64,000 nt of DNA from Bacillus sp. ISL-41. GTDB taxonomy: Bacteria > Bacillota > Bacilli > Bacillales > Cytobacillaceae. The translations under genes were made by a program, and so were the position numbers. Of the stretch, positions 1-64,000 are shown in pieces (position 1 is the stretch's first letter; the number at the start of each line of letters is the position of its first letter). The notes below the pieces were generated by a model. The model made no database searches. It was not told the origin of the DNA and was given only the letters and a program-made list of their open reading frames with translations. The stretch is taken from NCBI RefSeq assembly GCF_018613235.1, contig NZ_JAGGQP010000001.1, forward strand, positions 1-64,000, written 5' to 3'.

Positions 1-18
1 TACGATTAGCCCTTAATT

Positions 19-56
19 GTACCCTTATAGGAAGCGATGCTGCTACATAAGGGTAC
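19..56. other. Inverted repeat at window edge
   Basis: A perfect 10-bp inverted repeat, GTACCCTTAT (19-28) and ATAAGGGTAC (47-56), surrounds an 18-nt loop. No U-tract follows on either strand, so it is not a typical terminator. It may belong to a gene outside the window. Confidence 0.4.
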
Positions 57-85
57 TATTATCTCGCAAACATTAATAATTAAAA

Positions 86-127
86 ACTCCCGGCTGGAAT
101 GTTGAATTCCAGCCGGGAGTTTTTTTA
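86..127 (-). terminator. Rho-independent terminator (possibly bidirectional)
   Basis: A perfect 15-bp stem (86-100 with 106-120) has a 5-nt loop. T-runs follow on both strands: A-tract 82-86 read from the minus strand and T-tract 120-127 on the plus strand. It lies 35 bp beyond the stop of the dehydrogenase gene, so it ends that transcript and could also stop a plus-strand transcript entering from outside. Confidence 0.9.
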
Positions 128-161
128 TTTTCCAATTTGGGTGATGAACCGGGTTGCCCTT

Positions 162-1220
162 TTAATAGGATAGAATCTTTGAATTAATATGGGTGATGAC
201 TTCCTCAGTATTTGAAGAACCGCCGATATCTCGCGTTTTTACTCCTTCAGAGATTGATTCTTCGATTGCACGCAGCAATACCGCACCGAGCTCTTTCAGT
301 CCAAGGTGATCGAGCATCATTTTTGCGGTCCAGAGCTGCCCGATCGGATTTGCTATTCCGCGGCCTACAATATCCGGCGCAGAACCATGCACAGGTTCAA
401 ACATGGATGGATATTGTCCAGTCAGATTGATATTCGCTGCCGGTGCGATGCCTATGCTCCCCATGATTGCTGCTCCCAGATCAGTAAGGATATCGCCAAA
501 AAGGTTGCTGGCAACGATGACATCAAAATGGTGGGCCTTTGATACTAAAAAGGCACATAAAGCATCAATATGATTGCTCTCTGTTTCAACCCCCGGGAAT
601 TCAGAGCTGATTTCTTTGAAGACTCCATCCCAGAATGGCATGCTGTGGACAATTCCATTTGATTTGGTTGCACTCGTGACCCTGCCCTTTCTTCCCTGCG
701 CCAGCTCAAAGGCATAGCGAATTGTCCTTTCCGTCGCTTTACGGGTAAAAATGGCATTTTGGATCGCGATTTCATCTTGACCGCTATGAATTCTCCCTCC
801 GGATTCACTATACTCTCCTTCACTATTTTCACGGACGACAATAAAGTCAAAATGATTAGGTTCTGCAAGCGGGGATTTGATTCCCTCAATATATTTCGCA
901 GGCCTGAAATTGATCACCTGCTCGCATTCACGGCGGATTTTAATCAGCAGGCCCCATAAAGAAATATGGTCAGGAACAAGTTGGGGATTACCGACCGCGC
1001 CAAGATAAATGGCATTTGTTTGTTTAAGCTGCTCCATTCCGTCTTCGGACATCATCCGGCCATGTTCAAGATAATACTCACAGCTCCATGGATGTGTTTG
1101 GTAACGGAACTTCACCCCGCCATGAAGGTCGGCGAGTGTGTCTAAGACTTGCAGAGTCGCAGGAACGATTTCCTTGCCGATTCCATCACCTGGTATTACG
1201 GATATATCTAATTGGTTCAT
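162..1220 (-). CDS. Tartrate/D-malate-type NAD-dependent dehydrogenase (isocitrate/isopropylmalate dehydrogenase family)
   Basis: A 352-aa cytosolic enzyme of the beta-decarboxylating dehydrogenase family. Visible hallmarks are the N-terminal IPGDGIGKE, the ENSEGEYS substrate loop near residue 130 (tartrate and D-malate enzymes carry this in place of the isopropylmalate loop), the metal site SNLFGDILTDL near 240, and the NAD site EPVHGSAPDI near 275. The length fits B. subtilis YcsA and Pseudomonas tartrate dehydrogenase. The ATG has a good Shine-Dalgarno, GGGAGAG. It follows the TRAP transporter after a terminator, so it has its own transcript but probably oxidises the imported dicarboxylate. 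The exact substrate (D-malate, tartrate or a related 2-hydroxyacid) cannot be told from sequence; leuB is less likely because leu genes are absent. Confidence 0.85.
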   Translation of the reverse strand: MNQLDISVIPGDGIGKEIVPATLQVLDTLADLHGGVKFRYQTHPWSCEYYLEHGRMMSEDGMEQLKQTNAIYLGAVGNPQLVPDHISLWGLLIKIRRECEQVINFRPAKYIEGIKSPLAEPNHFDFIVVRENSEGEYSESGGRIHSGQDEIAIQNAIFTRKATERTIRYAFELAQGRKGRVTSATKSNGIVHSMPFWDGVFKEISSEFPGVETESNHIDALCAFLVSKAHHFDVIVASNLFGDILTDLGAAIMGSIGIAPAANINLTGQYPSMFEPVHGSAPDIVGRGIANPIGQLWTAKMMLDHLGLKELGAVLLRAIEESISEGVKTRDIGGSSNTEEVITHINSKILSY

Positions 1221-1341
1221 CTTATATCTCTCCCTGCTATTCTTAATATGTAACTGTTATTTTTAACATAGATGCTAAAGAGGCAGTGCAGCAGTTTTCG
1301 CTACAGAACCCTCGCTACCTGTTGGAAATATGATTAGTAAG

Positions 1342-1380
1342 AAAAAAAGGATCAAGGATTCCATCGGTCTCCTTGATCCC
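1342..1380 (-). terminator. Terminator after TRAP permease
   Basis: Stem GGATCAAGGA (1349-1358) pairs with TCCTTGATCC (1370-1379). Read on the minus strand it is followed by seven T residues. It closes the dctB-TAXI-TRAP transcript about 30 bp after the permease stop. Confidence 0.9.
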
Positions 1381-1410
1381 TCCTTCCCCAATTTGCTATA
1401 ACACTTGGAC

Positions 1411-3381
1411 TTAGACTGCCAGTGTTTTATCTGCCTCTTTTTTCACGATGATCAGCTGGACAGCAACAGCCGACGCAATGATCACAAGCGCGATTAAATC
1501 TGTCTTTAAGCCAGAATCAATTGATAGAAGGGAAGCAATGACTAGCAAAACCCTCGTGACCCAAATGGCACGCCGTCCCGCAAACCAGCCTTGGACACTG
1601 GCTGACAGCAGATAAATACCGATGGCTGCAGTGGTTACAGCAATGGAAATCTCCATAAAGCTTCCTACCATCAATAATTGCGGGCTGTAGATAAACATGA
1701 AAGGCACGATGAATGCTGCAATTCCTAGTCTGAATGCTTCCACTCCCGTTTTCATCGGATCAGTGCCTGCAATTCCAGCTGCCGCATAGGCTGCCAAAGC
1801 GACTGGCGGTGTGATGGCTGACATAACAGCATAGTAGAAGACGAACATATGCGCAAACAGTGGTTCAATTCCCAGGTTAACCAATCCAGGTGCAACAACG
1901 GAAGCACCCACGGCATAGGCTGCTGTTGTCGGCATGCCCATTCCGAGGAAAATCGCAATGAACATAGCGAACAAGAGAGCGAGGAATTCACTGTTTCCGG
2001 CCACTGAAAAGAGCATGGAGCTGAATCTTAGGCCAACACCTGTCAAGGCGATTACCCCGACGATAATACCGGCGGTTGCACAAACTGCTAAGAGTTGAAT
2101 TGTGTTTTTCATCCCAAGTTCTAAAGCTTCCAGCACCTTCTTTATTCCCATTCTCGTTTCCTTGCCAACCCAGCTGATAGCGAGACATGCCAGAATGCTG
2201 TATGTTCCCGACATGATGACAGAGTATCCTTTTAGCAGCATTCCGATTAACAGGATGATTGGCACAAACAAGTAGGCCTTTTTCAAAATGCTTTTCAGAC
2301 TTGGCAGATCTTTTCTTGCTATTCCCTTCATGCCCTTTTTGATTGCTTCAAAATCGACCATGAAATAGACAGACAGAAAGTATAATATCGCCGGAATGGT
2401 CGCTGCAATAACAATTTCGCTATAGCGGATCCCAGTAATTTCGGCCATCAGGAAAGCCCCCGCTCCCATGATTGGGATCATGATCTGACCCCCAGCCGAA
2501 GCAGTTGCCTCTGTTGCTGCAGCAAATCGGCCATTATAGCCTACTCGCTTCATCAAAGGTATCGTCAACGAACCGGTTGCAACCGCATTTCCTGCTGATG
2601 TACCATTCATCATTCCCATCAATCCGCTGGAAATGACGGCTACTTTAGCAGGGCCTCCGCGCATGCCTCCTGCAAGCGTAAAAGAAAAATCAATAAAGTA
2701 GCGTCCTACACCCGACATCTGTAAAAACGCTCCAAAAATAATAAAAAGCAAAATATATTTGGACGAAACGTCGAGCGTGACTCCGAATACACCGTCAAGA
2801 CCATAAATATAGGTAGTAAAGCGTTCAATACTATAGCCGCTATGGTTAAGGATGCTTGGAAGGTACGGACCGACGAAGGCATAAAGAATAAATATGCCTG
2901 CCAGGATCGGAAGCGTCCACCCACTTGTCCTCCTTGTAAGCTCAAGGACCAGCAATATTCCTGCCAATGCCACAATAAAGTCCATTGTTGTCGGCAGGAC
3001 ACCAAATCGGAAAAGCAATAGTTTTAAATTCATATATATATAGATAAAGATACCGATGCTTGCCAGGATAAGCACCCAATCGACAATATGAATCTTTCCA
3101 TTCGCTTTCTTCCACCCCGGGAAGAGCATAAAGCCAAGAACCGCTCCAAACAGTAAATGGGCGCTTCGGAATAGCCATGGATCAATCGGGTGAAAGTTTA
3201 AAATATACAAATGGAACAGCGCTCCGATTACAGCAATCGTGGTGAAAAGGATCTTAGTCCAGCCAGTGAACCTTCGTGCCTCGGTGGCACTTTCAACCTG
3301 TTCCTCCTCTTCAGCTTCTTCAAGCATCTCGAGGACAGGCTTATTGATCAATTCAGTTTGCTCTGTTTTTTCCTTGCTCAT
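1411..3381 (-). CDS. TRAP transporter fused permease (DctQM type, TAXI system)
   Basis: A 656-aa polytopic membrane protein. About 60 charged, Glu-rich residues precede a DctQ-like 4-helix part (about 45-170), which is fused to a 12-helix DctM-like part (about 170-600) containing the glycine-rich signatures GGMRGGPAKVAVISSG and GMGMPTTAAYAVGA typical of TRAP large subunits. Fused permeases of this kind normally work with TAXI binding proteins, and one is encoded 58 bp upstream. TRAP systems are secondary importers driven by an ion gradient. The likely cargo is a dicarboxylate or similar acid, inferred from the DctSR-like sensor system next door. Confidence 0.9.
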   Translation of the reverse strand: MSKEKTEQTELINKPVLEMLEEAEEEEQVESATEARRFTGWTKILFTTIAVIGALFHLYILNFHPIDPWLFRSAHLLFGAVLGFMLFPGWKKANGKIHIVDWVLILASIGIFIYIYMNLKLLLFRFGVLPTTMDFIVALAGILLVLELTRRTSGWTLPILAGIFILYAFVGPYLPSILNHSGYSIERFTTYIYGLDGVFGVTLDVSSKYILLFIIFGAFLQMSGVGRYFIDFSFTLAGGMRGGPAKVAVISSGLMGMMNGTSAGNAVATGSLTIPLMKRVGYNGRFAAATEATASAGGQIMIPIMGAGAFLMAEITGIRYSEIVIAATIPAILYFLSVYFMVDFEAIKKGMKGIARKDLPSLKSILKKAYLFVPIILLIGMLLKGYSVIMSGTYSILACLAISWVGKETRMGIKKVLEALELGMKNTIQLLAVCATAGIIVGVIALTGVGLRFSSMLFSVAGNSEFLALLFAMFIAIFLGMGMPTTAAYAVGASVVAPGLVNLGIEPLFAHMFVFYYAVMSAITPPVALAAYAAAGIAGTDPMKTGVEAFRLGIAAFIVPFMFIYSPQLLMVGSFMEISIAVTTAAIGIYLLSASVQGWFAGRRAIWVTRVLLVIASLLSIDSGLKTDLIALVIIASAVAVQLIIVKKEADKTLAV

Positions 3382-3408
3382 TTTTTATACCTACCTTCTT
3401 AAATACAC

Positions 3409-3430
3409 CTATCCCCATAAAAGGGGATAG
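3409..3430 (-). other. Intercistronic hairpin
   Basis: CTATCCCC (3409-3416) and GGGGATAG (3423-3430) form an 8-bp stem between the binding-protein stop and the permease start, without a U-tract. Such hairpins often protect the upstream cistron, giving more binding protein than permease. That role is inferred. Confidence 0.55.
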
Positions 3431-3439
3431 GCTAGTATT

Positions 3440-4480
3440 TTACTTTTTATTCATTTCTGGCGGATAGACTGATTCCGGCAGTTCAATTCCTTTTTCCTCG
3501 TAATACTTAATTGCCCCTGGATGAAGCGGAACATCTTTATTAATCTTTATCGCTTCTTCTACAGCTTCTTCCATTGATACATGGGTTTTTACCAGCATGT
3601 CATGATTTTCATGATAAGCTTTCACCAGGTCATAAACAAAGTCCTGATTTGCATCCTTACGCACAATTCCAAAGTTGAACATGGCAATTGTTTCGATGTC
3701 TTTATCCAGGGTCGTGTATGTGTCGGCAGGGATCGTGAACGGGAAGAAGTATGGGAACTTTTCGGTGACCTTATCCCTCATTTCCCCATCGATTCCAAAG
3801 AAATTGATTTTCCTTTGAACCTCGATTTCAGATACGGCAGAAATAGGAATACCTGCAGCATATCCGATGATGTCAAGCTGCCCATCCATCTGCTGGGAAG
3901 CCATGTCACTTGCGCCAGCCTGGACATTATCAGTATCTAATCCCAAAACTTCATGAATTAATGGAACGTAGGTACCAGAAGTTCCTCCTGCCGGTCCAAC
4001 ACCAACACGTTGGCCTTTAATATCTTCAAGTTTCTTAACCCCTGATTCTTCTAAAGCCCACCAATGAATCGGTGTCGTATACATTGGGAAAACAATTCGG
4101 ACATCCTCCATCTTGTTTCCGCCAGTCCATTCGCCGGTTCCTGTATATCCTTCATAAGCGGGACCTAGTGTTACCATACCGATATCCTGTTCGCCCGCCT
4201 GGGTTAATTGCATATTATGGACAGGTCCCCCTGTTACTTCAACATTAGCTGTAATATCCAGCTTTTGTTCTAATAATGAGGCTAAACCTCCACCAACAAT
4301 GAAATAAGTGCCTCCCTGTGAAGCAGTTCCAATCTTAACGGTTTTTGGATAATCCTGATATTTGATTTCAGCTGCTTCACCGCTCGTCTCGCTGCCTCCC
4401 CCATTTCCGCAGGCAGATGTCAAAACTATTGACAATCCAGCAACTGCAGCGATCGCTTTCTTTTTCCAATTGAAATTCAT
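3440..4480 (-). CDS. TAXI-family TRAP transporter solute-binding lipoprotein
   Basis: A 346-aa secreted binding protein. The signal peptide ends in a lipobox (LTSAC, Cys at about 24), so it should be membrane-anchored outside the cell. The mature part contains the TAXI-type start KIGTASQGGTYFIVGGGLASLL and the GPAGGTSGTYVP stretch. It lies directly upstream of the fused TRAP permease and is its probable substrate receptor. The ATG has an AGGGGG Shine-Dalgarno. TAXI proteins are known to bind small organic acids, but the ligand here is not determinable. Confidence 0.9.
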   Translation of the reverse strand: MNFNWKKKAIAAVAGLSIVLTSACGNGGGSETSGEAAEIKYQDYPKTVKIGTASQGGTYFIVGGGLASLLEQKLDITANVEVTGGPVHNMQLTQAGEQDIGMVTLGPAYEGYTGTGEWTGGNKMEDVRIVFPMYTTPIHWWALEESGVKKLEDIKGQRVGVGPAGGTSGTYVPLIHEVLGLDTDNVQAGASDMASQQMDGQLDIIGYAAGIPISAVSEIEVQRKINFFGIDGEMRDKVTEKFPYFFPFTIPADTYTTLDKDIETIAMFNFGIVRKDANQDFVYDLVKAYHENHDMLVKTHVSMEEAVEEAIKINKDVPLHPGAIKYYEEKGIELPESVYPPEMNKK

Positions 4481-4572
4481 TGTATTTCCCCCTAAATTTT
4501 TTTAGCTATTTGGCTCTAAAGACATTTTGCTGGCAAAATCAGCATTACCCTAGCCTATAACAGAGCCTGGTG

Positions 4573-5631
4573 TTAGTGTTCTACCCCTTTGTTCCTCGGA
4601 AGCTGTTTTATAAATTCTGCTCCAAACCGATTGGTGAATCTCTGGTATATCGGCTTGAGAGCTTCTTCCCATACTTCTTTTTCTTCTTCTGATAAATAGT
4701 GGATTTCAACACATCCACAATTCTTCAACTCTTTTAAACTCTCATCATTCAACTTCCTGGCCATCTTCTTTTCCCAGGCAGTAACCTCCCTAATGGATTC
4801 CTGAAGGATTTGCTGCACATCTTCAGGCAACTGGTCCCAGAATTCTTTCTTTAACAATACGACATACCCGAGATAGCCATGATTGCTGACTGTCATATAC
4901 TTCTGCTGGGAATGGATTCCTTTGCTGACGATGTTGGAGTATGTATTTTCCTGGCCATCGATCTCGTTTTTCTCCAGTAATTGATACACCTCATTGAAAG
5001 AATTGGTTTGCAATTCTGCTTTCAGTTCCAGAAATTGCTGCCTGATTATCTCACTTGGCATGATTCGGAACCTTAATCCCCGGAAATCTTCAGGCTGGAC
5101 GAGCGGTTTTGATATATTGGTCATTTGCTTGAATCCATTTTCCCACATGCCCAATGGATAAAAACCTTCCCTCTCGAGCCCTTTCAATAGTTCGTCTCCG
5201 ACATCCCCTTCAAGATAGTCATGTACCTCATCGGTGTCCTGGAATGCGAAAGGCAAGTCAAGGACTTGCAACTCAGGCACAGATGAGCTGATTTTTGCTG
5301 TGGCAGGAGCAATCATCTGGATGTCACCCCTCAGCAGCGCCTCGATTTCCTCTCCATCCTTATAAAGATAACCATTCGGGAATACTTGGACCTCGACAAA
5401 CCCGTTTGACTTCTCTTTGACCAGGCTGGCAAACTTCCTGGCAGCCATTCCTTTTGGAGTTTTTTCTCCGACGATATGAGAAAATCGAATGACGATTCTC
5501 TCTTCCCTGCTAAGCTGCTCGTGATCAACCGCCACTTTCTGCGTTTGGCAAGAGGACAAAGTTAAAAAAAGCAGTGGGAATACCATAATTAAAATCATTC
5601 TTGACTTTGTCCGGAAAAGGTAATGAATCAC
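4573..5631 (-). CDS. dctB: DctP-family TRAP-type binding lipoprotein, DctB-like co-sensor candidate
   Basis: A 352-aa extracytoplasmic binding protein of the DctP family (RFSHIVGEKTPKG near the start of the mature part; RGLRFRIMPSEI and EIDGQENTYSNI later). I choose the GTG at 5631: it follows GGAAGGGG and opens a normal lipoprotein signal (basic residues, a hydrophobic stretch, lipobox LSSC). The ATG at 5676 has no ribosome site. In B. subtilis DctB is a DctP-type protein that acts as co-sensor with DctS for C4-dicarboxylates. Here it lies beside DctS/DctR homologues, while the transporter downstream has its own TAXI binding protein, so a sensory role is likely. It could instead feed the TRAP permease. 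Confidence 0.8.
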   Translation of the reverse strand: MIHYLFRTKSRMILIMVFPLLFLTLSSCQTQKVAVDHEQLSREERIVIRFSHIVGEKTPKGMAARKFASLVKEKSNGFVEVQVFPNGYLYKDGEEIEALLRGDIQMIAPATAKISSSVPELQVLDLPFAFQDTDEVHDYLEGDVGDELLKGLEREGFYPLGMWENGFKQMTNISKPLVQPEDFRGLRFRIMPSEIIRQQFLELKAELQTNSFNEVYQLLEKNEIDGQENTYSNIVSKGIHSQQKYMTVSNHGYLGYVVLLKKEFWDQLPEDVQQILQESIREVTAWEKKMARKLNDESLKELKNCGCVEIHYLSEEEKEVWEEALKPIYQRFTNRFGAEFIKQLPRNKGVEH

Positions 5632-5714
5632 TGGTTCAACTTGCCCCTTCCTGCATTCTTGGCAAAATATTGACATTTTGATGAAAACTTTTTGTCCATA
5701 TTTTGATAATTCAA

Positions 5715-5743
5715 ATTATAAAGCGCTTCCATTGCTTCAACAA
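5715..5743 (-). promoter_or_regulatory. SigA promoter of dctB operon with embedded cre site
   Basis: TTGTTG (5738-5743), a 17-bp spacer and TATAAT (5715-5720) form a near-consensus SigA promoter on the minus strand. The 14-mer at 5718-5731, reading ATAAAGCGCTTCCA on the plus strand, fits the CcpA cre consensus TGWAAGCGNTWNCA except at its first two bases. It overlaps the spacer and -10 box, so CcpA binding would block initiation. Confidence 0.7.
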
Positions 5744-5744
5744 G

Positions 5745-5767
5745 AAAAAGACCATAATGGTCTTTTT
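5745..5767 (-). terminator. Terminator after dctR
   Basis: AAAAAGACCA (5745-5754) pairs perfectly with TGGTCTTTTT (5758-5767). On the minus strand the arm ends in five T residues. It lies about 35 bp past the dctR stop and abuts the dctB -35 box, so dctSR and dctB are separate transcripts. Confidence 0.8.
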
Positions 5768-5801
5768 GGTCTTTTTGGTCTTAAAATATGAAAGATTTTA
5801 A

Positions 5802-6461
5802 TTAAATAAAATAATAATGACTTGGCCGTCCGACACTTCCATATTGGATATGTACTCTGATTTTCTTCGATTGTACGAGATACTCCAAGTATCGCCTTAC
5901 CGTTACCCGTGCCATCCCCAAAACGTTTGCAAGGCTTTCGGACGTAACGGGTTCGTTCTGTTCCATCAATGCTAATAAAATCTGCTTCAGTGTTTTTTCA
6001 CTCAGACCTTTTGGCAAGTATTCTGCCTGTCCCTGCAATTGTTTGAATTCATCGATGTCTTCCTGCTTCAAGCTGGGTGAGGCATTTAATTTGTTCCACA
6101 TTTTCTCGTATGCCTCAAGCGCCGATTTGAATCGGTCAAAACGGAAGGGCTTCACAAGATAATCTACCGCACCTAACCGAAAAAAATCGTGGATGGTCTG
6201 GGCATCCCTTGCTGCAGTGATCATGATGACATCCGTAGGGATATCCCGTTCTCTTATCGATTTCATTACTTCCATGCCGGATAAATCCGGCAAAAACATA
6301 TCGAGCAGTACCAGATCCGGCTTTAGCTCTTGAATCTCTTTGACTGCTTCTGCTCCCAAGGCAGTTGAACCGCATAATTGGAATAAGGGTAGCCTTTTCA
6401 GGAATCCAATATTCACATCGAGAACCATTGGATCGTCTTCAACTATAAAAACTTTTATCAT
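5802..6461 (-). CDS. dctR: DctR/CitB-family response regulator
   Basis: A 219-aa response regulator. The receiver domain (1-120) keeps the acidic pocket EDDP, the phospho-acceptor Asp in LVLLDMFLPD, and Lys in YLVKPF. The C-terminal part (about 165-219) is a helix-turn-helix of the CitB/DcuR/DctR class, with TSESLANVLGMARVTVRRYLEYL. I start at the ATG at 6461, which follows GAAGGGGAG, rather than an in-frame ATG 24 bp upstream. The gene overlaps the 3' end of the kinase gene by 23 bp, so the two are translationally coupled. It probably activates the dctB-TAXI-TRAP operon. Confidence 0.88.
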   Translation of the reverse strand: MIKVFIVEDDPMVLDVNIGFLKRLPLFQLCGSTALGAEAVKEIQELKPDLVLLDMFLPDLSGMEVMKSIRERDIPTDVIMITAARDAQTIHDFFRLGAVDYLVKPFRFDRFKSALEAYEKMWNKLNASPSLKQEDIDEFKQLQGQAEYLPKGLSEKTLKQILLALMEQNEPVTSESLANVLGMARVTVRRYLEYLVQSKKIRVHIQYGSVGRPSHYYFI

Positions 6462-8061
6462 TCTCTCCCCTTCTTTCCACTTCAATGGTTATTTCTGTCC
6501 CTTTGTTGATTTCGGATACTATGTCGACCTTTCCACCCTGAGTCTCGACAATTTGCTTGACAAGCGCGAGACCAATCCCTCTGCCTTCCTTCGCCTTAGT
6601 GCTGAAACCATATGTGAATATATTGTTCCAGTCTTCAGGCCTGATGCCTCTCCCTTTGTCCCGTACCATAATCATCAAATGACTTTCATCACCCTGAAGA
6701 AAGCATTCGACGATTTTATTCTTTTCTTTTGGCGAATATGCCTCAAAGGCATTTTCAATCAAATTTCCCAGGACTGTGATTATATCGCCTGGACTGAAAC
6801 CATCCAAAAGGTGATGCAGATAACTCTGCTTGTCAAAATGAAACTGGATTCCAAGCTCCCGTGCCCTTGCTCTTTTTCCTAAAAGCAAGCCCGAAATAGA
6901 ATAGTCCGATATTGAATCCTTCAGAAATTGGATCATATCCTCTTCATCAGTTGTTTCGTCTATTATAATATTGAGGGCTTCTTCGGTCCTTTCCAATTGA
7001 ATTAACCCCGCAATGCTATGCAGCTTATTCATATATTCGTGATTCTGCGCCCTTAAGGCATCCACCAGCGTTTTCACTCCTGTAAGCTCTTCAGCCAGAA
7101 GGTTGGCTTCAGTCTTGTCCACCATTGTAATGAACGAGCCAGCCGGCCGGCCCTTAACAGAAATTGGATAGAGAGATACAAGGTAAATTTTATTAAATAT
7201 ATTCATGCTCCTATTTACAATTTCCAGGGACTGAGTGTTATGAAGGGCCTTTGATATACTGTCATTTAAATTAGGAAGAAGCTCTGCCAGGCCATTGTCC
7301 CTGGTTATTTCTTTTTTTGAGTCATTGAACATGTATTCTTTAGCCAGACGATTCATAAAAGTAATTTTCCCGTTTTCATCAGCGGCGATAATCCCCATAT
7401 CCATTGCCTGCATGACTGCAGAACGTTCCTCGACCAGCCTGGCAATTTCATAGGGTTCCAGATTAAAAGTTTGTTTCTTAATATTATTTGCCAGAAACAA
7501 AGAACCGAACAGTCCAATCATCATTCCCCATATGAGAGAAAGGAAGAGATCATTCTGATACTGGGCTACAAGAGATTGGAAAGTTGGAGTAAGGATCCCG
7601 ACAACGGCTACCCCGACCTGGACAACTCCTTCCTCATCCATAATCGGGACAAAAGCCCTCACCGAATTGCCCAATGTCCCTTTCGCTTTTGACACATATT
7701 CATGTTCTGACAACGATGCCTTCTCATCCCCACCGACAAACTCCTTGCCAATAAGGCTTTCTGATGGATGTGAGTACCGGATGCGGTGCATATCCATAAT
7801 CACAATATAGTCCACATTTGTAGCCAGCCTTGTCCGTTCCGCAAACGGCTGGATAATAGTTTCTCCTCCTGGTTTTCCGACATTATTTCGGATACTGGGC
7901 ATTTGTGCAACTGTTCTAGCTATGGCTGTCGCCCGCTCACCAAGCTCTTTCTCGAAAGCATCCGAAATACTATAAACCATGATTAATCCGCTGGTAAAAA
8001 TAGAGCCTGAAACCACAAGAAAAGACATAATTAACATTTTAGTCCTTAAACTCATTCTCAT
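6439..8061 (-). CDS. dctS: DctS/CitA-family sensor histidine kinase
   Basis: A 540-aa membrane kinase. A transmembrane helix (about 10-32) is followed by an extracytoplasmic PAS-like domain (about 35-170) with RYSHPSESLIGKEFVGGDE, typical of dicarboxylate/citrate sensors, then a second helix (about 172-195) and a cytosolic PAS (about 215-320). The phospho-acceptor helix is RAQNHEYMNKLHSIAGLIQL, with the NHE..N form of this family. The ATPase domain has NLIENAFEA, DKGRGI and GRGIGLALV. The periplasmic-type PAS usually reads C4-dicarboxylates or citrate. It forms an operon with the response regulator. DctS versus MalK-type (YufL) specificity cannot be settled from sequence. Confidence 0.88.
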   Translation of the reverse strand: MRMSLRTKMLIMSFLVVSGSIFTSGLIMVYSISDAFEKELGERATAIARTVAQMPSIRNNVGKPGGETIIQPFAERTRLATNVDYIVIMDMHRIRYSHPSESLIGKEFVGGDEKASLSEHEYVSKAKGTLGNSVRAFVPIMDEEGVVQVGVAVVGILTPTFQSLVAQYQNDLFLSLIWGMMIGLFGSLFLANNIKKQTFNLEPYEIARLVEERSAVMQAMDMGIIAADENGKITFMNRLAKEYMFNDSKKEITRDNGLAELLPNLNDSISKALHNTQSLEIVNRSMNIFNKIYLVSLYPISVKGRPAGSFITMVDKTEANLLAEELTGVKTLVDALRAQNHEYMNKLHSIAGLIQLERTEEALNIIIDETTDEEDMIQFLKDSISDYSISGLLLGKRARARELGIQFHFDKQSYLHHLLDGFSPGDIITVLGNLIENAFEAYSPKEKNKIVECFLQGDESHLMIMVRDKGRGIRPEDWNNIFTYGFSTKAKEGRGIGLALVKQIVETQGGKVDIVSEINKGTEITIEVERRGENDKSFYS

Positions 8062-8159
8062 ATAAAGCCATCCTTTAGATGAACTGAATTGATATACATC
8101 CTGGACGATGGGTGCAAATAAAGGCCACCTTGTCCATTACTTAGCTGGTAATCTTAATC

Positions 8160-8402
8160 TATATAAGTTGAACTAGAAAGTTTAGCTTTTCATTTCGCTC
8201 CAGGTGCTTCGCTTTCCGCGGGCGGCCTGGGAGCCTCCTCGGCGCTAGCGCCTGTGGGGTCTCCCACTGACCTTTCATCCCGCAGGACATTGAATTACAT
8301 CCTCGAACCTGCCCACGCACGATGGAAATGCGTTAGCATTTTCAGAGGAGTCTACGCACCTTCCGCTTCATTCAATGTGTAATTATAAGTTCAACTTATA
8401 TA
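8160..8402. repeat. MITE-like intergenic repeat with 15-bp terminal inverted repeats
   Basis: The 243-bp element is bounded by a perfect terminal inverted repeat, TATATAAGTTGAACT (8160-8174) and AGTTCAACTTATATA (8388-8402). The interior is GC-rich compared with its flanks and full of short palindromes (GGCGCTAGCGCC; CTGGGAG with CTCCCA). No open reading frame is evident. The interior resembles a family of dispersed Bacillaceae intergenic repeats I have seen, but I cannot check copy number. It fills most of the 393-bp gap between the kinase gene and the nitronate monooxygenase gene. Confidence 0.65.
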
Positions 8403-8454
8403 TTAACCTTAGAACATATCATTCTTATGATGACCCGGGCGATTTACCTGTTAC

Positions 8455-9531
8455 TCAAAATGATGCCTTTATTTCTTCAGCTTGAGTTACAATATCTCTG
8501 AACAGCTCTTTAACGGTTTGGTTCTTTGCCAGTCCTAGGCTTTGCCCCGACCAAAGAGACATGAACCGGCTGTCATTCCGTGAGGCTGCCGCCTTCCTTA
8601 TTTGAGTGGTCAGTTTATTTTGAACTGGATAATCAGGAATGTGAACCTGACTTTCCTCCATATCTTTGATGAATTGATTCTTGATTCCTCTGGCCCATTT
8701 CCCTGAAAAAGCGCGGGTCAGGACAGTATCTGAATCGGATGCCTGGAGAACCGCTTCTTTGTATACTTTATGGGCACCGCTCTCTTTGCAGGTCAGGAAA
8801 GCTGTTCCCATTTGCACTCCATCTGCCCCCAAACAGAGCGAGGCTATAACCCCTTTTCCATTCATGATCCCTCCTGCAGCAATAACTGGTATTGATACTC
8901 TCTCTGTTATCTGGGGAATCAGCGACATTACTCCTAATAAATGATCTCCGCCATTTTCTGAAAAAGTACCGCGATGCCCGCCCGCTTCACTTCCCTGTCC
9001 GACGACGATATCCATTCCGGCTTTTTCATTCATCTCCGCTTCATTTACACTTGTGGCAGTTCCAACGAGGATAACCCCCTCACTTTTTAACTTTGAGATG
9101 ACTTCTTCCGCAGGAATGCCAAAGGTAAAGGAGCAGACAGTGACTTTTTCTCCGATGATGACGTCCAGCAGCTGAGCGAATTTGACATGATCCTCCAGGG
9201 GATCCGGAAGGACTGGGACTTCTTCCTTTATATACAACTCATCACGAAAAGGCTGGAGCCTGTTGTAGGCCAAGTCGAAATCAAATTTTGAAACTCGAAA
9301 ATCGCCTGGAATAAACACATTCACTCCATATGGCTTGTCCGTCAGCTTCTTGATCTCCCTTATTTGACTCCTCAACTGTCCTGGTTCCATATATCCTGCA
9401 CCGACCATGCCAAGACCGCCAGCGTTTGATACTGATGCCACCAGTTCCGGGGTTGTTACCCCTCCTGCCATTGGTGCTTGTATGATTGGGTATTCAATAT
9501 TCAATAATTCCGTCACCCTGTTATCCCACAT
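8455..9531 (-). CDS. Nitronate monooxygenase / 2-nitropropane dioxygenase-like FMN enzyme
   Basis: A 358-aa TIM-barrel flavoenzyme. It opens with the family signature IEYPIIQAPMAGGVTTPELVASVSNAGGLG, keeps the FMN-phosphate site IPVIAAGGIMNGKGV near 215-230, and has GADGVQMGTAFL and the GSEAGGHRG active-site loop with its His. Members oxidise toxic alkyl nitronates or propionate-3-nitronate using FMN and O2; some are NAD(P)H-quinone reductases. The ATG follows AGGAGGG. It is a single-gene unit between the MITE-like repeat and a cre-bearing upstream region. Confidence 0.85.
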   Translation of the reverse strand: MWDNRVTELLNIEYPIIQAPMAGGVTTPELVASVSNAGGLGMVGAGYMEPGQLRSQIREIKKLTDKPYGVNVFIPGDFRVSKFDFDLAYNRLQPFRDELYIKEEVPVLPDPLEDHVKFAQLLDVIIGEKVTVCSFTFGIPAEEVISKLKSEGVILVGTATSVNEAEMNEKAGMDIVVGQGSEAGGHRGTFSENGGDHLLGVMSLIPQITERVSIPVIAAGGIMNGKGVIASLCLGADGVQMGTAFLTCKESGAHKVYKEAVLQASDSDTVLTRAFSGKWARGIKNQFIKDMEESQVHIPDYPVQNKLTTQIRKAAASRNDSRFMSLWSGQSLGLAKNQTVKELFRDIVTQAEEIKASF

Positions 9532-9592
9532 GTTAAAGAACCCTCCTTTTTTCTTGTTCTTCCATCCAGCCTTAAATCTATGTATTCCAATC

Positions 9593-9606
9593 CGTAAACG
9601 CTTTCA
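9593..9606 (-). promoter_or_regulatory. Candidate cre (CcpA) site
   Basis: CGTAAACGCTTTCA on the plus strand matches cre consensus TGWAANCGNTNWCA at every fixed position except the first. It lies 62 bp upstream of the nitronate monooxygenase start and outside any gene, suggesting catabolite control of that gene. The 304-bp gap here holds nothing else I can identify apart from the asnO terminator. Confidence 0.55.
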
Positions 9607-9806
9607 CTATCATTTCACAAACAAATCCTATGGGCTCATCCCGCTCAGTTCCGCTGCAGCTATCTCTTTTATTTTACAGAATTTTTCGATACATAAAAGC
9701 TAATTTTATCGTTTTATAAAATAGATCATCATTTCATCTGGAAAAAGCCACATATCCGAACAGGGGACGGGCGCATCAGTCAGAGGCCTAAAAATATAAA
9801 AAATTC

Positions 9807-9833
9807 AAGCAAGCCCAATTTTCGGGCTTGCTT
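9807..9833 (-). terminator. Terminator after asnO
   Basis: AAGCAAGCCC (9807-9816) pairs with GGGCTTGCTT (9824-9833). A T-rich run follows on the minus strand (GAATTTTTTATATTTTT). It starts only 3 bp after the asnO stop. The plus strand also has a T-run, which runs into asnO's stop. Confidence 0.8.
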
Positions 9834-9835
9834 TT

Positions 9836-11683
9836 TTAGTCTGCTATATTGATATTGTAGTCCCTGAACCAGATATGAATTTGTGCTAACTGAGCCAACA
9901 GCTGCGGACCTGTCATCAGTTGGCCGAACCATGGCACTTTGAAGGATGCACCCTCGGACTCTATCATTTTTTGCAGTGTGGCCCTGTCGAAGAATTCATG
10001 CAGCGCGCTGTTCGAATCAGCCATAAAATCTGACAGCATCCCCTGCACTGCCTGCGTATATGCCGGGTGGTGAGTCTTCGGGTATGGACTCTTTTTCCGG
10101 TACAAAACTTCATCAGGCAATGTTCCCTCCAATGCTTTGCGCAGGATTCCTTTTTCCCTGTTGCCGTGCATCTTCATTTCCCATGGAATGTTCCAGACAT
10201 ATTCGACAAGGCGGTGGTCGGCGAAAGGCACCCTCACTTCCAGGCTCGCCCCCATGCTCATCCGGTCCTTGCGGTCAAGCAGCGTTGTCATGAACCAGAT
10301 AATATTTAGATAGAATAATTGTCTCCGTTTAGCATCGCTATGATTCTCGCCATCAAGCACTGGAACCTCTGCAATTGTATCGTTGTATTTTGCCATCATA
10401 TATTCTTCGAGACTCAATTTCTTCCGCCAGTGGTCCCTCAGCATGTTTTGACGCTCATTAATCGACCGCATCCACGGGAACCCTGGTCTATTCAAATCTT
10501 CCTCTCTGTGGAACCATGGATAGCCCCCAAAGATTTCGTCTGCACATTCTCCAGAAAGTCCTACTGTAAAATCCTGTTTGATTTCACGGCAGAACCAGAG
10601 GAGCGAGGAGTCGATGTCTGCCATTCCCGGCAGGTCCCGGACATGAACAGCTTCTGTCAGAAAGTCTGCCAGATCATGCTGTGAAATAATACTGTCATGA
10701 TGAATGGTGCCATATGTTTCTGTCATTTTATTGATCCAGAAGGCATCTGCATTTGGCTGGAATTCATTTTCCTTGAAATACTTGTCATTGCCTTCGTAAT
10801 CGATGGAATAGGTATGAAGGCTTCCTTTTCCCTCTGACTTGTAATGGTTAGCAGCAATTGCGGTAATGGCGCTTGAATCCAAGCCCCCTGAGAGAAATGT
10901 GCACAGCGGCACATCTGAAACGAGCTGTCTTGTGACAGCATCCGTGAACAAATCCCGGACCTTTTCAGCTGTTTCTTCAAGGCTATCAGTGTGTTCCTCG
11001 CTCTTCACATTCCAATATCTCCAGATTTTCAGCCCATTTTTTGAAAAAATCAGTCCGTGACCCGGCCGAAGCTCCTTCATGTTCTTAAAGATACCAGCCC
11101 CCGGAGAACGGGATGGCCCAAGCCCAAACACCTCACAAAGTCCTTCCCTGCCTACCTCAGTCTTCACATCTGGATGCGCTAGCAGCGCCTTTTGTTCAGA
11201 AGCAAACATAAGACCAGATGCTGTTTCAAGGAAAAATAACGGCTTCACGCCAAGCCTGTCGCGGCCGATGAACAGCTGTTCCTGCTGGTGATCCCATACA
11301 GCAAAGGCAAAAATCCCATTTAAATGTTCCAGGCAGTTTTCTTTCCATTCCATGAAAGAAGTAAGCAAAACCTCTGTATCAGAATGACCGCTAAAAGAAT
11401 ATCCTTTTAATAGCAGTGCTTTTCTGAGGTCTTCCGTATTATAAAGTTCTCCGTTATAACAAATGGTATAACGGTTATCTCCTTGTGTTCTGGTCATTGG
11501 CTGTTTGCCGCCCTCAGGATCGACAACTACCAGCCTTTTATGACCCAGCCCAGCATGCCCCGAAGTCCATATATTTGTATCGTCGGGACCTCTTTTACTT
11601 AAAGTTTCCGCCATCTTTGCCATGGTCTCACGTTCATGATCCAAATTTTTACGATAATCTACCCAGCCAGTTATTCCACACAT
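9836..11683 (-). CDS. asnO: Asparagine synthase (glutamine-hydrolysing), AsnO/YisO type
   Basis: A 615-aa two-domain enzyme making asparagine from aspartate, glutamine and ATP. I start at the ATG at 11683 (ribosome site AAAGGA) so that Cys2 of MCGITGWVDY becomes the N-terminal nucleophile of the glutaminase domain (1-200). The synthetase domain (about 220-600) has the PP-loop FLSGGLDSSAI and the later SGECADEIFGGYPW and DRMSMGASLEVRVPF signatures. The length matches B. subtilis AsnO (614 aa), whose gene also neighbours yisN. That homologue is linked to sporulation. No T-box leader is visible, the upstream region being only about 190 bp. Confidence 0.92.
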   Translation of the reverse strand: MCGITGWVDYRKNLDHERETMAKMAETLSKRGPDDTNIWTSGHAGLGHKRLVVVDPEGGKQPMTRTQGDNRYTICYNGELYNTEDLRKALLLKGYSFSGHSDTEVLLTSFMEWKENCLEHLNGIFAFAVWDHQQEQLFIGRDRLGVKPLFFLETASGLMFASEQKALLAHPDVKTEVGREGLCEVFGLGPSRSPGAGIFKNMKELRPGHGLIFSKNGLKIWRYWNVKSEEHTDSLEETAEKVRDLFTDAVTRQLVSDVPLCTFLSGGLDSSAITAIAANHYKSEGKGSLHTYSIDYEGNDKYFKENEFQPNADAFWINKMTETYGTIHHDSIISQHDLADFLTEAVHVRDLPGMADIDSSLLWFCREIKQDFTVGLSGECADEIFGGYPWFHREEDLNRPGFPWMRSINERQNMLRDHWRKKLSLEEYMMAKYNDTIAEVPVLDGENHSDAKRRQLFYLNIIWFMTTLLDRKDRMSMGASLEVRVPFADHRLVEYVWNIPWEMKMHGNREKGILRKALEGTLPDEVLYRKKSPYPKTHHPAYTQAVQGMLSDFMADSNSALHEFFDRATLQKMIESEGASFKVPWFGQLMTGPQLLAQLAQIHIWFRDYNINIAD

Positions 11684-11793
11684 TTTTTGATCATTCCTTT
11701 CAGCGGAACTTTTTGATGACAATAAGCACTTTCAGAATATTGACCATTGCTTAAGCATTACTCATCTTATGCAAATACATCTCAACTGGTTAA

Positions 11794-11821
11794 TTGCCTA
11801 TCTTTTAGATTATGTTATAAA
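11794..11821 (+). promoter_or_regulatory. Candidate SigA promoter of yisN
   Basis: TTGCCT (11794-11799), a 16-bp spacer and TATAAA (11816-11821) lie about 55 bp before the yisN start, in the interval divergent from asnO. The fit is moderate, and the short spacer lowers certainty. Confidence 0.35.
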
Positions 11822-11874
11822 TTCGCCAAAATCTGTCTACAAAGAAGGTGAGCGATAATTAACGGAGGATCCAA

Positions 11875-12435
11875 ATGAATCGACAACAACGAAGCAATCT
11901 AATTGAATTCCAGCCCCGGGCATTTAATGCCGGCTCAGTAGAATATATTAATTCACAATGGGTTTTCTTTGATGAAGAAACAGAAGAGGCTGCACTTATC
12001 GATGAATTCATCCATCAAGAGGTTGAAGTGCAGCGAAACAATAAATGGTGCAAGGGTTTTTTGCTGGATAACGGCAGCATTCAGACCGGCAACGAAAAAA
12101 TCACTTTGCAGGATCAGGAAATGATCAGAATCAGGAAACAGCTGATCTATTCGTTCGAGCGTTTGCTTGATGAGCTTAATGATGAAGCGTTTGTCCAATT
12201 TATCAATACATTGAATTCGCTCAATTTTTCAATCTATGATTGCATTTATTGCTATAACCACCTGACCTTCCTTGATCACGAAAAAGGGGTTTCAGGAGTC
12301 AATTTTTTAATTCTTGATAATGAAGAATACATCTGCAGTGTCCAGCACCACTTTGATTACTTTGAAACTCAAAATGACAGATTCGAATTGACCTTGAACA
12401 ACGGGAAACGGACCGTTATCGAGAGGATTTCATAA
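11875..12435 (+). CDS. yisN: YisN-like protein (DUF2777 type)
   Basis: A 186-aa soluble, acidic protein with no signal peptide or membrane segment. The ribosome site is GGAGGATCCAA. A C-terminal segment, residues about 115-135, contains CIYCYNHL, which could be a metal or redox site but lacks partner motifs. I assign it to the YisN/DUF2777 group from its size, sequence feel and position next to asnO, as in B. subtilis. Its function is unknown. A structured repeat begins directly after the stop codon. Confidence 0.65.
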   Translation: MNRQQRSNLIEFQPRAFNAGSVEYINSQWVFFDEETEEAALIDEFIHQEVEVQRNNKWCKGFLLDNGSIQTGNEKITLQDQEMIRIRKQLIYSFERLLDELNDEAFVQFINTLNSLNFSIYDCIYCYNHLTFLDHEKGVSGVNFLILDNEEYICSVQHHFDYFETQNDRFELTLNNGKRTVIERIS

Positions 12436-12436
12436 G

Positions 12437-12556
12437 AAAAGCGCAAGGGCCTTGGTAAGCCCCGACAAGCGTTGGAGGGCTTGACAGTGAAGTCGCTCTT
12501 TGACTTCATTGGCAGGACCGAAACGTCTCGAGGGGCTAGGCGCTGGAGCTAGACAC
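12437..12556 (+). repeat. Structured dispersed repeat, copy 1 (short form)
   Basis: It begins 2 nt after the yisN stop, in the gene's orientation, and shares most positions with 62581-62820. In order it contains a GCGCAAG start, a hairpin around AAGCC and GGCTT, a hairpin TGAAGTC-loop-GACTTCA, and the block ACGTCTCGAGGGGCTAGGCG. It lacks about 120 bp present in the other copy. It probably forms the 3' UTR of yisN mRNA. Confidence 0.7.
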
Positions 12557-12598
12557 TAATCTAAGTGAAAATTTTATACTTTCTCATCCAATAAGCAA

Positions 12599-12624
12599 AG
12601 AGCCCGCACAGTTGTGCAGGCTCT
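12599..12624 (-). terminator. Terminator after the GGDEF/EAL gene
   Basis: AGAGCCCGCACA (12599-12610) pairs with TGTGCAGGCTCT (12613-12624), with one G-T wobble or mismatch. The minus strand continues in TTTGC, a weak U-tract. It lies just past the stop at 12630. Confidence 0.7.
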
Positions 12625-12629
12625 GATTT

Positions 12630-14669
12630 TTATCTTATCGTATATTCCACTTTCTCCATCGTCCTGAATCCTTTTTCAAAGGCCGCAATGTCCATGGGTT
12701 TTTGAATGTAATAGCCTTGTGCGTAATGGCAGTCCAAATCCCTCAAAAGATTCAGCTGTTCATATGTTTCTACGCCCTCTGCGACAATTTTAACGGAAAG
12801 ACCCTGGCCCATAGTGATGATTGCCTTGACGATCGCAATATCAGATGGGTCGTCATGAAGGTTATTGATGAATGATTGATCGATTTTAAGCGTATCAATC
12901 GGCAAATTGCGCAAATAACTTAAAGAGGAATATCCTGTCCCGAAGTCATCAATCGAAACCTTTACCCCAAGTTCCTGTAACGATTTCATAACCGAAATGC
13001 TATAGGCTATATCCTTCAGCATTGCACTCTCTGTCAGTTCCAGGGAAAGGAATACCGGTTCAAGCTGTGAAGTCTCCAAAGCTTTAATCACCTGTCCAAT
13101 AAAAGCATGCTGCTGGAACTGATAGGCGGATACATTTACCGAGATACCGAGATTCGGGAATCCATTCTGCTGCCATTCTTTCGTCTGGACACATGCTGTG
13201 GTCAGCACCCATTCCCCGATTTCCTCAATCAATCCGGTTTCCTCAGCAAGAGGAATGAACTGTGCCGGCGATACCAATCCAAGATGCGGATGCTGCCAGC
13301 GGATAAGTGCTTCTGTACAGGTAATCTCCCCGGATTTCAAGTCCATGAGCGGCTGGTAGCAAAGATGGAATTCATTTTTTTGAAGCGCTTTCCTTAAATA
13401 GCTTTCAAGCTCAAGCCGGACCATTGCCTGATCGTTCATTCCGGTTGAGAAGTAAGTAATTTTATTCCCGCCTTGATTTTTCGAACGGTTCATCGCAATA
13501 TCAGCATTTTTCAGCAATACTTGCTCATCAAGGCCATCCCCCGGAAAGGAACTGATCCCAATGCTGGCCGTGACGATGAACTCTTGGTTCTCGTAAAACA
13601 AGGGCATTGATATAAGATTCTGCAATTCCCTAGCAGTTCTTGTCGTTTGATCGATGCTGACATTCTCTGTCAGCATCAGCGTAAACTTATCGCCGCTGAA
13701 CCTGCCAAGATAAGCTCCTGCCGGTAGTCGATCCTGAATTCTTTCCGCCAGCTCTTTTAACACAATATCGCCGGCATAATGCCCCAGACTGTCATTAATG
13801 ATTTTGAAGCGGTCAATATCAATGACAAGTACGGCAAGCAGTTCTTTTTTATGCCTGGCACGTTGAATCATTTCCTCGAGCTGTTCGGTGAACCTCATCC
13901 TGTTCGGCAATCCCGTATCCTGGTCATAATATGCAAGCTGGATAATCTTTTCCTCTGTTTTTTTCTGGATGGTAATATTCCGGCCAATTCCATACGTTCC
14001 GACACATGTACCATTTATCGTAATCGGAATATTTTTGATCTGAAAAATCTGGGTTTCTCCGCTCTTGATTGGAATTTCGATTGTATAAGTCTGACCGTCT
14101 CCTTTAAGCGCCTGAATGAAATGCATTTTGGCTCGGTGCACATCTTCCTTGTTGATAAAGTCGAGCGCGGACCTGCCGATAAGCTCCTTTTCGCTGTAGC
14201 CAAAGGTTTTCATGAATGCCTGATTAATACTTGTAAAATTGCCTGCCAAATCTGTCGAATAGACAAAATCTCCATTGTTGTCAAACAGCGAACGGTAGTA
14301 TTGCTCGGAAACTTTGAGGCTTTCGTTAAGGTGAAGGATGTCTTGTTGTGAGGTCTCTACAAGGCTGTTCAATGTGTTGATGGTGTACTGATCTTGCAGA
14401 ATAGGATTGAGTTCTTGTTTATCGAAAACAGTAAAAGATACGATACACTGTTTCTCTTCTGTAAAGCAGTCCCCTGCTTCACAATTCAACACAGCAGAAA
14501 CGGGAAGCTGGTTTTTAAGCAGCTGCTCAAGGTGTTGAAGCCTTCTTTTTTCTTTATGACTGTAAAAAATCTGAACCAATAGATTGCGGTGGCCCTTGAA
14601 TGAATTGCCCTCTATAAAGCTATTAAGTTGTCGGTCATTTTCGTAAACGCAGCTTTTTGTCGTAGCCAT
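12630..14669 (-). CDS. PAS-GGDEF-EAL cyclic-di-GMP protein, probable phosphodiesterase
   Basis: A 679-aa cytosolic protein. Residues 1-100 are unassigned, with a Cys pair in NCEAGDCF. A PAS domain (about 110-230) follows, with FGYSEKELIGRSALDFI, then GGDEF (about 245-405) and EAL (about 415-670). The cyclase signature reads SGDKF in place of GGDEF, so cyclase activity is doubtful. The EAL domain keeps TEALIRW, the Asn of NVSAYQF, SLELTES, DDFGTGYSS, LKIDQSFI and AEGVET, so c-di-GMP hydrolysis is expected. I start at the ATG at 14669 after TTGGAG; an in-frame TTG 12 bp upstream is part of that ribosome site. It sits where B. subtilis has wprA. Confidence 0.9.
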   Translation of the reverse strand: MATTKSCVYENDRQLNSFIEGNSFKGHRNLLVQIFYSHKEKRRLQHLEQLLKNQLPVSAVLNCEAGDCFTEEKQCIVSFTVFDKQELNPILQDQYTINTLNSLVETSQQDILHLNESLKVSEQYYRSLFDNNGDFVYSTDLAGNFTSINQAFMKTFGYSEKELIGRSALDFINKEDVHRAKMHFIQALKGDGQTYTIEIPIKSGETQIFQIKNIPITINGTCVGTYGIGRNITIQKKTEEKIIQLAYYDQDTGLPNRMRFTEQLEEMIQRARHKKELLAVLVIDIDRFKIINDSLGHYAGDIVLKELAERIQDRLPAGAYLGRFSGDKFTLMLTENVSIDQTTRTARELQNLISMPLFYENQEFIVTASIGISSFPGDGLDEQVLLKNADIAMNRSKNQGGNKITYFSTGMNDQAMVRLELESYLRKALQKNEFHLCYQPLMDLKSGEITCTEALIRWQHPHLGLVSPAQFIPLAEETGLIEEIGEWVLTTACVQTKEWQQNGFPNLGISVNVSAYQFQQHAFIGQVIKALETSQLEPVFLSLELTESAMLKDIAYSISVMKSLQELGVKVSIDDFGTGYSSLSYLRNLPIDTLKIDQSFINNLHDDPSDIAIVKAIITMGQGLSVKIVAEGVETYEQLNLLRDLDCHYAQGYYIQKPMDIAAFEKGFRTMEKVEYTIR

Positions 14670-14746
14670 TGCATTCTCCAATTAATTATATTTCTCCAAT
14701 ATCCCTATCTCTTAAATTATCACATTTGATAGGGTTAAGATATGAC

Positions 14747-14785
14747 AAAAAAAGAAAAAACTGCCTATAAAGACAGCTTTCTTTC
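14747..14785 (-). terminator. Probable terminator after yisL
   Basis: An imperfect stem around AAGAAAGCTG and CAGTTTTTTCTT (minus strand) is followed by a long T-run across 14746-14760. The U-tract is strong and the stem weak. It lies in the short gap before the GGDEF/EAL gene. Confidence 0.45.
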
Positions 14786-14798
14786 GACAATTTCGATA

Positions 14799-15152
14799 TT
14801 AAAACAAATACGTTCCAAGCGGAAGTGAAAAACCTAGATACAGTACAAGAAGAACTGCGACAATGAATTGAATCCACAATACAGACGCTTTTTCGTTCTT
14901 TTTTGTACGGATTAAGATCATTTCCAGCATTGCGATTACCCACAAGCCTACTGCTGCTTTCAGCACATACATCAGGCCGATATTGATGCTGAAAAGAAGC
15001 CAGAAGCCAGTCAATAGAATCAGCACGTAAAACAATCTAAGGACCATCTGGACAATTTTCGCGCCCTTTTCCTTACCGCTTTTATGTAGACCAAGTGCTA
15101 CAAAGAATAAAACCAAAGCCAAAAACCAGGCTGTCATATGGGCATGGATCAT
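14799..15152 (-). CDS. yisL: YisL family membrane protein (DUF1516)
   Basis: A 117-aa integral membrane protein with four hydrophobic segments (about 5-20, 37-56, 62-83, 93-110) and short charged loops. It matches B. subtilis YisL (118 aa) in size, topology and position beside yisK. The ATG has an AGGAGG Shine-Dalgarno. Function is unknown. It lies 83 bp downstream of yisK on the same strand, so it is probably the last gene of that operon. Confidence 0.8.
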   Translation of the reverse strand: MIHAHMTAWFLALVLFFVALGLHKSGKEKGAKIVQMVLRLFYVLILLTGFWLLFSINIGLMYVLKAAVGLWVIAMLEMILIRTKKNEKASVLWIQFIVAVLLVLYLGFSLPLGTYLF

Positions 15153-15235
15153 GTACCCGTCCTCCTAATAGTAAATTCTAAAATATCATATCATAACGGC
15201 GCCAAAAAAACTAAAATAATCTGGCCAGGCTATGA

Positions 15236-16144
15236 TTAACTCTCCACTTTGTTACGCAATTTTCCAATCCCTTCAACAGTAATTTCAATTGTATCTCCAG
15301 CCTTTAGGAACCTTGGCGGCTTGAAGCCTTTGCCTACGCCTGCTGGTGTTCCGGTAGCAATGATATCTCCTGGCTCTAGGGTCATTCCCTGGGAGAGTAC
15401 TGCAATGATTTCTTCTATCGGGAAAATAAAGTTTTCCGTATTCGAATCCTGCCGCACTTCTCCATTTACTGCTGTTTTTATATCCAGTTTGTTCGGATTT
15501 TCGATTGCGGATTTGTGGACAATCCACGGTCCCATCGGGCATGTGGTATCAAGGCTTTTGCCGATGAAAAACTGTTTATGCTTTGCCTGGAGGTCTCGGG
15601 CAGTCACATCATTCAGAACTGTATAGCCAAACACATAATCCAATGCCTCTTCCCTTTTGATTGCCTTGCCTTTCCTGCCAATGATGACTGCCAGCTCGCC
15701 TTCATAGTCCAATTGCTCTGTCACTTCGCTATGCGTAAGGATAGTCTGATCGTGGGCAATGACGGTTGTAGGTGCCTTCGTAAATACCATGATATGCTCA
15801 GGAATGTCATCCTTGCTTCCCATTTCAATTGCATGCTCAGCGTAATTTTTGCCAACACAGAAAATATTTTTGGACGGGCGTGGAATCGGCGCGAGCAGTT
15901 CCACTGATTCAAGCGGGATATAAATTTCGCTGTCCAGATTGTTCTCGCTTACCCATTGAACAGTTTTTTCTGCTTCTTGATAAAAAATTTCGCCCTGGGT
16001 AATGGCTTCAATCATGTCAGATGGGAAAGCTGATTTACCGCCCATATTTTCATAGGCATCCGCAAGTGGCAGAAGATGACTCCCTTCTGCATTAACTACC
16101 CCGATAGATTGACCCGATCCATTTTTAAAAGTAACAAATTTCAT
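15236..16144 (-). CDS. yisK: YisK, fumarylacetoacetate hydrolase-fold protein (oxaloacetate decarboxylase type)
   Basis: A 302-aa FAH-superfamily enzyme. The catalytic core runs from about residue 95, with NIFCVGKNYAEHAIEMG, the metal ligands in DYEGELAVIIG (Glu-x-Glu) and the later Asp in NDVTARDLQ, then GDIIATGTPAGVG near 275. B. subtilis YisK has the same size, shows oxaloacetate decarboxylase activity and associates with the cell-shape protein Mbl. The start codon overlaps the kinase stop as ATGA, so translation is coupled. The DUF418 gene, the kinase and yisK form one overlapping operon. Confidence 0.85.
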   Translation of the reverse strand: MKFVTFKNGSGQSIGVVNAEGSHLLPLADAYENMGGKSAFPSDMIEAITQGEIFYQEAEKTVQWVSENNLDSEIYIPLESVELLAPIPRPSKNIFCVGKNYAEHAIEMGSKDDIPEHIMVFTKAPTTVIAHDQTILTHSEVTEQLDYEGELAVIIGRKGKAIKREEALDYVFGYTVLNDVTARDLQAKHKQFFIGKSLDTTCPMGPWIVHKSAIENPNKLDIKTAVNGEVRQDSNTENFIFPIEEIIAVLSQGMTLEPGDIIATGTPAGVGKGFKPPRFLKAGDTIEITVEGIGKLRNKVES

Positions 16145-16671
16145 TTGATTATCCCCCTTTTATTGATCAAACCCTCCAGGAATGCTTCTGTTTCACGAGG
16201 ATTTGTTAAATGGTAAATCTCTTTACCCTGAAACTTGAATTCTTCTAATTTAGCCATAATGCCAGGCGCATTTTTGCGCTTGTATTGAGCCACCCACTTG
16301 ATAAAATCCCAATCAAGACTCTCCGGACAGCCTTCATTTATATCCGGCCTTGTCCTGCCGTGGTACATGATTCTTCTTTTGAAAACACCATACAGGCATC
16401 TTGCACTAGAATAATCAAGGAAGATGATGGTGTCAGCTGCTAGTGCCCGCAGATCCATCGTGCTGCCGTAGTTGCCATCCATAATCCATGAATCTTTTTC
16501 GATCACTTCCTTGATAAGTGTTTCCCACTCATCTTTTGCAGTCATTTCCCAGCCTGGTTTCCAGTACAATGCATCAAGATGATACACCTTTATGTTGAGT
16601 ATTTTTCCCAGCTTCCGGGCAAGTGTAGATTTCCCTGCACCTCCGCAACCGATGATGATGATTTTCTCCAT
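16141..16671 (-). CDS. P-loop nucleoside/adenylate kinase-like protein (FlaR/topology-modulation type)
   Basis: A 176-aa cytosolic P-loop protein. Walker A is GCGGAGKST at residues 8-16; a substrate-side motif follows in HLDALYWKPGW and WIMDGNYGSTMDLR, and a basic lid is around RRIMYHGRTRPD. These features define the small kinases often annotated as FlaR or DNA topology modulation protein; their substrate is mostly unknown. The start overlaps the DUF418 stop as TGATG and its stop overlaps the yisK start, so it is tightly coupled to both. Confidence 0.75.
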   Translation of the reverse strand: MEKIIIIGCGGAGKSTLARKLGKILNIKVYHLDALYWKPGWEMTAKDEWETLIKEVIEKDSWIMDGNYGSTMDLRALAADTIIFLDYSSARCLYGVFKRRIMYHGRTRPDINEGCPESLDWDFIKWVAQYKRKNAPGIMAKLEEFKFQGKEIYHLTNPRETEAFLEGLINKRGIIK

Positions 16672-17855
16672 CAGGCCTCACACTTTTTAAAAGGCTGCTT
16701 TTTCAGGTAAGTGCCATTTCGCCATAGCCATTCTACCGGACCATAGTAAAACCTTTTGACCCACCAGCTGCTAAATGCCAATTGTATGATGTAAATGATC
16801 AGTGCCAGCATTGATCCATAGAAAATGGACAATTCCCCATAGAATCCTAGTCCATAACTATAAAAAATCAATGTCGAAACGATGGACTGGATCAGATAAT
16901 TACTGATTGAGAGCCTGCCGGCAGCCTCCATTGGGTAGAAGAACCTGTCAAATTGTCTTACCTCAGAAACGAGCGCAATAATTAATGCATAAGCCATCGC
17001 GACCATAGCACCGCCAAAAACATCCTGCAAATAATCCGTCATCATTGTTTTTTCATACAGGTACGGAATTGCTTTTATCAACAGGCCAAGAGCTGCGAGT
17101 ACAGCCGCAGCGACTGCAATCTTACCTCTTTTGCCTCGTACATTTTCAAACAATTTCAGCTTTGCCGCTCCAGCACCAATCATGAACAAAGGAAGGATTG
17201 TGATCAAATATAAGAACAATCCCACCAGGTTATTATTTTGATACCATTCAGTTATTCTATGATGTGTCACTTCTGCAAAGCTGCCCGTTTGATAGATGGT
17301 GATCGACTGCTCTGCAGCTTGTGCGTCATACATCGAAAATCCCTCTCCGCCGTCAACGGCTGATGCTGCACCGAGCATCAACAAGAGAAGGACGTTTGGA
17401 ACTATGTATAAAGTCAATCCGCCAATAAAAAGCCTCTTCGCACTCCAGCCAATAAACAGAAGGAAAACAAAACCGCAGACTGCATATGTTACGAGTATAT
17501 CGCCTGGCCAGATCAAGAATGCATGGATGATCCCAATCAACAACAGGATCGTGAGTCTCCTTAAAACAAGAGGATGGAAGCTTAACCCTTTTTCAAGACT
17601 GCGTTCTCTTAAAATAACCAGACCATATCCGAATAGCATCGAAAATAGCGGGTAAAAGCTGGCCTGGATAAATAAATCAATGAACCGGTATGTAAATAAA
17701 TTTTCAGTTCCACCCCACCATGTCTCTGGATCGATATAAAAATACGGTGAATGGAATGAAATCATATTTACGAGAAAAATCCCCAATAATGAAAAGCCCC
17801 GCATCCGGTCAATTGAAATAACCCTATTTCCGGATACCTGTCCGTTAATCCCCAT
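16671..17855 (-). CDS. DUF418 (YeiB/YxaH-like) membrane protein
   Basis: A 394-aa polytopic protein with about ten transmembrane helices. It opens with the family motif ISIDRMRGFSLLGIFLVNM; the C-terminal DUF418 domain (about 225-390) contains AAGRLSISNYLIQSI. I start at the ATG at 17855, which follows AGAGGGGG; an in-frame ATG 21 bp upstream lies before that ribosome site. Function in this family is unknown, and transport or acyl transfer has been suggested. It is the first gene of an overlapping operon with the kinase and yisK. Confidence 0.8.
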   Translation of the reverse strand: MGINGQVSGNRVISIDRMRGFSLLGIFLVNMISFHSPYFYIDPETWWGGTENLFTYRFIDLFIQASFYPLFSMLFGYGLVILRERSLEKGLSFHPLVLRRLTILLLIGIIHAFLIWPGDILVTYAVCGFVFLLFIGWSAKRLFIGGLTLYIVPNVLLLLMLGAASAVDGGEGFSMYDAQAAEQSITIYQTGSFAEVTHHRITEWYQNNNLVGLFLYLITILPLFMIGAGAAKLKLFENVRGKRGKIAVAAAVLAALGLLIKAIPYLYEKTMMTDYLQDVFGGAMVAMAYALIIALVSEVRQFDRFFYPMEAAGRLSISNYLIQSIVSTLIFYSYGLGFYGELSIFYGSMLALIIYIIQLAFSSWWVKRFYYGPVEWLWRNGTYLKKQPFKKCEA

Positions 17856-17956
17856 ATTCCCCCTCTTTCCATCCAATAGTTAACATCTAATCTATGTATA
17901 TCACACAATAAACCAACATGCCAAAGGTAACTGATGAGCAGGATAAAAAGATAAAA

Positions 17957-17978
17957 GGATGCCAATAGCAAGGCATCC
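17957..17978 (-). terminator. Terminator after acyl-CoA ligase
   Basis: GGATGCC (17957-17963) pairs with GGCATCC (17972-17978). The minus strand continues with TTTTATCTTTTTATCC. It sits 11 bp past the ligase stop. Confidence 0.8.
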
Positions 17979-17988
17979 CCATAGGCTA

Positions 17989-19581
17989 TTAATTTACAAA
18001 TCTGCCAGTCTTGCCATTCGCTTCCCAATATTCGTTACGCAAATGAACCTTCTGGATTTTTCCGGAAGCCGTTTTCGGCAGTTCTTTTACAAAAGTCACT
18101 CCTGTAATTGCTTTGAAATGGGCAAGTTTTTCTCTCGAAAAAGCAATGAGCTCCTGCTCTGTCACCTGCTCATTTTCACGAAGCACAATATAGGCATGCG
18201 GAGTCTCACCCCATTTTTCGTGAGGAACAGCAATGACTGCCGCTTCAAGGACCGACGGATGATCATAGAGTACTCCCTCGACTTCGATGGATGAAATATT
18301 TTCGCCGCCGCTGATGATAACATCCTTTTTGCGGTCAACGATATCAATATTACCGTACTCATCGACCGTTGCCATGTCCCCGGTATGAAGCCAGCCATTG
18401 CGGATCGTTTCCATCGTCGCCTCTTCATTTTTCCAGTAGCCTTTCATGACTCCATTGCTTCGAGTTATAACCTCACCAATTTCCTTGCCATCATGGGCAA
18501 CCTCATCTCCGTGGTCATTCACGACCTTTACCTGGCTGCCAATCATGGATATACCTGCTTTTGCTTTCATTCGGTATTGTTCATTCAAAGGAAGCTGCTT
18601 CAAATGCGACCTGACAGTAGAGATTGTGCTCAAAGGAGAAGATTCTGTCATGCCGTACACCTGGATGAACTCCCAGCCAAGTTCCTTTTCCACCCGGGTT
18701 ACAAATGCCGGTGGCGGTGCAGAACCGGCTATAACCACCCGTACCTGCTGTTCAATACTCGGGACATTCTTTTCATAATACTGCAGCAGCGCATTCAAAA
18801 CAGTTGGAGCCATATGCATGACGCTGACTTTATGCTTTTCCAGTGCGTTAAAAATTGTCTCAGGCGTTGTTTTTCGCAGACATACCTGCGAAGCACCGTT
18901 CGCAGTGTAATAAAATGGCGAGCCCCAGCCATTAACATGGAACATCGGCAGGACATGCAACAGCACATCTTCATCGCAGACGCGTAAATGGTGCATCGTG
19001 CTCAATGCGTGGAGGTAATTATTCCGATGCGTGAGCATGACACCTTTTGGATTCCCGGTCGTCCCGCTTGTATACAGAAGACTGCAGACATCGTTTTCAT
19101 CTAGCTCTTCTCGTTTAAAAGTTTCGGCAGATTGCTGTGAAAGCCATTCGTCATAACTGATTTCATCCAGGCTATCTTCCTTGTAGTGGACAATAATATG
19201 CTGAACGCTTTCGAGCTGATCCTTGATTGGCTGGATCAAATGATATAAATCCTGGTCCACGAACAAAACTTTGGATTCACTGTGGTTAAGGATGAACAAA
19301 TAATCATCCGGCTTCAGGCGAATGTTCAATGGAACCATTACGCCGCCTACCTGGAATACACCGTAAAAACCTTCAAGCATTTCGATTGAATTCGGGGCAA
19401 GGTAAGCAATCCGGTCACCCTTCCCCGCTCCCATCTTCCTTAATCCATCAGAAAGCCTGTTCACCCTATCATTCAACTCAGAATATGTAAGTGCCCGATC
19501 TTCCGAAAAAATGGCTTTCTTATCGCCGTAAAGCGACACTGCACGATCTAGAAACTGGTTCAAAAGCAATGGAACGTTCAT
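17989..19581 (-). CDS. Long-chain fatty-acid/acyl-CoA ligase (AMP-forming)
   Basis: A 530-aa ANL-family enzyme that converts a carboxylic acid, ATP and CoA into acyl-CoA, AMP and PPi. Visible motifs are the P-loop [20 protein letters not shown] near 170, the A5-type QVYGMTESSPLS near 310, the hinge GWLHTGDMATVDEYGNIDIVDRKKD near 400-430, and the catalytic Lys in LPKTASGKIQK near 510. The family acts on medium to long or branched acids; specificity cannot be read off. The ATG follows AGGAGG. It is monocistronic, and twin palindromes lie 68-96 bp upstream. Confidence 0.88.
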   Translation of the reverse strand: MNVPLLLNQFLDRAVSLYGDKKAIFSEDRALTYSELNDRVNRLSDGLRKMGAGKGDRIAYLAPNSIEMLEGFYGVFQVGGVMVPLNIRLKPDDYLFILNHSESKVLFVDQDLYHLIQPIKDQLESVQHIIVHYKEDSLDEISYDEWLSQQSAETFKREELDENDVCSLLYTSGTTGNPKGVMLTHRNNYLHALSTMHHLRVCDEDVLLHVLPMFHVNGWGSPFYYTANGASQVCLRKTTPETIFNALEKHKVSVMHMAPTVLNALLQYYEKNVPSIEQQVRVVIAGSAPPPAFVTRVEKELGWEFIQVYGMTESSPLSTISTVRSHLKQLPLNEQYRMKAKAGISMIGSQVKVVNDHGDEVAHDGKEIGEVITRSNGVMKGYWKNEEATMETIRNGWLHTGDMATVDEYGNIDIVDRKKDVIISGGENISSIEVEGVLYDHPSVLEAAVIAVPHEKWGETPHAYIVLRENEQVTEQELIAFSREKLAHFKAITGVTFVKELPKTASGKIQKVHLRNEYWEANGKTGRFVN

Positions 19582-19648
19582 AATCTGCCTCCTGTAGAAT
19601 AATTTTATAATTCTAAATATATAAATATATTAACATATTACCCTTCCT

Positions 19649-19677
19649 GTTATATAACTTTTTAACTGTTATATAAC
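19649..19677 (-). promoter_or_regulatory. Twin palindromic operator candidate
   Basis: Two identical perfect palindromes, GTTATATAAC, occur at 19649-19658 and 19668-19677, centres 19 bp apart, upstream of the acyl-CoA ligase. Identical paired palindromes with near two-turn spacing suggest a dimeric repressor (for example TetR type) binding cooperatively. The regulator is not identified in the window. Confidence 0.5.
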
Positions 19678-19763
19678 ATGTATTTTCTCTAAGACTTCAC
19701 TGCTAACCTCTTGTATCATGAATTTTGTGAAAAGGGCCTTCTAACCGAATAGGCATTTTAATC

Positions 19764-19790
19764 ACATTCTGCTTCTGGGCACATAGGATA
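19764..19790 (+). promoter_or_regulatory. SigK-type promoter of gerP operon
   Basis: AC (19764-19765), 16 nt, then CATAGGATA (19782-19790) match the late mother-cell SigK consensus AC-N16-CATANNNTA exactly. It lies 31 bp before the gerPA start. gerP operons are known to be expressed in the mother cell under SigK, so the site fits the gene content. Confidence 0.8.
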
Positions 19791-19820
19791 ATAAAGAAAT
19801 CTTATTAAAGGGTGTTGCAA

Positions 19821-20042
19821 ATGCCAGCAATCGTTGGAGTCGCTCAGGTCATTTCCCTTGGGAACAGCTCCGTTTTCCACATAGGCGATGTTTACAGAAT
19901 AAGCCCGGTTTCCAATGCAAAAACATTTTCTGGAGCTGGCTCATTCAATACCGGAGATGGACTGACCGTGTACAATAACCAAAGCTCTACAAATACGTAT
20001 GATCCAGATGCCGTCGATCAAGGAAATTATCTGAATGTATAA
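19821..20042 (+). CDS. gerPA: Spore germination protein GerPA
   Basis: A 73-aa small coat-associated protein, first gene of gerPABCDEF. It shows the paralogous GerPA/GerPF layout: MPAIVGVAQVISLGNSSVFHIGD, then a Phe-Asn-Thr-Gly segment (GSFNTGD) and a polar tail. I start at the ATG at 19821 after AAAGGGTG, not the in-frame ATG 9 bp upstream. GerP proteins are needed for germinants to pass the spore coat; their biochemical action is not known. Confidence 0.92.
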   Translation: MPAIVGVAQVISLGNSSVFHIGDVYRISPVSNAKTFSGAGSFNTGDGLTVYNNQSSTNTYDPDAVDQGNYLNV

Positions 20043-20056
20043 TGCGGGTGAATACA

Positions 20057-20311
20057 ATGAATTTTTATATACAACAATCCATCAATATTAACCTTCTGAG
20101 GATTGATGGAATCACGAACTCTTCTGTACTGCAAATTGGCAGTGCAGGAATGATCAAGCCAGTTTCATACCTTTATAACACTGGTGGATTCACAGCACCT
20201 GCACCAGAAGCTGTCCACCCTACGGAAATTTCAACTGGCATGGGGGATATGCCAGGCGGTACACTTGAAGCTCCTGCCGTCCCTTTGCAGGCCCCTGTTC
20301 CACGAAATTAG
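20057..20311 (+). CDS. gerPB: Spore germination protein GerPB
   Basis: An 84-aa protein opening MNFYIQQSININLLRIDGITNSS, typical of GerPB, with a Pro/Ala-rich tail of low complexity from about residue 45. I start at the ATG at 20057 (site GGGTG six bases upstream) rather than at 20042. It is the second gene of the operon, 14 bp after gerPA. Confidence 0.9.
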   Translation: MNFYIQQSININLLRIDGITNSSVLQIGSAGMIKPVSYLYNTGGFTAPAPEAVHPTEISTGMGDMPGGTLEAPAVPLQAPVPRN

Positions 20312-20349
20312 GGATGTTTTAAAAATCGGCCGATTCGAGGTGATTCATT

Positions 20350-20964
20350 TTGGATGCGGAATTTTATCAATATATAAAGAAACTGCATTTATATGTGGAG
20401 CACCAGAGCAGAAAGACTGCAAGATTGGAGAAAATGATTTCCGAACTGCAGCAGGAAATTGCTGCACTGAAGGAGCGGCCTCCGGTTCAAATCGGAAATA
20501 TCGAGTATAAGTTCGACCAGTTGAAAGTGGAAACCCTTGAGGGAACTTTGAATATCGGGTTAAACCCAACGGACTTGGATGGAATCGACGATTTTACCGT
20601 AGATCAAAAGGCTGTGAATGTTCCGATTCCGCCAAAGCAGTTATTTAAAAGGACAATCGAGATTGAAACAGCCATAGACCAATATCTAGAATCGGAACTG
20701 GAGAACATTTACCAAGGCGCCCAGGCGGAGCTGGGAATCAGTGTAGATGATTCCTATTTCGAGTTTATAAAAAATGATATCAAAAAACAGTTATCTGGCA
20801 GAGTGGCTCATCATTTAAAAGAACAATCCTCGAATGAGAGAGGTACGGAACTTAGTCCTCAGTTGAATGAACGTGTGATTGATTTGATTAAGCAGGAAAT
20901 CCAGAATGGTGTATTCCTGTTCCTGAAAAACCTGCCGGATAATGTAAAGGAAGGACGCTCTTAA
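20350..20964 (+). CDS. gerPC: Spore germination protein GerPC
   Basis: A 204-aa protein, the largest of the GerP set. An N-terminal coiled coil (about 5-45, with LEKMISELQQEIAALKERPP) precedes the conserved strand NIEYKFDQLKVETLEGTLNIGLNP. The start is a TTG at 20350 with GAGGTGA six bases upstream; the nearby ATG is out of frame. The stop overlaps gerPD as TAATG. GerPC is needed for coat localisation of the other GerP proteins in related species. Confidence 0.9.
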   Translation: MDAEFYQYIKKLHLYVEHQSRKTARLEKMISELQQEIAALKERPPVQIGNIEYKFDQLKVETLEGTLNIGLNPTDLDGIDDFTVDQKAVNVPIPPKQLFKRTIEIETAIDQYLESELENIYQGAQAELGISVDDSYFEFIKNDIKKQLSGRVAHHLKEQSSNERGTELSPQLNERVIDLIKQEIQNGVFLFLKNLPDNVKEGRS

Positions 20965-21146
20965 TGAATTTCCAAGTTTATAACCGTGATATTTGTGTCG
21001 GCGACATCAGGATCATAGGTGTATCAAGTTCCTCGCTGCTTATGGTTGGGGATGCTGATACAATCCAGCTTGCAGCAACTTTTGATACGCCTGCAGAATC
21101 GTTGATTGTCGGCCCATTTGTCCCACTGTCGCCGGATATATCGTGA
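20964..21146 (+). CDS. gerPD: Spore germination protein GerPD
   Basis: A 60-aa protein with the GerPD core VGDIRIIGVSSSSLLMVGDADTIQL. Its start overlaps the gerPC stop by one base and its end overlaps gerPE by 4 bp (GTGA), which indicates translational coupling through this part of the operon. Confidence 0.9.
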   Translation: MNFQVYNRDICVGDIRIIGVSSSSLLMVGDADTIQLAATFDTPAESLIVGPFVPLSPDIS

Positions 21147-21550
21147 TTGCTATGCTACAGAGAACAACATGTGTTGACCATATAAAAATTGATTCGGTAT
21201 CCTTCTCCTCGATTTTCCAGATTGGTGATTCGCAACAAATACAGGCACTTTCCAGGGCTTTGGCCGTACAAAGAGAGGCTGAGATATTTTTTGATAATGA
21301 AGGTAACTATGACGCCTTTCCAGTTTTTTCAGAAGCAATCCCATTTCAACCAGCCGAAGAAGAAAGTGTGAACTTCTCTTCCCAGAACCTAAACCCTGTA
21401 TTGAAGGTTCGGAACATTGATATCCTGGGAACCTCTTCCTCGTCTGTAGTCCATCTTGGAAACAGCCACAATATTTCCATGGAAGCCCGGGTAAAGCATA
21501 TACGTCAGCTATTGCCCCGTAATAACACATCAAATGGGGAAGGCATATAG
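21143..21550 (+). CDS. gerPE: Spore germination protein GerPE
   Basis: A 135-aa protein with two copies of the GerP-type hydrophobic strand motif: VDHIKIDSVSFSSIFQIGDS near the start and VRNIDILGTSSSSVVHLGNS near residue 95. The GTG at 21143 overlaps the gerPD stop. An ATG at 21152 is an alternative, and neither has a strong ribosome site, consistent with coupling. Confidence 0.88.
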   Translation: MIAMLQRTTCVDHIKIDSVSFSSIFQIGDSQQIQALSRALAVQREAEIFFDNEGNYDAFPVFSEAIPFQPAEEESVNFSSQNLNPVLKVRNIDILGTSSSSVVHLGNSHNISMEARVKHIRQLLPRNNTSNGEGI

Positions 21551-21631
21551 ATTTAGTATGAAGCTTTTGGTCTATTTCAGGTTTACGACGGCAATGAGCA
21601 TAAAAAACAAAAGCAGAAAAGGATGTTTTCA

Positions 21632-21850
21632 ATGCCAGCAATAATAGGTCCTGTGCAAATATTGAATGTAGGCGGCGGGACAGTGCAGTTTGGCGACACG
21701 CTGTTCATCTCGCCAAAAAGCAATTCAAAAACAGTCGCTGGGCAGGGTGGGTTCAATACTGGAGGATTCATCGTCACAAATAATGGATTAAGCGCCAGCA
21801 ATGTACTTGATGCCAACTTGATTGACCAGCCGACTGTGGGAAATAACTAG
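21632..21850 (+). CDS. gerPF: Spore germination protein GerPF
   Basis: A 72-aa protein paralogous to GerPA: MPAIIGPVQILNVGGGTVQFGDT followed by GGFNTGGF. I start at the ATG at 21632 behind AAAGGATG. It lies 81 bp after gerPE, the longest gap in the operon. Its stop overlaps the 3' end of the convergent yisB gene by 4 bp. Confidence 0.92.
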   Translation: MPAIIGPVQILNVGGGTVQFGDTLFISPKSNSKTVAGQGGFNTGGFIVTNNGLSASNVLDANLIDQPTVGNN

Positions 21851-22155
21851 CGTTTATTTCTTTTTCGCTCATTAGATTTTGAAATTTTCGGCAGCCTTGT
21901 AGAAGGCTGCTTTTTTATCCATTTCAAAAATTTCTCCAATTCAGGATGAGAGCGGAGGCGCTCAATCGTGTTCAAATCTGTTGCAAGCTCTTCATTAGTG
22001 AATAGAGCATGAATCTGTTTATGGCAAGGGATGCACAGATTGGCTGTTGGCATGAAAGTGCCCCCCAGTTCTTTCGGAGTCAGATGGTGAATGGTCACCT
22101 CAACATCTTCCCTCCCGCATAATTCACATGTGCCTGATTGTTTTTTCTTTGCCAC
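21847..22155 (-). CDS. yisB: HNH nuclease-like protein YisB/HlpB
   Basis: A 102-aa protein with an HNH core: CELCGRED (zinc pair), TIHHLTPKELGG, then ANLCIPCHKQIH, which supplies the Asn, the second Cys pair and the last His. A basic tail ends it. I choose the GTG at 22155 (site AGGAGG nine bases upstream), giving the length of B. subtilis YisB. HNH domains cleave or bind DNA; the role of this protein is unclear, but it neighbours addBA here and in B. subtilis. Its 3' end overlaps the gerPF stop and carries the gerP terminator on the other strand. Confidence 0.85.
   Translation of the reverse strand: MAKKKQSGTCELCGREDVEVTIHHLTPKELGGTFMPTANLCIPCHKQIHALFTNEELATDLNTIERLRSHPELEKFLKWIKKQPSTRLPKISKSNERKRNKR
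21891..21916 (+). terminator. gerP terminator inside yisB
   Basis: GCAGCCTT (21891-21898) and AAGGCTGC (21903-21910) are followed by six T residues on the plus strand, 40 bp after the gerPF stop. The sequence is also coding sequence for the end of yisB on the minus strand. Confidence 0.88.
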
Positions 22156-22278
22156 TCGGTGATCCCTCCTATCTGAATGAATTTTTAGCATAAAGTGCTT
22201 CTATCGGACACTTTTCTCTTTCTTCGCCTTCCGTTTGTCCGATATAGCCTTCAACCGGACATTTCATCTAAACATACA

Positions 22279-22316
22279 AAAAAACCGGCAGGATTATTAT
22301 TCACATCCCGCCGGTT
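22279..22316 (-). terminator. Terminator after addA
   Basis: An A-run plus ACCGGC-A-GGAT pairs with ATCC-C-GCCGGT plus a T-run (22279-22316), with a 10-nt loop. The minus strand ends in six or more T residues. It lies between addA and yisB, so yisB has a separate promoter. Confidence 0.88.
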
Positions 22317-22328
22317 TTTAACATTTCT

Positions 22329-25300
22329 TTATAGTTGGTCCAGTTCCAGCAGATGGCCGCCGTCGAAGAAATATAAGTATTTCTCCTCTACCGGCTGCTT
22401 CCACACCTGTTCGATTGCTTTGGCATACAAGCTGATTTGGATTCGATAGCGTTCTTCCAAAATTGGCTTTGCCTGCTCGAAACCACCTTTGTAGCGATCG
22501 TGAATGCCATCCGTTTTAAAATCAAGCAGGACTGTCCCTTTTTCATCCTGGAATATGCAGTCGACTACACCCTGGATAAAGATCGGCTCGTTTTCTCCCT
22601 GCCAATCTGGATATACTTCTTTTGAAGGCAATGATAGGTAGAAGGGAACTTCACGGCTGACTTTTTCAGCAGTTACCAGTCGCTTGCCGATATCCGTTTC
22701 AAAAAAGGCAAGAATCCATCTTTTATCAACAGCATCCCGTTGTTCAGGGAAAAGCAGCTCCTTCTCTACCATCCAGTCCAGCTGCAGCTCCAGAGAGGCT
22801 TCCGTTACAGGCTGGTTCAGATCGATATGCTGCATGACCATATGCATTGCGGTTCCGCGTTCTGCAGGTGTAAGCTTCTTCTCCTGCATGAATCTCGGCC
22901 TGTTGAGGATTGGTTTTGAAAACCTCCGGACAATCTGCGTTCCGCTTTCTTCATCCCTGGTTTCATGATTGCGCTTCAGCTCGGTAACTGACTGCTTGGA
23001 ACGGTGATTCGCTGCTTCCTTGAAATGATAGTTCCAAGAAAGCTGCTTTTTCACTGTCTCGGCCATTCCTGATTCCAAGTTTACAGGTTTCCCTGCTGCT
23101 ACAAGGTCCATCAAGCTTTCTTGCTCTTCGGTTTTTTCCTCACCATATGAAGCAATTTCCTCTGCTTTAATGCTTTCGATTTTCCAGCGGGAAGGATGGC
23201 ATGAAATGTCCTCACCCAGTGCCGGATGAAGGGCACCATCCCTGATATCAACACAATCTTGATGGCGGATCACTGCAGGTCCGATCCAATCGATATAGCC
23301 TGAAGCTGACGCTCTTAAATATTCATCCAGCAGCCACTCCGGATGGCTTGCCTCGTCCTGCCATTTGCTGATCGTTTTTTCGGCATCCTTGACCGAGCCG
23401 ATCAAATAGAGCTTTTCCTTTGCCCGTGTCAAGGCAACATATAATACCCGCATTTCCTCTGCCAGCATCTCCATCTTTTTCTTGCGCTTGAAGGCTAACT
23501 GCGGCAGAGATGGGAGGGAGATCCGCTTTTCAGGATTGATATATTTTGCTGCGAAGCCAAACTCTTTGTCGAGCATGTAAAATTTCTTCAGGTCCATCGT
23601 ATTGAAATTCCGAGCAAGCCCGGCAACGAAAACGACCGGGAACTCTAGACCCTTGCTGCTGTGGATCGTCATGATCCGGACCACATCTTCCTGCTCTCCA
23701 AGTGCTCTGGCAGCCCCAAGGTCATCGCCGCGTTCCCTCATCCGCTCAATAAAGCGCAAAAAGCGGAACAGGCCGCGGAAACTTGTGGCTTCGTATTGTC
23801 TCGCGCGATCATAAAGTGCACGCAGGTTTGCCTGGCGCTGCTTGCCTCCTGGCATTCCGCCGGCAAAATCGAAGAATCGGGTTTCCCTGTACAATTGCCA
23901 GATCAAATCCGAAACGGAACCCTGCCTTGCAGAGGTTCTCCATCTCTTTAAGCTTTCAAAAAAGCGACTTGTCTTCTCGTGCAAACCTTCATTTTCCGCT
24001 GCTGGCTTTTGCAGACAAAATGCTGTCAATGCCTCATAAAAGGAACCGCGTTTCTGGCTGACCCTGATGATGGCAAGCTCTTCTTCATCCAGCCCGACAA
24101 TCGGTGACCTGAGGACAGCCGCCAGCGGAATATCCTGATAAGGGTTGTCGATTACTTTCAACAAAGAGAGCATAATAGCTACCTCAGTTGCCTGGAAATA
24201 TCCAGTAGACAGATTCGCATAAATCGGGATTCCCTGCTGCTTGAATTCCTCCATGATTTGCGGCGCCCATGTCATCGAGCGGAGAAGAATGACGATATCC
24301 CGGTAGTTGACCGGTTTTGATGTCTTTGTCTTTGGATTGTATACACCTCGGCGTTCTTCTACCATATCCTTAATATGCTTGGCCATCAGCCTTGCTTCGA
24401 GCTGGGATTGTTCCAGGTCGTCTGCGTCGAATTCACCTGCTGCCGTTTCATTATCTTCACCAGACTCTGTTTCTGCAGATTCACCCTCACTTTTATCAAT
24501 CAAGAGCAGCTCCACTGGGAACTCGTCATCCTCAGGATACGGCGCACCTTTTTTCAGCTCGGCATTTTCATCATAATGAATTTCGCCAACCTTGATCCCC
24601 ATGATTTGCTTGAATAAATAATTTGTTCCGTCAAGCACCTCTTTTCGGCTCCGGAAGTTCTTGGCCAAATCTATTTTCAACCCGGTTCCTTCTCCACTTG
24701 ATGTGAATCTGTTGTACTTTCCAAGGAACAGATTAGGCTCTGCAAGACGGAATTTGTATATGGATTGCTTAACGTCCCCTACCATGAACAGATTGCCTGC
24801 TTCTTCCCCTTCAGCTGTCACAAGCTGGAGGATCGCTTCCTGCACCATGTTTGTATCCTGGTATTCGTCCACAAGGACTTCTTTGAATTTAACTCTATAT
24901 GCGAGAGCTGCTTCAGAAGGATTGGCTTCCCCTTCCTCCGCTTCCGGTTCGGCCGTCAGGATATCGAGAGTATAATGCTCAAGGTCCGAGAAATCGACGA
25001 GTCCGCGCTCCTGCTTTACTTCTCCAAACCGGAGCGAGAATTCTTTTACAAGATCGATCAGCACAGCGATTAAAGGTTTCATTTCCTGCATATCCTTCAG
25101 TAAGCTTTCAGGTTTCCGCGAAAAGAGTTCGCCCCGCAAATCCTGGACAACCTTCTTTGCCCGGTCCCTTAGCTTGGCTGCCTTGTCTACAAGATCCTTG
25201 TTGAAATCATCCCCCCGGCATGTTTTCGCCCTGCCAAAACTGGCGAGCTGGATTGCCTCATAAAGCTCTGCCCAAGATCTGTCCTTTGCAGCAAGCAAGG

Positions 25301-26111
25301 TCTCCATAACATGCAGGTCTTCTGTAAAATTAACCGTCCTTGGCGCAGGCCCACCAGGCATTCTGGCAATCTCCATCCCTTTTTCCAGAAGCTGTTTCGC
25401 TCCCTGGAGCTGCAGCTCAATATCAGCGAGAAGTACATTCATAAAGGGCAAGCCCTCGATTGCAGTACTGCTTGCTGCGTCATACATTGAAACGATTGAA
25501 TCAAGATATGCGTCAGGTGAAGGATTTGATCTGGCGAAATCGAACAGGTCAGCAATGATATCTTTCAAGCCTTCATCGCTGCGGTCATTCGTGAACGCAT
25601 CTACCAGGTTGAAAAAGTGCTGGTTGTCTGCCTTTCCGTATTCTTCTTCGAACAGATCCTCCATCACTTCGTCCCTAAGCAGCTGCCCTTCTGTTTCATC
25701 TGCAATCCTGAAACCAGGGTCGACATCTATCATGTAATAATATTTTCTAATCACTTCAAGACAGAAGGAGTGAAGTGTTGAAATCGACGCTCTGTTCAAA
25801 AGGCTAAGCTGCTTTTTCAAATGAGGTGAAACCGGATTGCTGTCGATCGCTTTTTCCAGTGCTTCCCCAATCCTGTGACGCATTTCAGCCGCTGAAGCAT
25901 TCGTGAATGTCACGACGAGCAGTTCATCGACATCAATCGGATCGCTTTCGGAAGTGATTTTCTTGATTATCCGCTCAACAAGCACAGCAGTTTTTCCGGA
26001 ACCTGCTGCCGCAGCGACTAGGATGTCCTGCCCCGAGGCCATGATTGCCTTCCACTGATCTTCCGTCCAGGTTGCCCCTTCCGGTACTGGCGGTATATTC
26101 GTTTTAGCCAA
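22329..26111 (-). CDS. addA: ATP-dependent helicase/nuclease subunit AddA
   Basis: A 1260-aa UvrD-like superfamily 1 helicase with a C-terminal RecB-type nuclease, the catalytic subunit of AddAB, which resects double-strand breaks for RecA. Visible motifs are Walker A AAAAGSGKTAVLVERI (about 32-47), VDEYQDTN (motif II), IMTIHSSKGLEFPVVFVAG (motif V) and LYVALTRAKEKLYLIGS (motif VI). The nuclease domain has HMVMQHID and VLLDFKTDGI near 1200. I choose the TTG at 26111, five bases after GGAGGAGGAAGAG; it overlaps the addB stop by 8 bp. B. subtilis AddA is 1232 aa. Confidence 0.95.
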   Translation of the reverse strand: MAKTNIPPVPEGATWTEDQWKAIMASGQDILVAAAAGSGKTAVLVERIIKKITSESDPIDVDELLVVTFTNASAAEMRHRIGEALEKAIDSNPVSPHLKKQLSLLNRASISTLHSFCLEVIRKYYYMIDVDPGFRIADETEGQLLRDEVMEDLFEEEYGKADNQHFFNLVDAFTNDRSDEGLKDIIADLFDFARSNPSPDAYLDSIVSMYDAASSTAIEGLPFMNVLLADIELQLQGAKQLLEKGMEIARMPGGPAPRTVNFTEDLHVMETLLAAKDRSWAELYEAIQLASFGRAKTCRGDDFNKDLVDKAAKLRDRAKKVVQDLRGELFSRKPESLLKDMQEMKPLIAVLIDLVKEFSLRFGEVKQERGLVDFSDLEHYTLDILTAEPEAEEGEANPSEAALAYRVKFKEVLVDEYQDTNMVQEAILQLVTAEGEEAGNLFMVGDVKQSIYKFRLAEPNLFLGKYNRFTSSGEGTGLKIDLAKNFRSRKEVLDGTNYLFKQIMGIKVGEIHYDENAELKKGAPYPEDDEFPVELLLIDKSEGESAETESGEDNETAAGEFDADDLEQSQLEARLMAKHIKDMVEERRGVYNPKTKTSKPVNYRDIVILLRSMTWAPQIMEEFKQQGIPIYANLSTGYFQATEVAIMLSLLKVIDNPYQDIPLAAVLRSPIVGLDEEELAIIRVSQKRGSFYEALTAFCLQKPAAENEGLHEKTSRFFESLKRWRTSARQGSVSDLIWQLYRETRFFDFAGGMPGGKQRQANLRALYDRARQYEATSFRGLFRFLRFIERMRERGDDLGAARALGEQEDVVRIMTIHSSKGLEFPVVFVAGLARNFNTMDLKKFYMLDKEFGFAAKYINPEKRISLPSLPQLAFKRKKKMEMLAEEMRVLYVALTRAKEKLYLIGSVKDAEKTISKWQDEASHPEWLLDEYLRASASGYIDWIGPAVIRHQDCVDIRDGALHPALGEDISCHPSRWKIESIKAEEIASYGEEKTEEQESLMDLVAAGKPVNLESGMAETVKKQLSWNYHFKEAANHRSKQSVTELKRNHETRDEESGTQIVRRFSKPILNRPRFMQEKKLTPAERGTAMHMVMQHIDLNQPVTEASLELQLDWMVEKELLFPEQRDAVDKRWILAFFETDIGKRLVTAEKVSREVPFYLSLPSKEVYPDWQGENEPIFIQGVVDCIFQDEKGTVLLDFKTDGIHDRYKGGFEQAKPILEERYRIQISLYAKAIEQVWKQPVEEKYLYFFDGGHLLELDQL

Positions 26112-29100
26112 GATCCTCTTCCTCCTCCTCAATTGATGCAAGAATATCCAGTTTCCGTATTTCTTCTAATCGATCATTAACTCCTGGCAAGCCATCGTTT
26201 GCCTTCATATTTTGATCCTGCCGGAGCGACTCCAGCAAATCTTCCTTTTTAATGACCGGAAGCTTCCTGAAATCATTCGATTCCACAGCCTGGTCGAACT
26301 GGCAGACTGGCTTGAAAGAACAGAATGTACAGGGTGCCCTGTCCTTAAGCTTATACGGTGCCACATCGACGATTCCGCTGACGATTCTGTTTCCAGTCTC
26401 TACATACTTATGGCGGACGAATTGCCGCAAATGGTCAAAGTCTTCCTTGCTGGCCACTTTCGAGCTTTTCAGCAGGCTTCCATCCTTTTTAAAACCTGCG
26501 GAAATAATCTGGGAACTCCCTGTACCCAGTCCCTTGTCCATCATTCTGATGACATTCTCATCGCCTAGCAGCAAGCCATTCATTTTAAAGCGCTTGAGGA
26601 TTTCCTCTTCAATTTCATCAAGAGTCAGCATTTTTGATGCGTTGACGATAGGGTTATGGACATGGAAATACAGAACGCCCGCCGGGTCAGCTGCCTTTCC
26701 GACCAGCAATGGCGAATGAGTGATGATAATGTCCAGATAGGTGAGCATCTGAAGGGCCACACCATAATATACCTCTGTCAAATTGACATCCTTCACGCTG
26801 GATTTATAGTCGACGACCCTCAGGTACACTCCCTGGTCATCCTCTGCTTTATCGACGCGGTCAATCCGGCCCATCAGCTCCATCCTCGTGCCATTTTTTA
26901 GTGAAAAAGCAAGCGGCGGCAGTTTTCCCTGGCGTCCGAAGCCGAGCTCCAGGCCAACTGGTGAAAATCCGCTGACCTTTGCATGTTCACTTAATACAAG
27001 TGACGCGCGGCTGATGATATTCTGCAGTTTCTGCCTGATATAATGGTGCCTGTTCGAGCTCAGCAGGATCTCATTCTGCAATTTAGGAGCCAGCTTTTGG
27101 ACAGCATCCCTTGCAAGCTCTTCAGCCTGGGCTCTTGTTAGCTGAGCCCAGCTGAGGTTTTGCTGCATGACAGTCTCGGCAATCTCCTTAAGCGCAGCGT
27201 GGAACAGATCCCCAATATCCGGCGCTTCAAGGCGGAAAATCTGGCGGTCACGCAGCTTCAGGCCATGCTGGACATAATGCGAGAATGGACAGCTGTTGAA
27301 CAGCTCCATCCTTGAAACACTCGCCTGGATTTCGTCACCATAAAGCTCCTTCGTGAGTGATTCGGACAATTGTTTCGTCCTGTTTTCGTAAAATAAGCTT
27401 GATAGAACCTTGCGTGCTGTATCTCCCCATTGATGACTCTTTATATAATAATCGTACACATCCCACCAAAAATCATAGACAGGATAATTGCGCTTCTTCA
27501 ATTGAAGCTGGGAAGTCAGATAAGACAAGGCTACATTTTCGCCAGCTGCGTACTCTATTTGCTCTTCTTCCGTCAATTCCGATGGATCTGGCAGGAAGAA
27601 ATGCGTTTGATGTTCAGAGAATAGGTCAGCGATCCTCTTGATGAAGGAGGATGGCATCAAAGCCTTCCCTTCTTCATTGGCGATTGGATAACTGATATAC
27701 AGTTGTTCAGACGGCGTAACGAATGCTTTATAAGCAATGAAGTTTTCGTCCAGAAGCTTCGTACGGCTGCTTGGAGCAAGCTTTATTCCTTTTGACTGCA
27801 AAAGCTCCCGGTCATCATCTGCAAAAATTCCTTCTTCCGTCATCTTCGCCGGCAGGACACCTTCGTTGACGCCGATGACAAATGCGACTTTAACATCGGC
27901 AAGCCTTGTCTTTTCAAGGTCGGCAATCAATATTTGGTCAATCGCCGGCGGAATCAGCGAGAATCTGAGTGATTCAAAACCAGCATCCAGAATCGACACA
28001 AACTGTTTTGGCGCAACTTTCGTGTCACCAAGCATCTCGACAAACTGGTCAAGAAGGTTGATCACTGCATTCCAGGCTTGCTCATGCTCCCTAGCCTCTA
28101 CCAGCCTTCCTTCCTGTTCTGCCGACATTCTCCATGCTTCAAGCTTCGCCGGAATATCAAGCTCTTCCATGAATAGATAGACTGCTTCCGAAAGCTTCCT
28201 TCCAGTGTCAGCACGCTTTAGACGGCGAGCCATCCTCAGCAGCGGAGAAGTAATCAGCAAACGCAGGTCATTCAGTTCCTTCTCTGTCTGTTTTTCTGCA
28301 TCCGTCTGAGCCAAACCGTCATATTCCAAACCGCGAATCCTGCGGTATTTCCAGCGCTCTTTTTTCGTCCATTTATCTCCCTGGATGCCATAAGCCAAAA
28401 CATAATTCTCCAGCACATCCATCTGTTCTCGCATCTTGTTCAGATTCACGCCATCAGGGAAAAGCAGGTCTGTTTTTACAGCCCGGAAAATCGGCTCATA
28501 CCGCCAGTTCCCCAAAACTGTTTCAAGGCTGGAACGCACTAGCTCAATCAATGGATGATGGAGCATATTCCGCTTCTGGTCAATAAAGTAAGGCAGTCCA
28601 TAATCGTCAAATATCGTTTCAAGTACTTCGCGGTATTCGCTGCCTCTCATCAGTACAGCAATATCGCGGTAACGATAACCATTATCCCTTGCCAGACCGA
28701 GGATCTTGCGGGCAACCCCTTCAAGTTCCGCCCTTCTGTTGGCAGCCTGGGCAATATGAATTGCAGCCTCCCCGTTATATCTGACGGCAGGCCTGGAATC
28801 GAATTCTCTCTCAAGATGCTTCAGGGATTCATCCTGCCAGCGTCTCTGTTCCGTCAGCACAATCTCTTCTTCTAGCGCATAGCCTTTTGCTTTTATCATG
28901 TCATACAGTGTTGAACAGGTTTCTCCTGTTAGCCTGAATAAATGCAGTTCATCAGGCTGAGTATCTTTGAACCCCTTGTCGACGGGCATAGCGATGGTAA
29001 CCCTTTTACAATTGCCAATCAGCTGGTCAATGATCATCAATTCAAGGGGCGTGAAACTGTAAAAGCCATCGATGTATACTTCTGCATTTTTTAAATATTG

Positions 29101-29679
29101 TGAGGCCGGGATTTTCTCGGCCAGCAATTTGAAGTAATCCTCTGAATCGATATATTTGCCGAATAACTCATCCTCAAATTGTCGATAGACCAGCTCAAGA
29201 TCATGGATTTTATCCTTCAGCGCTTTATTGCCCGCTGAGCCTTCCTCCATTTTTCCGGCGAGCTCATCAGGATTGATCGCATAGCGTTTGAATTCGATCA
29301 GCATCTGCTCCATCTGCTGGACAAAGCCATTCTTATCCGCTGCCTTTTGGAAAATTTTCAACTCGTCCTTTTTGTCTTCAATGATTTTGCGGATCATCAT
29401 GCTGATCCCGACGCTGTCCAAATGCTGGCGAGTATATCCGCCTGTTTCCTGCAGGATTCTCCATGCTAGGCGAGGAAAGCTGAAAACCTGCGCTCTGATC
29501 ATGCCCCCAAGTTCAGGGTCAGTGGACAATCTGTATTCGGAGAGGAATGACATTTGTTCAGGGACAAGATAAACAATCGGGTCCCCCTGCGGGTCCGAGA
29601 TGAGCCTGTCCTTAATTTCTTCAATGATCATCTCGGTCTTGCCACTCCCCGAGCGCCCCAATACTAAACGCACAGACAT
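26104..29679 (-). CDS. addB: ATP-dependent helicase/nuclease subunit AddB
   Basis: A 1191-aa partner of AddA. Its N-terminal Walker A is LGRSGSGKTEMI, it has an inactivated helicase core, and its C-terminal nuclease contains VVDYKSSVKDVNL. The iron-sulphur ligands are visible as SCPF near 800 and the closing triplet CTFCSFKPVCQF near 1120. The complex recognises Chi, and in Bacillus AddB carries that role. Translation runs directly into addA. A -10 box and a leader hairpin lie upstream. Confidence 0.95.
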   Translation of the reverse strand: MSVRLVLGRSGSGKTEMIIEEIKDRLISDPQGDPIVYLVPEQMSFLSEYRLSTDPELGGMIRAQVFSFPRLAWRILQETGGYTRQHLDSVGISMMIRKIIEDKKDELKIFQKAADKNGFVQQMEQMLIEFKRYAINPDELAGKMEEGSAGNKALKDKIHDLELVYRQFEDELFGKYIDSEDYFKLLAEKIPASQYLKNAEVYIDGFYSFTPLELMIIDQLIGNCKRVTIAMPVDKGFKDTQPDELHLFRLTGETCSTLYDMIKAKGYALEEEIVLTEQRRWQDESLKHLEREFDSRPAVRYNGEAAIHIAQAANRRAELEGVARKILGLARDNGYRYRDIAVLMRGSEYREVLETIFDDYGLPYFIDQKRNMLHHPLIELVRSSLETVLGNWRYEPIFRAVKTDLLFPDGVNLNKMREQMDVLENYVLAYGIQGDKWTKKERWKYRRIRGLEYDGLAQTDAEKQTEKELNDLRLLITSPLLRMARRLKRADTGRKLSEAVYLFMEELDIPAKLEAWRMSAEQEGRLVEAREHEQAWNAVINLLDQFVEMLGDTKVAPKQFVSILDAGFESLRFSLIPPAIDQILIADLEKTRLADVKVAFVIGVNEGVLPAKMTEEGIFADDDRELLQSKGIKLAPSSRTKLLDENFIAYKAFVTPSEQLYISYPIANEEGKALMPSSFIKRIADLFSEHQTHFFLPDPSELTEEEQIEYAAGENVALSYLTSQLQLKKRNYPVYDFWWDVYDYYIKSHQWGDTARKVLSSLFYENRTKQLSESLTKELYGDEIQASVSRMELFNSCPFSHYVQHGLKLRDRQIFRLEAPDIGDLFHAALKEIAETVMQQNLSWAQLTRAQAEELARDAVQKLAPKLQNEILLSSNRHHYIRQKLQNIISRASLVLSEHAKVSGFSPVGLELGFGRQGKLPPLAFSLKNGTRMELMGRIDRVDKAEDDQGVYLRVVDYKSSVKDVNLTEVYYGVALQMLTYLDIIITHSPLLVGKAADPAGVLYFHVHNPIVNASKMLTLDEIEEEILKRFKMNGLLLGDENVIRMMDKGLGTGSSQIISAGFKKDGSLLKSSKVASKEDFDHLRQFVRHKYVETGNRIVSGIVDVAPYKLKDRAPCTFCSFKPVCQFDQAVESNDFRKLPVIKKEDLLESLRQDQNMKANDGLPGVNDRLEEIRKLDILASIEEEEEDLG

Positions 29680-29737
29680 TTTACTACCCCTTTCTCTATT
29701 AAAATATCTATCTCTCTATCACTTTTAAAAATGAAAA

Positions 29738-29760
29738 AGGCGCTTCATATTCATGCGCCT
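29738..29760 (-). other. Leader hairpin with U-tract before addB (attenuator-like)
   Basis: AGGCGC (29738-29743) and GCGCCT (29755-29760) form a stem. On the minus strand it is followed by TTTTTCATTTTT, like an intrinsic terminator, 59 bp before the addB start. No minus-strand gene lies upstream that it would serve. Its place downstream of the predicted addB -10 box suggests transcription attenuation. Confidence 0.45.
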
Positions 29761-29793
29761 CTACCTACCAAACGATTGTTCTATATATCATTC

Positions 29794-29799
29794 ATTATA
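29794..29799 (-). promoter_or_regulatory. -10 box of probable addB promoter
   Basis: A perfect TATAAT on the minus strand lies about 115 bp upstream of addB, with a poor -35 (TTCCAA at 18 bp spacing). Transcription would begin upstream of the terminator-like hairpin. No clear ComK boxes are visible, although addAB is ComK-activated in B. subtilis. Confidence 0.4.
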
Positions 29800-29904
29800 C
29801 CTTTTTTTCAGGACATTTTGGAAGCAGGAAGCCCGTTAATTTTTCCCAAAACAAACTGCAAAATCAGCGGTGCCTGCATATGTTAGTGGTGGCAGGTGAT
29901 ATAC

Positions 29905-31059
29905 ATGAAATCCATGTCCTTTTTTCAGAAGGCTTCCATCCTTCTGACAATCTGCGCCATCATGGTCGCAAGCAATATTTATACATTGATTCCTATTTAC
30001 TCCGTTCTTGCGGAAGACCTAATAATCGCCGAATCTCACGTTGTCCTCGCAGGAGGGCTGTTTACTTTTTTCTACGCCTGCGGTCTGCTGTCATTCGGGC
30101 CGGTTTCCGATTTCACAGGCAGAAAGAAAATCCTTGTATTCGGGCTTTTGGCCTCTGCATTAACGACACTGGCAGTCGGCTTCTCTGTCGGATCCCTCAG
30201 TTTGTGGATTGCCCGATCGCTGCAGGGAATCACCCTTGCTACTTTTGCTTCAGTTGCTTTCGCCTACTCCTATGATATTTTCAATTTTAGGCAGAGGACG
30301 ATTCTGGTCGTGCTGATCAACACAGGATTTTTAATCGCGGGGATTTTCGGGCAGGTTGCCAGCGCCTTTCTGGCTGATGTTTTCTCCTGGAATAGCGTCT
30401 TCTTTTTCTTCTCAGCACTTTATTTCATTCTATTTGCTGCTGCTTTTTTCCTGCTGAAAGAATCACCACCGCCTGCGACAGAAAGCAAGCCTTTATGGAA
30501 GATCTTTTTTCAATTGCTAAATGAGCCGCGCCTGATGAAATGCTATGTGATTACGTTCTCGCTGTTGTTCGCGATTATCGCCTTCTATGATAGTATTGGA
30601 CGTTTTTTTGACGGCCCTGCCTCAGACCTGCTGATGATCCGGCTGGTTGGATTGATTGGGGCATCTCTTTCCCTTTTCACAGGGAAGCTGATCGATCGCT
30701 GGGGAGAGTTGCGAACTTTGATGTTCGGTTTGGCCATCGGGTCAACAAGCGCTTTTATGCTGCTTTTCTTCCATTCCACCGGTGCTTTGATATTCTTTTC
30801 CATTTTTTTCGTTTCATCCATTTCACTCGTCATCCCGACCGTCATTACCTTGATCGGCTTTTACGGCAGCAGTCAGCGCGCCAAAGCACTGTCGCTCTAT
30901 TCATTCATCCTGCTGACCGGGGCCAGTCTCGCCCCGCCGGTTGCGGCACTGTTGCCATTCATCAGTGTCATGATTTTGCTCTCTTCACTATTCATTTTTA
31001 ATATTGTTCTTTGCATTTTGATTCAAAAAAAGGCATTCCAGACAGCAAAAGCTGGCTGA
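29905..31059 (+). CDS. MFS transporter
   Basis: A 384-aa protein with 12 hydrophobic segments in the major facilitator pattern. The loop after helix 2 reads GPVSDFTGRKKILVFGLL, the classic MFS loop 2-3 signature, and a related GKLIDRWGELRTLMFGLA follows helix 8. It resembles YwfA/AraJ-type small-molecule exporters; the substrate is not predictable. I start at the ATG at 29905 after GGCAGGTG; the upstream GTG forms part of that ribosome site. It is monocistronic and convergent with the ligase gene. Confidence 0.82.
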   Translation: MKSMSFFQKASILLTICAIMVASNIYTLIPIYSVLAEDLIIAESHVVLAGGLFTFFYACGLLSFGPVSDFTGRKKILVFGLLASALTTLAVGFSVGSLSLWIARSLQGITLATFASVAFAYSYDIFNFRQRTILVVLINTGFLIAGIFGQVASAFLADVFSWNSVFFFFSALYFILFAAAFFLLKESPPPATESKPLWKIFFQLLNEPRLMKCYVITFSLLFAIIAFYDSIGRFFDGPASDLLMIRLVGLIGASLSLFTGKLIDRWGELRTLMFGLAIGSTSAFMLLFFHSTGALIFFSIFFVSSISLVIPTVITLIGFYGSSQRAKALSLYSFILLTGASLAPPVAALLPFISVMILLSSLFIFNIVLCILIQKKAFQTAKAG

Positions 31060-31066
31060 AATGCCT
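31031..31066. terminator. Bidirectional terminator
   Basis: A 16-nt arm (31031-31046) pairs with 31051-31066 around an AAAA loop, with two mismatches. T-runs follow on the plus strand (CTTTTATTTT) and on the minus strand (seven T). It overlaps the MFS stop region and serves both the MFS gene and the convergent ligase gene. Confidence 0.9.
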
Positions 31067-31076
31067 TTCTTTTATT

Positions 31077-32603
31077 TTAGCTGACAGGCTTATGCCCCGA
31101 TGCAGAAAGCGCATCTTCTTTCAGTTTCTTTTTATCGATTTTGCCTACATGCGTCTTCGGCATCTGGCCAATGGTATGGATTACTTTCGGCACTTTATAG
31201 CCGCCAAGCTTATGCCTGCAATGCATTTTGGCTTCCTGCTCTCCCAAAGCGGCTCCCTCTTCAAGAACAATGAATGCAGTCACGACTTCTCCCCATTTTT
31301 CATCCGGCATTCCGACCACCGCAGCCTCGCGAATCGAAGGATGGGAACAGAGCCAGTGCTCAATCTCGAGGGGATACACATTTTCACCGCCCGTGATGAT
31401 CATCTCTTTTTTCCTGCCGACAATATAGTAATAACCATCCTTATCTCTCTTAGCCAGGTCGCCTGTGTAGAGCCAGCCGTCCTTCAATGTGTCTTTGGTC
31501 GCGTTTTTATTTTTCCAGTAAAAAGAAAATGTATGTTTTCCCTGGATGGCAAGTTCACCGACCTCATCTGCTCCAGCCTCTTGTCCGTCTTCATCCAGAA
31601 TCCTGATACTATGGAATAACATTGGCTTGCCGACCGATCCCCTTTTTACATCTGCCTCTGAAGGATCTATGTAAAAATTATTTGGGCCAGCCTCTGTCAG
31701 TCCATAGCCCTCCTTGAAGCTCAGGCCTTTCTGTTTATAAGCTTCATAGATTTCGAGCGGGCACGGTGCACCCCCTGATAAAAATAGCTTTAGATTCTTG
31801 AATTCCGCCTTCTGAAAGAAATCTGATTTTACAAGCATATGGTGCATTGTAGGCACCAAAAGCACAATACTGGATTTAAACCTTATCATATTTTCGATAG
31901 CTTTATCGGGGGTAAAGTCGTTTGCCAGTACGACTTTTCCTCCTGCCATCAGGATAGGGATTGAAAGAGCGTTCAAACCGCCTGTATGGAATAGAGGCAA
32001 ATACGTTACCGTCGTGTCCTCGTTCGTCAGATTCCAGCTGGCGATTGTGGAAAGGCTGTTCCAGACGATTGCCCGATGTGACAGAACCGCTCCTTTGGGC
32101 TTTCCTGTGGTTCCGCCTGTATAAATCATCGCAAGTGGATCTTCCTCCTCCACATTTGTCTCTGCAGTATCCAACTGTCCAAGTTTTGCTTCAAATAGCT
32201 GATCGTATCGTGAACCATTGATTTGAATACAACGGTCTTCTTCATCCCAAATCATTGTCACTTCTTTTGTAAAATTGGAATGGAACGCCAGCAGTCTAGG
32301 CTCACAGTCCTTTATAATATATGCCAGCTCATCGAGGGACAGCCTCCAGTTCAGCGGCACAAAAATGGCGCCGATCTTTCCGCAGGCAAACAGCAAATCA
32401 AAGTAGCTGATCCCGTTCGGCGCAAGCAGTGCAACCCTGTCGCCTTTTTTGACACCCTTTTCACCCAGCCACGCTGCGATTGCTTTAGCCCGATCATTGA
32501 CTTCCCTAAAAGACCAATCCTGATCTGTCCCTGCATCGGCAATCGCAGCTGCATCCGGTGTCAATCCCGCTCTAGATTCAAGCCAGTCGAGCTCCCACCT
32601 CAC
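31077..32603 (-). CDS. Acyl-CoA ligase (AMP-forming), probable member of the BTAD-regulated acid pathway
   Basis: A 508-aa ANL-family ligase. Motifs: the P-loop [20 protein letters not shown] near 165, GYGLTEAGPNNFYI near 300, [28 protein letters not shown] near 380-405, and catalytic Lys in MPKTHVGKIDKKKL near 495. The start is a GTG at 32603 behind AAGGAGA. It resembles o-succinylbenzoate- and medium-chain acid ligases, but no menaquinone genes are near. Its promoter shares the heptad layout of the livK promoter, which argues that it activates the acid imported by that system. That link is inference. Confidence 0.85.
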   Translation of the reverse strand: MRWELDWLESRAGLTPDAAAIADAGTDQDWSFREVNDRAKAIAAWLGEKGVKKGDRVALLAPNGISYFDLLFACGKIGAIFVPLNWRLSLDELAYIIKDCEPRLLAFHSNFTKEVTMIWDEEDRCIQINGSRYDQLFEAKLGQLDTAETNVEEEDPLAMIYTGGTTGKPKGAVLSHRAIVWNSLSTIASWNLTNEDTTVTYLPLFHTGGLNALSIPILMAGGKVVLANDFTPDKAIENMIRFKSSIVLLVPTMHHMLVKSDFFQKAEFKNLKLFLSGGAPCPLEIYEAYKQKGLSFKEGYGLTEAGPNNFYIDPSEADVKRGSVGKPMLFHSIRILDEDGQEAGADEVGELAIQGKHTFSFYWKNKNATKDTLKDGWLYTGDLAKRDKDGYYYIVGRKKEMIITGGENVYPLEIEHWLCSHPSIREAAVVGMPDEKWGEVVTAFIVLEEGAALGEQEAKMHCRHKLGGYKVPKVIHTIGQMPKTHVGKIDKKKLKEDALSASGHKPVS

Positions 32604-32636
32604 CGCAATCTCTCCTTCTCTCGTCTTGATGGATTC

Positions 32637-32669
32637 ATTTTAGAAGATGGGAGTTACAGGATAGTTACA
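32637..32669 (-). promoter_or_regulatory. SARP-like heptad promoter of acyl-CoA ligase gene
   Basis: On the minus strand TGTAACT (32669-32663), 4 bp, TGTAACT (32658-32652), 9 bp, then TAAAAT (32642-32637). The heptads replace a -35 box. The same spacing occurs before livK at 41231-41263. A third TGTAACT lies at 32700-32706 within a tandem duplication. Confidence 0.75.
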
Positions 32670-32734
32670 TAAGTAAAAGACACCACAGCATTAGCTGATA
32701 GTTACATAAGTAAAAGGCACCACAGCATTAGCTA
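32661..32734. repeat. 37-bp tandem duplication
   Basis: Units 32661-32697 and 32698-32734 differ at two positions. Each carries an AGTTACA heptad and a half of the adjacent terminator stem. The duplication copied part of the terminator and one activator heptad into the ligase upstream region. Confidence 0.85.
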
Positions 32735-32741
32735 TGGTGCC
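32716..32741 (-). terminator. Terminator after the 111-aa gene
   Basis: GGCACCA (32716-32722) pairs with TGGTGCC (32735-32741), and the minus strand continues with TTTTACTTATG. It lies 7 bp past the stop at 32749 and overlaps the tandem duplication. Confidence 0.75.
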
Positions 32742-32748
32742 AAAAGTT

Positions 32749-33084
32749 TTATATGCCCCTCAACTCATCTTCTGTAAATAACCCCATGCTTTTCACGTGA
32801 TTCCTTGCTTCAGCATCACCCAGTTTGTAGACCATCGCATAAATTTCCTTCATCGCAAAGTCATATTCAGCATGTTCACGGTCCGGGTCCTTGAAAGGAT
32901 GCAGATGGGAATTTCCGTATGTTGCCCAATCTGCTTTATAGTTTATTTCCAGGTATTCGCGCAGATCCTTGATTTCTTCTCCTGTGGCAATCAACGTGAA
33001 TAAATGGCCCTCCGGCTCAGCCGCCGTGTCCAGCACTTCGCCGCTTTCTATATTAAAGTAGTATTTTTGCTTTGTTTCTTCCAT
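32749..33084 (-). CDS. Conserved hypothetical protein, 111 aa
   Basis: A soluble acidic protein I do not recognise. It begins MEETKQKYYFNIESGEVLD and contains HLFTLIATGEEIKDLREYLEINY and NSHLHPFKDPDREHAEYDFAMKEIYAMVYKLGD, with several His residues in the middle that could bind a metal. There is no signal peptide. I start at the ATG at 33084 after GAGGTG. It is a single-gene unit between its terminator and the 21-bp repeat array, which begins 150 bp upstream of its start. Confidence 0.7.
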   Translation of the reverse strand: MEETKQKYYFNIESGEVLDTAAEPEGHLFTLIATGEEIKDLREYLEINYKADWATYGNSHLHPFKDPDREHAEYDFAMKEIYAMVYKLGDAEARNHVKSMGLFTEDELRGI

Positions 33085-33236
33085 GTACAGCACCTCATCC
33101 TTTTTTAATACCATTTACCACTTTTGGTTGGGAGTTAACCCCTAAAGTGATAATCGGCGGACTGAAAAGGTTGAAAGTGTAATGCATTTTTGGTATTTTA
33201 AAGCACCTTTTGGCCGATAACAGTGGGAACAATTAG

Positions 33237-33520
33237 TTTTAATACCAGTTGGAGGAGATTTAATATCAGTTGACGCAATTTTAATACCAGTTAGAGGAGA
33301 TTCAATATCAGTTGACGCAATTTTAATACCAGTTAGGAGGTTTTTCACGGTTTGAAGATTTATTTAAACGGTTGGGACGATTTATTTAACGGTTAGCTCG
33401 AATTTTTATACGGTTGGGATGATTTATTTAACGGTTGCACCCTATATTCCTCGCTGGCCAACTTTTATTTCCGGTTGGAAGGGATTTATTCCCGGTTGGG
33501 GCAGTTTTATTCCCGGTTAA
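33237..33520. repeat. Intergenic array of fourteen 21-bp degenerate units
   Basis: A core TTTAATwCCrGTT recurs with the conserved GTT starting at 33248, 33269, 33290, 33311, 33332, 33350, 33371, 33392, 33413, 33434, about 33454, 33474, 33495 and 33516. Nearly all steps are 20-21 bp. Two 42-bp double units (33253-33294, 33295-33336) differ at one base. It fills most of the 521-bp gap between the 111-aa gene and the reductase terminator. There is no credible coding capacity. Confidence 0.85.
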
Positions 33521-33575
33521 AAAATTAACTCTCAGAAAAAAATCATTCCCCCTTTCCCCACACTACCCAAAATAA

Positions 33576-33600
33576 AAAAGCGCAGCAAGTGTGCGCTTTT
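33576..33600 (-). terminator. Terminator of the liv operon
   Basis: AAAAGCGCA (33576-33584) and TGCGCTTTT (33592-33600) form a stem. The minus strand continues TTATTTTGGG. It lies 5 bp after the reductase stop and closes the nine-gene operon. Confidence 0.88.
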
Positions 33601-33605
33601 CAAAA

Positions 33606-34346
33606 TCACATCATAATCCCGCCATCTACATGGAGGGTGGTACCGTTTACATATTTGGACTCGTCTGAGGCGAGGAACAAATAAGCATTGGCAATGTCCT
33701 CTGGCATACCGAGCCTGCCAAGGGGAACGAGCATCTTCATTTGTTCAATCACTTTGTCCGGCACTGCGGCGGTCATTCCCGTTTCAATGAATCCAGGTGC
33801 GACGGCATTAACATTGATGCCTTTGCGGCCGAGTTCCTTTGCCCATGTTTTCGTCATCCCGACGACTCCCGCTTTGGTCGCTGCGTAGTTTGTCTGGCCT
33901 ACATTGCCGTATATCCCGGAAACGGAAGATGTATTAATGATTCTTCCTGATCCTTGCTGGACCATCGCCGGCACAACTGCCTGTGCGCAATTGAATACGC
34001 CAGTCAGGTTAACATCAACGACTTTTTGAAAGTCCTCAGCCGCAAGCTTGTGAAGCATCCCATCCCTTGTGATGCCTGCATTATTTATTAAAATATCAAT
34101 TTTACCAAAATGGCCAAGAACGTTTTGGACCAACGTTTCAACACTGGACCTGTCAGCAACGTTCACCTGAAAAAAAGCGACGTCATAGCCCTCAGCAGAC
34201 AATTCAGCTGCGCGCTGCGAACCTGTTTCCTCATCAAAGTCCCCCATGGCAACCCTGGCGCCTTCACGGGCAAAAGTCTTTGCTGCAGCAAGCCCGATTC
34301 CGTTCGCTGCACCTGTAATAATCGCTACTTTATCTTTCAATCTCAT
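33606..34346 (-). CDS. Short-chain dehydrogenase/reductase, FabG/acetoacetyl-CoA reductase-like
   Basis: A 246-aa classical SDR. It has the cofactor site ITGAANGIGLAAA (10-22), NNAGITRDGM near 88, the catalytic Ser in INTSSVSG (about 139), and YAATKAG with the Tyr/Lys pair (about 153/157). The C-terminus VNGTTLHVDGGIMM is typical of FabG. It would reduce a 3-ketoacyl thioester, or oxidise the 3-hydroxy form, with NADP(H). It is the last gene of the liv operon, 12 bp after the hydrolase. The operon context suggests a 3-hydroxy/3-ketoacyl-CoA intermediate rather than housekeeping fatty acid synthesis. Confidence 0.88.
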   Translation of the reverse strand: MRLKDKVAIITGAANGIGLAAAKTFAREGARVAMGDFDEETGSQRAAELSAEGYDVAFFQVNVADRSSVETLVQNVLGHFGKIDILINNAGITRDGMLHKLAAEDFQKVVDVNLTGVFNCAQAVVPAMVQQGSGRIINTSSVSGIYGNVGQTNYAATKAGVVGMTKTWAKELGRKGINVNAVAPGFIETGMTAAVPDKVIEQMKMLVPLGRLGMPEDIANAYLFLASDESKYVNGTTLHVDGGIMM

Positions 34347-34358
34347 AAAAACACCTTC

Positions 34359-35261
34359 CTACTCTGCTAAAAATCCTTCAATATGCCTCAATAGCTGATC
34401 CAGGTCATCCACTAATGGCGAGTGGCCGCAATCCTTCAATTCCACAAACCTTGCACGCCCCCCAAAGTCCTCGACAATTTCATCTGCCATCCTCTCTGTA
34501 ACAACGAGATCCCGGTCACCCCGGAGCACAAGCACAGGAATCTGAATGTCCTTCACCTGGTCTGTTCCATCCTTCAACCCATTATTGACGGGACTGATAT
34601 TAAACGTATTAAGAGAATGGTAGACTTCAGCCAGATTGCGCTGTGTCAGCATATCATCAACATATTCGTCATAATGCCGTTCTTCCGGCTGACGATTGGT
34701 ATAAATCAACATATTCCACATTGCCTTTAGAAATCCTCTATTTAGCTGGTCATAGGCTGTCTGGACGGCAATCGTTTTACCAGCATCTCCTTTAACATCT
34801 TCATAAGTAACCAGCCGGTTGTTAACATCCGGCAGACCTTCTTCACTCGTCCCGAAGAACGGATATCCTCTTGTTGATGCTGAGGCGAGCAGCACGAGTT
34901 TCTCGCAATATCCCGGATAATCAGCAGCGAACTGCATGCCTACCGCTCCTCCCGTCGACCATCCGACAAGTGCAAAATCGTTCAATCCAATTACATCGAC
35001 AAACATTTTTAGATCATCAGAAAAATCCTTGATTGACATGATTGGCCTATGATAGCTGGATTCACCGAATCCCCGCAGGTCAAGCGCGAAAATTTTATAC
35101 TCGGGGTGAATCTGATCAATCAGCAAGTCCCAATGCTTGGACGATGTCATGTTACCATGGATCAATAACACATTTTTGGTTCCGCCATCCCGCTCCCTAT
35201 AAGCGATTGTCTCCCCATTTGGCAAGCCAACCTTCTTCATTTCCACTGCCGTTTTTTCCAT
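34359..35261 (-). CDS. Alpha/beta hydrolase
   Basis: A 300-aa soluble hydrolase. It has the oxyanion loop LLIHGNMTSSKHWD near 40, the nucleophile elbow VGWSTGGAVG (Ser about 113), the acid in LRGDRDLVV (about 245), and the final His in CGHSPLVDD (about 275), so the triad is intact. I start at the ATG at 35261, which overlaps the stop of the thiolase-fold gene as TAATG, behind GGAAAGGGTG. Esterase, lactonase or C-C hydrolase activity are all possible. Tight coupling to the thiolase-fold enzyme suggests it hydrolyses that enzyme's substrate or product. Confidence 0.85.
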   Translation of the reverse strand: MEKTAVEMKKVGLPNGETIAYRERDGGTKNVLLIHGNMTSSKHWDLLIDQIHPEYKIFALDLRGFGESSYHRPIMSIKDFSDDLKMFVDVIGLNDFALVGWSTGGAVGMQFAADYPGYCEKLVLLASASTRGYPFFGTSEEGLPDVNNRLVTYEDVKGDAGKTIAVQTAYDQLNRGFLKAMWNMLIYTNRQPEERHYDEYVDDMLTQRNLAEVYHSLNTFNISPVNNGLKDGTDQVKDIQIPVLVLRGDRDLVVTERMADEIVEDFGGRARFVELKDCGHSPLVDDLDQLLRHIEGFLAE

Positions 35262-36277
35262 TACAGCACACCCTTTCCCCAAACAATAGTCGTTGCTCCC
35301 CAGGCATAGCCGATCCCGGCACTGACTAGAACGACAACATCTCCGTCTTTTAACTTTCCTGCCTTTTCTGCCAATTCCAGAGACAGGATCTGGTCAATCT
35401 GTCCGATGTGCCCATAGTCTTCGAGGTAGATGGAGTTTTCTTCCGATAAACCCAGCTCCCCCAATACATAATCATGTGCAGACCTCTTCATGTGAAGCAT
35501 TCCGATGTAGGAAATGTCCTTTTCGGAAAATCCGCTATTCTCCACGGACCGCCGGATGACCTTTAAAAAATTGCCCATCGACTTTTGCTCGAGCCGCTCC
35601 TTCATTCCCTTCGGATCAAGAACATCAAGCTGGTACAGGCCTTGTGCCAGATTTTCCGCAGAAATCGGATTTTTTGTTCCTCCGGCAACAACGACGACAT
35701 CCTCTGAAAAAGATCCATCCGTAATCATTTCTGTTTCCAGCAACACGTTCTTGCCATGGCCCTTTTGCAGGATAATCGCACCTCCGCCTGCCCCAAGATT
35801 GTACATGAACCGTGTTCTCGGATTCTGGTAATCTATAAAATCTCCATTGCGATAGCCCCCGGCAAGGAGAACGGTATTGATTCCCGAATCAGAGAGCATC
35901 ATCCCTTTCGCCAACTTCAGTGCCATCACAGTCGTTCCGCATCTTAAGGCCGTATCGAAGGCCCAGGCATTCTTGGCGCCAATTTCCTCCTGCAGCTTGA
36001 TGCCGGCTGTCCATAATGGATACTCCTTGTACTCCTCGCCTATATAGATGACCAGGTCAATGTCCAGCGGATCCAGGTTTGCTTTTTCCAATGCCATTCT
36101 TGCAGCTTTTATTCCCATCTCACATGTATGGTCTTCCGGGCCGGGCACCGGCTTTTTCCTGATACCCATTTTTTCTTCCACAACTTGTTCGGGAATTCCT
36201 GCCAACCGGGCAATTTCCGCTCCGGTGACATAGGTTTCGGGAAGATAGACTCCCGTACTAACAATGCCAATCTGCAT
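35261..36277 (-). CDS. KAS III-like thiolase-fold enzyme with Asn-to-His substitution
   Basis: A 338-aa protein of the FabH/KAS III group. It keeps the nucleophile Cys113 (AFDTALRCGTTVMAL) and His262 (GMLHMKRSAHD), and the closing GIGYAWGATTIVW. At the place of the third catalytic residue, where FabH has the Asn of YGNTSAAS, this protein reads YGHIGQID, giving His290. It therefore may not do ordinary decarboxylative condensation. The ATG at 36277 is chosen because GAGGGGGG lies six bases upstream. It is the seventh gene of the liv operon, 24 bp after the 59-aa gene. It is unlikely to be the housekeeping fabH because no fab genes are near. Confidence 0.82.
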   Translation of the reverse strand: MQIGIVSTGVYLPETYVTGAEIARLAGIPEQVVEEKMGIRKKPVPGPEDHTCEMGIKAARMALEKANLDPLDIDLVIYIGEEYKEYPLWTAGIKLQEEIGAKNAWAFDTALRCGTTVMALKLAKGMMLSDSGINTVLLAGGYRNGDFIDYQNPRTRFMYNLGAGGGAIILQKGHGKNVLLETEMITDGSFSEDVVVVAGGTKNPISAENLAQGLYQLDVLDPKGMKERLEQKSMGNFLKVIRRSVENSGFSEKDISYIGMLHMKRSAHDYVLGELGLSEENSIYLEDYGHIGQIDQILSLELAEKAGKLKDGDVVVLVSAGIGYAWGATTIVWGKGVL

Positions 36278-36301
36278 CTTCATCCCCCCTCAAAAAACGG
36301 T

Positions 36302-36481
36302 CTATGATTCACCAACAATTTCCTTAATAAATTTCATTGCCGACTCCAAGGAATCAAACACTGCTTCTTTTTCTTCCTGCACATGCGTTACCTTGACTCT
36401 CCAGTATTTTCTGCTGCTGTCCATTTCGATGTCCGTGAGCTGGAAGCGGAGGACGAATGAAGTAACTTGCTTTGTTTCCAT
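36302..36481 (-). CDS. Small conserved protein coupled to LivM, 59 aa
   Basis: It starts METKQVTSFVLRFQLTD at an ATG that overlaps the livM stop as TGATG, with GGGAG seven bases upstream. A longer in-frame ORF extends into livM but has no ribosome site. The protein is soluble, with a predicted beta-beta-alpha pattern (VLRFQLTDIE, YWRVKVTHVQ, then a helix EAVFDSLESAMKFIKEIV). I do not recognise the family. It could be a small regulator of the transporter or an accessory of the thiolase-fold enzyme. Confidence 0.7.
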   Translation of the reverse strand: METKQVTSFVLRFQLTDIEMDSSRKYWRVKVTHVQEEKEAVFDSLESAMKFIKEIVGES

Positions 36482-37491
36482 CACGAATCTCCCTGACTTA
36501 TAGTCTCTGAGTCTACTGGAACCGCAGTTGTCTTTTTCTTTCTGAATTTCAGCTTCTGTAAAGAACCGACAATCCCCTGAGGGAAGAACATGACAGCAAG
36601 GATATAAATGATTCCGAAAAAGATAATCCATCTTTCGAAAATCCAGTGCACCTTAGCCAGCTCTGTCAGCCAGTGATGGGAAAACTCGATGATTCCCGCG
36701 CCGATGATCGCCCCTACAAGCGTCCCGACTCCGCCAATGATTGTCATCAGCAAGGCATCAAGTGTGATGTCCATCGTAAAAACACTCGTGTTAACGAATC
36801 TTAAGGACACAGCATATAAAATCCCTGCAATTCCAGCGATGACTCCTGACACGACACTGGCAATGACTTTATATTGAAGAACGCTATATCCGAGCGATTC
36901 TGTCCGCTGTTCATTTTCCCGAATCGCCTGAAGGACTCTTCCTAGCGGTGAGTTGGTGAACCTTTTTAACAAAATGAAGACAATGACCATCGAAGCGAGG
37001 CAAATTAGGTAAAAATCAGTCCGGTCCTTCAGGAAGTCCGGGACCCGGAAAGTAAAGCCGTCATTTCCGTAAGTAACAGTCCGCCATTTTTCAGCGAGCA
37101 CCAAAAACAATCCCGCGAACGCCATCGTCAGCATCGCGTAAAAATGGCTTTTCAGCCGCAGTGTCAGCAGTCCGACAACATAACTGACCACAGCAGTCAG
37201 CAAAATCGTGACCAGGACAGCGAGCAGAAAGTAGCTTGTTTCCGGCTCAAACCTTTTCATGAAGACACCAACTGTATATGCCCCGATTCCGAAAAACATC
37301 GCATGTCCGAACGAGACGATTCCGGTGTATCCGAGCAGGATGTCATAACTCATCGCCAATACCGCAAAAATAAACACCTGAGAGAGAAGGATGAGCGTGC
37401 TTCTGGAGTCATAGACAAACGGAAGTACTGCCAGGAACCCGGCGACAAGCAAATATAAGATGTTCATGCGATTTGAAAACATTCTTGTCAT
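36481..37491 (-). CDS. livM: Branched-chain-amino-acid-type ABC transporter permease LivM-like
   Basis: A 336-aa inner-membrane permease with about nine helices and the LivM signature segments LLGYTGIVSFGHAMFFGIGAY near 55 and AIRENEQRTESLGYSVLQYK near 190 (the EAA-like ATPase-contact loop). It is followed by GGVGTLVGAIIGAG. The start lies 8 bp after livH with GGGGTGAG upstream. LivHMGFK systems carry amino acids, but many homologues carry aromatic or aliphatic acids, amides or urea. Given the CoA-ester enzymes encoded here, an organic acid is the more likely cargo. Confidence 0.88.
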   Translation of the reverse strand: MTRMFSNRMNILYLLVAGFLAVLPFVYDSRSTLILLSQVFIFAVLAMSYDILLGYTGIVSFGHAMFFGIGAYTVGVFMKRFEPETSYFLLAVLVTILLTAVVSYVVGLLTLRLKSHFYAMLTMAFAGLFLVLAEKWRTVTYGNDGFTFRVPDFLKDRTDFYLICLASMVIVFILLKRFTNSPLGRVLQAIRENEQRTESLGYSVLQYKVIASVVSGVIAGIAGILYAVSLRFVNTSVFTMDITLDALLMTIIGGVGTLVGAIIGAGIIEFSHHWLTELAKVHWIFERWIIFFGIIYILAVMFFPQGIVGSLQKLKFRKKKTTAVPVDSETISQGDS

Positions 37492-37498
37492 CCTTTTC

Positions 37499-38359
37499 TC
37501 ACCCCTTTGCCCCGAATAAGCCCTGCGGCCTGAAGATCAGCACGACTGCCATCAGCAGCATGTTTGCTGCCAGCGCCAGGTCCGGAACATAGTAGGCCAT
37601 GAATGAACCTGACAATCCAACCAGAATTGCAGCCATTACCGAGCCCGTAAAGCTGCCCATTCCGCCAATGACCACTACGATGAATGCAAGGATCGCGAAC
37701 TCCATGCCCATATCCGCATAAATCACGCCAGAATATGGCCCTAAAAGCATTCCGCCAAGAGCAGCCATGCCGGCCCCAATCATGAACACGAACATGAATA
37801 CTCTCTGGATGTTGACGCCGAGTGATTGGACCATTTCCTTGTTCATCACACCTGCGCGAACGACAAGGCCGATTTTTGTCTTTTTTAACAGGTATTGAAC
37901 AGCAAGGAATACGGCAAATCCTACGGCAATGATGAAAACGCGGTATTTAATGATGATGATCCCGCCGAACTCCCAGCTGCCAGAAAGGTAATCAGGAGTT
38001 GTTGCTGAAATCTGGTTAGGCCCCCAGACCACCTTTAGCATCTCTGATAAAACAAGCATCAGGCCGAGAGTGATCAAGATTTGCTGCACATAGTTGCCGT
38101 AAACAGGCTTGATGATCCAACGCTCGGTTATAATTCCAAGAATCATGCCGGTAAGGACCGCACCGATGATCCCCGCAAAAAAGCTTCCTGTTGATGAATA
38201 TATCCAAATGCCGCTGTATGCACCCCAGGCAAACAATCCGCCATGGGCAAAATTAAGCACATCCATCAAGCCAAAAATCAAAGTAAGGCCGGCTGCCAGG
38301 AGAAAGATCAGCATTCCTGTGGCAAGGCCGTTAAGGCTTAAGTTAATCAAAACATCCAC
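37499..38359 (-). CDS. livH: Branched-chain-amino-acid-type ABC transporter permease LivH-like
   Basis: A 286-aa inner-membrane permease with about eight helices. It has the N-terminal GLTLIFGLMDVLNFAHGGLFAWGAY motif and RAGVMNKEMVQSLGVNIQRV, the cytoplasmic loop that contacts the ATPases. The start is a GTG at 38359 behind AAAGGGGG. It pairs with LivM 8 bp downstream to form the channel. Confidence 0.88.
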   Translation of the reverse strand: MDVLINLSLNGLATGMLIFLLAAGLTLIFGLMDVLNFAHGGLFAWGAYSGIWIYSSTGSFFAGIIGAVLTGMILGIITERWIIKPVYGNYVQQILITLGLMLVLSEMLKVVWGPNQISATTPDYLSGSWEFGGIIIIKYRVFIIAVGFAVFLAVQYLLKKTKIGLVVRAGVMNKEMVQSLGVNIQRVFMFVFMIGAGMAALGGMLLGPYSGVIYADMGMEFAILAFIVVVIGGMGSFTGSVMAAILVGLSGSFMAYYVPDLALAANMLLMAVVLIFRPQGLFGAKG

Positions 38360-38376
38360 TCTTGCTTCCCCCTTTC

Positions 38377-39084
38377 CTACGCAATGCCGAGATATTTCCG
38401 TCTCATTTCTTCGTCCTCACGGAGGAGGTTCATCGAGCCATTCGAAACCGTCCTGCCATCATCGATAATGTAAAAGCTGTCGCCAATACTGCTGGCCATC
38501 ATGAAATTTTGTTCAACAAGGATGATTGTTGTCTTATCCTTCATTTGCTGAATGGACTCCATTACTTTCTCAACGATGATCGGAGCAAGGCCTTTGCTTG
38601 GTTCATCGATCAAGAGCAGTTCATTGTCATTGACATACGCTCTTGCGATGGAAAGCATCTGCTTCTGGCCGCCGCTCAAAAGCCCGCCCGGTTTTTTCCA
38701 GAATTTTTTCAAGTCAGGAAAAAGCTCCAGAATCCAGTCCAGCCGCTGCCGGGTTTCATCATTTTCTTTTTTCATCGCCACTTTGATATTCTCTTCGACG
38801 GTAAGGCCGGCAAAAATCCCCTGGTCTTCAGGCACATAACCAATCCCATTATTTGCAATCGTATAGGTTGGCAGGCTCTTGATTTCTTCACCTTTAAATT
38901 GAACCGAGCCTTTAGCAGCCGGGTTCAGCCCCATGATTGTTCTCAGTGTCGTTGTTTTCCCGGCTCCATTCCGCCCCAGCAGTACGGTAACCTCCCCCTT
39001 TGGCACTTCAAATGAGATACCTTGAAGGATGTGATACTGGCCGATGAATGTCTCGACCTGGTCAAGCTTTAGCAGCGTGTTCAC
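38377..39084 (-). CDS. livF: ABC transporter ATP-binding protein LivF-like
   Basis: A 235-aa ATPase with Walker A GRNGAGKTT near 38, signature LLSGGQKQMLSIARA near 135 and Walker B LLLIDEPSKGLAP. The LivF hallmark VPEDQGIFAGLTVEENI is present. I start at the GTG at 39084, which follows GGGAGG and overlaps the livG 3' end by 23 bp. Confidence 0.88.
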   Translation of the reverse strand: MNTLLKLDQVETFIGQYHILQGISFEVPKGEVTVLLGRNGAGKTTTLRTIMGLNPAAKGSVQFKGEEIKSLPTYTIANNGIGYVPEDQGIFAGLTVEENIKVAMKKENDETRQRLDWILELFPDLKKFWKKPGGLLSGGQKQMLSIARAYVNDNELLLIDEPSKGLAPIIVEKVMESIQQMKDKTTIILVEQNFMMASSIGDSFYIIDDGRTVSNGSMNLLREDEEMRRKYLGIA

Positions 39085-39835
39085 TATGCAAACCTCCCAA
39101 ATAGGCAGACTGTACCGTTTCATTTTTCATGATTTCCTCAGGCGTCCCGTCGGCGAGCAGAGCACCATTGAACAAAACCATGATCGAATCCGAAAGATCC
39201 ATGATCATATCCATTTTGTGTTCAATCAAAACGATCGTCCGGTCGCCGCGTTCCTTGATTTTCCTGATTACCTCAAGGATTGCCGGGACCTCTTCCAGTG
39301 ACATGCCTGCTGTCGGTTCATCGAGCAGCAGCACCTCTGTGTTCAAAGCCAGCAGCATCGCAATTTCCAGCTTCCTTTTCTCTCCATGGGCAAGATTACT
39401 CGCGAGCGCGTCCTTCTTGCTATCAAGCAAGACAAGCTTCAGCCACTCTTCTGCCTGCTCTTCGAACTTTTTAAAAGAACGGAAATGCCTCAGCATCTGA
39501 AAACGCACTCCTTCATGGGACTGGACTGCAAGCCGGACGTTCTCCATAACCGTCAAATTGGGGAAGACATTGGTGATCTGGAAGGACCGCCCGATTCCGG
39601 CCCTGGTCCTTTTGGTCGGAGAAAGCTTTGTGATGTCATTGCCTTTATACATGACCTGTCCGTTCGTCGGCATGAGCTGCCCGCTTAACAGGTTGAAGAA
39701 TGTCGTTTTTCCGGCACCGTTCGGACCGATAATGGATTTGAAATGATTGTGCGGCACAGAGATGCTGACTGAATCTACCGCAGTATGGCCACCAAATGTA
39801 ATGCTAAGGTCTTTCGTCTCGATAATTGCCGTCAT
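39062..39835 (-). CDS. livG: ABC transporter ATP-binding protein LivG-like
   Basis: A 257-aa ATPase with Walker A GPNGAGKTTFFNLLSG near 36, the LivG-type RAGIGRSFQITNVFPNLTVMENV, a variant signature LAHGEKRKLEIAM (AHGEK replaces the usual SGGQ, as is common in LivG), and Walker B VLLLDEPTAGM. The ATG at 39835 follows GGTGGTG; the ORF extends 54 bp further upstream without a ribosome site. Confidence 0.88.
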   Translation of the reverse strand: MTAIIETKDLSITFGGHTAVDSVSISVPHNHFKSIIGPNGAGKTTFFNLLSGQLMPTNGQVMYKGNDITKLSPTKRTRAGIGRSFQITNVFPNLTVMENVRLAVQSHEGVRFQMLRHFRSFKKFEEQAEEWLKLVLLDSKKDALASNLAHGEKRKLEIAMLLALNTEVLLLDEPTAGMSLEEVPAILEVIRKIKERGDRTIVLIEHKMDMIMDLSDSIMVLFNGALLADGTPEEIMKNETVQSAYLGGLHSEHAAKA

Positions 39836-39887
39836 GTACTTCACCACCCTTGATAAAATTACGTCTGCGCACCGATTCAGTAAAAGC

Positions 39888-39923
39888 ATAATGAACTTCG
39901 GCTGAGTTACCGAAGTTCATTAT
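39888..39923 (-). other. Intercistronic hairpin between livK and livG
   Basis: A perfect 14-bp stem (39888-39901 with 39910-39923) has an 8-nt loop. The minus strand continues GCTTTTACTG, a weak U-tract. It starts 11 bp after the livK stop, so it may end part of the transcripts and protect livK mRNA, giving excess binding protein. Confidence 0.7.
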
Positions 39924-39934
39924 AGACCTGTTTG

Positions 39935-41179
39935 TTAATTGCGGATCGGCGGGGCTGTTTCTTCTGGAGAGAGCTCACGAATCAGGACTGGAACTGGATA
40001 GTCGACCCCATCCTTTTTCTCCAATTTGATAGCGTATAATGCCTGGAGTGCCTGATGGTCTTCTTCCCGGAAGGTCATTTTGCCTTTTGGAGAATCAAAG
40101 CTCATTCCCTCCATCGTTTCGATCAATTTCTTGGAATCCGTGTCACCCTCGGTTTTCTTCAACGCTTCGACAATCGCCATCGCGGCTGTCATGCCTCCTG
40201 GTGTAAATAAATCCGGCAGCTCACCGTTGAAGCGTTTTTTATGTTCGTCAACAAGCCATTTATTGATGTCATTTTGCGGAAGGTCATGATAATAGACGGT
40301 AAAGCCTTCCATGCCGACAAGCGGCTCCATCGTTGCCAGCGCTGCGATATCAGGAGCACCTGTGGAGATTTTGATTCCTTTTTCCTGGACCTTCATATCT
40401 GAAATCTGGTTCCATGGAGAATTCGCTCCAGCCCAGACAACAAATAAGTAATCTGGCTTCTGGTCGATGATTTTCTGGATGTTGGAAGTGAAGTCAGTTG
40501 CAGCTGGATCTGCATATTCTTCATGGACGATTTCAGCGCCAAGTTTTTCTGCTGCTTCTTTGAACGCTGCGACGCCATCACGGCCAAACGAATAATCCGG
40601 AGCCAGAGTCGCGATTTTTACACCATCCTTGGCAATGGCCGCGGCACCCGCAACAGCATCCTGCGAAGAGTTACGCGCCGTGCGGAAAATATATTCATTG
40701 AATTCAGAGCCCGTAATGCTGTCCGCTACAGCCGGCTCGACGATCATGATTTTTTCATATTCCTCAGCTAATGGCAGGACTGCTAGCGTGTCACCTGAGC
40801 TTGAAGATCCGACCAGGAAGTCTACTTCATCTTCTTCAAGCAGCTTCGTTGCTTTTTGGACTGCTACCTCAGGTTTGGTTTCCGTATCTTCAACGATGAA
40901 TTCGATTTTTCGGCCCGCTACTTCATTCGTTCCGTCAGTTGCGTATTCTAGTCCTAGCTCGAACCCGCGTAGTGTCTGCTTTCCATATGCTTCAAGTCCG
41001 CCTGTTTGCGAAGCCAGCACACCAATCTTAATTGGTTCCGTGTTCTTCGGTTCATCTTTTCCTTCTTTTCCTTCCGTACCGCCTGACTTCTCTGTCCCCG
41101 ATCCACCGCAGGCACTTGTAAACAACAGGACCAAAATGAGCATAAAAGATAAAACAAAATTCCGCTGACCAGCTTTCAT
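39935..41179 (-). CDS. livK: ABC transporter substrate-binding lipoprotein, LivK/amide type
   Basis: A 414-aa type I periplasmic-binding-fold lipoprotein (lipobox LFTSAC, Cys about 24; then a Gly/Glu/Lys linker). The mature part begins EPIKIGVLASQTGGLEAYGKQTLRGFELGLEYA and contains DFLVGSSSSGDTLAVLPLAEEY and APDYSFGRDGVAAFKEAAEKLGAEIVHEEY, typical of Leu-Ile-Val/amide/aromatic-acid binding proteins. It is first in the nine-gene operon. The ATG follows AAAGGGGGAAAGG. Ligand unknown. Confidence 0.9.
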   Translation of the reverse strand: MKAGQRNFVLSFMLILVLLFTSACGGSGTEKSGGTEGKEGKDEPKNTEPIKIGVLASQTGGLEAYGKQTLRGFELGLEYATDGTNEVAGRKIEFIVEDTETKPEVAVQKATKLLEEDEVDFLVGSSSSGDTLAVLPLAEEYEKIMIVEPAVADSITGSEFNEYIFRTARNSSQDAVAGAAAIAKDGVKIATLAPDYSFGRDGVAAFKEAAEKLGAEIVHEEYADPAATDFTSNIQKIIDQKPDYLFVVWAGANSPWNQISDMKVQEKGIKISTGAPDIAALATMEPLVGMEGFTVYYHDLPQNDINKWLVDEHKKRFNGELPDLFTPGGMTAAMAIVEALKKTEGDTDSKKLIETMEGMSFDSPKGKMTFREEDHQALQALYAIKLEKKDGVDYPVPVLIRELSPEETAPPIRN

Positions 41180-41230
41180 TTCCTTTCCCCCTTTAAAATA
41201 GTGATTCCAAAGCCCACAAGCTTTGACATC

Positions 41231-41263
41231 ATCTTAAAAAATGGAAGTTACAAATGAGTTACA
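41231..41263 (-). promoter_or_regulatory. SARP-like heptad promoter of the liv operon
   Basis: On the minus strand TGTAACT (41263-41257), 4 bp, TGTAACT (41252-41246), 9 bp, TAAGAT (41236-41231). No recognisable -35 exists apart from the heptads. The geometry is the same as before the ligase gene. The rest of the 346-bp intergenic gap (41264-41525) shows no gene or clear further site, only an AT-rich stretch with several TTCC motifs. Confidence 0.75.
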
Positions 41264-41525
41264 GCAAATTGGGTATGTCATGGAGGGCATTGTTGAAGGT
41301 GAAAAACAGAGGAGTAGTTAAGAAATTAATAGTGAAATAAATAAAAGGGAACAAGTTCATGAATGCCGTATTTTGTTGTTCATTCCGGCAAATATACTGC
41401 AGGCATGATTTATAATTTCCGCCAACCGTAAAATTCCACTTTTATATTTCCGAATAAAATAGTATCCCCTCCTATTTTTATGGCAATAACTTTACTAAAT
41501 TGCCTAGAACATGGAGGGGATTTCT

Positions 41526-41843
41526 ATGAAGGGAATCTATTTGATCAATGAAAAGATTCATATAAATGGGCACTTGCAGGATGAGAGCGTTGAAATACAG
41601 CAAGCGGCCCTGCTGGACTTAATGGATAAAGAAAGTGTAGTTCCTGTAAAATTAAACCCTTATCAATTAAACCAGCATTATACAATCCCGCACGCCCTCT
41701 TCTATGATTTAAAGCTGCACAAAAAGCAGATTGATTGTCTGCTGATGTATTCAAATGAGACAATAGCTGATTTTGGTGCAACCTATCCGGCAAGATGGCT
41801 GATCCTAAAAAGTTATTTTGACCGCATCCTTACAGTGGCTTAA
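41526..41843 (+). CDS. Hypothetical protein, 105 aa
   Basis: I do not recognise this protein. It starts MKGIYLINEKIHINGHLQDESVE behind a strong GGAGGGG and has no signal peptide or membrane segment. Features are a Gln/Asp/Leu-rich middle and a C-terminal half with IDCLLMYSNETIADFG and ARWLILKSYFDRIL. It lies between the liv operon and the activator gene on the opposite strand, so a link to that system is possible but unsupported. Confidence 0.65.
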   Translation: MKGIYLINEKIHINGHLQDESVEIQQAALLDLMDKESVVPVKLNPYQLNQHYTIPHALFYDLKLHKKQIDCLLMYSNETIADFGATYPARWLILKSYFDRILTVA

Positions 41844-41870
41844 ACGTGACTAACACATGCATCAGCATAG

Positions 41871-42272
41871 TCAAAAGCCGTCCGTCCCGCCAAATGCAAT
41901 GCAGTAGCCATCAGGGTCTTTGATGGCAAACTCCTTCCAGGGGCCATTATTCTCATCAACCCATGGCTCAATGGCCATTTGCGCCCCCTTTTCTTTGAAT
42001 TCATGGTATAACTCATCAAGCGAATTCCAGTCTTCAACATAGCAATATAGGTCGAACCCCTGCTTTTCACTTGCTGCCGGCGGATTAGGCCTCACATCTT
42101 TCGGTTCGCTGGCTTGCAGCAGTTTTATTGCCAGTCCAGAAAACCCATCACGAATGGCCCACCAGTCCGTCACCTCGCAGCCTAATACATCAGAGTAAAA
42201 ATTCCGCGATTTTTCCAGGTCCGATACCAATAAAACCTTTAATGAACTGTGAATCTGTCTTTTGTGCTCCAT
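41871..42272 (-). CDS. VOC-superfamily (glyoxalase/bleomycin-resistance-like) protein
   Basis: A 133-aa protein with the paired beta-alpha-beta-beta-beta modules of the vicinal-oxygen-chelate fold: SSLKVLLVSDLEKSRNFYSDVLGCEVTDWW, then FDLYCYVEDWNSLDELYHEFKEKGAQM and FAIKDPDGYCIAFGG with the metal-type Glu replaced by Ala-Phe. Activity is therefore unclear; it may be a binding protein or dioxygenase-like. I start at the ATG at 42272 (AGGAGG upstream), 19 bp after the activator stop, so it shares that transcript. Confidence 0.8.
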   Translation of the reverse strand: MEHKRQIHSSLKVLLVSDLEKSRNFYSDVLGCEVTDWWAIRDGFSGLAIKLLQASEPKDVRPNPPAASEKQGFDLYCYVEDWNSLDELYHEFKEKGAQMAIEPWVDENNGPWKEFAIKDPDGYCIAFGGTDGF

Positions 42273-42291
42273 TCCATTTCCTCCTGTAAGT

Positions 42292-45200
42292 CTATTGATT
42301 ATGTCCTTCAATAATCATCTCATACATATGCCTAGTCGGTTCCAGCGGAGTGACTCCCAGTTCCTCCTCCAGCACTTCACTGCATTTTTTATACCATCGT
42401 ATTGCCTGCGGGCGATTGTTCTTCCGATAATAGCAAAACATCAGCAATCGGTAGGCTTCCTCCCATGTCCTGTCTCTATGGAGGATTTTTTGGCACCAAT
42501 GAATGGCAGAATCATAGTTTTCACGCCTTACATTCAGCTGAGCGAGCTTTTCGGCACTGCGCAAAAAATATACAAGCAGCCGTTCACGTTCATTGAGGCA
42601 CCAATCCTCATACCGTCGTTCAGGAAGATAATCCCCGTTATATAAATTCAAGGCACGTTCTAATTCTTCCATAGACTTTTCGGTGTTCTTTTCTTCAAGG
42701 CCGGCTTCTGCCCATTCTTCAAAAATACGGGAATCCAGTTCAATTGCTGCCTGAGGGTTAATTCCGTAGCCTGTTCCCTCCCTGATAATGAAAAACGGGG
42801 TGGATCTCGCCTTGCGGGCAGGCTCCAGTACATTATTCAAGGCATTCAGAGCAACTTTAAAGTCCCTGTCTGCACTTTTTTCCTCATGGACTGGCCATAG
42901 AATCTGGAAAATGTCCTCCTTCATCAGGAACTGGCTTCTCTTCGTCAAGAAAAGCTGGAAAAGCTCTTTTGCTTTCCCCCTCTGCCAATCCCTGTCCTCC
43001 ACTTCCCGGTCTCCAAGCCAGAGCCTGAATTGACCAAGCGTTTGTACTCTTAATGTATAGCCAGGGTGGGCATTCAAGCGCGGAATTTTCAAATCCTCCA
43101 GCAGCTTCTCTGCATATCCGGGCATTATCGAGTGCTTTACTGCTTGAATGAGCATCGGGGCGAAAATTTGCAAGTCCCGGGGACCAAATGTCGTCCGCTT
43201 TTTCAGGAAAAATTCATATCCTCCTGTCTTCATCCATTTTAAAAAGCTTGAAAATGCTGTTCTGAACTCCTGCTCGTCATTTAAAGAGAAATAATAATAG
43301 GACGTCCAAAACGCTAGCAGCATCCTGCCATATTCATCGCCGCACTGACTGATCAGTCCCTCTGCTTTGCGAAGGTTCTCGAATGCTTCCTTGTGCCTTT
43401 CGTTGTAGATTGACGCAATGGCCAGGCATAAGGTAATGAGGGCTGACAGCCAAACATCCTTCACCTGTTCTGTTTCCAGCAGCGCCTTTCTTCCAGCCTC
43501 AGCTGCCCTTTCATATTCACGCCTTGATCCATAGAGGATACACAGGCCCATCAGCGGTTCGGCCTTCCCTCTTTCGATGCTCAGACGCCCCATGATATCG
43601 AGTGCCGTTTCATAGCATTTTTCTGCCAGAGCCAGGTCATATTGTTCAATCAGCTGGACTGCATGGCCCATCCTGATCCATCCGCAAGCCTCCACAAATG
43701 GAGCCTGGATGTCAATCCCATACTGTATCCCTGATTGAGACAAGGTCTTCGCCTGCATGCCATTGCCTGTAAAAGCTTCAATCAATGCCAGCAGCAAATC
43801 CGTTTCCCTATGTGATTGCGGCAAATGCTGCTTTTCATCCAGATGCCCATTTGTTTTAACATCATTTAGAATCCTTCTCGTTTCTTCAAATCGGCCGGTC
43901 CTTAAAGTTAGCCGGGCTTCCAGGTTTCCATCCTCAATATGGACACCCATCGACCTTGCCCGTTCTATCCATTTTTCTGCCTTCAGAGCCTGCCCGGAAT
44001 TGATCAGGTTTTCAGCAAGAAGGCGATAGAGCCTTCCCGTTTCCTCTGCAGCAGCATCAAGCATCGCCTCTTCCCGAAGCTCAATAGCCTGAGCTAAAAT
44101 GCGTTCAGCCTTAAGCGGCTGGATTGTATCAAGATAAATTTTCGCTTTGCCTTCGAGTGCCTTGCTTTTCCATTCCGCATTTCCCATTCTGTCAGCTGTC
44201 TGAATTGCCTGTTCATAACATGCTTCGGCTTGCTTGTACAATGAGCGGTAACGGTACACTTCGCCTTCAAGAAATAAAAGTGACCAATAGCGGTTTTTAT
44301 CTTCCAGCGGGATTCTTGCCAGCCGCTCCTGCAGATTCTCGAGCTTTCCCATTTCGAGAAGCTCCATCCCCTGTTCATCCATAATCGCCGCAGCTGCCTG
44401 ATATTGGCCAATTTTTTCATAGCAGTATAAAGCCTCTTCCCACTGTCCTTTTTTTTCAAAATAATAGGCACTGTTCATCATTAAAACTCTGTATTGTTCA
44501 GGCTGGCTTGTGATCAGCCTGTTCTCGAGGAATTCGCGGAAAAGGGCATGATACCTGAACTGGCTCTCGCCAATCTCTTGAATGAACAGGTTTTTCACAG
44601 TCAGCTGCTGCAGCATCTGGATGGAACCGTTCATACCGAGGATATGGTCACATACATCCGTGCTTATTTCTTCAAAGATGCTTGTCTGTTCAAGAAACTG
44701 CTGGATCATTGGGGGCTGTTTCGAAAACACTTCATAAACCAAGTATTGAAAAAGATCCTCAAGCGACTTTGCAGGCTCTGCCAGGAGCTCGTCAAGGCTA
44801 TGAAGATGCGGCAGCTGCTGAGCGATCATTCCAATTGCGATGACCCACCCTTCTGTAATGTGATACAGCTGGTCAATCTGTTCGTCGCTAATAGTCATCT
44901 GATAATGATCAGAAAGGAGCAGCTCAATTTCTTCTTTGCCGAAAATCAAATCTGCCTTCGAAATTTCATTTAACTCATTTTTCGCCCTTATCTTAGCAAG
45001 TACTTTCCAGCCCGGCTTTGTTCTGGCCGAAATCACAAGATGGAGATGGCCCGGCATATGCTCCAGCAGTTTTTCCATCCAGACATTGATATGGTAGGAA
45101 TGTTCGATCGCGTGGAAATCATCAAGGATGACAATGATCTGTTCCGGTATCTGAAGGATCTCATTGATGAAAAGTGAAGAGAGCATACCTAGTTCCTCTT

Positions 45201-45534
45201 CCCTTATATAACGGTCCATTTTTTTCATATATGGTATTAACTCGTGGCCAAAGTCCGGGAACAAGGTTTGAATCGATGCTGTCAAATAGGAAAGAAACGG
45301 AAGAATATCGTCATCGGAAGAAGTGATTGTATACCAGCAGCATGACTGTTTCTGGTCTTTGACATGCAATGCCAGAGCCGTGCTCTTGCCATAACCGGCG
45401 CCCGCCTGGATAATGGTCAGCGGCTTTTCGGAAATCGCTTTCATTTTCCTCGATAATTTTGCCCGCCTTATCCATTGTTCCTGTAAGCCAGGAACAATTA
45501 ATTTTGTTTTGATCAATGGCAATGTTCCCTGCAT
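42292..45534 (-). CDS. STAND-ATPase/BTAD transcriptional activator (MalT/SARP-like)
   Basis: A 1080-aa cytosolic regulator. The N-terminal NTPase (about 10-330) opens like MalT (LIKTKLIVPG, RRAKLSRKM) with Walker A QAGAGYGKSTAL and Walker B IIVILDDFHAIE. TPR-like helical repeats fill about 380-820. An OmpR-type winged helix (about 835-930: LGQFRLWLGDREVEDRDWQRGKAKELFQ) precedes a bacterial transcriptional activation domain, BTAD (about 940-1075). Proteins of this plan bind an inducer in the TPR part and act on direct repeats. It probably controls the liv operon and the ligase gene, whose promoters carry 11-bp-spaced heptads. It is co-transcribed with the VOC gene. Confidence 0.85.
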   Translation of the reverse strand: MQGTLPLIKTKLIVPGLQEQWIRRAKLSRKMKAISEKPLTIIQAGAGYGKSTALALHVKDQKQSCCWYTITSSDDDILPFLSYLTASIQTLFPDFGHELIPYMKKMDRYIREEELGMLSSLFINEILQIPEQIIVILDDFHAIEHSYHINVWMEKLLEHMPGHLHLVISARTKPGWKVLAKIRAKNELNEISKADLIFGKEEIELLLSDHYQMTISDEQIDQLYHITEGWVIAIGMIAQQLPHLHSLDELLAEPAKSLEDLFQYLVYEVFSKQPPMIQQFLEQTSIFEEISTDVCDHILGMNGSIQMLQQLTVKNLFIQEIGESQFRYHALFREFLENRLITSQPEQYRVLMMNSAYYFEKKGQWEEALYCYEKIGQYQAAAAIMDEQGMELLEMGKLENLQERLARIPLEDKNRYWSLLFLEGEVYRYRSLYKQAEACYEQAIQTADRMGNAEWKSKALEGKAKIYLDTIQPLKAERILAQAIELREEAMLDAAAEETGRLYRLLAENLINSGQALKAEKWIERARSMGVHIEDGNLEARLTLRTGRFEETRRILNDVKTNGHLDEKQHLPQSHRETDLLLALIEAFTGNGMQAKTLSQSGIQYGIDIQAPFVEACGWIRMGHAVQLIEQYDLALAEKCYETALDIMGRLSIERGKAEPLMGLCILYGSRREYERAAEAGRKALLETEQVKDVWLSALITLCLAIASIYNERHKEAFENLRKAEGLISQCGDEYGRMLLAFWTSYYYFSLNDEQEFRTAFSSFLKWMKTGGYEFFLKKRTTFGPRDLQIFAPMLIQAVKHSIMPGYAEKLLEDLKIPRLNAHPGYTLRVQTLGQFRLWLGDREVEDRDWQRGKAKELFQLFLTKRSQFLMKEDIFQILWPVHEEKSADRDFKVALNALNNVLEPARKARSTPFFIIREGTGYGINPQAAIELDSRIFEEWAEAGLEEKNTEKSMEELERALNLYNGDYLPERRYEDWCLNERERLLVYFLRSAEKLAQLNVRRENYDSAIHWCQKILHRDRTWEEAYRLLMFCYYRKNNRPQAIRWYKKCSEVLEEELGVTPLEPTRHMYEMIIEGHNQ

Positions 45535-45594
45535 ATAATCTCCGCCCTGTTATCATGATAATGTTTTCAGTCTAACATGGACGAAATAAAAAAA

Positions 45595-45614
45595 GACTCG
45601 AAAATTGACGAGTC
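45595..45614 (-). terminator. Terminator after signal peptidase gene
   Basis: GACTCG (45595-45600) pairs with CGAGTC (45609-45614). The minus strand continues with seven T residues (45594-45588). It separates sipV from the activator gene. Confidence 0.85.
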
Positions 45615-45637
45615 CTTCCACTTCTCTATATGTATTG

Positions 45638-46192
45638 TCAGAACGATATATCCATTTCTTCGAGCGGCCAGTATCTAAGATTAACCTTGCCAACGACCTG
45701 ATCCTCTGAAATGAAGCCAAATTGCCGGCTGTCCCAGCTTCCAAGGCGGTTATCGCCAAGTACAAACAACTTTCCTTCAGGCACTCTTTCAACCCCAGTC
45801 AAGTCTTCAATAGTAAAATCGCCTGTCAAGTAGCCTCCGGGGGATTGTTCGCGGTACTGCTTCAAAAAAGGTTCATTCACTTTTTTGCCATTGATGAATA
45901 ACATATCCTCCCGATATTCTACTTTTTCTCCTGGCAAGCCGATGACCCGCTTCACATAATCCTCTTCCTCATTCGCATGGAATACGATCACGTCAAACCT
46001 TTCAAGATCTTCCGTCTCATATCCCAGCTTATTGACTACGACTTTATTTCCGTCCTCCAGAGTCGGAAGCATGGATTCCCCTTCAACTACATAATTGGAA
46101 AAAAAGAAAATCCTGATAAAGACAAATATGATCATTCCGAGAGCAAAAGCCTTGATCCATTCAAGACCTTCCCTTTTCATGACTTGTATCAT
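45638..46192 (-). CDS. sipV: Type I signal peptidase
   Basis: A 184-aa membrane serine protease that removes signal peptides from secreted proteins. One N-terminal anchor (about 10-32) is followed by the catalytic Ser in VEGESMLPTL (about 40) and the catalytic Lys in DYVKRVIGLPGE (about 82); then GDNRLGSWDSRQFG, the conserved box E. The single anchor is the Gram-positive form. Its place directly after yhjE corresponds to B. subtilis sipV; the length is closer to SipS/SipT, so the symbol rests on synteny. Confidence 0.88.
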   Translation of the reverse strand: MIQVMKREGLEWIKAFALGMIIFVFIRIFFFSNYVVEGESMLPTLEDGNKVVVNKLGYETEDLERFDVIVFHANEEEDYVKRVIGLPGEKVEYREDMLFINGKKVNEPFLKQYREQSPGGYLTGDFTIEDLTGVERVPEGKLFVLGDNRLGSWDSRQFGFISEDQVVGKVNLRYWPLEEMDISF

Positions 46193-46225
46193 CGACTACC
46201 TTCACCACCTGTTATCCTGTTCCTG

Positions 46226-46843
46226 CTATTTGTCATTATCGTCTTTTCCAACACTCATATTCATCTTTACTTCAATTCTTTTGCCGATATACCAAAGAAT
46301 GGCGATTACAGCCAGAACGATGGCAGTTCGCGCAGGATTGGTAATCAATGAACGAATATCATATCCTACGAAACTGATCGTAAATATCATCACCATTTTC
46401 CCGGTTATTACTGCAAGCATATACTGAGCCATACTGATTTTAGAAAGCCCTGCCACAATATTGACGAGGGCAGATGGAGTGAAAGGGAAGCACAGCATCA
46501 GGAAGATTGGCCCAAAACCGTGGCGTTCTATCCAATTCATCCCCTTTTGGACTTTAGGATGACGCTGCAAGAACCTAAGTATTCTTCCCTGGCCGTACCT
46601 GCGAAAAATCAAGAAAACGAGCAATGCTCCGAGAACGGCTCCAGTCCAGGAAAAGAGAAACCCAAGCCACAGCCCAAACGCGTTCGCATTCGCCATGACA
46701 AATAAAAACAAAGGCAGGAACGGCAAAAACGCCTCAAGCATGGGCAGAAGAATGCCGGGAATCGGCCCAAAAGAGCGGTATTGGCTGAGCAAATCCATAA
46801 TGTTTTCAATTGTAAACCATTCTTTCATCAGTTCTACATCCAT
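46226..46843 (-). CDS. yhjE: TVP38/TMEM64 (DedA-like) membrane protein, YhjE
   Basis: A 205-aa protein with about five hydrophobic segments and the family core GRILRFLQRHPKVQKGMNWIERHGFGPIFLMLCFPFTPSALVNIVAGLSKI. Such proteins act in lipid or undecaprenyl-phosphate handling and membrane homeostasis; a specific role is unknown. I start at the ATG at 46843 behind AAGGAG; the upstream TTG in frame is not needed. It is 33 bp upstream of sipV, the same pair as in B. subtilis. Confidence 0.82.
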   Translation of the reverse strand: MDVELMKEWFTIENIMDLLSQYRSFGPIPGILLPMLEAFLPFLPLFLFVMANANAFGLWLGFLFSWTGAVLGALLVFLIFRRYGQGRILRFLQRHPKVQKGMNWIERHGFGPIFLMLCFPFTPSALVNIVAGLSKISMAQYMLAVITGKMVMIFTISFVGYDIRSLITNPARTAIVLAVIAILWYIGKRIEVKMNMSVGKDDNDK

Positions 46844-46982
46844 TGAAATCTCCTTGTCCAAACAACTCGGTAATCAGAAACCTGAAATCTTAATAGGCTT
46901 CTGACTACCTTATCCTTTTACCTCTTAAAAATAATTGTACACCTCTAATTCTTAATTGGGGAATTTTTAACAACAGCCTATC

Positions 46983-47921
46983 CTATTTAGATAGAAATTC
47001 CTGCAGCGCGGCCCTGTTCTCTTCAAAGTTTATTACTAAAACTGCTCCTGCACCGCTCACCCTCTGATTTTCGAATGAACCCTCTACAGGGATCCTCATT
47101 GTTTCGATATTCCGATTGTCTTTTGAAATCAGGCCTTTTCCCATAAATATGATATCGCCTGTATCCATATTGGTATTGACAAACGGTGTCAGGACTCCCA
47201 CCAATTTAGGGAGTTTCGGCAATGTCTGGATGCTGGCGAACTGCTTGCCGACTTCCTTTATGACATTTTGCTGGCGTTCAACACGGCCAAAGTCACCAAC
47301 TGCATCCTGGCGAAATCGGACATATCCAAGCAGATGCTTCCCATCCAGTCTCTGTACACCTGGTTCCAGTGTGACACCAATTCCCTCGGACATTCTCTTT
47401 TCAACATTGACTTCAACACCTTCAGGGAATGCTTCATCAACCAGACGGACAAACCCCTCAAAATCAACTATTGAATAATATTGAAGGCTGACATCGAAGT
47501 TCTCTTTTATGGTCTGCCGCAATAATTCCGGCCCGCCAAGCGCAAAAGCAGAGTTGATTTTATTCTTTCCGTGACCCGGGATCTCCACATACGTATCCCT
47601 CATGATTGAGGTCAATTTATAAGATTCTGTATCTGGATTATAGCTGGCGATCATAATTGTATCTGCACGCGAAGTTTCCTTCCCTCTTGCATCACTGCCA
47701 ATCAGCAGGATATTCGTCAAGCCATTGCTGTCGCTCTCGCCATTGAAATGATACTCCTGTTTGTTTTCTTCCGCTGCCTTTTCTGAATCATTCACCCCGG
47801 AACGGTACTGCATATAGGAATACAGCGCTGCTGCTCCGACCAGAAGGAATAACAGCAGAAAAATGCCTGACCACCTGACTCTCTTTTTTCTTTTCTTGTG
47901 TTGATGCCTATCAGATCTCAT
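46983..47921 (-). CDS. LytR-CpsA-Psr (LCP) family cell-wall glycopolymer ligase
   Basis: A 312-aa type II membrane protein. A very basic N-terminus (RHQHKKRKKR) precedes one transmembrane helix (about 18-38). The extracellular LCP domain (about 70-290) keeps NILLIGSDARGKETSRADTIMIASYNPDT, SIMRDTYVEIPGHGKNKINSAFALGG and RFRQDAVGDFGRVERQQ with the Arg/Asp residues of the polyprenyl-phosphate site. LCP enzymes attach teichoic acid or other polymers to peptidoglycan. It resembles the TagT/TagU/TagV group, but which polymer is handled cannot be said. Confidence 0.88.
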   Translation of the reverse strand: MRSDRHQHKKRKKRVRWSGIFLLLFLLVGAAALYSYMQYRSGVNDSEKAAEENKQEYHFNGESDSNGLTNILLIGSDARGKETSRADTIMIASYNPDTESYKLTSIMRDTYVEIPGHGKNKINSAFALGGPELLRQTIKENFDVSLQYYSIVDFEGFVRLVDEAFPEGVEVNVEKRMSEGIGVTLEPGVQRLDGKHLLGYVRFRQDAVGDFGRVERQQNVIKEVGKQFASIQTLPKLPKLVGVLTPFVNTNMDTGDIIFMGKGLISKDNRNIETMRIPVEGSFENQRVSGAGAVLVINFEENRAALQEFLSK

Positions 47922-48121
47922 ACGAAAAACCCTTCCGATTTATAGGTATTGTTGTAACAGGACTTTTATTAAGTCCTTTTTGTTAACTTGTTGCTTTTGC
48001 AATGTTTTGATTCACAGCCGGACTAGTTGATTAGCAACATTAATTCGAAAGCAACACTTTATTACTATTTTCCTTCTTTACCTATAACCTTAAACTTATC
48101 TGGAGAATTTTTCAAAAATTA

Positions 48122-48148
48122 ACCCGCGGCATAGAGCATGCCGCGGGT
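48122..48148 (-). terminator. Terminator after S9 peptidase gene
   Basis: ACCCGCGGCAT (48122-48132) pairs perfectly with ATGCCGCGGGT (48138-48148). The minus strand continues TAATTTTTGAAAAATTC, a moderate U-tract. It lies 16 bp after the stop. Confidence 0.8.
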
Positions 48149-48163
48149 AGTGATTCGTTCATT

Positions 48164-50146
48164 TTATAGATGGCTATTGAACCAATCAACAATAGACGCC
48201 AGCCTGCTCAGGCGCAGATTAGGCTTTCCGCTTCTCGAAAGCTCATGGTTGGATTCAGGGAAGCGGATGAACTTTGTTTCCTTCCCTTGTCTTTTCAAGG
48301 CGATGAATAGCTGCTCTGCTTGTTCAATTGGACAGCGATAGTCCTTTTCACTGTGAAGAATCAATAATGGTGTCTTGATTTTATCCACATAGGCGATAGG
48401 TGAATGCTTCCATAATGTTTCCAAATCACTGAGGTCAGCCTGTATCTGCCACTCTGTAAAATAGTAACCGATATCGCTGACGCCGTAAAAACTGATCCAG
48501 TTTGAAATCGAACGCTGAGTAACGGCTGCCTTGAATCTGTCCGTATGTCCGACAATCCAGTTTGTCATGAATCCGCCATAGCTCCCGCCTGTCACTCCCA
48601 ATCGATCGTTGTCAATGAAATCGTAATTTTCCAGCGCGTAATCAACAGCATCCATTACATCCTGGTAGTCTCCTCCGCCATAATCCCCGCGCACAGCATT
48701 GACGAATTGCTGTCCGTAACCATGGCTGCCGCGTGGATTGATATAGAGGACTCCGTAGCCTTCAGCCGCCAGGACCTGGAATTCATTAAAGTATGAGTTC
48801 GCATACATAGCGTGCGGTCCCCCGTGGACTTCAAGAATCAGCGGATATTTCTTTCCTTCTTCGCACCCGGCAGGCTTCATGATCCAGCCGTGCAGCGGGG
48901 TGCCGTCACTTGCTTCGAAAGAAATTGGCTCTGACTTCGATAAAGTGACCGACTCCAGGACCTTTTCATTTACGGACGTCAGCTGTTTCATCTCACCAGT
49001 GGTTACTTCAAGCTGGAACAATTCTCCCGGCAGCACCGGATTGCTGATGGCTGCAATGATTCTCTGGTTTTTGCGGTCAAGAGTGTACCCATAAACATGC
49101 TGCTGGTCAAGAAGTGCCGGATACACTTCGCCCTCAAGGTTCGCAAAATATAAAACGGTGTTTCCCTGGTCGCTCGCAAGGAAATAAAAACTCCCGCTAT
49201 CTTCGCCCCAGATCAACCCCGGGCTGTGCGCTCCCTGGTGGAAGTCAGCGGCAACAGCGTCACCAACAAGGATATCCATGTTTTCCGTCACGCATTGGAT
49301 GTTACCCGTCTCGATATCCCGAACCCACAACTGGGTTAGTGTTGCATTTTCAAACCCTCGCTCATGCCCCGTGTAGCCAAGATACTTTCCGTCAGGAGAA
49401 AAGACAGCATTCCCGAAGTAGCCCGTGCCATTTGTCAGTTTCGTTTTATTACCTGTCTCGATGTCCATCAGCCATAAATCACTTTTGAAAGAGAAATCGC
49501 GTTCAGGTGACTCATCTGCCGACAATACAAGGCTTCTGGCATCAGGAGACCAGCATTGCACATGATAATCCACTTCACCTTTTGCCACAAGCTCTGCCTT
49601 GCCATCTTCAAGATTCACGATGACTGTCTGCTTGTACTTTCCGTCCCAGAAACCAGCTGCATCTGATTTATATTTCATTTCCACAGCAACGAACGGTTCA
49701 AGCTTCTTGTCATCCTTCTTTTCTTCTGCTTTTTCAAGCAAATCTTCATCAGGCTTCAAGGATACGGAACAGGCGATTCGATCACCATACGGAGACCAGA
49801 CTGGTCCATTTGCACCATTCCTGAAATCAGTTGCCTGCTTCGCTTCCCCGCCTGCGGAATCCATAACGAATATCTGGTTTTTGCCGCTGCGGTTTGAAAC
49901 AAAAGCCAGCTTCGTTCCGTCCGGTGCCCACCTTGGGGAATGGTTGCGGTATTCACCGTAAGTCCATTGCTTCGGCTCTCCGCCTTCTTCCATGTCAATT
50001 ATGTATAAATTAGAGGCATAATCATTTTTACTCTCCAGCATCTCTGTCTGTACAAACACACACTTCTTGCCATCAGGTGAAAACTGAGGGTCAGTAACGG
50101 ACTTTAATTCAAATAAATCCTCTGCTTTGATAAATCTCTTTTCCAT
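48164..50146 (-). CDS. S9-family peptidase (acylaminoacyl-peptidase/YuxL-like)
   Basis: A 660-aa cytosolic serine peptidase. A beta-propeller with repeated SPDGK/APDGTKLAFVSNRSG blades occupies about 15-370. The alpha/beta hydrolase domain (about 400-660) has HGWIMKPAG, EVHGGPHAMY, the nucleophile GVTGGSYGGFMTNW, an acid near HSEKDYRCP, and the catalytic His in FPESNHELSRSG. I start at the ATG at 50146 behind GGAAGGATGG; the ORF extends 36 bp upstream without a ribosome site. The size is near B. subtilis YuxL (657 aa). The family removes acyl-amino acids or short oligopeptides. Confidence 0.88.
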   Translation of the reverse strand: MEKRFIKAEDLFELKSVTDPQFSPDGKKCVFVQTEMLESKNDYASNLYIIDMEEGGEPKQWTYGEYRNHSPRWAPDGTKLAFVSNRSGKNQIFVMDSAGGEAKQATDFRNGANGPVWSPYGDRIACSVSLKPDEDLLEKAEEKKDDKKLEPFVAVEMKYKSDAAGFWDGKYKQTVIVNLEDGKAELVAKGEVDYHVQCWSPDARSLVLSADESPERDFSFKSDLWLMDIETGNKTKLTNGTGYFGNAVFSPDGKYLGYTGHERGFENATLTQLWVRDIETGNIQCVTENMDILVGDAVAADFHQGAHSPGLIWGEDSGSFYFLASDQGNTVLYFANLEGEVYPALLDQQHVYGYTLDRKNQRIIAAISNPVLPGELFQLEVTTGEMKQLTSVNEKVLESVTLSKSEPISFEASDGTPLHGWIMKPAGCEEGKKYPLILEVHGGPHAMYANSYFNEFQVLAAEGYGVLYINPRGSHGYGQQFVNAVRGDYGGGDYQDVMDAVDYALENYDFIDNDRLGVTGGSYGGFMTNWIVGHTDRFKAAVTQRSISNWISFYGVSDIGYYFTEWQIQADLSDLETLWKHSPIAYVDKIKTPLLILHSEKDYRCPIEQAEQLFIALKRQGKETKFIRFPESNHELSRSGKPNLRLSRLASIVDWFNSHL

Positions 50147-50396
50147 CTCGGTAGCCATCCTTCCAAAGTTAAAATTATTCACTTTATTTATTTCGATAAC
50201 AGAAATAAATCTCCTGCTTTTATTTTCGAAAAAAGGTCCTTAAGTGCCTCACTTCCCCAACTCTGCAAGTTTCCTTTTGTTTTGGAGAAGATGATAGTGA
50301 TGAGTAAATTTTTTTACCCTCTTGAAATCCTCTTCAAAATCCAGTACGATAATTACGAACAAATGTTCTTATTTTATACAGAAGGGACAGAGTAAA

Positions 50397-50786
50397 ATGA
50401 CAAGGATTCCTGAGAAAGACCGTGATATTATGGAGCAGGCTATCTATTTGCCGATGGTATTGGTCGTGCTCAACCGGGATCTTTCTGTCGTTGAAAATAG
50501 TCCATTCAAATTAAAGAAGCCTTATTTGGAACTAATTGAAGAAACAATGAAAGCAGTCCAGAAAGAACTCTTCATCGTGAAAAGCTACCTCAAAAAGAAT
50601 AACCTTAAAGTTGAAGAAGTAAAGCGGGATGACGCCTTCACCATGTTCCTCTTCATCTACAAAGGCTACGAAGAACAGCATAACTATTTCAATCCCCGAA
50701 TACGCAACAAAGTCCAGGAGCTGATGGTCCACTACCTTTTCAAACGGTTTAAATCCATTGCAGCAGAACAAAAAGAATCCGGCTGA
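50397..50786 (+). CDS. yhjD: YhjD-like protein, 129 aa
   Basis: A small basic soluble protein starting MTRIPEKDRDIMEQAIYLPMVLVVLNRD behind AAGGGAC; the ORF runs 75 bp further upstream without support. It is mostly helical with many Lys/Glu. The assignment to YhjD rests on size and its place between comK and yhjE, as in B. subtilis. Function is unknown. Its terminator overlaps the stop codon. Confidence 0.6.
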   Translation: MTRIPEKDRDIMEQAIYLPMVLVVLNRDLSVVENSPFKLKKPYLELIEETMKAVQKELFIVKSYLKKNNLKVEEVKRDDAFTMFLFIYKGYEEQHNYFNPRIRNKVQELMVHYLFKRFKSIAAEQKESG

Positions 50787-50798
50787 AAAACCGGATTC
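50775..50798. terminator. Bidirectional terminator (yhjD / comK)
   Basis: GAATCCGG (50775-50782) pairs with CCGGATTC (50791-50798), with an A/T-rich loop. On the minus strand TTTTTG follows, serving comK; on the plus strand TTCATTC follows, a weaker end for yhjD. Confidence 0.75.
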
Positions 50799-50803
50799 TT
50801 CAT

Positions 50804-51382
50804 TCAGTCTTTATATACCTCACTGACGAGGCTGGCATGAGGATACCCTTGCGTTTCACTGAATTTTGGCCCATGAAGAAGATATAGCGCTTTACGTTCA
50901 GTTTCTTTCATCCGCTGCATGAATTTGGTGCGCAGCAGGGATGTCCGCAGCAGCTGGTTTTCAAATGAATGATGGGATACCGGAAGAATCAGGGTTTTCT
51001 TATTCCTGAAGGTAACCTGTGTACTGTGAGCATCCACCTTCTTATGGAATAATACATGCTCATGTGAAACCCATATGCAATCCGGTTTTGTAGGTGAGCT
51101 TGTAGGCATGAAATAAATGGAGCTTATAGGGTCGATGATGATAGGGGTTTTGTGGGTGATCCCGGTAAGCTGTTTCGTTCCCTCTTTCCTGCCATCGTAA
51201 CTGCTGCCAAAATATTTGCAGCTTTTCTTAACGATATCTATTGGTCTGAACGGGGATAAATACTCCTCCTCCAGCTCGATCACCCTGGAGTAAATCCTGC
51301 TGCCGTATTCTTCAGGAATAATTATCATGGTAAAAGGATTTATTTCGTACTCTTCAACTAAGTTCTTTGTATTACTTGTCAT
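50804..51382 (-). CDS. comK: Competence transcription factor ComK
   Basis: A 192-aa DNA-binding master activator of genetic competence. Recognised by the N-terminal YEINPFTMIIIPEEYGSRIYSRVIE, the middle KSCKYFGSSYDGRKEGTKQLTGITHKTPIIIDP, and the basic SHHSFENQLLRTSLLRTKFMQRM. B. subtilis ComK is also 192 aa. It binds A/T boxes of type AAAAN5TTTT and activates its own gene. The ATG follows AGGAGGTGA. It is divergent from yhzC, as expected by synteny. Confidence 0.95.
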   Translation of the reverse strand: MTSNTKNLVEEYEINPFTMIIIPEEYGSRIYSRVIELEEEYLSPFRPIDIVKKSCKYFGSSYDGRKEGTKQLTGITHKTPIIIDPISSIYFMPTSSPTKPDCIWVSHEHVLFHKKVDAHSTQVTFRNKKTLILPVSHHSFENQLLRTSLLRTKFMQRMKETERKALYLLHGPKFSETQGYPHASLVSEVYKD

Positions 51383-51449
51383 TCCTTCACCTCCTAAAAT
51401 ACCTTATACCCTATTTTACCATAAGTGTTTAAATTTTATTTAATTACAG

Positions 51450-51495
51450 AAAAAGTTCTATTTTTAGCCACAATTAGTGTCCTAATATAAATTTT
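51450..51495 (-). promoter_or_regulatory. Candidate ComK AT-boxes upstream of comK
   Basis: Two box-like sites, AAAAAGTTCTATTTTT (51450-51465) and TAATATAAATTTT (51483-51495), lie 68-113 bp before comK, about 18 bp apart. The first is one base longer than AAAAN5TTTT and the second matches partly. The region is very AT-rich, so chance matches are likely; autoregulation by ComK is known in B. subtilis. Confidence 0.3.
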
Positions 51496-51572
51496 CTAAA
51501 AATTATAAAAATTTAGTTGATTATCTTTTACATAATCCATATAATATAAAAAAGGTCTAAGAGGTGAGGTCA

Positions 51573-51809
51573 GTGAAAGAAAAATCGTATTCTGAAACCA
51601 TGAAGGCCAGTGTGATGAAACGCATTAAAGCCAAGGAATCTTTTGTTCTGGACCTGTATGTTGACATGCTTATTTCCGAAATTCAGCTAAACACCAGAAA
51701 AGAAAAGTTGATGTCGAAAATTGATAAAGCAATCGATGAAAGAGACAAAATCCTGTTCTTAACATTGACGGAAGAATTGAAGGATCTCAACAAACAATTT
51801 GGCACTTAG
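51573..51809 (+). CDS. yhzC: IDEAL-domain protein YhzC
   Basis: A 78-aa protein. Residues about 35-75 carry an IDEAL-like domain, a short helical module with SKIDKAIDERDKILFLTLTEELKDL, seen in small Bacillus proteins that bind other factors. The GTG at 51573 follows AGAGGTGAGG; a GTG 9 bp upstream is part of this site. B. subtilis yhzC (77 aa) is likewise divergent from comK. Its role is unknown. Confidence 0.8.
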   Translation: MKEKSYSETMKASVMKRIKAKESFVLDLYVDMLISEIQLNTRKEKLMSKIDKAIDERDKILFLTLTEELKDLNKQFGT

Positions 51810-51816
51810 ATGAGTG

Positions 51817-51848
51817 ATATCCCCTATATAGGGGATATTTTATTATTT
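51817..51848 (+). terminator. Terminator after yhzC
   Basis: ATATCCCC (51817-51824) and GGGGATAT (51831-51838) form a stem, followed by TTTATTATTTT on the plus strand, 8 bp after the stop. Confidence 0.85.
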
Positions 51849-51891
51849 TGGAATAAGGCTGATTGCTTTGTTAAATTAGATCCGACCAAAA

Positions 51892-51922
51892 AAGAAAGCC
51901 CTCATTTTGCGAGGGCTTTCTT
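51892..51922 (-). terminator. Terminator after yhfN
   Basis: AAGAAAGCCCTC (51892-51903) pairs perfectly with GAGGGCTTTCTT (51911-51922). The minus strand continues with TTTTGGTCGG. It begins 2 bp past the yhfN stop. Confidence 0.88.
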
Positions 51923-51924
51923 GG

Positions 51925-53238
51925 TTAATATTCATCTTCCTGCTCATTCCTCTTTTCCACTTCATAATCCTCGAGTCGGGAAATCCGTTCCAGCATTGTC
52001 GGATGTCCATACCGGAAGATTTTCACCAGCCATGGAGGATTTACCTGGCTGCGCCCCGCCTTCGTCAGTTCCTGGAAGGCAGAAATCGCTGCATCTGTGT
52101 TGTCCGTCATTTCAATCGCATACCGGTCAGCTCTTGTTTCCTGATAACGTGACACAAGATTGGAAACCGGGCTTGCGGCAAACATGATCATTGAAAGGAA
52201 CATCAGGAACAGCGGGAATGACCTCAAGTCCCCGGGGTGCTCTAGTTTGAACTCTTTTCCCCATCGCTTGATCGCCCAGTTCATTAGTCTTGAAACAAAG
52301 TACAGGCCGAACAAAGAAAGTACCAGATAGCCGGCGATCCCGATATATAAATGCTTCTCCACATAGTGAGCCATTTCATGGGCCATGATGAACAAAATTT
52401 GGTCATCGTTCAGCCGGTTTAATGTCGTATCCCAAAGAACGATCCTTGAATTAGATCCAATTCCCGTAACATACGCATTCAGCGCATTTGTCTTTTCAGC
52501 CATATCGACTTCGAATACATGATCCGCTGGAATATTAGCCTGCTCCGCAATATCAAGGATTTTTGTCTCCAGCTCTTTATTTTTCAGAGGAGAAAAATCA
52601 TTGTACAGCGGGTCAATCACAACAGGCTGAAGGAACATGATGAATAATGTGAACGGAACGGACAGCATCCACGCAAACAGCCACCAGAACCTTTTGAACT
52701 TGTTCATCAGCCAGTACAGGACAATGACAATGACGAACATCATTGCATAGTTGACCCAGAAATCAATCAACTCATCCTTCATCCAGGAAGCGAAGGTTTG
52801 CGTCGATATATTATAGGTCTTGGAAAGCGTATAACTGATGTAACTTAGTGGGAAGGTCGCGATATAAGCAAAGAACGAAAGCCATATTAAATAAATCGCT
52901 GTCTGGCCATACTTATTCTTCGCCGTCTCTTCTCCCCATTTCTTAAAAGCTTTTGAAAGTCCCAGCAGAAGAATCAAAAAGTAAAACAGCCACTCGAAGG
53001 GTGTAGACAGAAAGAATAATAAATTCCTGATTTTCGAGTATTCCTCACTCAGCATTAATTCTCGTCCATTCAAGAATGTTGCCGGGTCAGCCCTCGAACC
53101 TTCGAACTCAAATGGTAGATTACTATCTGCAAAGTAAAATAAATACCAGTACACCGCGAAACCATAGAGCACATAGGCGACCACACCATAAAAACCCATC
53201 TTTCTCGCCATAGCTTCTCCCCCTTTACGTACAACCAT
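51925..53238 (-). CDS. yhfN: M48 family (Ste24-like) membrane zinc metallopeptidase YhfN
   Basis: A 437-aa protein with about seven transmembrane helices and the CAAX-protease-like layout. The zinc motif FIMAHEMAHYVEKH (HExxH, about 285) is followed by the third ligand region SRYQETRADRYAIEMT (about 380). The conserved loop DMAEKTNALNAYVTGIGSNSRIVLWDTTL precedes it. B. subtilis YhfN (426 aa) has the same place in the comK-lcfB interval. Substrates are unknown; it probably degrades membrane proteins or processes peptides. Confidence 0.88.
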   Translation of the reverse strand: MVVRKGGEAMARKMGFYGVVAYVLYGFAVYWYLFYFADSNLPFEFEGSRADPATFLNGRELMLSEEYSKIRNLLFFLSTPFEWLFYFLILLLGLSKAFKKWGEETAKNKYGQTAIYLIWLSFFAYIATFPLSYISYTLSKTYNISTQTFASWMKDELIDFWVNYAMMFVIVIVLYWLMNKFKRFWWLFAWMLSVPFTLFIMFLQPVVIDPLYNDFSPLKNKELETKILDIAEQANIPADHVFEVDMAEKTNALNAYVTGIGSNSRIVLWDTTLNRLNDDQILFIMAHEMAHYVEKHLYIGIAGYLVLSLFGLYFVSRLMNWAIKRWGKEFKLEHPGDLRSFPLFLMFLSMIMFAASPVSNLVSRYQETRADRYAIEMTDNTDAAISAFQELTKAGRSQVNPPWLVKIFRYGHPTMLERISRLEDYEVEKRNEQEDEY

Positions 53239-53325
53239 ATCTATAACTATTTTAATCCTTTGTCCAAAAAATAGAACAAGTTATTGCTGGCAGGGGAAAT
53301 GCTCATCAACTTTTTCTAAATCTTC

Positions 53326-53585
53326 GACTCCTTCGCCTTTAGGGCACATGTCCAGTCAGCATGTTACCCAATTCTTTGACTCCTCCGCTTTTCGGGCACA
53401 TGTTCCTTCAACTTGTTACCGAAATCTCCGACTCCTCTACTTTTCGGGCACATGTTCCTCCAACTTGTTACCGAAATCTCCGACTCCTCCACTTTTCGGG
53501 CACATGTTCCTCCAACTTGTTACCGAAATCTCCGACTCCTCTACTTTTCGGGCACATGTTCCTATTTTATACGACGGAAATCTCC
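53326..53585. repeat. Five tandem 52-bp palindromic units
   Basis: GACTCC begins units at 53326, 53378, 53430, 53482 and 53534, exactly 52 bp apart. The middle three are nearly identical; the first and last are decayed. Each unit holds an imperfect inverted repeat, TTTCGGGCACATGTT and AACTTGTTACCGAAA, around CCTCC (12 of 15 positions pair). It fills the 470-bp gap with the terminator at 53664. The open frames crossing it are by-products. Confidence 0.9.
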
Positions 53586-53663
53586 ATAACAGCGATTCAG
53601 TTGTCGTAATTCCTAAATTCTACATTTCTTCGTCTATTCTGCCACTTGCTTTTAACAGCAAAA

Positions 53664-53689
53664 AGGTACCAGGAAAACTCCTGATACCT
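53664..53689 (-). terminator. Terminator of the SsuABC-like operon
   Basis: AGGTACCAGGA (53664-53674) pairs with TCCTGATACCT (53679-53689), one mismatch. The minus strand continues TTTTTGCTG. Confidence 0.88.
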
Positions 53690-53708
53690 TTTTCTTTATG
53701 CAAGCTTC

Positions 53709-54710
53709 TTAATTTTTTAGAAAGCTATCGTCAATCAATGTTTTAAAATCTGGTTTATCTTTCAGGAACTTCAATGCGTATGATGAATCCGAGAAGTCCT
53801 GGATTGCCTGCGCATCGACTTCATGGGTGAAACCAATTCGTTCCCACGCCAGCTCAACTACATCTTTTTCAAGCTCCTGCCCTGTTGTTTCTTTAATGTC
53901 TTTAATTGTTATTTCCTGTGCTTCAGCTGGATTTTCATTAATGAATTTCACAGCATCTTTATGAGCGTTAATAATTTTTTGTACGGTTTCTGGTTTTTCC
54001 TCGATCATTTTACCGGAAGTGACCATTACGGATGCAGGAAGCGTTTCGCCGAAGGATACTTCATCCCAACCGATGACGACTTCTGCTCCTGTTTCTTTTT
54101 CAATTACCGCTGCCCATGGCTCTGGAGCTACAGCGATATCCACCTTGCCTGCCTTAAGCATTGCCGCGTATTGTGCCGGCTGGCCAGTAAGATGCTTCAT
54201 TGTTCCGCCGATTCGTTGTGATGTGATTCCCTCTGCTTCAAGGTATGTTTCGTACTGAACATCATGTGTGCAGCCTACTCCAGGGGTGATGAATGTCTTG
54301 CCTGCGAAGTCTTCAGCTGAGTTGATCTCGACTCCCTTTCTTGCCAATACCACTGTACCCCCAGTGGAAGCCCCTGCAATGATTTTAACATCTGCACCAG
54401 TAGAGTAATTGTTCATCGCCGGTCCAGGTCCCACAAGCCCCGCATCGATTTCTCCTGTTTTCAGCGCAGTCATGAATGACCCGCCCTCAGCAAATGTCTT
54501 ATACTCGATTGTGGTTCCATCGCCAAGCTGCTGCTCAAAGAAGCCCTTATCTTTTGCCACCATCGCTGGAACGTGGTTGATGTTCGGAAAGTAGCCGATG
54601 ACGATTTTTTCCTTGCCTGCTGAGGTTGTCGATGAACCGCTTGAACCGCAGCCGGCGAGTACCATCGCAGCTGTAAACAACATTGTTAACATTAAAATAG
54701 CTTTTTTCAT
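53709..54710 (-). CDS. SsuA/NrtA/TauA-type ABC transporter substrate-binding lipoprotein
   Basis: A 333-aa lipoprotein (lipobox VLAGC, Cys about 21; Ser/Thr-rich linker). The mature start IVIGYFPNINHVPAMVAKDKGFFEQ and the later GLVGPGPAMNNYSTG and VAPEPWAAVIEKETG place it with the aliphatic sulphonate/taurine/nitrate binding group. It is last in an ATPase-permease-binding-protein operon. No sulphonate monooxygenase gene is near, so the ligand is open (sulphonate, thiamine precursor or other). Confidence 0.85.
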   Translation of the reverse strand: MKKAILMLTMLFTAAMVLAGCGSSGSSTTSAGKEKIVIGYFPNINHVPAMVAKDKGFFEQQLGDGTTIEYKTFAEGGSFMTALKTGEIDAGLVGPGPAMNNYSTGADVKIIAGASTGGTVVLARKGVEINSAEDFAGKTFITPGVGCTHDVQYETYLEAEGITSQRIGGTMKHLTGQPAQYAAMLKAGKVDIAVAPEPWAAVIEKETGAEVVIGWDEVSFGETLPASVMVTSGKMIEEKPETVQKIINAHKDAVKFINENPAEAQEITIKDIKETTGQELEKDVVELAWERIGFTHEVDAQAIQDFSDSSYALKFLKDKPDFKTLIDDSFLKN

Positions 54711-54728
54711 TAATCTTTCCTCCTTATT

Positions 54729-55484
54729 TTATGAATCAAGTCCCCAGCGATTAAGCACCGATTTTTCGATGCGCTGGAAGATAAGCTGATCTACGATTGT
54801 TCCAATGACACCAATAATGATCATGACGCCAATCACGAGTCCCATATTGCCGAAATCCGAGGCGTAACGGAGCGTATATCCGAGACCTGGGCCTGTGCTT
54901 AAAAGTTCCCCTGCCATCAGAGCCCTCCAGGCAAACGCCCATGCCAGTCTTGAGCCGGTTACCACATAAGGGATCGCTGCCGGAAAAATAACCCTTTTAT
55001 ATAAATTCCAGCCTGTCACTCCCATCGTTTTCGCGGCCTTTATAAATAAAGGGGAAACATTTTTGATGCCCACCCTGATATTAAGTGTCATGACAAATGT
55101 TCCTCCGAGAACGACTACAAAAATTACGGCCTTTTCATTCATGCCGAACCACATAATTGCGAGCGGAAGCCATACGATGCTCGGGACACTTTGAAATGCG
55201 AGGACGATAGTTCCCAGTGTCTCATCCGCCGTTTTGGATTTTGCGAGCAGTACTCCAAGCGCAGTCCCGATTACAAGGGAGAGACCGAGACCAATCGCGA
55301 GACGTTTGAAGCTGGCGATCAGATCATAGATCAAAGTTTTATCCTTGAATCCTGTGACCAGTGCCTCAAGGACTTTTTCCGGAGATGGAAGGATGATGGG
55401 CATCCACCATTCAAGCTTGCTTCCTGTGTACCAGAATGCAATTATGGCTGCGAAAAATATGATTCTCTTAATGTGCGGATTCAT
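54729..55484 (-). CDS. SsuC/TauC-type ABC transporter permease
   Basis: A 251-aa inner-membrane permease with about six helices, the BPD-type loop AAKTMGVTGWNLYKRVIFPAAIPYVVTGSRLAWAFAW near 155-190, and LPSPEKVLEALV near the N-terminus. The ATG at 55484 lies seven bases after GGGAGGAG and overlaps the ATPase 3' end by 17 bp, so the two are coupled. Confidence 0.87.
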   Translation of the reverse strand: MNPHIKRIIFFAAIIAFWYTGSKLEWWMPIILPSPEKVLEALVTGFKDKTLIYDLIASFKRLAIGLGLSLVIGTALGVLLAKSKTADETLGTIVLAFQSVPSIVWLPLAIMWFGMNEKAVIFVVVLGGTFVMTLNIRVGIKNVSPLFIKAAKTMGVTGWNLYKRVIFPAAIPYVVTGSRLAWAFAWRALMAGELLSTGPGLGYTLRYASDFGNMGLVIGVMIIIGVIGTIVDQLIFQRIEKSVLNRWGLDS

Positions 55485-56256
55485 CTGCAAGCTCCTCCCT
55501 GATGACTTTGTCGATCTCCTTCTTCAAATAACTCATAATATATTCTTCCAGTTCCACCATCTCTTTTTTATGCTCATGGCGGGGCCTTGGAATCTCTACT
55601 TTAATGTCCTTAAGGATCACCCCTGGCTTCGTTCCCATCACAATGATCCGGTCTGATAGTTTAATGGATTCAGAGATGCTGTGAGTGACGAACAAGATCG
55701 TTTTCTGAGTTTCTGCCCAGATCGTCTCCAGCTGTTCATGGAGCCGCGAACGAGTTTGTTCATCTAGCGCGCCGAATGGTTCATCCATCAAAAGGATTTC
55801 CGGATTCATCGCCAGCGCCCTTGCTATCGCCACCCTCTGCTGCATTCCTCCTGATAGCTCGTGGGGATAGTGGGAAAGGTATTTGCTAAGCTGTACCTTT
55901 TGTAATTGTTTTTTTGCTTCCGCTTCGGCCTGTTTCTTTGGCATTTCCTGTTTAAGCGGGAAAAGAACATTCTCCAGGACATTCAGCCACGGGAACAGCG
56001 CCGCCTGCTGGAAAACCATCCCTCTGTCCTTTCCTGGTTTATCTATCTTTTTGCCAGAGACAATAATTTCACCGCTCGTTGCCGGAGTCAGTCCAGCCAC
56101 TATAGAAAGAAGTGTCGATTTACCGCAGCCAGATGGCCCAAGGATCGATACGAATTCCCCTTTATTCACTTCTAGATTAATATCTTTTAGAATATCAACC
56201 TGGTGATTATTTTTGTCCGCGTATTGTTTGTGTACATTGCTGATTTCAATAAACAA
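55468..56256 (-). CDS. SsuB/TauB-type ABC transporter ATP-binding protein
   Basis: A 262-aa ATPase. Walker A GPSGCGKSTLL near 40, Q-loop MVFQQAALFPWLNV, signature ELSGGMQQRVAIARAL, Walker B ILLMDEPFGALDEQTR and the switch His of VTHSISESI. I prefer the TTG at 56256 because AGGGTGG lies five bases upstream; the GTG 9 bp earlier falls inside that site. It is first in the operon. Confidence 0.87.
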   Translation of the reverse strand: MFIEISNVHKQYADKNNHQVDILKDINLEVNKGEFVSILGPSGCGKSTLLSIVAGLTPATSGEIIVSGKKIDKPGKDRGMVFQQAALFPWLNVLENVLFPLKQEMPKKQAEAEAKKQLQKVQLSKYLSHYPHELSGGMQQRVAIARALAMNPEILLMDEPFGALDEQTRSRLHEQLETIWAETQKTILFVTHSISESIKLSDRIIVMGTKPGVILKDIKVEIPRPRHEHKKEMVELEEYIMSYLKKEIDKVIREELADESAH

Positions 56257-56405
56257 TTTAACCACCCTATTCTAATAAAACTTATTGTTTTAGTCGGAAT
56301 TAATAAAGTTAATTATAATCTATTCATCCATCTTGTCAACATTTCATTTATTTTTGCGATCAGTCAGCCCGTTTTTATTCAGGTAATCATTTATACATAA
56401 AAAAT

Positions 56406-56427
56406 AGACCTGCACATCTGCAGATCT
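56406..56427 (-). terminator. Terminator after azlD
   Basis: AGACCTGC (56406-56413) and GCAGATCT (56420-56427), with one G-T type mismatch, are followed on the minus strand by ATTTTTTATG. The hairpin overlaps the azlD stop. Confidence 0.75.
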
Positions 56428-56731
56428 AAAAGAAATAAGAATATAAAGTCAAAACGGAGATCGAACCAATTACGACCACAATGACGTTCGCTCCCATAAA
56501 GGCAACGATGAAGGCGGCGGTTGCACCGATTAGTCCGTACCAGATGTCTTCCTGAATGAACAGGATGGCCGGGAAAATCAGCGCTCCCAGTGTGGCATAA
56601 GGGACATTTTTGAGGACGCCCTGCAGGAATGGAGGCAGTTCTTTTCCGCGGAACATTACAAACGGAAGCATTCTCGGTATATAGGTAACGATAGCCATAC
56701 CTATGATCATGATGACGATTTCTTTACTCAT
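56426..56731 (-). CDS. azlD: AzlD small subunit of branched-chain amino acid exporter
   Basis: A 101-aa membrane protein with four hydrophobic segments and the AzlD-type start EIVIMIIGMAIVTYIPRMLPFVMF and GVLKNVPYATLGALIFPAIL. It works with AzlC to export branched-chain amino acids or analogues (azaleucine resistance). The ATG at 56731 overlaps the azlC stop by 8 bp with GGAGG upstream. Confidence 0.88.
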   Translation of the reverse strand: MSKEIVIMIIGMAIVTYIPRMLPFVMFRGKELPPFLQGVLKNVPYATLGALIFPAILFIQEDIWYGLIGATAAFIVAFMGANVIVVVIGSISVLTLYSYFF

Positions 56732-57452
56732 CGGTTTCTGCCCTCCTGCCCTTCTTGAATGTTTCAACTACTTCTACAAGAATAGCTGATAGCAAGGTTG
56801 CCAGCACGATGGCCCAGCCTGTGGACATTAGTTCAGCCATCGTAAAAATCGAATTGAACGCAGCTGCGAGTACGGCCAGATATACAACTTTCACATTCCC
56901 TTTCATCGATGGGACCAACAAGCCCACAAACATGGCATATAACGCGACTGACATGCTCTCCTGGAGTGTCTGCGGCAATCCTGCCCCAATGATGAAGCCT
57001 AACCCCGAGAAAACGACCCAGCTTGAGTAAGCAGTTAGGTTCAAACCAAACATATAACGGGCATTGATTGTACCCTCGCGTGTCGCTGCGACTGAAAACG
57101 TCTCATCCGTAATCCCGAATGAATAGCCCATTCTCTCTGCTACGGTGTCCTCTTCTGCTTTTTCATTCAAGGACGCAGACATGAGAAAATGGCGGATATT
57201 CACGATAAAGGTCGTCAGGATGACTTCAAAGATCCCAATACCCTGGGCGAGGAGGCTTAATGAAATATATTGTGCGGCTCCCGCAAACACGAGCAAGCTC
57301 ATCATGATGGTCTCGCTAAGGGCTAGCCCCGTTGTCTTGGCAATCAGGCCAAAGGTAAGCGCAACCGGCATATAGCCTATTGCAATACTGATGCCTGATT
57401 GAATCCCTCTTTTAAAATCTGTTGCCTGCTTAGCAACCAATGTACTTTCCAC
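56724..57452 (-). CDS. azlC: AzlC large subunit of branched-chain amino acid exporter
   Basis: A 242-aa membrane protein with about seven helices. Family features are GISIAIGYMPVALTFGLIAKTTGL, FAGAAQYISLSLLAQG and ILTTFIVNIRHFLMSASL near 75-95. The start is a GTG at 57452 after GGGAAG. In B. subtilis azlBCD is regulated by AzlB; no azlB homologue is visible here. The alternating 21/20-bp array begins 155 bp upstream. Confidence 0.88.
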   Translation of the reverse strand: MESTLVAKQATDFKRGIQSGISIAIGYMPVALTFGLIAKTTGLALSETIMMSLLVFAGAAQYISLSLLAQGIGIFEVILTTFIVNIRHFLMSASLNEKAEEDTVAERMGYSFGITDETFSVAATREGTINARYMFGLNLTAYSSWVVFSGLGFIIGAGLPQTLQESMSVALYAMFVGLLVPSMKGNVKVVYLAVLAAAFNSIFTMAELMSTGWAIVLATLLSAILVEVVETFKKGRRAETDE

Positions 57453-57606
57453 TCGCTTCCCGCCTTTCTATTACTATGTATAAATACAAATCCTTTAATC
57501 AATTAAAATATATTATACATACTTCCAGTGGCTTGGAAAAGTGTTTCTTTTATCGAAATAATTTATTGCGAAAAATCCCCATGACTGGGAGGCTGCTAAA
57601 CAAGCA

Positions 57607-57745
57607 TTTGGTCGATATAATTAAAAATGTGGTCGATATATTCGGAAATCCGCCGATATATCACAAACTGAGGTCGATATATTTGAAAATTCGCTGATAT
57701 ATCACAAAATGTGGTCGATATATTTAAAAATCCGCCGATATATTT
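57607..57745. repeat. Intergenic array of seven alternating 21/20-bp CGATATAT units
   Basis: The core CGATAT (or TGATAT) starts at 57613, 57634, 57654, 57675, 57695, 57716 and 57736, intervals 21, 20, 21, 20, 21, 20. Odd-type units read GGTCGATATA, even-type CGCCGATATATC, so a 41-bp double unit repeats about 3.5 times. It occupies the 419-bp gap between azlC and the enoyl-CoA hydratase terminator and has no coding signal. Confidence 0.9.
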
Positions 57746-57845
57746 TCGAAATTACCGTCTTTAAATGAAAGTTTCCGCTAGTAGATTGCCAAAAATGGAC
57801 GATTTCCTTATTTGCGGTCCAATACATCAGTCTTGGCAGCAAAAA

Positions 57846-57865
57846 AAACACGGCTAATGCCGTGT
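57846..57865 (-). terminator. Terminator after enoyl-CoA hydratase gene
   Basis: AACACGGC (57846-57853) and GCCGTGTT (57858-57865) form a perfect stem with loop TAAT. The minus strand ends in six T residues. Confidence 0.9.
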
Positions 57866-57871
57866 TTAGTA

Positions 57872-58648
57872 TTACTTTCCTTTAAATTCTGGCTTCCGCT
57901 TCTCGCTGAATGCTGCGAGTGCTTCGAGGCGGTCTTCTGTCGGGATCGTGACTTCATAGGCTTTGCGCTCAATTTGCAGTCCTGTCTGCAAGTCTGCGTT
58001 CATCCCCTGCTTGACAGCGTACTTTGCCTGCTGCAGTGCGACAGGTCCGTTGGCCAGCATCATTTCGGCAAATTTCACACATTCATCAAGCAAGCTTTCT
58101 TTTTTGACTACTGCAGTAACGAGGCCATAATCCAGCGCTTCCTCTGATTTCAGCCGGCGCGCTGTCAAGATCAGCTCAAGTGCTTTTGCCTGGCCAATCA
58201 GCCTTGGCAGCCGCTGGGTTCCTCCTGCCCCAGGAATGATCGCAAGGCTCGTCTCCGTCAATCCCATCTGCGTCCCAGCCGCGGCAATACGGAAATCACA
58301 TGCCAGGGCGAGCTCCATTCCGCCGCCGAAGGCAAATCCATTGATTGCTGCGATTGTCGGCTGCGGCAACTGGTCAATCATCGTGAAGACCTCGCCAATT
58401 TTATAGATGTTCCTCTTTACGTCCTCATCAGACAGTGTACGGCGCTCCTTTAAATCTGCCCCAACACTGAATGCCTTCTCACCCGCTCCGGTAAAAATCA
58501 CGACCCTCACATCACGGTTGGTCCTGATTTTTTCAATGACCTTCTGCAATTCATCTAACGTATCATAATTAAAAGCATTTAATGCGTCCGGACGATTCAG
58601 CGTAACGAATGCTGTATATCCCTCTAATTGAAATTCGATGTTTCCCAT
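57872..58648 (-). CDS. Enoyl-CoA hydratase/isomerase
   Basis: A 258-aa crotonase-fold enzyme that hydrates trans-2-enoyl-CoA. It has the oxyanion-hole segments FSVGADLKERR (about 64-74) and FAFGGGMELALACDFRIAA (about 103-121), and the two acids in LTETSLAIIPGAGGTQRLPRLIG (Glu about 128 and the region of about 148). I choose the ATG at 58648 behind AAGGAG; the longer ORF lacks a site. It lies downstream of lcfB but after lcfB's terminator, so it is probably a separate or readthrough unit for fatty acid oxidation. Confidence 0.88.
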   Translation of the reverse strand: MGNIEFQLEGYTAFVTLNRPDALNAFNYDTLDELQKVIEKIRTNRDVRVVIFTGAGEKAFSVGADLKERRTLSDEDVKRNIYKIGEVFTMIDQLPQPTIAAINGFAFGGGMELALACDFRIAAAGTQMGLTETSLAIIPGAGGTQRLPRLIGQAKALELILTARRLKSEEALDYGLVTAVVKKESLLDECVKFAEMMLANGPVALQQAKYAVKQGMNADLQTGLQIERKAYEVTIPTEDRLEALAAFSEKRKPEFKGK

Positions 58649-58775
58649 ACTGATCAACTCCTTCTCCAATTGACATTCTAGCCAAAGCAGCAAATTTCCT
58701 GCCCCTTTGTCAGAAAAGCACCAGCGCTTTGATTTACTTCTGGACCAGCTTTCGAAGCCGAGATTACAAAAAAAT

Positions 58776-58796
58776 AGGCAGGCATGGCGCCTGCCT
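58776..58796 (-). terminator. Terminator after lcfB
   Basis: AGGCAGGC (58776-58783) and GCCTGCCT (58789-58796) form a perfect 8-bp stem. The minus strand continues ATTTTTTTGT. Confidence 0.9.
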
Positions 58797-58810
58797 CACA
58801 ACTGTAAAAA

Positions 58811-60367
58811 TTATTGTTTTTGTAACACCTGGTTTTTCAGTGCTCTTCTTAAAATTTTCCCAGTTGTATTTTTCGGAAGTTCTTCAAGGAACTCGATTGC
58901 ACTTGGCACCTTGTATTTCGCCAGGTGCTCGCGGCAATATTCGAGCAGCTGATCTTCTGTCAATTCAGGATTCTTGCTGACAACATAGCACCTGACTGCT
59001 TCGCCGAAATTCGGATCCGGAACACCGAGGACAGCTACCTCAACCACATCAGGATGATTGTATAATACTTCTTCTACTTCACGAGGATATACATTGTATC
59101 CGCCAACAAGGATCAAGTCCTTCTTTCGGTCTACGATGTAGAAATATCCTTCTTCGTCCATGCGGGCAAGATCACCTGTATACAACCAGCCATCCCTGAT
59201 AGTCGCAGCTGTTTCTTCTGGCATCTTATAATAGCCAGCCATAACGTTCGGGCCTCGGACGATCAATTCGCCAACTTCTCCAGGAGCCAATTCATCTCCC
59301 ATTTCATTGACAACTTTGTTCTCAACATTCACGATTGAGGGTCCAATTGAACCTGCTTTGCGCGGGCGGTCAAGAGGGTTAAAGCAAGTTACCGGTGATG
59401 CCTCCGACAAACCATACCCTTCTGAAACCATTACATTGAATTTGCGCTCGAAATTCTGGAGAAGCGCAACCGGAAGTGAAGCACCGCCAGAAATACACAG
59501 TCGAAGTGACTTAAGGTCATCCGGGTTTCCTTCTGGATACTGGAATAGGAAATTATACATCGTCGGCACGCCTGCAAAAACAGTTGCCTCGTATTCCCTG
59601 GCAATGCGGAACACTTCTGCCGGGCTGAACTTAGGGACAATCAACAGTGTTCCACCGTTCATCAATGGCGCATTAAGAGCGACTGTCAAACAGAAAACAT
59701 GGAACATAGGCAAAGCGGTAATCACCTTATCATCTTCATTCATCTTAAGGTAATCGCTTACATCTTTTGCATTGCTATATAGATTTTTATGTGTAAGCAT
59801 AGCCCCCTTAGGCTTGCCTGTCGTTCCTGATGTATAAAGAATGATTGCGACATCATCATCATTGAGTTCAGGACCCTTGAAATTAAGGTCTCCAGCACCA
59901 ACGACATGTGTAAACGGTTTCATTTTCGAACCTAAAGAAAGCTTGGACATTTCCTCTTCAGACATCTGGCTTTGGCCTGTTTCCGCAATCACGAAGTGTT
60001 CGACCTTTGGCAGAAGCTGATGCATTTTTTCTGCGAGCGGCAGCATTAAATCCAGCCCGACGACTACTTTTACATCGCCATTGTTCAAGATATAGCCGAT
60101 TTCATCTGCTGTGTAAATTGGATTGATGGGAATGACTGTTGCACCGAGCCTTAGCGCTCCGTACATACTGATGACAAAATGTGGAGAGTTTCCAAGCAAC
60201 AATGCGATATGATCGCCTTTTTTTACCCCTAGTTTCTCAAGACCAGAAGCAAACTTCGTAACAGCAGCATCAAGCTCTGCATAGGTGCTTGCTTTGTCCA
60301 TGAAAAAATATGCCGGCTTATTGCCCAGCATTGAGGCCGTGTGATGAAGCTGTGATGAAAGATTCAT
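58811..60367 (-). CDS. lcfB: Long-chain-fatty-acid-CoA ligase LcfB
   Basis: A 518-aa AMP-forming ligase that activates fatty acids for beta-oxidation. Motifs: [21 protein letters not shown] near 160, [16 protein letters not shown] near 300, [31 protein letters not shown] near 390, and Lys in [12 protein letters not shown] near 505. I start at the ATG at 60367 after GGGGGAAGGGAG; the ORF extends 117 bp upstream into the promoter. The size and place beside lplJ and yhfI match B. subtilis LcfB (YhfL). Confidence 0.9.
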
Positions 60368-60387
60368 TAACTCCCTTCCCCCTTTGC

Positions 60388-60403
60388 GGTGACAAGAGTC
60401 ACC
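60388..60403. promoter_or_regulatory. Palindrome in lcfB leader (operator or hairpin)
   Basis: GGTGAC (60388-60393), AAGA, GTCACC (60398-60403): a perfect 6-bp inverted repeat located in the predicted 5' UTR of lcfB, right before the ribosome site. It does not match the B. subtilis FadR operator that I know, so either a different repressor or an mRNA hairpin is meant. Confidence 0.45.
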
Positions 60404-60430
60404 AAACTTTGTAAAAAGTTTTCTAAATAT

Positions 60431-60459
60431 ATTATATTGAAAGAAAATTATGGATTCAA
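60431..60459 (-). promoter_or_regulatory. SigA promoter of lcfB
   Basis: On the minus strand TTGAAT (60459-60454), 17 bp, TATAAT (60436-60431). It is a near-consensus promoter 64 bp upstream of the start, with the palindrome at 60388-60403 downstream of the expected initiation point. Confidence 0.8.
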
Positions 60460-60504
60460 GGAAAATATGTCGAAATTCTAACAATTTTACATTATATAAA
60501 TTAA

Positions 60505-60530
60505 AAACGCGGTATGACTACACCGCGTTT
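60505..60530 (-). terminator. Terminator after lplJ
   Basis: AAACGCGGT (60505-60513) and ACCGCGTTT (60522-60530) form a perfect stem. The minus strand continues TTAATTTATATAAT. Confidence 0.85.
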
Positions 60531-60536
60531 CTAAAT

Positions 60537-61526
60537 TTAATATATTAAGTTAATGAAATCTTCTTTAGAAACATTTCCGAAATAATGTTTGATATCCACA
60601 TCTTCCAACGCAACGGCGATTTGCGATTTCTCGTATTTAAGTCCTGTCAGCTTGTCTTCGATTTCAGTGACATCGCCAACACCGAAGAAATCTCCATAGA
60701 TTTTGCAATTTTCGATGACTCCCTTATTAACCTCAAAACGGACATCAATCTGGCCAACAGGGAACCGATGAGAATGCTGCAGGTTAAACTTAGGCGATTT
60801 CCCATAATTCCAATTCCAGTTCTGGTACCTCTCTTTAGAAAGTTCATGGATATTTTCCCAGTCTTTCTCTGTTAAGACATACTCCGGAATATCATCCAGC
60901 CCATCAAAGATATTTTTTAGCAGAAGGGTACGGAATTCCTCAATTATCACCTTTTCTGAGAGGAATTCGGAGATATTCGCAACTCGGCTCCGGATGGATT
61001 TGATCCCCTTAGATTCTATTTTGTCTTTTTTAACGTTAAGTGCGGAAACGACGCTTTCGATTTCCGAGTCAAACAGCAGGGTTCCATGGCTGAACATCCG
61101 CCCTCTAGTTGAAAATTGTGCGTTTCCGGATATCTTTCTGCCTTCTGCCAACAGGTCATTCCTGCCGCTTAATTCTGCATTGACACCAAGTTTCCTAAGT
61201 GCATTCACCACTGGCTCGGTGAACTTCCTAAAATTATGGAAGCTATCTCCGTCGTCCTTGGTGATAAAGCTGAAGTTCAGGTTGCCAAGATCATGGTATA
61301 CAGCTCCGCCTCCTGATAACCGGCGGACAACATGGATGCCATTTTTCTCGACATATTCCGTATTGATCTCTTCGATCGTATTTTGGTTCTTGCCAATAAT
61401 GATGGATGGTTCATTTATATAAAACAGTAAGTAAGTTTCATTGATGTCCAGGTTCTTCAAGGCATACTCTTCAATCGCCAGGTTGATCCTTGGATCTGTA
61501 ATTCCCTTATTATCAATAAATAACAT
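60537..61526 (-). CDS. lplJ: Lipoate-protein ligase LplJ
   Basis: A 329-aa cytosolic enzyme that adenylates free lipoate and transfers it to lipoyl domains. The catalytic half (1-240) shows FYINEPSIIIGKNQNTIEEIN, VVRRLSGGGAVYHDLGNLNFSFI and SGNAQFSTRGRMFSHGTLLFDS, with the adenylate-binding Lys region near KISGNAQ. The C-terminal accessory domain (about 260-329) is present. B. subtilis LplJ is 331 aa, and its gene likewise follows yhfI. The start lies 14 bp after yhfI, so they form an operon. Confidence 0.92.
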   Translation of the reverse strand: MLFIDNKGITDPRINLAIEEYALKNLDINETYLLFYINEPSIIIGKNQNTIEEINTEYVEKNGIHVVRRLSGGGAVYHDLGNLNFSFITKDDGDSFHNFRKFTEPVVNALRKLGVNAELSGRNDLLAEGRKISGNAQFSTRGRMFSHGTLLFDSEIESVVSALNVKKDKIESKGIKSIRSRVANISEFLSEKVIIEEFRTLLLKNIFDGLDDIPEYVLTEKDWENIHELSKERYQNWNWNYGKSPKFNLQHSHRFPVGQIDVRFEVNKGVIENCKIYGDFFGVGDVTEIEDKLTGLKYEKSQIAVALEDVDIKHYFGNVSKEDFINLIY

Positions 61527-61540
61527 GGTTGAGTCTCCTT

Positions 61541-62275
61541 TTATAGAATGATTTCGAGCCCTTCCCTCGCAAGGGTAACCGGGCCATTGAAAACTGTTGA
61601 AGCTTCCGAAACAAGCTGATCAATTTCTCCGTAATGCGGCAGATGGGTAAGTACCAGTTGTTTAACGTCCGCTTCGGCAGCAAGCTTTCCGTTATCATAG
61701 CTGTTCATATGCCCAGCACCTTTGCCATCCTGGTTCCCGTAAAAATTACATTCGGAAAGCAGCAAGTCTGTACCTTGAGCGAATGGGATGAAGTCTTCCT
61801 TAAAGGATGTATCGGCAGTATATACCAGTGACTTGCCTCCTGCTTCAATCCGCATCGCATAACAAGGAACCGGGTGGATTGCAGACAAGAATGAAATCGT
61901 GAAAGGTCCTATGTTAAGTTTTTTTGCCGGATCATAAGCAATCCCTTTTGTGATGTTTTTATATGTAAGCTTCGCAAACTCTTGTTTGTCCTGGGTATGG
62001 CCGAAAATCGGAAGCTGTTGGGACTTTTTCCCCAGGAAGCCCTGTATCAGACGGGCATGCTGTAATACGCCAATGTCTGCGATGTGATCGGGATGATAAT
62101 GCGACAGTACCAAGGCATCCAACTCTTCTGGCTGAACAAAATTTTGAAGTCTCGCCAGTACACCGCTGCCAAAGTCGATCATTAGCTTAAATCCTTCATG
62201 CTCAAGCAAATATCCAGTGCTGGCCTCATTTACCTTCGGATAGCCGCCCCAGAATCCTACTATAGTCAGTTTCAT
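61541..62275 (-). CDS. yhfI: MBL-fold metallohydrolase YhfI
   Basis: A 244-aa metallo-beta-lactamase-fold protein of the RNase Z/YhfI type. Metal sites: SHYHPDHIADIG (about 61), the His in AIHPVPCYAMRIE (about 130), DTS near 155, and HLPHYG near 212. It opens MKLTIVGFWGGYPKVNEASTGYLLE, as in YhfI. I prefer the second of two adjacent ATGs (62275), five bases after GGAGGG. The role is unknown; the fold suggests a hydrolase for a phosphoester or cyclic nucleotide. Confidence 0.88.
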   Translation of the reverse strand: MKLTIVGFWGGYPKVNEASTGYLLEHEGFKLMIDFGSGVLARLQNFVQPEELDALVLSHYHPDHIADIGVLQHARLIQGFLGKKSQQLPIFGHTQDKQEFAKLTYKNITKGIAYDPAKKLNIGPFTISFLSAIHPVPCYAMRIEAGGKSLVYTADTSFKEDFIPFAQGTDLLLSECNFYGNQDGKGAGHMNSYDNGKLAAEADVKQLVLTHLPHYGEIDQLVSEASTVFNGPVTLAREGLEIIL

Positions 62276-62379
62276 CATTTCCCTCCAATTAACACGCTTT
62301 TTCTATCACTATACTTCATTCTGCCCATTTTTTCACTTGAACGGCTTTTTCAGAAAATTATGATTGACGCCTTCTGTTC

Positions 62380-62388
62380 TGTTATAAT
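62380..62388 (+). promoter_or_regulatory. Extended -10 promoter of yhfH
   Basis: TGTTATAAT, an extended -10 element (TG-N-TATAAT), lies about 55 bp before the yhfH start in the interval divergent from yhfI. There is no -35 at the usual distance. Confidence 0.6.
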
Positions 62389-62444
62389 ACAATAAAGAAA
62401 ATAATAAACCTGTATCAAAACACAACTTATTTGGAGGGAACAAC

Positions 62445-62579
62445 ATGATTCAAAATGTCGTAGAATTCTTTCGTAATTTGCCGAAGAAGCAATGTATTGA
62501 GTGTGGAGAATCGATTGATGAACAGCATGAATGCTACGGAAATAAGTGTGATGGATGCATGGACCCTGGTAAACTATAA
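62445..62579 (+). CDS. yhfH: Small zinc-ribbon-like protein YhfH, 44 aa
   Basis: An ATG after GGAGGG opens a 44-residue frame: MIQNVVEFFRNLPKKQCIECG, then two further cysteine clusters (Cys30, and Cys35/Cys38 in KCDGC). The five cysteines in two CxxC pairs suggest zinc binding. B. subtilis YhfH (46 aa) has the same size, start and cysteine layout and lies next to yhfI. Function is unknown. A structured repeat follows right after the stop. Confidence 0.8.
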   Translation: MIQNVVEFFRNLPKKQCIECGESIDEQHECYGNKCDGCMDPGKL

Positions 62580-62580
62580 A

Positions 62581-62820
62581 AAATGCGCAAGCGCCTTGTT
62601 CAGCCCCTACAAGCGTTGGATGGCTGAACAGTGAAGTCGTTCTTTGACTTCACCTGAGCGAACCGAAGTCGAAAAGTATAGCCGACTGCCCAGAAACACA
62701 GAAACTGGAGACTCCGGCAAAGAAGCGCTTTTTGCTTCTGCCGGCGGAGTTAAAGTTTCGGAGTTTCTAGGAGGCGAAACTAGACAAACGTCTCGAGGGG
62801 CTAGGCGGTGGAGCTGGGCA
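62581..62820 (+). repeat. Structured dispersed repeat, copy 2 (long form)
   Basis: It begins at the yhfH stop and runs in the same orientation. Hairpins: GTTCAGCC (62598-62605) with GGCTGAAC (62622-62629); GTGAAGTC (62631-62638) with GACTTCAC (62646-62653); and a longer one around ACTCCGGC and GCCGGCGGAGT in the part (about 62655-62786) missing from copy 1. It ends with the shared block ACGTCTCGAGGGGCTAGGCG. Confidence 0.75.
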
Positions 62821-62931
62821 ATTCTCGAAGTAGATTTATACATCTATAATTCAAACTTGATTCGTTTTCCTTCCCCGGTTTTCCGGGTGTAATACAATCC
62901 CTTTCCCGCAGTTGTCAGACTGCACATGAAA

Positions 62932-62969
62932 AGCCAGCTCGTTCATCATGAACGGCTGGCTCTTTTTTT
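62932..62969. terminator. Terminator between yhfH and hemY (bidirectional)
   Basis: AGCCAGC-t-CGTTCAT pairs with ATGAACG-GCTGGCT around a one-base loop centre (62932-62961). Eight T residues follow on the plus strand; the minus strand has TTTTCATG. It could end both the yhfH/repeat transcript and the hemY operon. Confidence 0.85.
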
Positions 62970-63007
62970 TGACTGCTTTTGAAGACGATCAAAACGAAAG
63001 CTGTACC

Positions 63008-64000
63008 TTATTTCAGTTTTAAGTAATCAAGGATTTTTTCAACAGCTGCTTCTCCCTGATCAATACAGTCTGGAAGGCCGACTCCTTCATAGGAGCTGCC
63101 GCCTACGAAGACACCTGGAAGCTCACTGGCCAGATCATTCTTCAGATTTGCGACCCTTTCCTTATGTCCGACCGTATATTGCGGCATTGCTTCTTTCCAG
63201 CGTGAAACTACTGCAAAATCAGGCTCTGCCTGAATATCCATTGTTTTATTTAAGTCCTCGAGAGCAATCTTGATGATCTCATCGTCCGAAAGCTCGACAA
63301 TTGCCTCGTCACCCGGCCTGCCGACATAAAGACGGAGCAATACTTTTCCCTCAGGAGTAGTATGCGGCCATTTTTTATGCGTCCAGGTGCAGGCAGTGAT
63401 CGTATAGTCGCTGTTGCGGGATACAACGAACCCGGTACCATCAACATCTTCTTTTATGACACTTTCCGGGAATGCCATGGCAACCGTTGCGACGGATGTT
63501 GAAGGCATGTCGCGGAATGGGTCAAAAATATGTTCGTGGTCAGAGAACATATGCAGCGCTGCTTCATGCGGTGCAGCTAATAGAATGCTGTCTGCATCGA
63601 GTGATTCACCACTGCTCAGTCTCATCCGATAGCTGCTGCCCTGCTTGCTTACTTTATCGACACGGATCCCTTTAATGACAGAACCGGGTTCGAGTTTAGA
63701 CTCAATTGCATCGACAAAAGATTGCAAACCCGTAGTCACGGTCAGGAACATTCCTTTTTTCTTAACCTGACCAGTTTCTGCAGGCTTCTTTTTTGCCGAG
63801 GGAGTTGTTTTCTTTGTGCCAAGAATCAAGCTCCCGTATTTCTGCTCCACCTGGTAGAATTGCGGAAAAGTGGACAATAGGCTCATGTTATCAATATCCC
63901 CGGCATAAATGCCGGAGAGCAGGGGCTCAATCAGGTTTTCGACGACTTCATCACCAAGCCTGCGCCGGAAAAATTCACCAAGGGACTGATCTCCTTTCAC
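63008..64000 (-). CDS. hemY: Protoporphyrinogen/coproporphyrinogen oxidase HemY, C-terminal part
   Basis: The 330 visible residues are the C-terminal two thirds of a FAD enzyme oxidising coproporphyrinogen III (Gram-positive heme route). The N-terminal FAD-binding part lies beyond the window edge. Signatures: FFRRRLGDEVVENLIEPLLSGIYAGD, ILLAAPHEAA, and the closing FAD motif PGVFVGGSSYEGVGLPDCIDQGEAAVEKIL. B. subtilis HemY is about 470 aa. It is expected to be the last gene of hemEHY, and its terminator lies about 40 bp downstream. Confidence 0.93.
   Translation of the reverse strand: MKGDQSLGEFFRRRLGDEVVENLIEPLLSGIYAGDIDNMSLLSTFPQFYQVEQKYGSLILGTKKTTPSAKKKPAETGQVKKKGMFLTVTTGLQSFVDAIESKLEPGSVIKGIRVDKVSKQGSSYRMRLSSGESLDADSILLAAPHEAALHMFSDHEHIFDPFRDMPSTSVATVAMAFPESVIKEDVDGTGFVVSRNSDYTITACTWTHKKWPHTTPEGKVLLRLYVGRPGDEAIVELSDDEIIKIALEDLNKTMDIQAEPDFAVVSRWKEAMPQYTVGHKERVANLKNDLASELPGVFVGGSSYEGVGLPDCIDQGEAAVEKILDYLKLK

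Follow-up and report, generated by a model that had tools for sequence, protein, structure and literature searches.

Twin TGTAACY heptads coupled to a BTAD regulator gene: a candidate activator system for polyhydroxyalkanoate use in Bacillales

How is a Bacillus promoter without a -35 box recognized, and which protein reads the two identical heptads upstream of its -10 hexamer? The window, i.e., the whole stretch of DNA analysed (64,000 nucleotides of Bacillus sp. ISL-41, contig NZ_JAGGQP010000001.1, positions 1 to 64,000), carries on the minus strand, at 41263-41231, the sequence TGTAACT-CATT-TGTAACT-TCCATTTTT-TAAGAT. The initial annotation had described this promoter of a livK operon as a pair of heptads in the SARP/BTAD layout, TGTAACT-N4-TGTAACT-N9-TAAGAT with no other -35 box, and had attributed its activation to a BTAD protein encoded beside the operon. 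The site and the layout are right, and the regulator was very probably named correctly as well, judging from the comparative evidence below. The features are as follows:

42292..45534, minus strand: regulator gene; MalT-like STAND ATPase, TPR region, OmpR-type winged helix and BTAD domain
42313-42738, minus strand: BTAD domain of the regulator, C-terminal
41871-42311: glyoxalase-like small ORF, between the BTAD gene and livK
41511-41843: 110-aa ORF, between the BTAD gene and livK
41246..41263, minus strand: operator of promoter 1 (livK operon), TGTAACT-CATT-TGTAACT
41263-41257, minus strand: heptad 1 of promoter 1, TGTAACT
41256-41253, minus strand: N4 spacer, CATT
41252-41246, minus strand: heptad 2 of promoter 1, TGTAACT
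41245-41237, minus strand: N9 between heptad 2 and the -10, TCCATTTTT
41231..41236, minus strand: -10 hexamer TAAGAT of promoter 1, 9 bp past heptad 2, without a -35 box
41224, minus strand: predicted transcription start of promoter 1, a conserved A 7 nt past the -10
39935..41179, minus strand: livK-like substrate-binding protein, Liv/HAAT type (Peripla_BP_6, 9.1e-70)
36481..39889, minus strand: livG-, livF-, livH- and livM-like ABC transporter ORFs (Liv/Urt models below cut-offs)
35261..36283, minus strand: KAS III-like enzyme (NF005308, 3-oxoacyl-ACP synthase, 531.8 bits, cut-off 315)
34359..35282, minus strand: predicted intracellular short-chain-length PHA depolymerase, alpha/beta hydrolase (NF050089, 455.5 bits, cut-off 300)
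33606..34346, minus strand: SDR of the 3-oxoacyl-ACP reductase (FabG) type (NF004198, 322.2 bits, cut-off 296)
32716..32741, minus strand: terminator-like hairpin separating the upstream genes from promoter 2
32652..32669, minus strand: operator of promoter 2 (acyl-CoA ligase gene), TGTAACT-ATCC-TGTAACT
32637..32642, minus strand: -10 hexamer TAAAAT of promoter 2, 9 bp past heptad 2
31077..32603, minus strand: acyl-CoA ligase under promoter 2 (AMP-binding, 3.8e-84)

Two promoters of one layout

A sigma-70 scan of 41150-41560 found no -35/-10 pair at the heptad promoter, in agreement with the claimed absence of another -35 box; the sole pair in the scan lies at 41486-41459. Allowing up to two mismatches, the window contains two twin-heptad matches, both exact, compared to a shuffle mean of 0.22, and the rest of the 4.62 Mb genome has no further exact copy. 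Sites with two mismatches number 22 genome-wide versus 40 for the reversed control pattern; therefore, only the two exact sites stand out, and the search added no wider regulon in the genome itself. The second exact copy, unnoticed in the initial annotation, precedes the ligase gene (32603-31077), the last of the cluster, and has the same N9 layout, so that promoters of one and the same layout stand at two points of the cluster. Chance origin of the motif was considered and was ruled out by the genome-wide count, the reversed-pattern controls, the spacing spectrum and a de novo repeat search.

Just upstream of promoter 2, a 37-bp tandem duplication (32660-32733, 2.0 copies, 97% match) includes a heptad and some of the terminator hairpin among the letters copied, so that a further, single TGTAACT is present. 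Two terminator-like hairpins were found in the stretch, versus 1.1 expected in shuffles.

The BTAD gene does lie beside the operon, with the two small ORFs intervening before livK. The usual order among the family loci listed is BTAD, livK, livG, livF, livH, livM, a small ORF, KAS III-like, alpha/beta hydrolase, SDR and ligase, with local losses and insertions. The liv label is borne out as far as similarity to Liv proteins goes, but the cluster looks like one for the use of polyhydroxyalkanoate (PHA) or 3-hydroxybutyrate rather than of amino acids. By its NF050089 match, the operon encodes an intracellular PHA depolymerase of predicted activity. The SDR scores 258.7 against the acetoacetyl-CoA reductase model TIGR01829, below its cut-off of 302.1, and no NCBIfam model among the 25 listed for the ligase exceeds its cut-off.

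Conservation of the operator and its coupling to the BTAD gene

Conservation of the heptads upstream of orthologous operons, on which the initial annotation had staked its reading, was examined in 100 stretches from family genomes, mostly 20 kb around a BTAD orthologue, and the outcome favours that reading. All 79 livK upstream regions (window included) carry the twin heptad with at most one mismatch (66 with both heptads exact, 13 with one mismatch); the 81 ligase upstream regions include 62 with no mismatch, 16 with one, one with two and two with five, i.e., 79/81 with at most two, the two with five being G097 and G050, whose ligase sites were not found. It should be noted that these counts lean towards the motif, because the best match in 1 kb was taken. 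Five further livK loci (G024, G181, G185, G151, G102), in which the alignment started beyond residue 40 and which are outside the scored 79, were read separately, and each has a twin heptad with zero or one mismatch. An unbiased search pointed to the same element: among exact direct repeats of 6-mers upstream of livK, TGTAAC with an 11-bp period ranks first (77/79), and the same repeat is found upstream of the ligase gene in 73/81 regions, while it is absent from the six commonest repeats upstream of livG, livH, KAS3, SDR and BTAD.

For column statistics, promoters with identical spacers were collapsed and the ligase regions of G097 and G050 excluded, which left 63 livK and 71 ligase promoters. 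The heptad columns average 1.94 (livK) and 1.92 (ligase) bits and the -10 has 1.43 and 1.55 bits, versus 0.50 and 0.42 bits for the N4 spacer and 0.51 and 0.29 bits for the N9. The spacing is equally fixed. Among TGTAACY pairs no more than 40 bp apart, the spacer is 4 in 141 of 142 pairs from 80 family loci and in 56 of 59 from 40 order loci, two of which (L148, L149) had been picked for the motif. TANNNT stands at offset 9 in 186 of 197 twin sites, compared to 25 sites for the next best offset; this is a cleaner measure of the -10 than a looser test with up to two mismatches to TATAAT (offset 9, 191/197; offset 12, 80; offset 7, 64). Seven nt past the -10 (aligned column +39), an A is conserved (1.88 bits in livK and 1.71 bits in ligase promoters). 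We infer that this A is the transcription start, from which heptad 1 would span -39 to -33 and heptad 2 -28 to -22.

The motif follows the BTAD gene in the family, in the order and within genera that contain species with and without it. The 193 family genomes comprise 80 with both the exact twin heptad and a BTAD orthologue, 8 with BTAD only, 2 with the motif only and 103 with neither, and 124 of the 139 motif places in the family are on the contig of the BTAD gene and within 25 kb of it. Five of the BTAD-only genomes (G002, G097, G114, G181, G185) carry a site with one mismatch, and the other three (G153, G163, G179) have just fragments of the BTAD gene. The motif-only genomes are G044, with a decayed BTAD remnant, and G018, which has no BTAD match and an exact motif lacking a -10. 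When the pattern included the -10, the 397 genomes of the order gave 90 with both, 8 with BTAD only, 5 with the motif only and 294 with neither; BTAD orthologues occur in 98/397 genomes and 42/135 genera, and the pattern in 38/135 genera. All eight BTAD-only genomes, when read, had a twin heptad with at most one mismatch before livK, missed owing to the -10s CATAAT, CATACT and TATAAA and, in G279, G334 and G453, also to one heptad (TGCAACT). The motif-only genomes, which have no orthologue, are G519 (a site with a PHB depolymerase gene and no BTAD match at E 1e-5), G478 (a twin site without an evident target), G459, G479 and G555. In the last three, there are open frames of 382-393 aa matching only the C-terminal part of the BTAD protein; these may be small SARP-like proteins, perhaps reading the same word.

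Since related genomes are not independent, the comparison was repeated in 13 genera that include species with and without BTAD: 40 genomes have both, 3 BTAD only (all among the eight above), 1 the motif only (G519) and 62 neither. Where 5 to 15 kb separate livK and the BTAD gene (L084, L096, L102, L103, L104), the site stays at livK. Within about 6 kb past the BTAD gene, an exact site is present in 54 of 80 named loci and one with at most one mismatch in 65; these loci include Mesobacillus, Neobacillus, Cytobacillus, Sutcliffiella and Oceanobacillus. At L173, where no livK site was listed at the threshold, the pattern search places one (G360, both heptads ending in C).

Several individual records deserve mention. 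The BTAD gene has several stop codons in G011 (L118), which looks like recent decay, and both promoters and the PHB depolymerase gene keep near-consensus operators there. Two full-length BTAD relatives occur in G749 (as neighbours) and in G958 (about 20 kb apart), possibly with different heptads. A record titled Chryseobacterium sp. ISL-80 (L282) holds a BTAD protein 85% identical to that of the window and the same promoter; therefore, the title looks mislabelled and the genome appears to be one of Bacillales.

A profile built from 19 BTAD proteins recovered relatives in other Bacillota, and 22 loci were examined (L183-L204), some with little flank; L205-L209 match the ATPase half only and were not used as BTAD relatives. 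At least two TGTAAC-type words at the 11-bp period are present in 14/22 (three words in L185, L187 and L188), and the other 8/22 have no word of this kind. Two spacings stand out in the range up to 30, namely 4 (21 pairs) and 15, equal to two periods (7 pairs). The word is TGTAAGT in L199, L202 and L201 (mixed in L201), in which the recognition-helix lysine (Lys893 of the window protein) is Asn or Ser; it is Lys in 19/19 rows of alignment A2 and in the usable TGTAAC-type rows, and the most distant locus, L204, lacks both the lysine and any TGTAAC-type pair. This covariation at three loci is suggestive. L186 and L198, with wrong or partial frames, were ignored in the comparison, and the BTAD proteins with stops (L087, L118) were excluded from the protein set, 117 others being kept. 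Phylum-wide, the bare pattern occurs in 41/398 genomes versus 29 with the reversed control, so that far from the order the motif is informative only beside a BTAD gene.

Genes behind the operator elsewhere

The initial annotation had treated the operator as that of the livK operon. That promoter is conserved, but at least two promoters carry the operator in the window, and in some other genomes a PHB depolymerase gene does. Among the places listed, 20 off-cluster twin sites were read and 18 counted, L125 (the decayed cluster of G044) and L297 (a ligase on another contig of G433) being left out. Six listed sites on other contigs are also outside the count (two in G325, two in G515, G499 C34 and G202 C1) and may be pieces of split clusters. 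A PF10503 (PHB depolymerase) gene lies downstream, 13 to 100 bp away, in 13 of the 18 (G001, G011, G073, G191, G519, G360, G202, G219, G499, G212, G288, G532, G452). The starts of these ORFs resemble, by eye, secretion signals, and against NF050058, the model for extracellular type 1 depolymerases (cut-off 150), the G001 and G360 proteins score 325 and 331 bits. The G191 site has no -10 at offset 9, and its ORF, of 134 aa, is a fragment. The remaining five are G018 and G478 (no BTAD orthologue; ORF 238 and 518 bp downstream), G024 and G158, without a -10 at offset 9, the G158 site being inside an ORF, and G449, which has a good -10.

Two loci are of particular note. In G449 (L294), a twin heptad with the -10 TATTAT at position 117 of the reverse strand lies 45 bp before the gene of a 418-aa alpha/beta hydrolase that appears to be secreted and matches no Pfam model over its cut-off, possibly another type of depolymerase. 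G562 (L159) has in a row the BTAD gene, one site, an intracellular depolymerase (NF050089, 459.3 bits), an SDR and a thiolase, which by predicted function is a short path from PHB towards acetyl-CoA.

Among congeners, the PF10503 search gave no match in the 12 without BTAD and a match in both of the 2 with BTAD. The window's own genome has no PF10503 match; thus, the extracellular arm is inferred from relatives, and the system here may draw on 3-hydroxybutyrate or oligomers that others release, or mobilise stored polymer.

One alternative accepts the pair of regulator and operator and assigns another substrate, i.e., a branched-chain amino acid or a fatty or aromatic acid, the depolymerase names being mere family labels. 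It would suit the Liv-type transporter, the acyl-CoA ligase without a specific model, the lack of a PF10503 match in this genome and the fact that the names come from similarity. However, the matches to NF050089 and, for two off-cluster proteins, to NF050058 are well over the cut-offs, and PF10503 genes both follow most off-cluster sites read and separate the congeners with BTAD from those without, which makes another substrate unlikely.

The regulator and a proposed mechanism

In this genome, the regulator alone matches BTAD (PF03704). Its N-terminal part matches the MalT model NF003420 (residues 7-494, 4.2e-67) at 226.9 bits, below the equivalog cut-off of 537; this part is a STAND ATPase with TPR matches, as in MalT and LAL proteins, and G45, G47, G49 and K50 are invariant in 19 aligned sequences. 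MalT, the maltose regulon activator, shares this region, whereas its output is a LuxR-type HTH; a search for a C-terminal LuxR-type HTH in the regulator gave no Pfam match at E 0.001, and a winged helix and BTAD are found there. This SARP-type domain (about residues 827-1076 of 1080) has the OmpR-type DNA-binding domain followed by BTAD that is typical of SARPs, although at the C-terminus and not, as in that family, at the N-terminus. Its winged helix is PhoB-like, and the nearest folds to the C-terminus are AfsR and EmbR. EmbR of Mycobacterium tuberculosis has an extra C-terminal FHA domain that the window regulator does not have, and EmbR is not known to have a STAND part.

Among the defining features of SARPs are direct repeats that recur in the target promoter every 11 (or 22) bp, the 3' repeat standing some 8 bp from the -10 and the operator overlapping the -35 position (PMC10936776). 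The period here is 11 bp and the distance 9 bp in 186/197 sites, 1 bp over the SARP value. The annotated likeness to SARP/BTAD promoters thus stands, the geometry agreeing within about 1 bp with that of the large SARP AfsR at the afsS promoter of Streptomyces coelicolor (PMC10936776); in contrast to AfsR, with its N-terminal output domain, the present system has a C-terminal one, the heptad TGTAACY, a host in Bacillota and a catabolic regulon. The system is found in Bacillales with a catabolic operon, not in an actinobacterial antibiotic cluster. PimR and other SARP-LAL proteins likewise use heptads with 4-nt spacers and need at least two protein monomers for efficient binding, whereas the PimR word is CGGCAAG, its main operator does not overlap the -35 and its role is in antifungal biosynthesis (parts of PMC5930380); the SARP domain of this group is N-terminal (PMC3367932, in part). 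PhaQ of Bacillus megaterium also regulates PHA metabolism in a Bacillus but is a PHA-responsive, autoregulated repressor acting on phaP, and the term SARP is absent from the excerpts of the review describing it (PMC9049629). As to autoregulation of the BTAD gene, the six commonest repeats found in front of it (82 regions) do not include the twin heptad.

The sequences themselves show the operator and how well it is conserved, its link to the presence of the regulator gene, and which genes follow it. The best explanation as a whole, which we hold with considerable confidence, is that the twin heptads serve as operator for the BTAD protein, a MalT-like ATPase whose C-terminal SARP-type output activates a PHA-use regulon across Bacillales. 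We propose the following for binding, activation, sigma adaptation, inducer and substrate. The BTAD protein would be an ATP-dependent activator with a MalT-like N-terminal half (the STAND ATPase), its TPRs probably sensing an inducer, probably the monomer, an oligomer or the CoA ester of 3-hydroxybutyrate. The C-terminal 266 residues would form the SARP-type DNA-binding and activation domain, and a pair of such domains would bind next to each other, each on its own heptad, covering about -39 to -18 from the conserved start; because they would bind there, the upstream heptad would replace the missing -35 box, and the bound domains would form a docking surface for sigma region 4 and RNA polymerase, as with AfsR. 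Promoter 1 would then switch on the genes for ABC uptake, the PHA depolymerase, the reductase and the KAS III-like enzyme, promoter 2 the acyl-CoA ligase gene and, in some relatives, the secreted PHB depolymerase gene would be switched on too.

The activating role would follow from analogy to AfsR. Repression by the same protein on the same heptads would be compatible with an operator overlapping the promoter; however, the promoters have no -35 box and the operator occupies the position from which AfsR activates, so that repression appears quite improbable. Nor is the BTAD gene likely to be a bystander beside heptads read by an OmpR/PhoB-type response regulator such as PhoP. Regulators of the PhoP type read 11-bp direct repeats of TTAACA-like words, to which GTTACA-N5-GTTACA on the reverse strand is close; since the winged helix of the BTAD protein is PhoB-like, the repeats could suit either protein. 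This reading is nevertheless very improbable, given that PhoP-type regulators are widespread in Bacillaceae, yet 103/105 family and 294/299 order genomes without a BTAD orthologue have no motif, and that PHB depolymerase genes follow the off-cluster sites in the proportion stated. Finally, TGTAAC resembles the -35 boxes typical of ECF sigma factors, but use of the upstream copy as such an element has hardly any probability, as TGTAAC is present twice, exactly 11 bp apart, the -10 is TANNAT, 21 bp past the first copy, the bases about 16-20 bp past that copy are variable and T/C-rich with no fixed CG-type box, and the motif tracks the BTAD gene.

Beyond the initial annotation, the analysis adds a second promoter, a geometry that stays fixed in dozens of genera, the presence/absence coupling and the PHA target set. 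Among the matches listed from open-licence PubMed Central papers, none described a SARP/BTAD regulator of PHA use, and none described these heptads in Bacillota. We consider it likely, with less assurance than the operator assignment, that this is a dedicated activator of PHA use in a large part of Bacillales, with a related form elsewhere in Bacillota, which senses a 3-hydroxybutyrate-derived signal and, through a single operator replacing the -35 box, couples the secreted depolymerase, in genomes that have one, to uptake, the intracellular depolymerase and the acyl-CoA steps. If true, SARP-type sigma adaptation would be neither actinobacterial nor tied to antibiotics, and the system would offer a ready test of whether the SARP mode of bypassing a missing -35 box operates outside actinobacteria. 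For a large family of orphan activators in Bacillota, these results would name the operator, the regulator and the probable target pathway, and they would provide a candidate switch for the microbial breakdown of PHB, a natural polyester and biodegradable plastic.
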